Source: Thermoplasmata archaeon (GTDB taxonomy: Archaea > Thermoplasmatota > Thermoplasmata > GCA-020350865). From it: 6,948 bases of DNA. The stretch covers positions 1,162,149 to 1,169,096 of the forward strand of contig CP070726.1 of the NCBI GenBank assembly GCA_020350865.1, given 5' to 3'. Shown piece by piece: positions 1 to 6,948 of this stretch (the first letter of the stretch is position 1; every line of letters begins with the position of its first letter). Both the position numbers and the translations under genes were made by a program. The notes beneath the pieces are model-generated. The model made no database searches, was not told where the DNA came from, and saw only the letters and a list, made by a program, of their open reading frames with translations.

Positions 1-1
1 C

Positions 2-94
2 GCCTCTAAAACAGGTGATATGGAGGTGAAAAGGATCATCGAGGGCATACTTTGTCCATATAAATCTACGATGATCGAAAGGGAGGCGAATTAA
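2..94 (+). CDS. Possible C-terminal end of an upstream gene (partial, unidentified)
   Basis: One frame is open from the left edge to a TAA at 92-94 and gives 30 residues ending ...GILCPYKSTMIEREAN. The composition is protein-like (mixed charged and hydrophobic residues), but 30 open codons are not rare by chance and no family is recognisable. If real, it is the tail of a gene on the same strand, ending 176 bases before sucC. The same bases can form nested RNA helices (see the inverted repeat at 34-76), so a structured RNA is the competing reading. The call rests only on the open frame and its position. Confidence 0.3.
   Translation, partial: ASKTGDMEVKRIIEGILCPYKSTMIEREAN
34..76 (+). repeat. 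Inverted repeat / possible RNA stem
   Basis: GATCATCG at 34-41 is perfectly complementary to CGATGATC at 69-76. Inside it, GGGCA (43-47) can pair with TGTCC (53-57) with one G-U pair. Outside it, CGCCTC (1-6) pairs exactly with GAGGCG (83-88). The three helices are nested and compatible, so the segment could fold as an RNA. No known RNA family motif was recognised, and no T-run follows directly. Confidence 0.35.
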
Positions 95-150
95 GCAAAA
101 CGCAAAATATCAGCATCCTTAGTAAAAATATCCTGTTCCACAGCCCCCTA

Positions 151-190
151 TCATTAATGATCTCCTAGACACTGCCATTGAATGGAGATC
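151..190. promoter_or_regulatory. Paired palindromes upstream of sucC, candidate operator
   Basis: TCATTAATGA (151-160) is a perfect 10-base palindrome, and CCATTGAATGG (175-185) is a 5+1+5 palindrome. Both share the half-sites CATT and AATG, with centres about 25 bases apart. They lie about 69 and 44 bases upstream of the TATA box centre. GATCTCC (159-165) and GGAGATC (184-190) form a further inverted pair overlapping both. This looks like a site for a dimeric regulator of the operon, but no regulator is known from this window, so the role is inferred. Confidence 0.35.
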
Positions 191-211
191 TGGAAAAAAC
201 ATCGTAACCCC

Positions 212-228
212 CGAAAGCATAATATAAA
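212..228 (+). promoter_or_regulatory. Archaeal BRE/TATA promoter of the sucC-sucD-abce1 unit
   Basis: A purine-rich BRE-like CGAAAG (212-217) sits just upstream of the AT-rich TAATATAAA (220-228), matching the usual archaeal TFB/TBP arrangement. Transcription would be expected to begin about 25 bases downstream, near 248-254, leaving a leader of roughly 20 bases that still includes the ribosome binding site before sucC. Confidence 0.6.
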
Positions 229-255
229 CTCGCTTTTATTCACCCAACACACCAA

Positions 256-263
256 GAGGGTGG
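256..263 (+). promoter_or_regulatory. Ribosome binding site of sucC
   Basis: GAGGGTGG ends seven bases before the ATG at 271 and is an imperfect match to the archaeal Shine-Dalgarno GGAGGTGA. It supports the chosen start, as does the first residue run MKLHEYKAKE, the standard beginning of this family. Confidence 0.6.
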
Positions 264-270
264 TATTTCG

Positions 271-1383
271 ATGAAACTTCATGAATACAAGGCCAAGGAG
301 ATCTTTGCCGACTATGGTTTACCGGTGCCGGAGGGCCTGCTGGTCAAGCATCCCGAGGACCTGAAGGAATTCGACTTTCCCGTGGTGCTCAAATCCCAGG
401 TTCTGGTGGGCGGGAGGGGCAAGGCAGGCGGAATAAAGTTCGCCGATACCCTGGAGGAGGCCAGGGCAAAAATCGGGGAGCTGCTCGATATGGAAATCAA
501 GGGCCTTCCCGTGAAACTTGTTCTTGTGGAGAAGAAGGCAGACATCGTCAAGGAATTCTACGTCGGTTTCGTTGTTGACAGGGCCGCAAAGAGAAACGTT
601 CTGATACTGTCATCTGCGGGGGGGATGGACATCGAGGAGGTGGCCAGGACAAGTCCCGATAAGATCGTGAAACTAGCAATCGCTCCAAAAGAGGGCCTCG
701 AGCCTTATCAGGTGAGGGTGGCGGTCAAGAAGCTGGGACTTTCCGGAAAGGAGATGGTGAAGGTGGCGGATGTGGCCACGAAGCTCTACAGGGCATTTAC
801 GGAGTACGACGCTGAACTTGCGGAGATCAATCCTTTAGCCCTCACGCCCGATGGATTCATTGGTGTGGATGCCAAGATGAACATAGACGACAATGCGCTC
901 TACCGCCACAAGGAGCTGGCAAGGGAGTTTGCCAAAAGCGAGGAATACACGAGCATCGAGAAGATGGCAAAGGAGGCCGGTCTCTCCTATGTGGAACTGG
1001 AGGGCGATATCGGTGTGATCGGGTGCGGTGCGGGTCTCGTAATGGCCTCTTTGGACACACTTGCGCTGTACGGAGGGAAAGCCGCCAATTTCCTTGATGT
1101 CGGAGGGGGGGCCAATGCCGAGAACATGAGGCGCGCCCTTGAGCTCATTTTAATGAAGGAGGGGCTCAAATCCATTTTCATCAACATCTTCGGCGGTATT
1201 ACAAGGTGCGACGAAATCGCACACGGCATCGTGGACTTCGCCCCCGAAATCCCCATTTCGGTGCGCATGATGGGCACCAACGAGGAGGAGGGGAAGAAGA
1301 TACTTATCGACAACGGTTATGTGATCAGGGACTCCATCGAGGAGAGCGCAAAGGAGGCCATCCGGCTTGCGGGAGGCGGGTGA
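271..1383 (+). CDS. sucC: Succinyl-CoA synthetase (ADP-forming), beta subunit
   Basis: Encodes 370 residues of the nucleotide-binding subunit of succinyl-CoA synthetase, the cytoplasmic TCA-cycle enzyme that interconverts succinyl-CoA plus NDP and phosphate with succinate, CoA and NTP. The N-terminal half (about 1-235) is an ATP-grasp domain: MKLHEYKAKE start, glycine-rich loop GGRGKAGGIK (47-56), and metal-site motifs EINPLA (185-190) and VDAKMNIDDNA (199-209). The C-terminal half is the CoA-ligase fold with NFLDVGGGA (273-281) and NIFGGITRCDEIAHGI (305-320), the segment that meets the phosphohistidine of the alpha subunit. The length is slightly under the roughly 390 residues of bacterial SucC, as is usual in archaea. 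The stop codon abuts the sucD start, consistent with balanced synthesis of the two subunits. ADP rather than GDP use is assumed from the family, not read from residues. Confidence 0.97.
   Translation: MKLHEYKAKEIFADYGLPVPEGLLVKHPEDLKEFDFPVVLKSQVLVGGRGKAGGIKFADTLEEARAKIGELLDMEIKGLPVKLVLVEKKADIVKEFYVGFVVDRAAKRNVLILSSAGGMDIEEVARTSPDKIVKLAIAPKEGLEPYQVRVAVKKLGLSGKEMVKVADVATKLYRAFTEYDAELAEINPLALTPDGFIGVDAKMNIDDNALYRHKELAREFAKSEEYTSIEKMAKEAGLSYVELEGDIGVIGCGAGLVMASLDTLALYGGKAANFLDVGGGANAENMRRALELILMKEGLKSIFINIFGGITRCDEIAHGIVDFAPEIPISVRMMGTNEEEGKKILIDNGYVIRDSIEESAKEAIRLAGGG
1371..1380 (+). promoter_or_regulatory. Ribosome binding site that supports the GTG start of sucD
   Basis: GGGAGGCGGG lies inside the last codons of sucC (residues G-G-G). 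Its GGAGG core (1372-1376) is seven bases before the GTG at 1384. This supports a GTG start directly after the sucC stop rather than any downstream ATG; the first ATG in frame (M28) would remove the CoA-binding glycine loop. Confidence 0.7.
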
Positions 1384-2247
1384 GTGGCCATCATCATCGA
1401 TTCCGAAACCAGGGTTGTGGTGCAGGGCATCACTGGGGGTCAGGGGAAGTTCCACACAAAGGTCATGAAGGAGTACGGCACGAACATCGTTGCAGGTGTC
1501 ACACCGGGTAAGGGCGGAGGCTCGGTGGAGGATGTCCCTGTTTTCGATACCATAGCAGAGGCGGAGGGAGAGCCGAACGCATCGATCATATTTGTCCCTG
1601 CCCCCTTTGCCAAGGACGCGGCCTTGGAGGCCATTGACTTCGGCTTGAACCCAGTAGTAATCATCACGGAGCGCATACCCATTCAGGATTCAATCCACAT
1701 CATGAGCAAGGCGCAGGAGAAGGGCACAATAATCGTGGGCCCGAACACGCCGGGTGTCATCTCGCCGGGCAAATCGAAGATGGGGGTCATGCCCGCACAT
1801 GTGTTTTCCCAGGGAAAAGTGGGCCTGATCTCCAGGAGCGGAACCCTCACATACGAGATCGCCAACAGCCTGAGCAGGGCAGGTCTGGGGCAGTCAACGA
1901 CCGTAGGATTGGGAGGGGACCCAGTGGTGGGCCAAAACTTCGTGGATGTCCTCGAGATGTTCAAATCGGATGGGCAGACAGAAGCCGTGGTCCTGGTGGG
2001 CGAGATTGGGGGCAGTGCCGAGGAGCAAGCCGCAGAATATATCAAGAAGGGATATCCGAAACCTGTTGTTGCCTACATCGCCGGAAGAACAGCACCCCCG
2101 GGAAAGAGGATGGGACATGCAGGTGCCATCGTATCAGGTGGTATGGGAACCGCTGACAGCAAAATTGCGGCATTGACCGAGGCGGGTGTTGCGGTGGCGG
2201 AGCTGCAAAGCGAGATTGCCGGGATGATTTCAGAGAAGATACCATGA
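1384..2247 (+). CDS. sucD: Succinyl-CoA synthetase (ADP-forming), alpha subunit
   Basis: Encodes 287 residues, the usual length, of the catalytic subunit that binds CoA and carries the transient phosphohistidine. The N-terminal Rossmann-type CoA-binding domain (about 5-140) shows GITGGQG (15-21), the VTPGKGG loop (39-45), ITERIP (94-99) and GPNTPG (119-124). The ligase domain follows with SRSGTLTYE (150-158), GLGGDPVVG (175-183), GEIGG (206-210) and GHAGAI (244-249), whose His245 corresponds to the phosphorylated His246 of E. coli SucD. Translation starts at GTG with no gap after sucC, so the two subunits are almost certainly made together from one transcript. The stop codon overlaps the start of abce1 in ATGA. 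All key residues are present, and nothing suggests a broken gene. Confidence 0.97.
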   Translation: MAIIIDSETRVVVQGITGGQGKFHTKVMKEYGTNIVAGVTPGKGGGSVEDVPVFDTIAEAEGEPNASIIFVPAPFAKDAALEAIDFGLNPVVIITERIPIQDSIHIMSKAQEKGTIIVGPNTPGVISPGKSKMGVMPAHVFSQGKVGLISRSGTLTYEIANSLSRAGLGQSTTVGLGGDPVVGQNFVDVLEMFKSDGQTEAVVLVGEIGGSAEEQAAEYIKKGYPKPVVAYIAGRTAPPGKRMGHAGAIVSGGMGTADSKIAALTEAGVAVAELQSEIAGMISEKIP

Positions 2248-4013
2248 GAATCGCCGTACTTATGAGGGACAGGTGCCAGCCCAAACGGTGCTCGCTGGAA
2301 TGCCACAAGTACTGTCCGAAGGTGAGAACAGGGGACGAGACCATTGTCATGGGGGAGGACGGCAAGCCCATCATCTCCGAGGAGCTGTGCCCCGGTTGCG
2401 GTATCTGTATCCACAAATGCCCTTTCGAAGCCATAAGAATCGTTGGCCTGCCGGAAGAGCTGGAGGAGGACCTTGTGCACCAGTTCGGAAAGAACGCCTT
2501 CAGGCTCTTCAGACTGCCCACACCGAAAGAGGGCCGCGTCATAGGCCTTCTTGGCCCCAATGCCATCGGCAAGACAACCATCATCAATATCCTCTCAGGC
2601 AACCTCATTCCCAACCTCGGTGACTACGAGTCAGAGCCTTCATGGGATCCTGTCCTCGAGCATTACGCCGGCACCGAGGTTTCCAATCACCTAAAGAAGC
2701 TGGCGGACGGCTCCGTAAGAACCTCGCTAAAACCCCAGTACGTAGATAAGATACCCAAGCTCTACGAGGAGCAGGTGGACACCCTATTAAAAAAGAGCGA
2801 CGAAATAGGCCAGCTGGATAGGGTTATAGCGGGCCTCGACTTAGAAGGCTGCCTTGACAGAAGGACCTCGGATCTTTCAGGGGGAGAACTCCAGAGGCTG
2901 ACCATTGCCGCCACCATGCTGAAGGAAGCTGATATCTATTTCTTCGACGAGCCCTCATCCTACCTGGATATTTACCAGCGTTTGTCCGTGGCCAAGGCCA
3001 TCAGGGAGCTTTCTAGGGTAAAGCAGGTGATAGTGATAGAACACGATCTGGCGGTACTGGATTTTCTCGGGGATGAAGTATACCTCATGTACGGCTCCGA
3101 GGGAGCGTACGGTATAATCGCTCACCCCAGGGTTGTGAGAAGCGCCATAAACACGTATCTATCTGGCTATATGAGGGAGGAGAACATCAGGTTCAGGGAT
3201 ACCGAGATACACTTTGAGACCCATGCACCCAGGACAGGCTGGGACACGCCAATGCTCATAGAATTCGGGGAGCTGGAGAAGGCATTCAACGGTTTTGTAC
3301 TGGAAACCAGGGCCGGAAAGGTCAATTCGGGCGAGGTTGTGGGTGTCGTGGGAAGGAATTCCACAGGCAAAACAACGTTTGTGAAGATGCTGGCCGGTCT
3401 CATCCTGCCCACAAAAGGCTCCTTGAACACACAGGTGAAGGTTAGCTACAAACCCCAGTACCTGAAGCCCGATTTCGAAGGCAGTGTGAGGGAGTTGTTC
3501 CTAACCAAGGTGGGAAAGGAATTCGAGTCGGGTTTTTATCAGTCCGAGATATTCCATCCGCTCAATCTGAAAGCCCTTCTGGACAGCCTCATACCCAGTC
3601 TGTCAGGTGGCGAGCTGCAGCGGGTTGCCATTGCCCTGTGCCTCATGACGGAGGCCGATATGTACCTCATCGATGAGCCCTCGGCGTACCTGGATTCAAG
3701 CCAGAGGATGGTTGCCGCAAGAACCATTAGAAGGGTCATGGAGAAGAGCGGCAAATCCTCCCTGATTGTCGATCATGATGTGTACTTCATTGACCTGGTC
3801 TCGGATTCGATCATGGTCTTCGGAGGAGAGCCTTCCAGGCACGGTATAAGTGAGGGGCCTTTCCATTTAAGAGAGGGTATGAACAAGTTCTTACAAAACG
3901 TGGGAATCACATTCAGAAGGGACCCCGATACAAAGAGGCCCAGAATCAACAAGCTGGATTCAGTGCTTGATCGCGAGCAGAAGGCGAAAGGGGAATATTA
4001 CTACACCGATTGA
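2244..4013 (+). CDS. abce1: ABCE1 / RNase L inhibitor-like ribosome-recycling ATPase
   Basis: Encodes 589 residues of the soluble twin-ATPase that splits ribosomes into subunits after termination and stays on the small subunit toward initiation. The N-terminal Fe-S domain has the eight expected cysteines: C11, C16, C20, C24 and C49, C52, C55, C59, for two [4Fe-4S] clusters. NBD1 has Walker A GPNAIGKTT (104-112), Q-loop LKPQY (162-166), signature LSGGELQR (211-218), Walker B YFFDEPS with E236, and H267. NBD2 has Walker A GRNSTGKTT (370-378), Q-loop YKPQY (402-406), LSGGELQR (453-460), YLIDEPS with E478, and H511. Both P-loops replace the usual middle Gly (GxNGxGKT) with Ala or Ser, a mild deviation. 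The MRIAVL start matches the family, and it overlaps the sucD stop by four bases with only a weak upstream GAGAAG (2233-2238), so translation is probably coupled to sucD. Confidence 0.98.
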   Translation: MRIAVLMRDRCQPKRCSLECHKYCPKVRTGDETIVMGEDGKPIISEELCPGCGICIHKCPFEAIRIVGLPEELEEDLVHQFGKNAFRLFRLPTPKEGRVIGLLGPNAIGKTTIINILSGNLIPNLGDYESEPSWDPVLEHYAGTEVSNHLKKLADGSVRTSLKPQYVDKIPKLYEEQVDTLLKKSDEIGQLDRVIAGLDLEGCLDRRTSDLSGGELQRLTIAATMLKEADIYFFDEPSSYLDIYQRLSVAKAIRELSRVKQVIVIEHDLAVLDFLGDEVYLMYGSEGAYGIIAHPRVVRSAINTYLSGYMREENIRFRDTEIHFETHAPRTGWDTPMLIEFGELEKAFNGFVLETRAGKVNSGEVVGVVGRNSTGKTTFVKMLAGLILPTKGSLNTQVKVSYKPQYLKPDFEGSVRELFLTKVGKEFESGFYQSEIFHPLNLKALLDSLIPSLSGGELQRVAIALCLMTEADMYLIDEPSAYLDSSQRMVAARTIRRVMEKSGKSSLIVDHDVYFIDLVSDSIMVFGGEPSRHGISEGPFHLREGMNKFLQNVGITFRRDPDTKRPRINKLDSVLDREQKAKGEYYYTD

Positions 4014-4014
4014 A

Positions 4015-4051
4015 TTTTTATTCCTTCATTTCACGTTTTTCTTCCGCTTTT
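4015..4051 (+). terminator. T-tract transcription terminator after abce1
   Basis: Immediately after the abce1 stop come runs of T on the coding strand: TTTTT at 4015-4019, TTTTT at 4036-4040 and TTTT at 4048-4051, within a generally pyrimidine-rich stretch. Archaeal RNA polymerase terminates at such T-tracts without needing a hairpin. This separates the sucCD-abce1 unit from the next gene, which has its own promoter. Confidence 0.6.
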
Positions 4052-4073
4052 AATGGGCTTACAAAGGATTGTG

Positions 4074-4136
4074 ATATACACACAAATTAATGGAAGACTC
4101 AGTGTACAAATACGCTATATTTCGCTTATATACACA
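4074..4136 (+). repeat. Direct repeat of ATATACACA in the intergenic region
   Basis: ATATACACA occurs at 4074-4082 and again at 4128-4136, 54 bases apart. The second copy includes part of the proposed TATA box. The first copy, in the context GTGATATACACACA, might be an alternative upstream promoter or one half of a regulator site. The repeat is seen directly; its role is unknown. Confidence 0.35.
4126..4132 (+). promoter_or_regulatory. TATA box of the large surface-protein gene
   Basis: TTATATA at 4126-4132 is a good archaeal TATA box. A start about 25 bases downstream, near 4155, would give a leader of about 38 bases. That leader contains TCTAG-GAG-CTAGA (4163-4175), a short inverted repeat of uncertain meaning, and the ribosome binding site. 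The upstream BRE is not clear. Confidence 0.6.
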
Positions 4137-4182
4137 GTTTTGGAATAGGTACTAACGTTCAATCTAGGAGCTAGAATTTAGA

Positions 4183-4188
4183 GAGGAG
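4183..4188 (+). promoter_or_regulatory. Ribosome binding site of the large gene
   Basis: GAGGAG ends four bases before the ATG at 4193. The spacing is a little short, but it is the only good site, and the next residues lead straight into the first zinc ribbon, which supports this start. Confidence 0.6.
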
Positions 4189-4192
4189 TGGA

Positions 4193-6948
4193 ATGGCACA
4201 GTCCGAGAACGACAGACGCAGATGTCCTAACTGTCGATCATTTGTTTCAGCCGAGGATAAGAGATGCAACAAGTGCGGAAAAAAGCTGACAAAGCCCGAT
4301 GAGAACGGCTCGAAAAAAGGCCTTGGCAAAGCTCTCTCGGAGAAGTACAAGGAGAGATTTGCACCAGGGGATAAAAAGAAAAAAAAGGCAAGGGATAAAG
4401 AGAAAAGAGAAAACGCCCTGAGCATGTTCTCCCTTTTACCAAACATAGGCAGGACAAGGGCCATTACACTGTGGGATGCGGGTTTTCGGAGCCTCGACGA
4501 TCTGAGGAAGGCAACCGTGGATGATATAGCTTCTGTAAAAAGCATAGGCAGCACGCTGGCAGAGAAGATCAAGGAAAGCCTTTCCACCTTCGGGGAGGGG
4601 ATACCAGAGAAAGAGGGCATAATCATATGCTCCTCCTGCGGTGCCCTGCTTACTGCGAAGACGAGCGTATGCGGTCTGTGTGGCACCAAAGTGGGTGAAG
4701 GGGAGGTGGAAGAGGAGGAAATCATCCTGGAGGAGGCAAAGGTCGATGAGGGTGTTTTTGTCTGCGGCAACTGCGGATCATTTGTGGAGGAGGCAGCGGG
4801 TATATGCGACACCTGCGGTGCCATTTTGGAGGAGGAGCTGGAGGCGGTAGAAGAGGAGATATTCGAACTGCCACCCATTGAAGAGGAGGAAGATGTAGAG
4901 GTCATTTTTCTGTGCCCAGAATGCGGCGGTTTTCTCACTGCCGATGCCACCATATGTCCGAAATGCGGGGTCCAGTTGGAGGAGATTGAAGAGGTTGAAA
5001 AAATTGAGGAAATCGAAGAGATTGAACCCGAACCAATTGAAGAAAAAATCGAACCTGAAGTGGTAAAGGAAGTACCTGATGTAGAGCCTGAGCTGTTCTT
5101 GTGCCCTGAGTGCGGTGCCTTCATTACGAGGACCACCACAGAATGCAGTACATGCGGTACCATCATAGAATTCGAGGAAGAGGCGGCATTGGAGCCTGAA
5201 ATCACCCCTGAGATTGAGGCCGAGGCAGAACCTGAGGAGGAAAAACCTGAACTGTTCTTGTGTCCCGCATGCGGGGCCTTCGTGAGAGCGGATGCCGGGG
5301 AGTGCAGTGCCTGCGGGGCCATCATAGAATTAGAGGAAGAAGCCCCAATTAAGGCTGTGCCTGAGCCCGAGATTGCGGAGGAAATGGAAGCCGAGGCGGA
5401 ATTGGAGGAGGTGAAACCGGATCTCTTTATCTGCCCTGAGTGCGGTGCCTTTATGACCTCCAGGGCCACCGAGTGCGGTATCTGCGGAACGGCTTTTGCC
5501 CCTGAAATGGCGGAAAGGGAGATCAGAGTTGAAGAACCCAAAATTGCAGAAGAAGCACCAGAAATCCCCTATGAAGAAGCTGAGCCTTCTTTGCTGTACA
5601 TCTGTCCCTCCTGCGGAGCCTTTGTTAAGGATGATGCCGAGAGATGTTTGATATGCGATACAGACCTCACGGGACGAGAGCTGGAGATCCCACCCGTAGA
5701 AGAGCTCATAGTCGAGGAGGAATTGAGAAGGGCGGAGATAGAACCCGAGGAGGAATTCGAGGCCGAAATCAAGAGCCTCGAGGCATCTTTGGAGAAGATA
5801 AAGCCCGTGATAATGCCCGGCCTCTCCAACGGCCTGATCAACGGTGTCAGGATGAGAAGAAAGGTCGTTGCAGGTGTGACAAATGGCCTCACCAACGGCC
5901 TCACCAATGGCCTGACAAACGGACTGAAAGCCCGGAGAAGAGCACGGTTGGGCGTCACGAACGGCCTAATAAACGGTCTCACCAACGGTCTGACGGAGGG
6001 GCTGACAAACGGCCTGATAAACGGAATGAGGGTGAGAAGAAGGACTCTGCCTGGAATCACAAACGGTCTAACCAACGGATTGACAAACGGCCTGACAAAC
6101 GGTCTTCGGCGGCTGAAGCTTGGACTCTCGGAAGGTGTGACAGATGGAAACGGAATAACGAACGGCCTGAGCGCCGTGACAGAAACCCTAAGAACTTCCA
6201 GCGGAACCGCCAGGATGATTGCCGTGATCATATTCGTTTTGGTGCTTTTAACATCACCTATCCTGATCAACTCGCTGGTTCCCCCACACAAGGCCATGGA
6301 GATCGATGGGGAATTTGGGGATTGGAGTGATATCCCAGCCTACTCGGACTCATTGACCGATCAGATGTTGAATGAGGACGTCAATTTAGCAGAATACAAA
6401 ATGTCTGTGAACAGGTGGGGTGATGTTTCCCTGTACATAAAAGTGAATGGAACCATACTGAACGGTGTCCACGGTTTGGATGCTGTGAATATCTTTATTG
6501 ACGAGGATAATGACCCAAACACGGGTTATAGGATCTCCACATTGGGTGCAGATAAAAGGGTCATTGTCACAGGATGGAATAACTTCATCTATCAAAAAGG
6601 ATACAGTGAGTTCAATTCGTCGCGCTCCCAAACGGATATAAACGGCTTCGATAACTTCTACATACTTCCCGCTGCCATCAGCGAAAATGAACTGGAGACG
6701 AGGTTATGGCTTTCCGCTCTCACCCCAGACCTCGATAAGACAATAAAACTGGTATTCGCCACAAGGGATTCGGCTGGAAACGAGGACCTATCTGACATCA
6801 TAATCGGCCAGATTTATGGAGCTCTGATAATAAACCAGAAGAGCATTGCCTCCCAGCTCATTCCCAAGGGCTACAGTAATATTGCCATGCTCAGATTGGA
6901 TATGGAGGCCCTTGGTGAAGATATGAGTGTTGGCATGATAAATGTTAC
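4193..6948 (+). CDS. Membrane-anchored zinc-ribbon/HhH protein with Asn-Gly repeats and surface domain (3' end missing)
   Basis: Unrecognised as a named family. The frame is open for 918 codons to the window edge. Order of parts: zinc ribbon (C11, C14, C25, C28); Lys-rich linker (41-75); helix-hairpin-helix-like domain (78-132) with LLPNIGRTRA and VKSIGSTLAEKI hairpins; seven more CX2C-X10-CX2C ribbons (146-488) joined by Glu-rich linkers; acidic, probably helical stretch (489-540); xNGL repeats with Arg-rich spacers (543-660); transmembrane helix (675-696); then a beta-sandwich-like domain with IDGEFGDW (704-711) and DEDNDPNTGY (770-779), the latter like a calcium loop, and sequons N752-G-T and N808-S-S. 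Arg674 before the helix and no N-terminal signal suggest N-in, C-out. Residues from about 883 may begin another outside domain. Its own promoter separates it from abce1. A link between a surface sensor or binding domain and DNA, RNA or protein partners inside is inferred. Confidence 0.92.
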   Translation, partial: MAQSENDRRRCPNCRSFVSAEDKRCNKCGKKLTKPDENGSKKGLGKALSEKYKERFAPGDKKKKKARDKEKRENALSMFSLLPNIGRTRAITLWDAGFRSLDDLRKATVDDIASVKSIGSTLAEKIKESLSTFGEGIPEKEGIIICSSCGALLTAKTSVCGLCGTKVGEGEVEEEEIILEEAKVDEGVFVCGNCGSFVEEAAGICDTCGAILEEELEAVEEEIFELPPIEEEEDVEVIFLCPECGGFLTADATICPKCGVQLEEIEEVEKIEEIEEIEPEPIEEKIEPEVVKEVPDVEPELFLCPECGAFITRTTTECSTCGTIIEFEEEAALEPEITPEIEAEAEPEEEKPELFLCPACGAFVRADAGECSACGAIIELEEEAPIKAVPEPEIAEEMEAEAELEEVKPDLFICPECGAFMTSRATECGICGTAFAPEMAEREIRVEEPKIAEEAPEIPYEEAEPSLLYICPSCGAFVKDDAERCLICDTDLTGRELEIPPVEELIVEEELRRAEIEPEEEFEAEIKSLEASLEKIKPVIMPGLSNGLINGVRMRRKVVAGVTNGLTNGLTNGLTNGLKARRRARLGVTNGLINGLTNGLTEGLTNGLINGMRVRRRTLPGITNGLTNGLTNGLTNGLRRLKLGLSEGVTDGNGITNGLSAVTETLRTSSGTARMIAVIIFVLVLLTSPILINSLVPPHKAMEIDGEFGDWSDIPAYSDSLTDQMLNEDVNLAEYKMSVNRWGDVSLYIKVNGTILNGVHGLDAVNIFIDEDNDPNTGYRISTLGADKRVIVTGWNNFIYQKGYSEFNSSRSQTDINGFDNFYILPAAISENELETRLWLSALTPDLDKTIKLVFATRDSAGNEDLSDIIIGQIYGALIINQKSIASQLIPKGYSNIAMLRLDMEALGEDMSVGMINV
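4418..4588 (+). other. Helix-hairpin-helix domain of the large protein
   Basis: Residues 76-132 contain two hairpin motifs: LLPNIGRTRAITLWDAGF (81-98) and ASVKSIGSTLAEKIKESL (113-130), with SLDDLRKATVDDI between them. This is the HhH pair pattern of the RadA/Rad51 N-terminal and related domains (consensus LPGIGxxxAxxLxxAGFxSxxDL...IxGIGxxxAxKI). In known families it binds DNA without sequence specificity or mediates protein contacts. The first hairpin has Asn where Gly is usual. Confidence 0.8.
4628..5656 (+). repeat. Array of seven tandem zinc ribbons
   Basis: Cysteine quartets sit at residues 146/149/160/163, 191/194/205/208, 241/244/255/258, 304/307/318/321, 357/360/371/374, 414/417/428/431 and 471/474/485/488. 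Every one has CX2C-X10-CX2C spacing, as has the separate ribbon at 11-28. The consensus is roughly CPxCGAFhxxxAxxCxxCGxxh. Linkers are acidic and vary, so start-to-start distances are 45-63 residues. Ribbons at 304, 357, 414 and 471 are the most alike; bases 5102-5121 and 5432-5451 are identical over 20 positions, indicating internal duplication. The ribbons probably each bind one zinc and may be protein- or nucleic-acid-binding. Confidence 0.9.
5819..6172 (+). repeat. xNGL tetrapeptide repeat array with basic spacers
   Basis: Residues 543-660 contain 17 Asn-Gly dipeptides, mostly as T/I-N-G-L. Blocks hold 2 (545-552), 4 (563-578), 6 (589-612) and 4 (623-638) tetrapeptides. They are separated by three ten-residue basic spacers of one pattern, RMRRKVVAGV, KARRRARLGV and RVRRRTLPGI, and followed by a decaying tail with SEGV, TDGN and ITNGL. 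Synonymous codons differ freely between copies (AAC/AAT, GGC/GGT/GGA, CTC/CTG/CTA/TTG), so the pattern is kept at protein level and is not fresh DNA slippage. No fold is known to me. Confidence 0.9.
6215..6280 (+). other. Single transmembrane helix of the large protein
   Basis: Residues 675-696 are a 22-residue hydrophobic run (MIAVIIFVLVLLTSPILINS and two more) preceded by Arg674 and the Arg/Lys-rich repeat zone. By the positive-inside rule the zinc-ribbon half lies in the cytoplasm and the residues after 697 lie outside. It is the only clear membrane segment in the visible protein. Confidence 0.85.

Follow-up and report, generated by a model that had tools for sequence, protein, structure and literature searches.

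We report that a stretch of archaeal DNA carries the beginning of a gene for a large membrane-spanning protein, and that the relatives of this protein form a large and apparently undescribed archaeal family in which the gene context is the new element: many relatives lie in a conserved operon behind a KaiC-like ATPase and a winged-helix regulator, and others are fused to KaiC itself. The stretch, hereafter the window, comprises 6,948 nucleotides of a Thermoplasmata archaeon. We give an even chance to the reading that the family supplies a KaiC-based signalling module with its transmembrane, receptor-like subunit. KaiC-like ATPases were reportedly proposed as archaeal signal-transduction hubs by Makarova, Galperin and Koonin in 2017, and to our knowledge their transmembrane inputs are not settled. 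The question bears on how archaea without two-component systems sense their surroundings, and the family would, if the reading is true, be the first recognised one of transmembrane receptors for KaiC-based signalling. The operon of KaiC, winged-helix regulator and membrane-spanning protein, together with the natural fusions, offers defined, testable parts and suggests a home-grown archaeal signalling system, and a candidate function would be gained for a set of some 250 or more proteins in the databases, of which those listed are mostly nameless. In the accessible part of a published census, 11 Thermoplasmata genomes have 3 and 4 entries in the columns taken as histidine kinases and response regulators (PMC5847659).

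The gene occupies 4193..6948 on the forward strand, as do all features given below. Its frame is open from 4193 to 6946 without a stop before the window end, so that 918 amino acids are seen and the 3' end falls outside the window; a GAGG-type ribosome-binding sequence stands directly upstream. The sequence-only reading had counted eight CX2C-X10-CX2C motifs, and all eight are confirmed, starting at residues 11, 146, 191, 241, 304, 357, 414 and 471. Together with the Pfam zinc-ribbon models (Zn_ribbon_3, 91.6 bits against a cut-off of 27) they define ribbons at residues 11-28 (4223..4276), 146-163 (4628..4681), 191-208 (4763..4816), 241-258 (4913..4966), 304-321 (5102..5155), 357-374 (5261..5314), 414-431 (5432..5485) and 471-488 (5603..5656). 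Between the first two ribbons lies the helix-hairpin-helix (HhH) pair that had also been claimed, at residues 73-131 (4409..4585) with the hairpins PNIGRTRA and KSIGSTLA, where Pfam HHH_5 matches residues 82-130 above its gathering score (34.0 bits against 27) and a family HMM built partly from the window protein covers residues 73-131. The basic NG-repeat zone holds up equally well: it covers residues 536-665 (5798..6187), next to the membrane on the presumed cytoplasmic side, and contains 17 NG pairs, where shuffling the zone 2000 times yielded 3.3 on average and never more than 10. When the protein was shuffled 2000 times, the zinc motifs averaged 0.0005 and never exceeded 1, and the two sets of shuffles rule out chance or composition as the origin of either feature. 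The 15 NGL/NGM units of the zone are written in 12 different 9-base codings, so the repeat is kept at the protein level; this, and the presence of the zone in each of the 117 listed relatives that have the core defined below, rules out a recent DNA repeat. The zone is probably disordered, judging from a relative (P0117) whose NG zone is modelled with a pLDDT of about 30. No classical signalling domain was found in the window protein by Pfam. TackOD1, which the accessible part of its description presents as a CXXC-rich zinc-ribbon-like output module of thaumarchaeal signalling proteins (PMC5847659), gives a weak profile match of 18.9 bits against a cut-off of 32. A scan of genome contigs also returned two poor matches, one (L001) similar to window residues 72-134 only and the other, in a Lachnospiraceae contig (L002), to the NG zone.

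Beyond the NG zone a transmembrane helix is placed at residues 675-693 (6215..6271) by hydropathy and at 670-695 in the AlphaFold model. The charge around it is -1 before and -6 after, a weak bias; in 117 of 117 listed relatives with the core the charge is more positive ahead of the helix than behind it. This points to an HhH/zinc part in the cytoplasm and a beta-domain outside. The latter (residues 700-876, 6290..6820) begins with IDGEFGDW and includes DEDNDPNTGY, and both motifs fall within a well-modelled beta-domain, which bears out the IDGxxxDW/DxDxDPxTGY domain read earlier from the letters. Comparison of the model gives a CBM9-like fold, the matches covering mainly model residues 64-215 with the last 40 residues outside that span. 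The likeness to the fold group of CBM9, the ethylbenzene dehydrogenase gamma-subunit and glucodextranase is thus a beta-sandwich likeness by model comparison; the window domain differs in being attached straight after a membrane helix and in the lack of a CBM9 profile match, none being found in Pfam for the window protein or for 21 A2 family members, and sugar binding is putative. Glucodextran_C matches 2 of these 21 (best E 0.0037). No known sequence family for the domain was found in Pfam or PDB, where the profile search returned three matches with E from 0.37 to 0.91, taken as chance. The remaining 6821..6946 is the start of a link towards a next ectodomain, cut by the window end, since the alignment runs into the same segment of relatives. 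TcaA-type bacterial proteins have a comparable layout, in which a zinc ribbon in the cytoplasm is followed by a membrane helix and by extracellular domains. The TcaA equivalog of NCBIfam, however, reaches 28.2 bits against a cut-off of 550 and touches residues 9-46 only, which sets the window protein apart from TcaA.

Regarding the family, its core corresponds to window residues 655-918 and is present in 117 of 120 listed relatives, each of the 117 having the NG zone and the adjacent helix. The whole layout of HhH, zinc ribbons, NG zone, membrane helix and CBM9-like domain is common to 54 of the 117, as counted with HhH and core HMMs built partly from the very proteins counted. The build therefore does not stand alone, while the earlier remark that no protein of this kind had been described agrees with the open-licence PMC literature, in which no published description of the family was found. 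Database relatives number 246 at E <= 0.001; some of the listed ones take their name from one domain each (lamin tail, HhH, zinc ribbon, TPR), and the organism names among the 120, where given, are Thermoplasmata/Thermoplasmatota, 'Methanobacteriota archaeon' or 'Euryarchaeota archaeon'. In a core tree, from which 6 of 160 rows under 200 residues were left out, the window groups on a long branch with 58 other rows, 56 of them with HhH and zinc ribbons, at an SH-aLRT of 88, which is below the starred level. No relative was met in one scan of viral contigs, and a viral origin was set aside.

The evidence for the link with KaiC comes from several sets of loci. In 37 genomes of one order there are 34 best KaiC matches, one per genome (E <= 2.5e-122), and all their loci were examined. 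At 28 of the 34, a core gene follows on the same strand, 762-807 bases past the end of KaiC; all 28 core genes have zinc ribbons, 27 have the HhH pair, and at 27 a double winged-helix gene lies between. The other six comprise three with an HhH/zinc reading frame cut by the contig end, one with a disrupted KaiC and two in which the contig stops short, 865 and 28 bases past KaiC. The operon accordingly runs from KaiC (about 290 amino acids) over mostly about 2 bases to the double winged-helix gene (about 230 amino acids) and over about 80-100 bases to the core gene. None of the 68 other KaiC matches in the order adjoins a listed core, by a pairing made by eye with cores among the matches listed at E 1e-15, where weak cores may be missed. 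In a sample of 34 core genes taken before KaiC was noticed, KaiC is upstream of 12, namely 11 of 17 with zinc ribbons and 1 of 17 without (one-sided hypergeometric p about 4e-4, calculated by hand and ignoring relatedness). A family-wide rate should not be read from the 12 of 34, because the regions were chosen partly for zinc-ribbon matches; KaiC was sought there with two queries, one of them the own neighbour of a sampled locus (L070), and three of the 17 zinc-free cores (the first gene of L034, L040 and L067) are truncated where their contigs begin, perhaps with loss of zinc ribbons. A further set of loci was kept out of the sample because eleven had been selected for their KaiC gene. Within the clade of the window, KaiC is upstream in 7 of 7 other rows with known context, or 7 of 8 when the window is counted.

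What is more, 48 of 160 proteins carry KaiC and the core as an in-frame fusion, 44 of them having a zinc ribbon, and the fusions form a sister branch. They were recognised by one phmmer query (P0026 residues 1-235) and consist of 43 listed relatives (E <= 3e-23) and 5 reading frames of the examined loci, the weakest being L047 at 8e-10. The operonic KaiC has intact ATPase motifs, G.SGAGKTT (Walker A) and DPLTPV being kept by 90% or more of 31 rows, and its nearest PDB entries are KaiC chains. The KaiC/winged-helix pair also occurs apart from the core: among 19 such KaiC genes in 20 genomes of the phylum (E <= 9.5e-83), 11 have a core downstream, one (L085) is followed by a truncated reading frame ending in an NG repeat, and 7 (L079-L084, L086) are without a core.

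These loci share with the proposed KaiC hubs a KaiC-type ATPase with intact Walker motifs that shares an operon with a winged-helix regulator or occurs in domain fusions. They differ from them in that KaiC is here paired with a single large protein that crosses the membrane and bears a CBM9-like ectodomain, and that the gene order is fixed across one order and some genomes outside it, with the window copy having no KaiC neighbour in view. A KaiC homologue paired with a transcription regulator is also found in CirA-CsmR of Haloferax volcanii, where the homologue is proposed to tune the regulator of cell shape and motility; a transmembrane partner of the present kind is absent from the accessible part of that account (PMC13286277).

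On the reading of the family as a receptor, a cytoplasmic N-terminus with the HhH pair and the zinc-ribbon array would lead through the basic NG zone and the first transmembrane helix to the CBM9-like ectodomain. The ectodomain would meet a surface glycan, a neighbour or a state of the envelope, and the cytoplasmic part may dock the KaiC-like ATPase, which in turn would act on the double winged-helix regulator. The sequence-only reading had seen a connector from inside to outside, and this idea is supported by the NG zone, helix and charge bias common to the 117 relatives and by the predicted fold. It had offered three functions, of which the surface sensor gains most, because a winged-helix regulator and a KaiC-like ATPase share an operon with relatives, or KaiC forms part of their own chain; DNA uptake and a chromosome or ribonucleoprotein anchor gain nothing beyond the HhH pair itself and two pilin-like genes mentioned below. 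The wider proposal, that Thermoplasmatota possess a transmembrane signalling of their own in which a CBM9-type receptor uses its HhH/zinc array, mounted on a disordered stalk of NG repeats, to control a KaiC that drives the double winged-helix regulator, is offered more tentatively, at somewhat below even chances. Against the receptor reading stand the zinc-free paralogues, mostly without a KaiC neighbour, the KaiC/winged-helix pairs without a core, the failure of Pfam to show a classical signalling domain, the long branch of the window with its clade support of 88, the weak charge bias around its helix, and the locus of the window itself: the gene sits behind sucCD-rli, and neither KaiC nor a winged-helix gene was found in the 4.2 kb upstream, where tblastn gave matches at E >= 0.049 only, the best inside rli. 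On the receptor reading the window copy would work through a KaiC encoded elsewhere. The rli of the window matches that of G081 best, at 66%, and those of G383, G294 and G361 at 64-65%, there being no close genome in the sample.

The main rival is a surface scaffold. Full-length relatives have the IDG domain in duplicate and a further membrane helix at the C-terminus, so that the single helix of the sequence-only reading is present as described but its count is valid for the fragment only. The second copy in P0117 would be CBM9-like too, to judge by the core HMM and its IDG motif. Such proteins could be structural surface proteins with an anchor at either end, serving as envelope scaffold, adhesin or S-layer substitute; the zinc ribbons and HhH pair would then only tether or oligomerise, and the KaiC and winged-helix genes would regulate production and receive no signal. 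We hold this possible, yet less probable than a receptor. It would fit the large ectodomains, which often have lamin-tail and DUF11-type domains beside the CBM9-like ones, and the many paralogues per genome, which resemble adhesin sets, one genome of 2.2 Mb giving as many as 41 matches (scoring took at most 6 candidates per genome in one scan and at most 45 in another). The C-termini consist of a membrane helix, a PEF-like motif and a basic tail, and TIGR03024 (PEF-CTERM) scores 16.4-21.2 bits on 4 of 5 of them, all under the cut-off of 23, with none shown for L045 and 7.1 bits for the full-length P0026; the archaeosortase model TIGR04178 exceeds its threshold in 14 of the 15 genomes from relatives. 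In addition, Thermoplasmatales are described, in the accessible part of one source, as having an unordered glycoprotein layer in place of a paracrystalline S-layer (PMC12448462). The operon by itself is compatible with a KaiC and a regulator merely controlling the expression of a surface protein. The in-frame fusions, however, would be needless for expression control, and the adjacency of KaiC follows the zinc-bearing cytoplasmic part, not the universally shared ectodomain; both argue against this rival.

Two further explanations rest on the HhH pair. Its nearest solved structures by sequence are nucleic-acid-handling proteins (ribosomal protein eL32, E 1.6e-5; a ski2-type helicase, 8.6e-5; UvrC, 0.0096; DisA, 0.016), and both hairpins retain the G-type turn on direct reading. 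The pair and the zinc ribbons may bind DNA or RNA and anchor the chromosome or a ribonucleoprotein at the membrane; we consider this unlikely, as HhH pairs and zinc ribbons also act as protein-binding modules and the operon partners are KaiC and a regulator, although L038 and L045 adjoin genes that by eye resemble a DNA polymerase and a GTPase. A part in a DNA-uptake, pilus or secretion apparatus seems most improbable: a ComEA-type HhH structure matches weakly (8dfk_A, E 0.072), whereas no other competence, pilus or secretion gene was recognised by eye in 14 neighbour lists and the window protein has no such domain. Two genes close to the paralogue L052 do have starts that look by eye like those of archaeal type IV pilins.

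The protein under study is encoded on the forward strand by an ORF at window positions 4193-6948, open up to the window end, and its 918 residues comprise a first zinc ribbon (residues 11-28), an HhH pair (residues 73-131), seven further zinc ribbons with acidic linkers between them (within residues 146-488), a basic NG-rich zone (residues 536-665), a membrane helix (residues 675-693) and, after it, a beta-domain. Its zinc motifs and NG pairs occur far above shuffled expectation. When about 5.8 billion proteins were searched, 246 of the 7991 candidates scored were relatives with E <= 0.001, and the architecture counts rest on the 120 of these that were listed. The segment aligning to window residues 655-918, called here the core, is found in 117 of the 120, and all 117 possess the NG zone upstream of the helix. 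The charge is more positive before than after the helix in each of them (medians +5 vs -2); the window protein, with -1 before and -6 after, shows the same direction weakly. A C-terminal helix occurs in 64 of the 117, part of the remainder being fragments, and 63 of these 64 helices are followed by greater positive charge than precedes them. In the structure model of one relative, P0117, the NG zone comes out as disordered (pLDDT ~30).

At the N-terminus, HhH together with at least one zinc ribbon is found in 54 of the 117 core-bearing listed relatives, while among 160 proteins from the listed relatives and the fetched loci 48 have a KaiC ATPase domain as the N-terminus on the core, 44 of them with a zinc ribbon; other N-termini include TPRs and, in the relative P0091, four additional hydrophobic helices. 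Since such varied N-termini are placed on one core, the core is a common platform on which the cytoplasmic modules are exchangeable. These modules occur without the surface part too: a protein of 768 aa (L048:5136-7442) has HhH and six zinc-ribbon motifs with one predicted hydrophobic helix and no CBM9-like core. With 17 zinc-ribbon motifs, a 2889-aa member in a KaiC operon (L069:5192-13861) has the longest array of all the cores fetched.

The gene neighbourhood links the family with KaiC. On different contigs the neighbour listing gave the same two gene types 5' of HhH/zinc members, namely one for an ATPase of the KaiC type (PF06745, with E 4e-37 and 7e-38 for two of them) and one for a protein of roughly 235 aa that carries winged-helix domains at two sites (HTH_24, TrmB, HVO_0163_N). 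Among 34 core genes fetched before the KaiC link was noticed, 12 have a same-strand upstream KaiC within 3.5 kb, comprising 11 of the 17 zinc-ribbon-bearing genes and 1 of the 17 zinc-free ones; KaiC ends 1-9 bases 5' of the core gene in the loci L037, L047, L070 and L071 (first gene). For the order of genome G361 we fetched and read the 34 best KaiC matches, each from a different genome (E <= 2.5e-122), and a core gene lies 3' of KaiC in 28, with zinc ribbons in all 28, HhH in 27 and the winged-helix gene in between in 27. The HhH/zinc ORF after KaiC leaves the contig end in G391, G394 and G416, and the contig stops 865 and 28 bases past KaiC in G413 and G419. The winged-helix gene is present in 31 of the 34 loci, and none of the remaining 68 KaiC matches in this order adjoins a core among the core matches listed. 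KaiC, winged-helix and core genes also stand together outside the order, in G324 and, two times each, in G322, G357 and G081 (the G081 cores lacking HhH); in G006 the arrangement is looser. The operon KaiC retains its nucleotide-binding motifs. In G423 (L106, G423:C1:1066000-1083000) the KaiC gene is in two parts about 6 kb apart (5' part 1080877-1081557, 3' part 1074528-1074755), which looks like an insertion, with the core gene still 3'.

Constant adjacency, together with fusion in a sister branch, classically marks proteins of joint function and suggests that KaiC and the core protein work together, the latter as the proposed transmembrane subunit of a KaiC-based signalling module. A signal would then pass from the ectodomain through the cytoplasmic array to KaiC and on to the winged-helix regulator. 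Joint action of a KaiC and a transcription regulator has a precedent in the one proposed for CirA and CsmR of Haloferax (PMC13286277). In the main competing reading, KaiC and the regulator would control the production of a surface scaffold; the in-frame KaiC fusions and the association of KaiC with the zinc-ribbon part both make this less likely. Either a signalling device or a scaffold would be useful to Thermoplasmatales, which are described as lacking an S-layer (PMC12448462). No description of the family was found in the titles and abstract starts of open-licence literature on Thermoplasmatota, KaiC, zinc ribbon/HhH and NG repeat, nor in passages of PMC5847659 and PMC12448462. We regard it as a putative KaiC-associated signalling system whose membrane partner belongs to a new class.

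In a tree of 154 core domains the window copy, on a long branch, groups with 58 rows (SH-aLRT 88), of which 56 are HhH+zinc, and KaiC is upstream in all seven of these rows with known context. Upstream of the window copy itself neither KaiC nor the winged-helix gene could be traced; the same-strand genes there are sucC, sucD and that of the archaeal ABC protein RLI, which marks the window as archaeal, head to tail at window 271-4013 with a 4-base overlap between sucD and rli. As rli, not KaiC, precedes it, the window copy is either an orphan, or its partner gene lies at another locus or past the 3' end of the window. Several kilobases away from rli in G383, G294 and G361 (L058, L059, L060) are proteins of 324-331 aa that carry 6-7 zinc-ribbon motifs and lack a predicted membrane helix.

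KaiC and core are also found apart. Among 19 KaiC genes of the operon type in 20 genomes of the phylum, a core lies downstream in 11, one is followed by a truncated ORF whose end is an NG repeat, and no core was found downstream in 7, which suggests that the KaiC/winged-helix pair also serves partners other than the core protein; these seven (L079-L084, L086) are of the same KaiC type, with the winged-helix partner nearby, and adjoin other genes. Conversely, many zinc-free core paralogues have no KaiC alongside. A second conserved context, without KaiC, is observed in two genomes, where members with 5-6 zinc ribbons (L038:4858-8562, with HhH near residue 130, and L045:3701-7768) are flanked by a TPR-protein gene on one side and by genes that by eye are GTPase-like and B-type DNA polymerase-like on the other.

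Of 389 genomes from the phylum of G001, which is a Candidatus Thermoplasmatota genome, 35 had the core when at most six candidates were scored per genome; within one order, it was among the matches listed for 33 of 37 genomes. It is often multi-copy, and the 2.2 Mb genome G257 gives up to 41 matches with the whole window protein as query, a figure that also counts zinc-ribbon and HhH matches as well as several pieces per gene. The many paralogues of G257 and G254 (L046, L049-L052, L094-L097) include several in which the NG zone is almost lost and some that begin with HhH and have no zinc ribbon. Near the core paralogue of L052 are two genes (L052:7954-8976) whose starts, by eye, are like those of archaeal type IV pilins.
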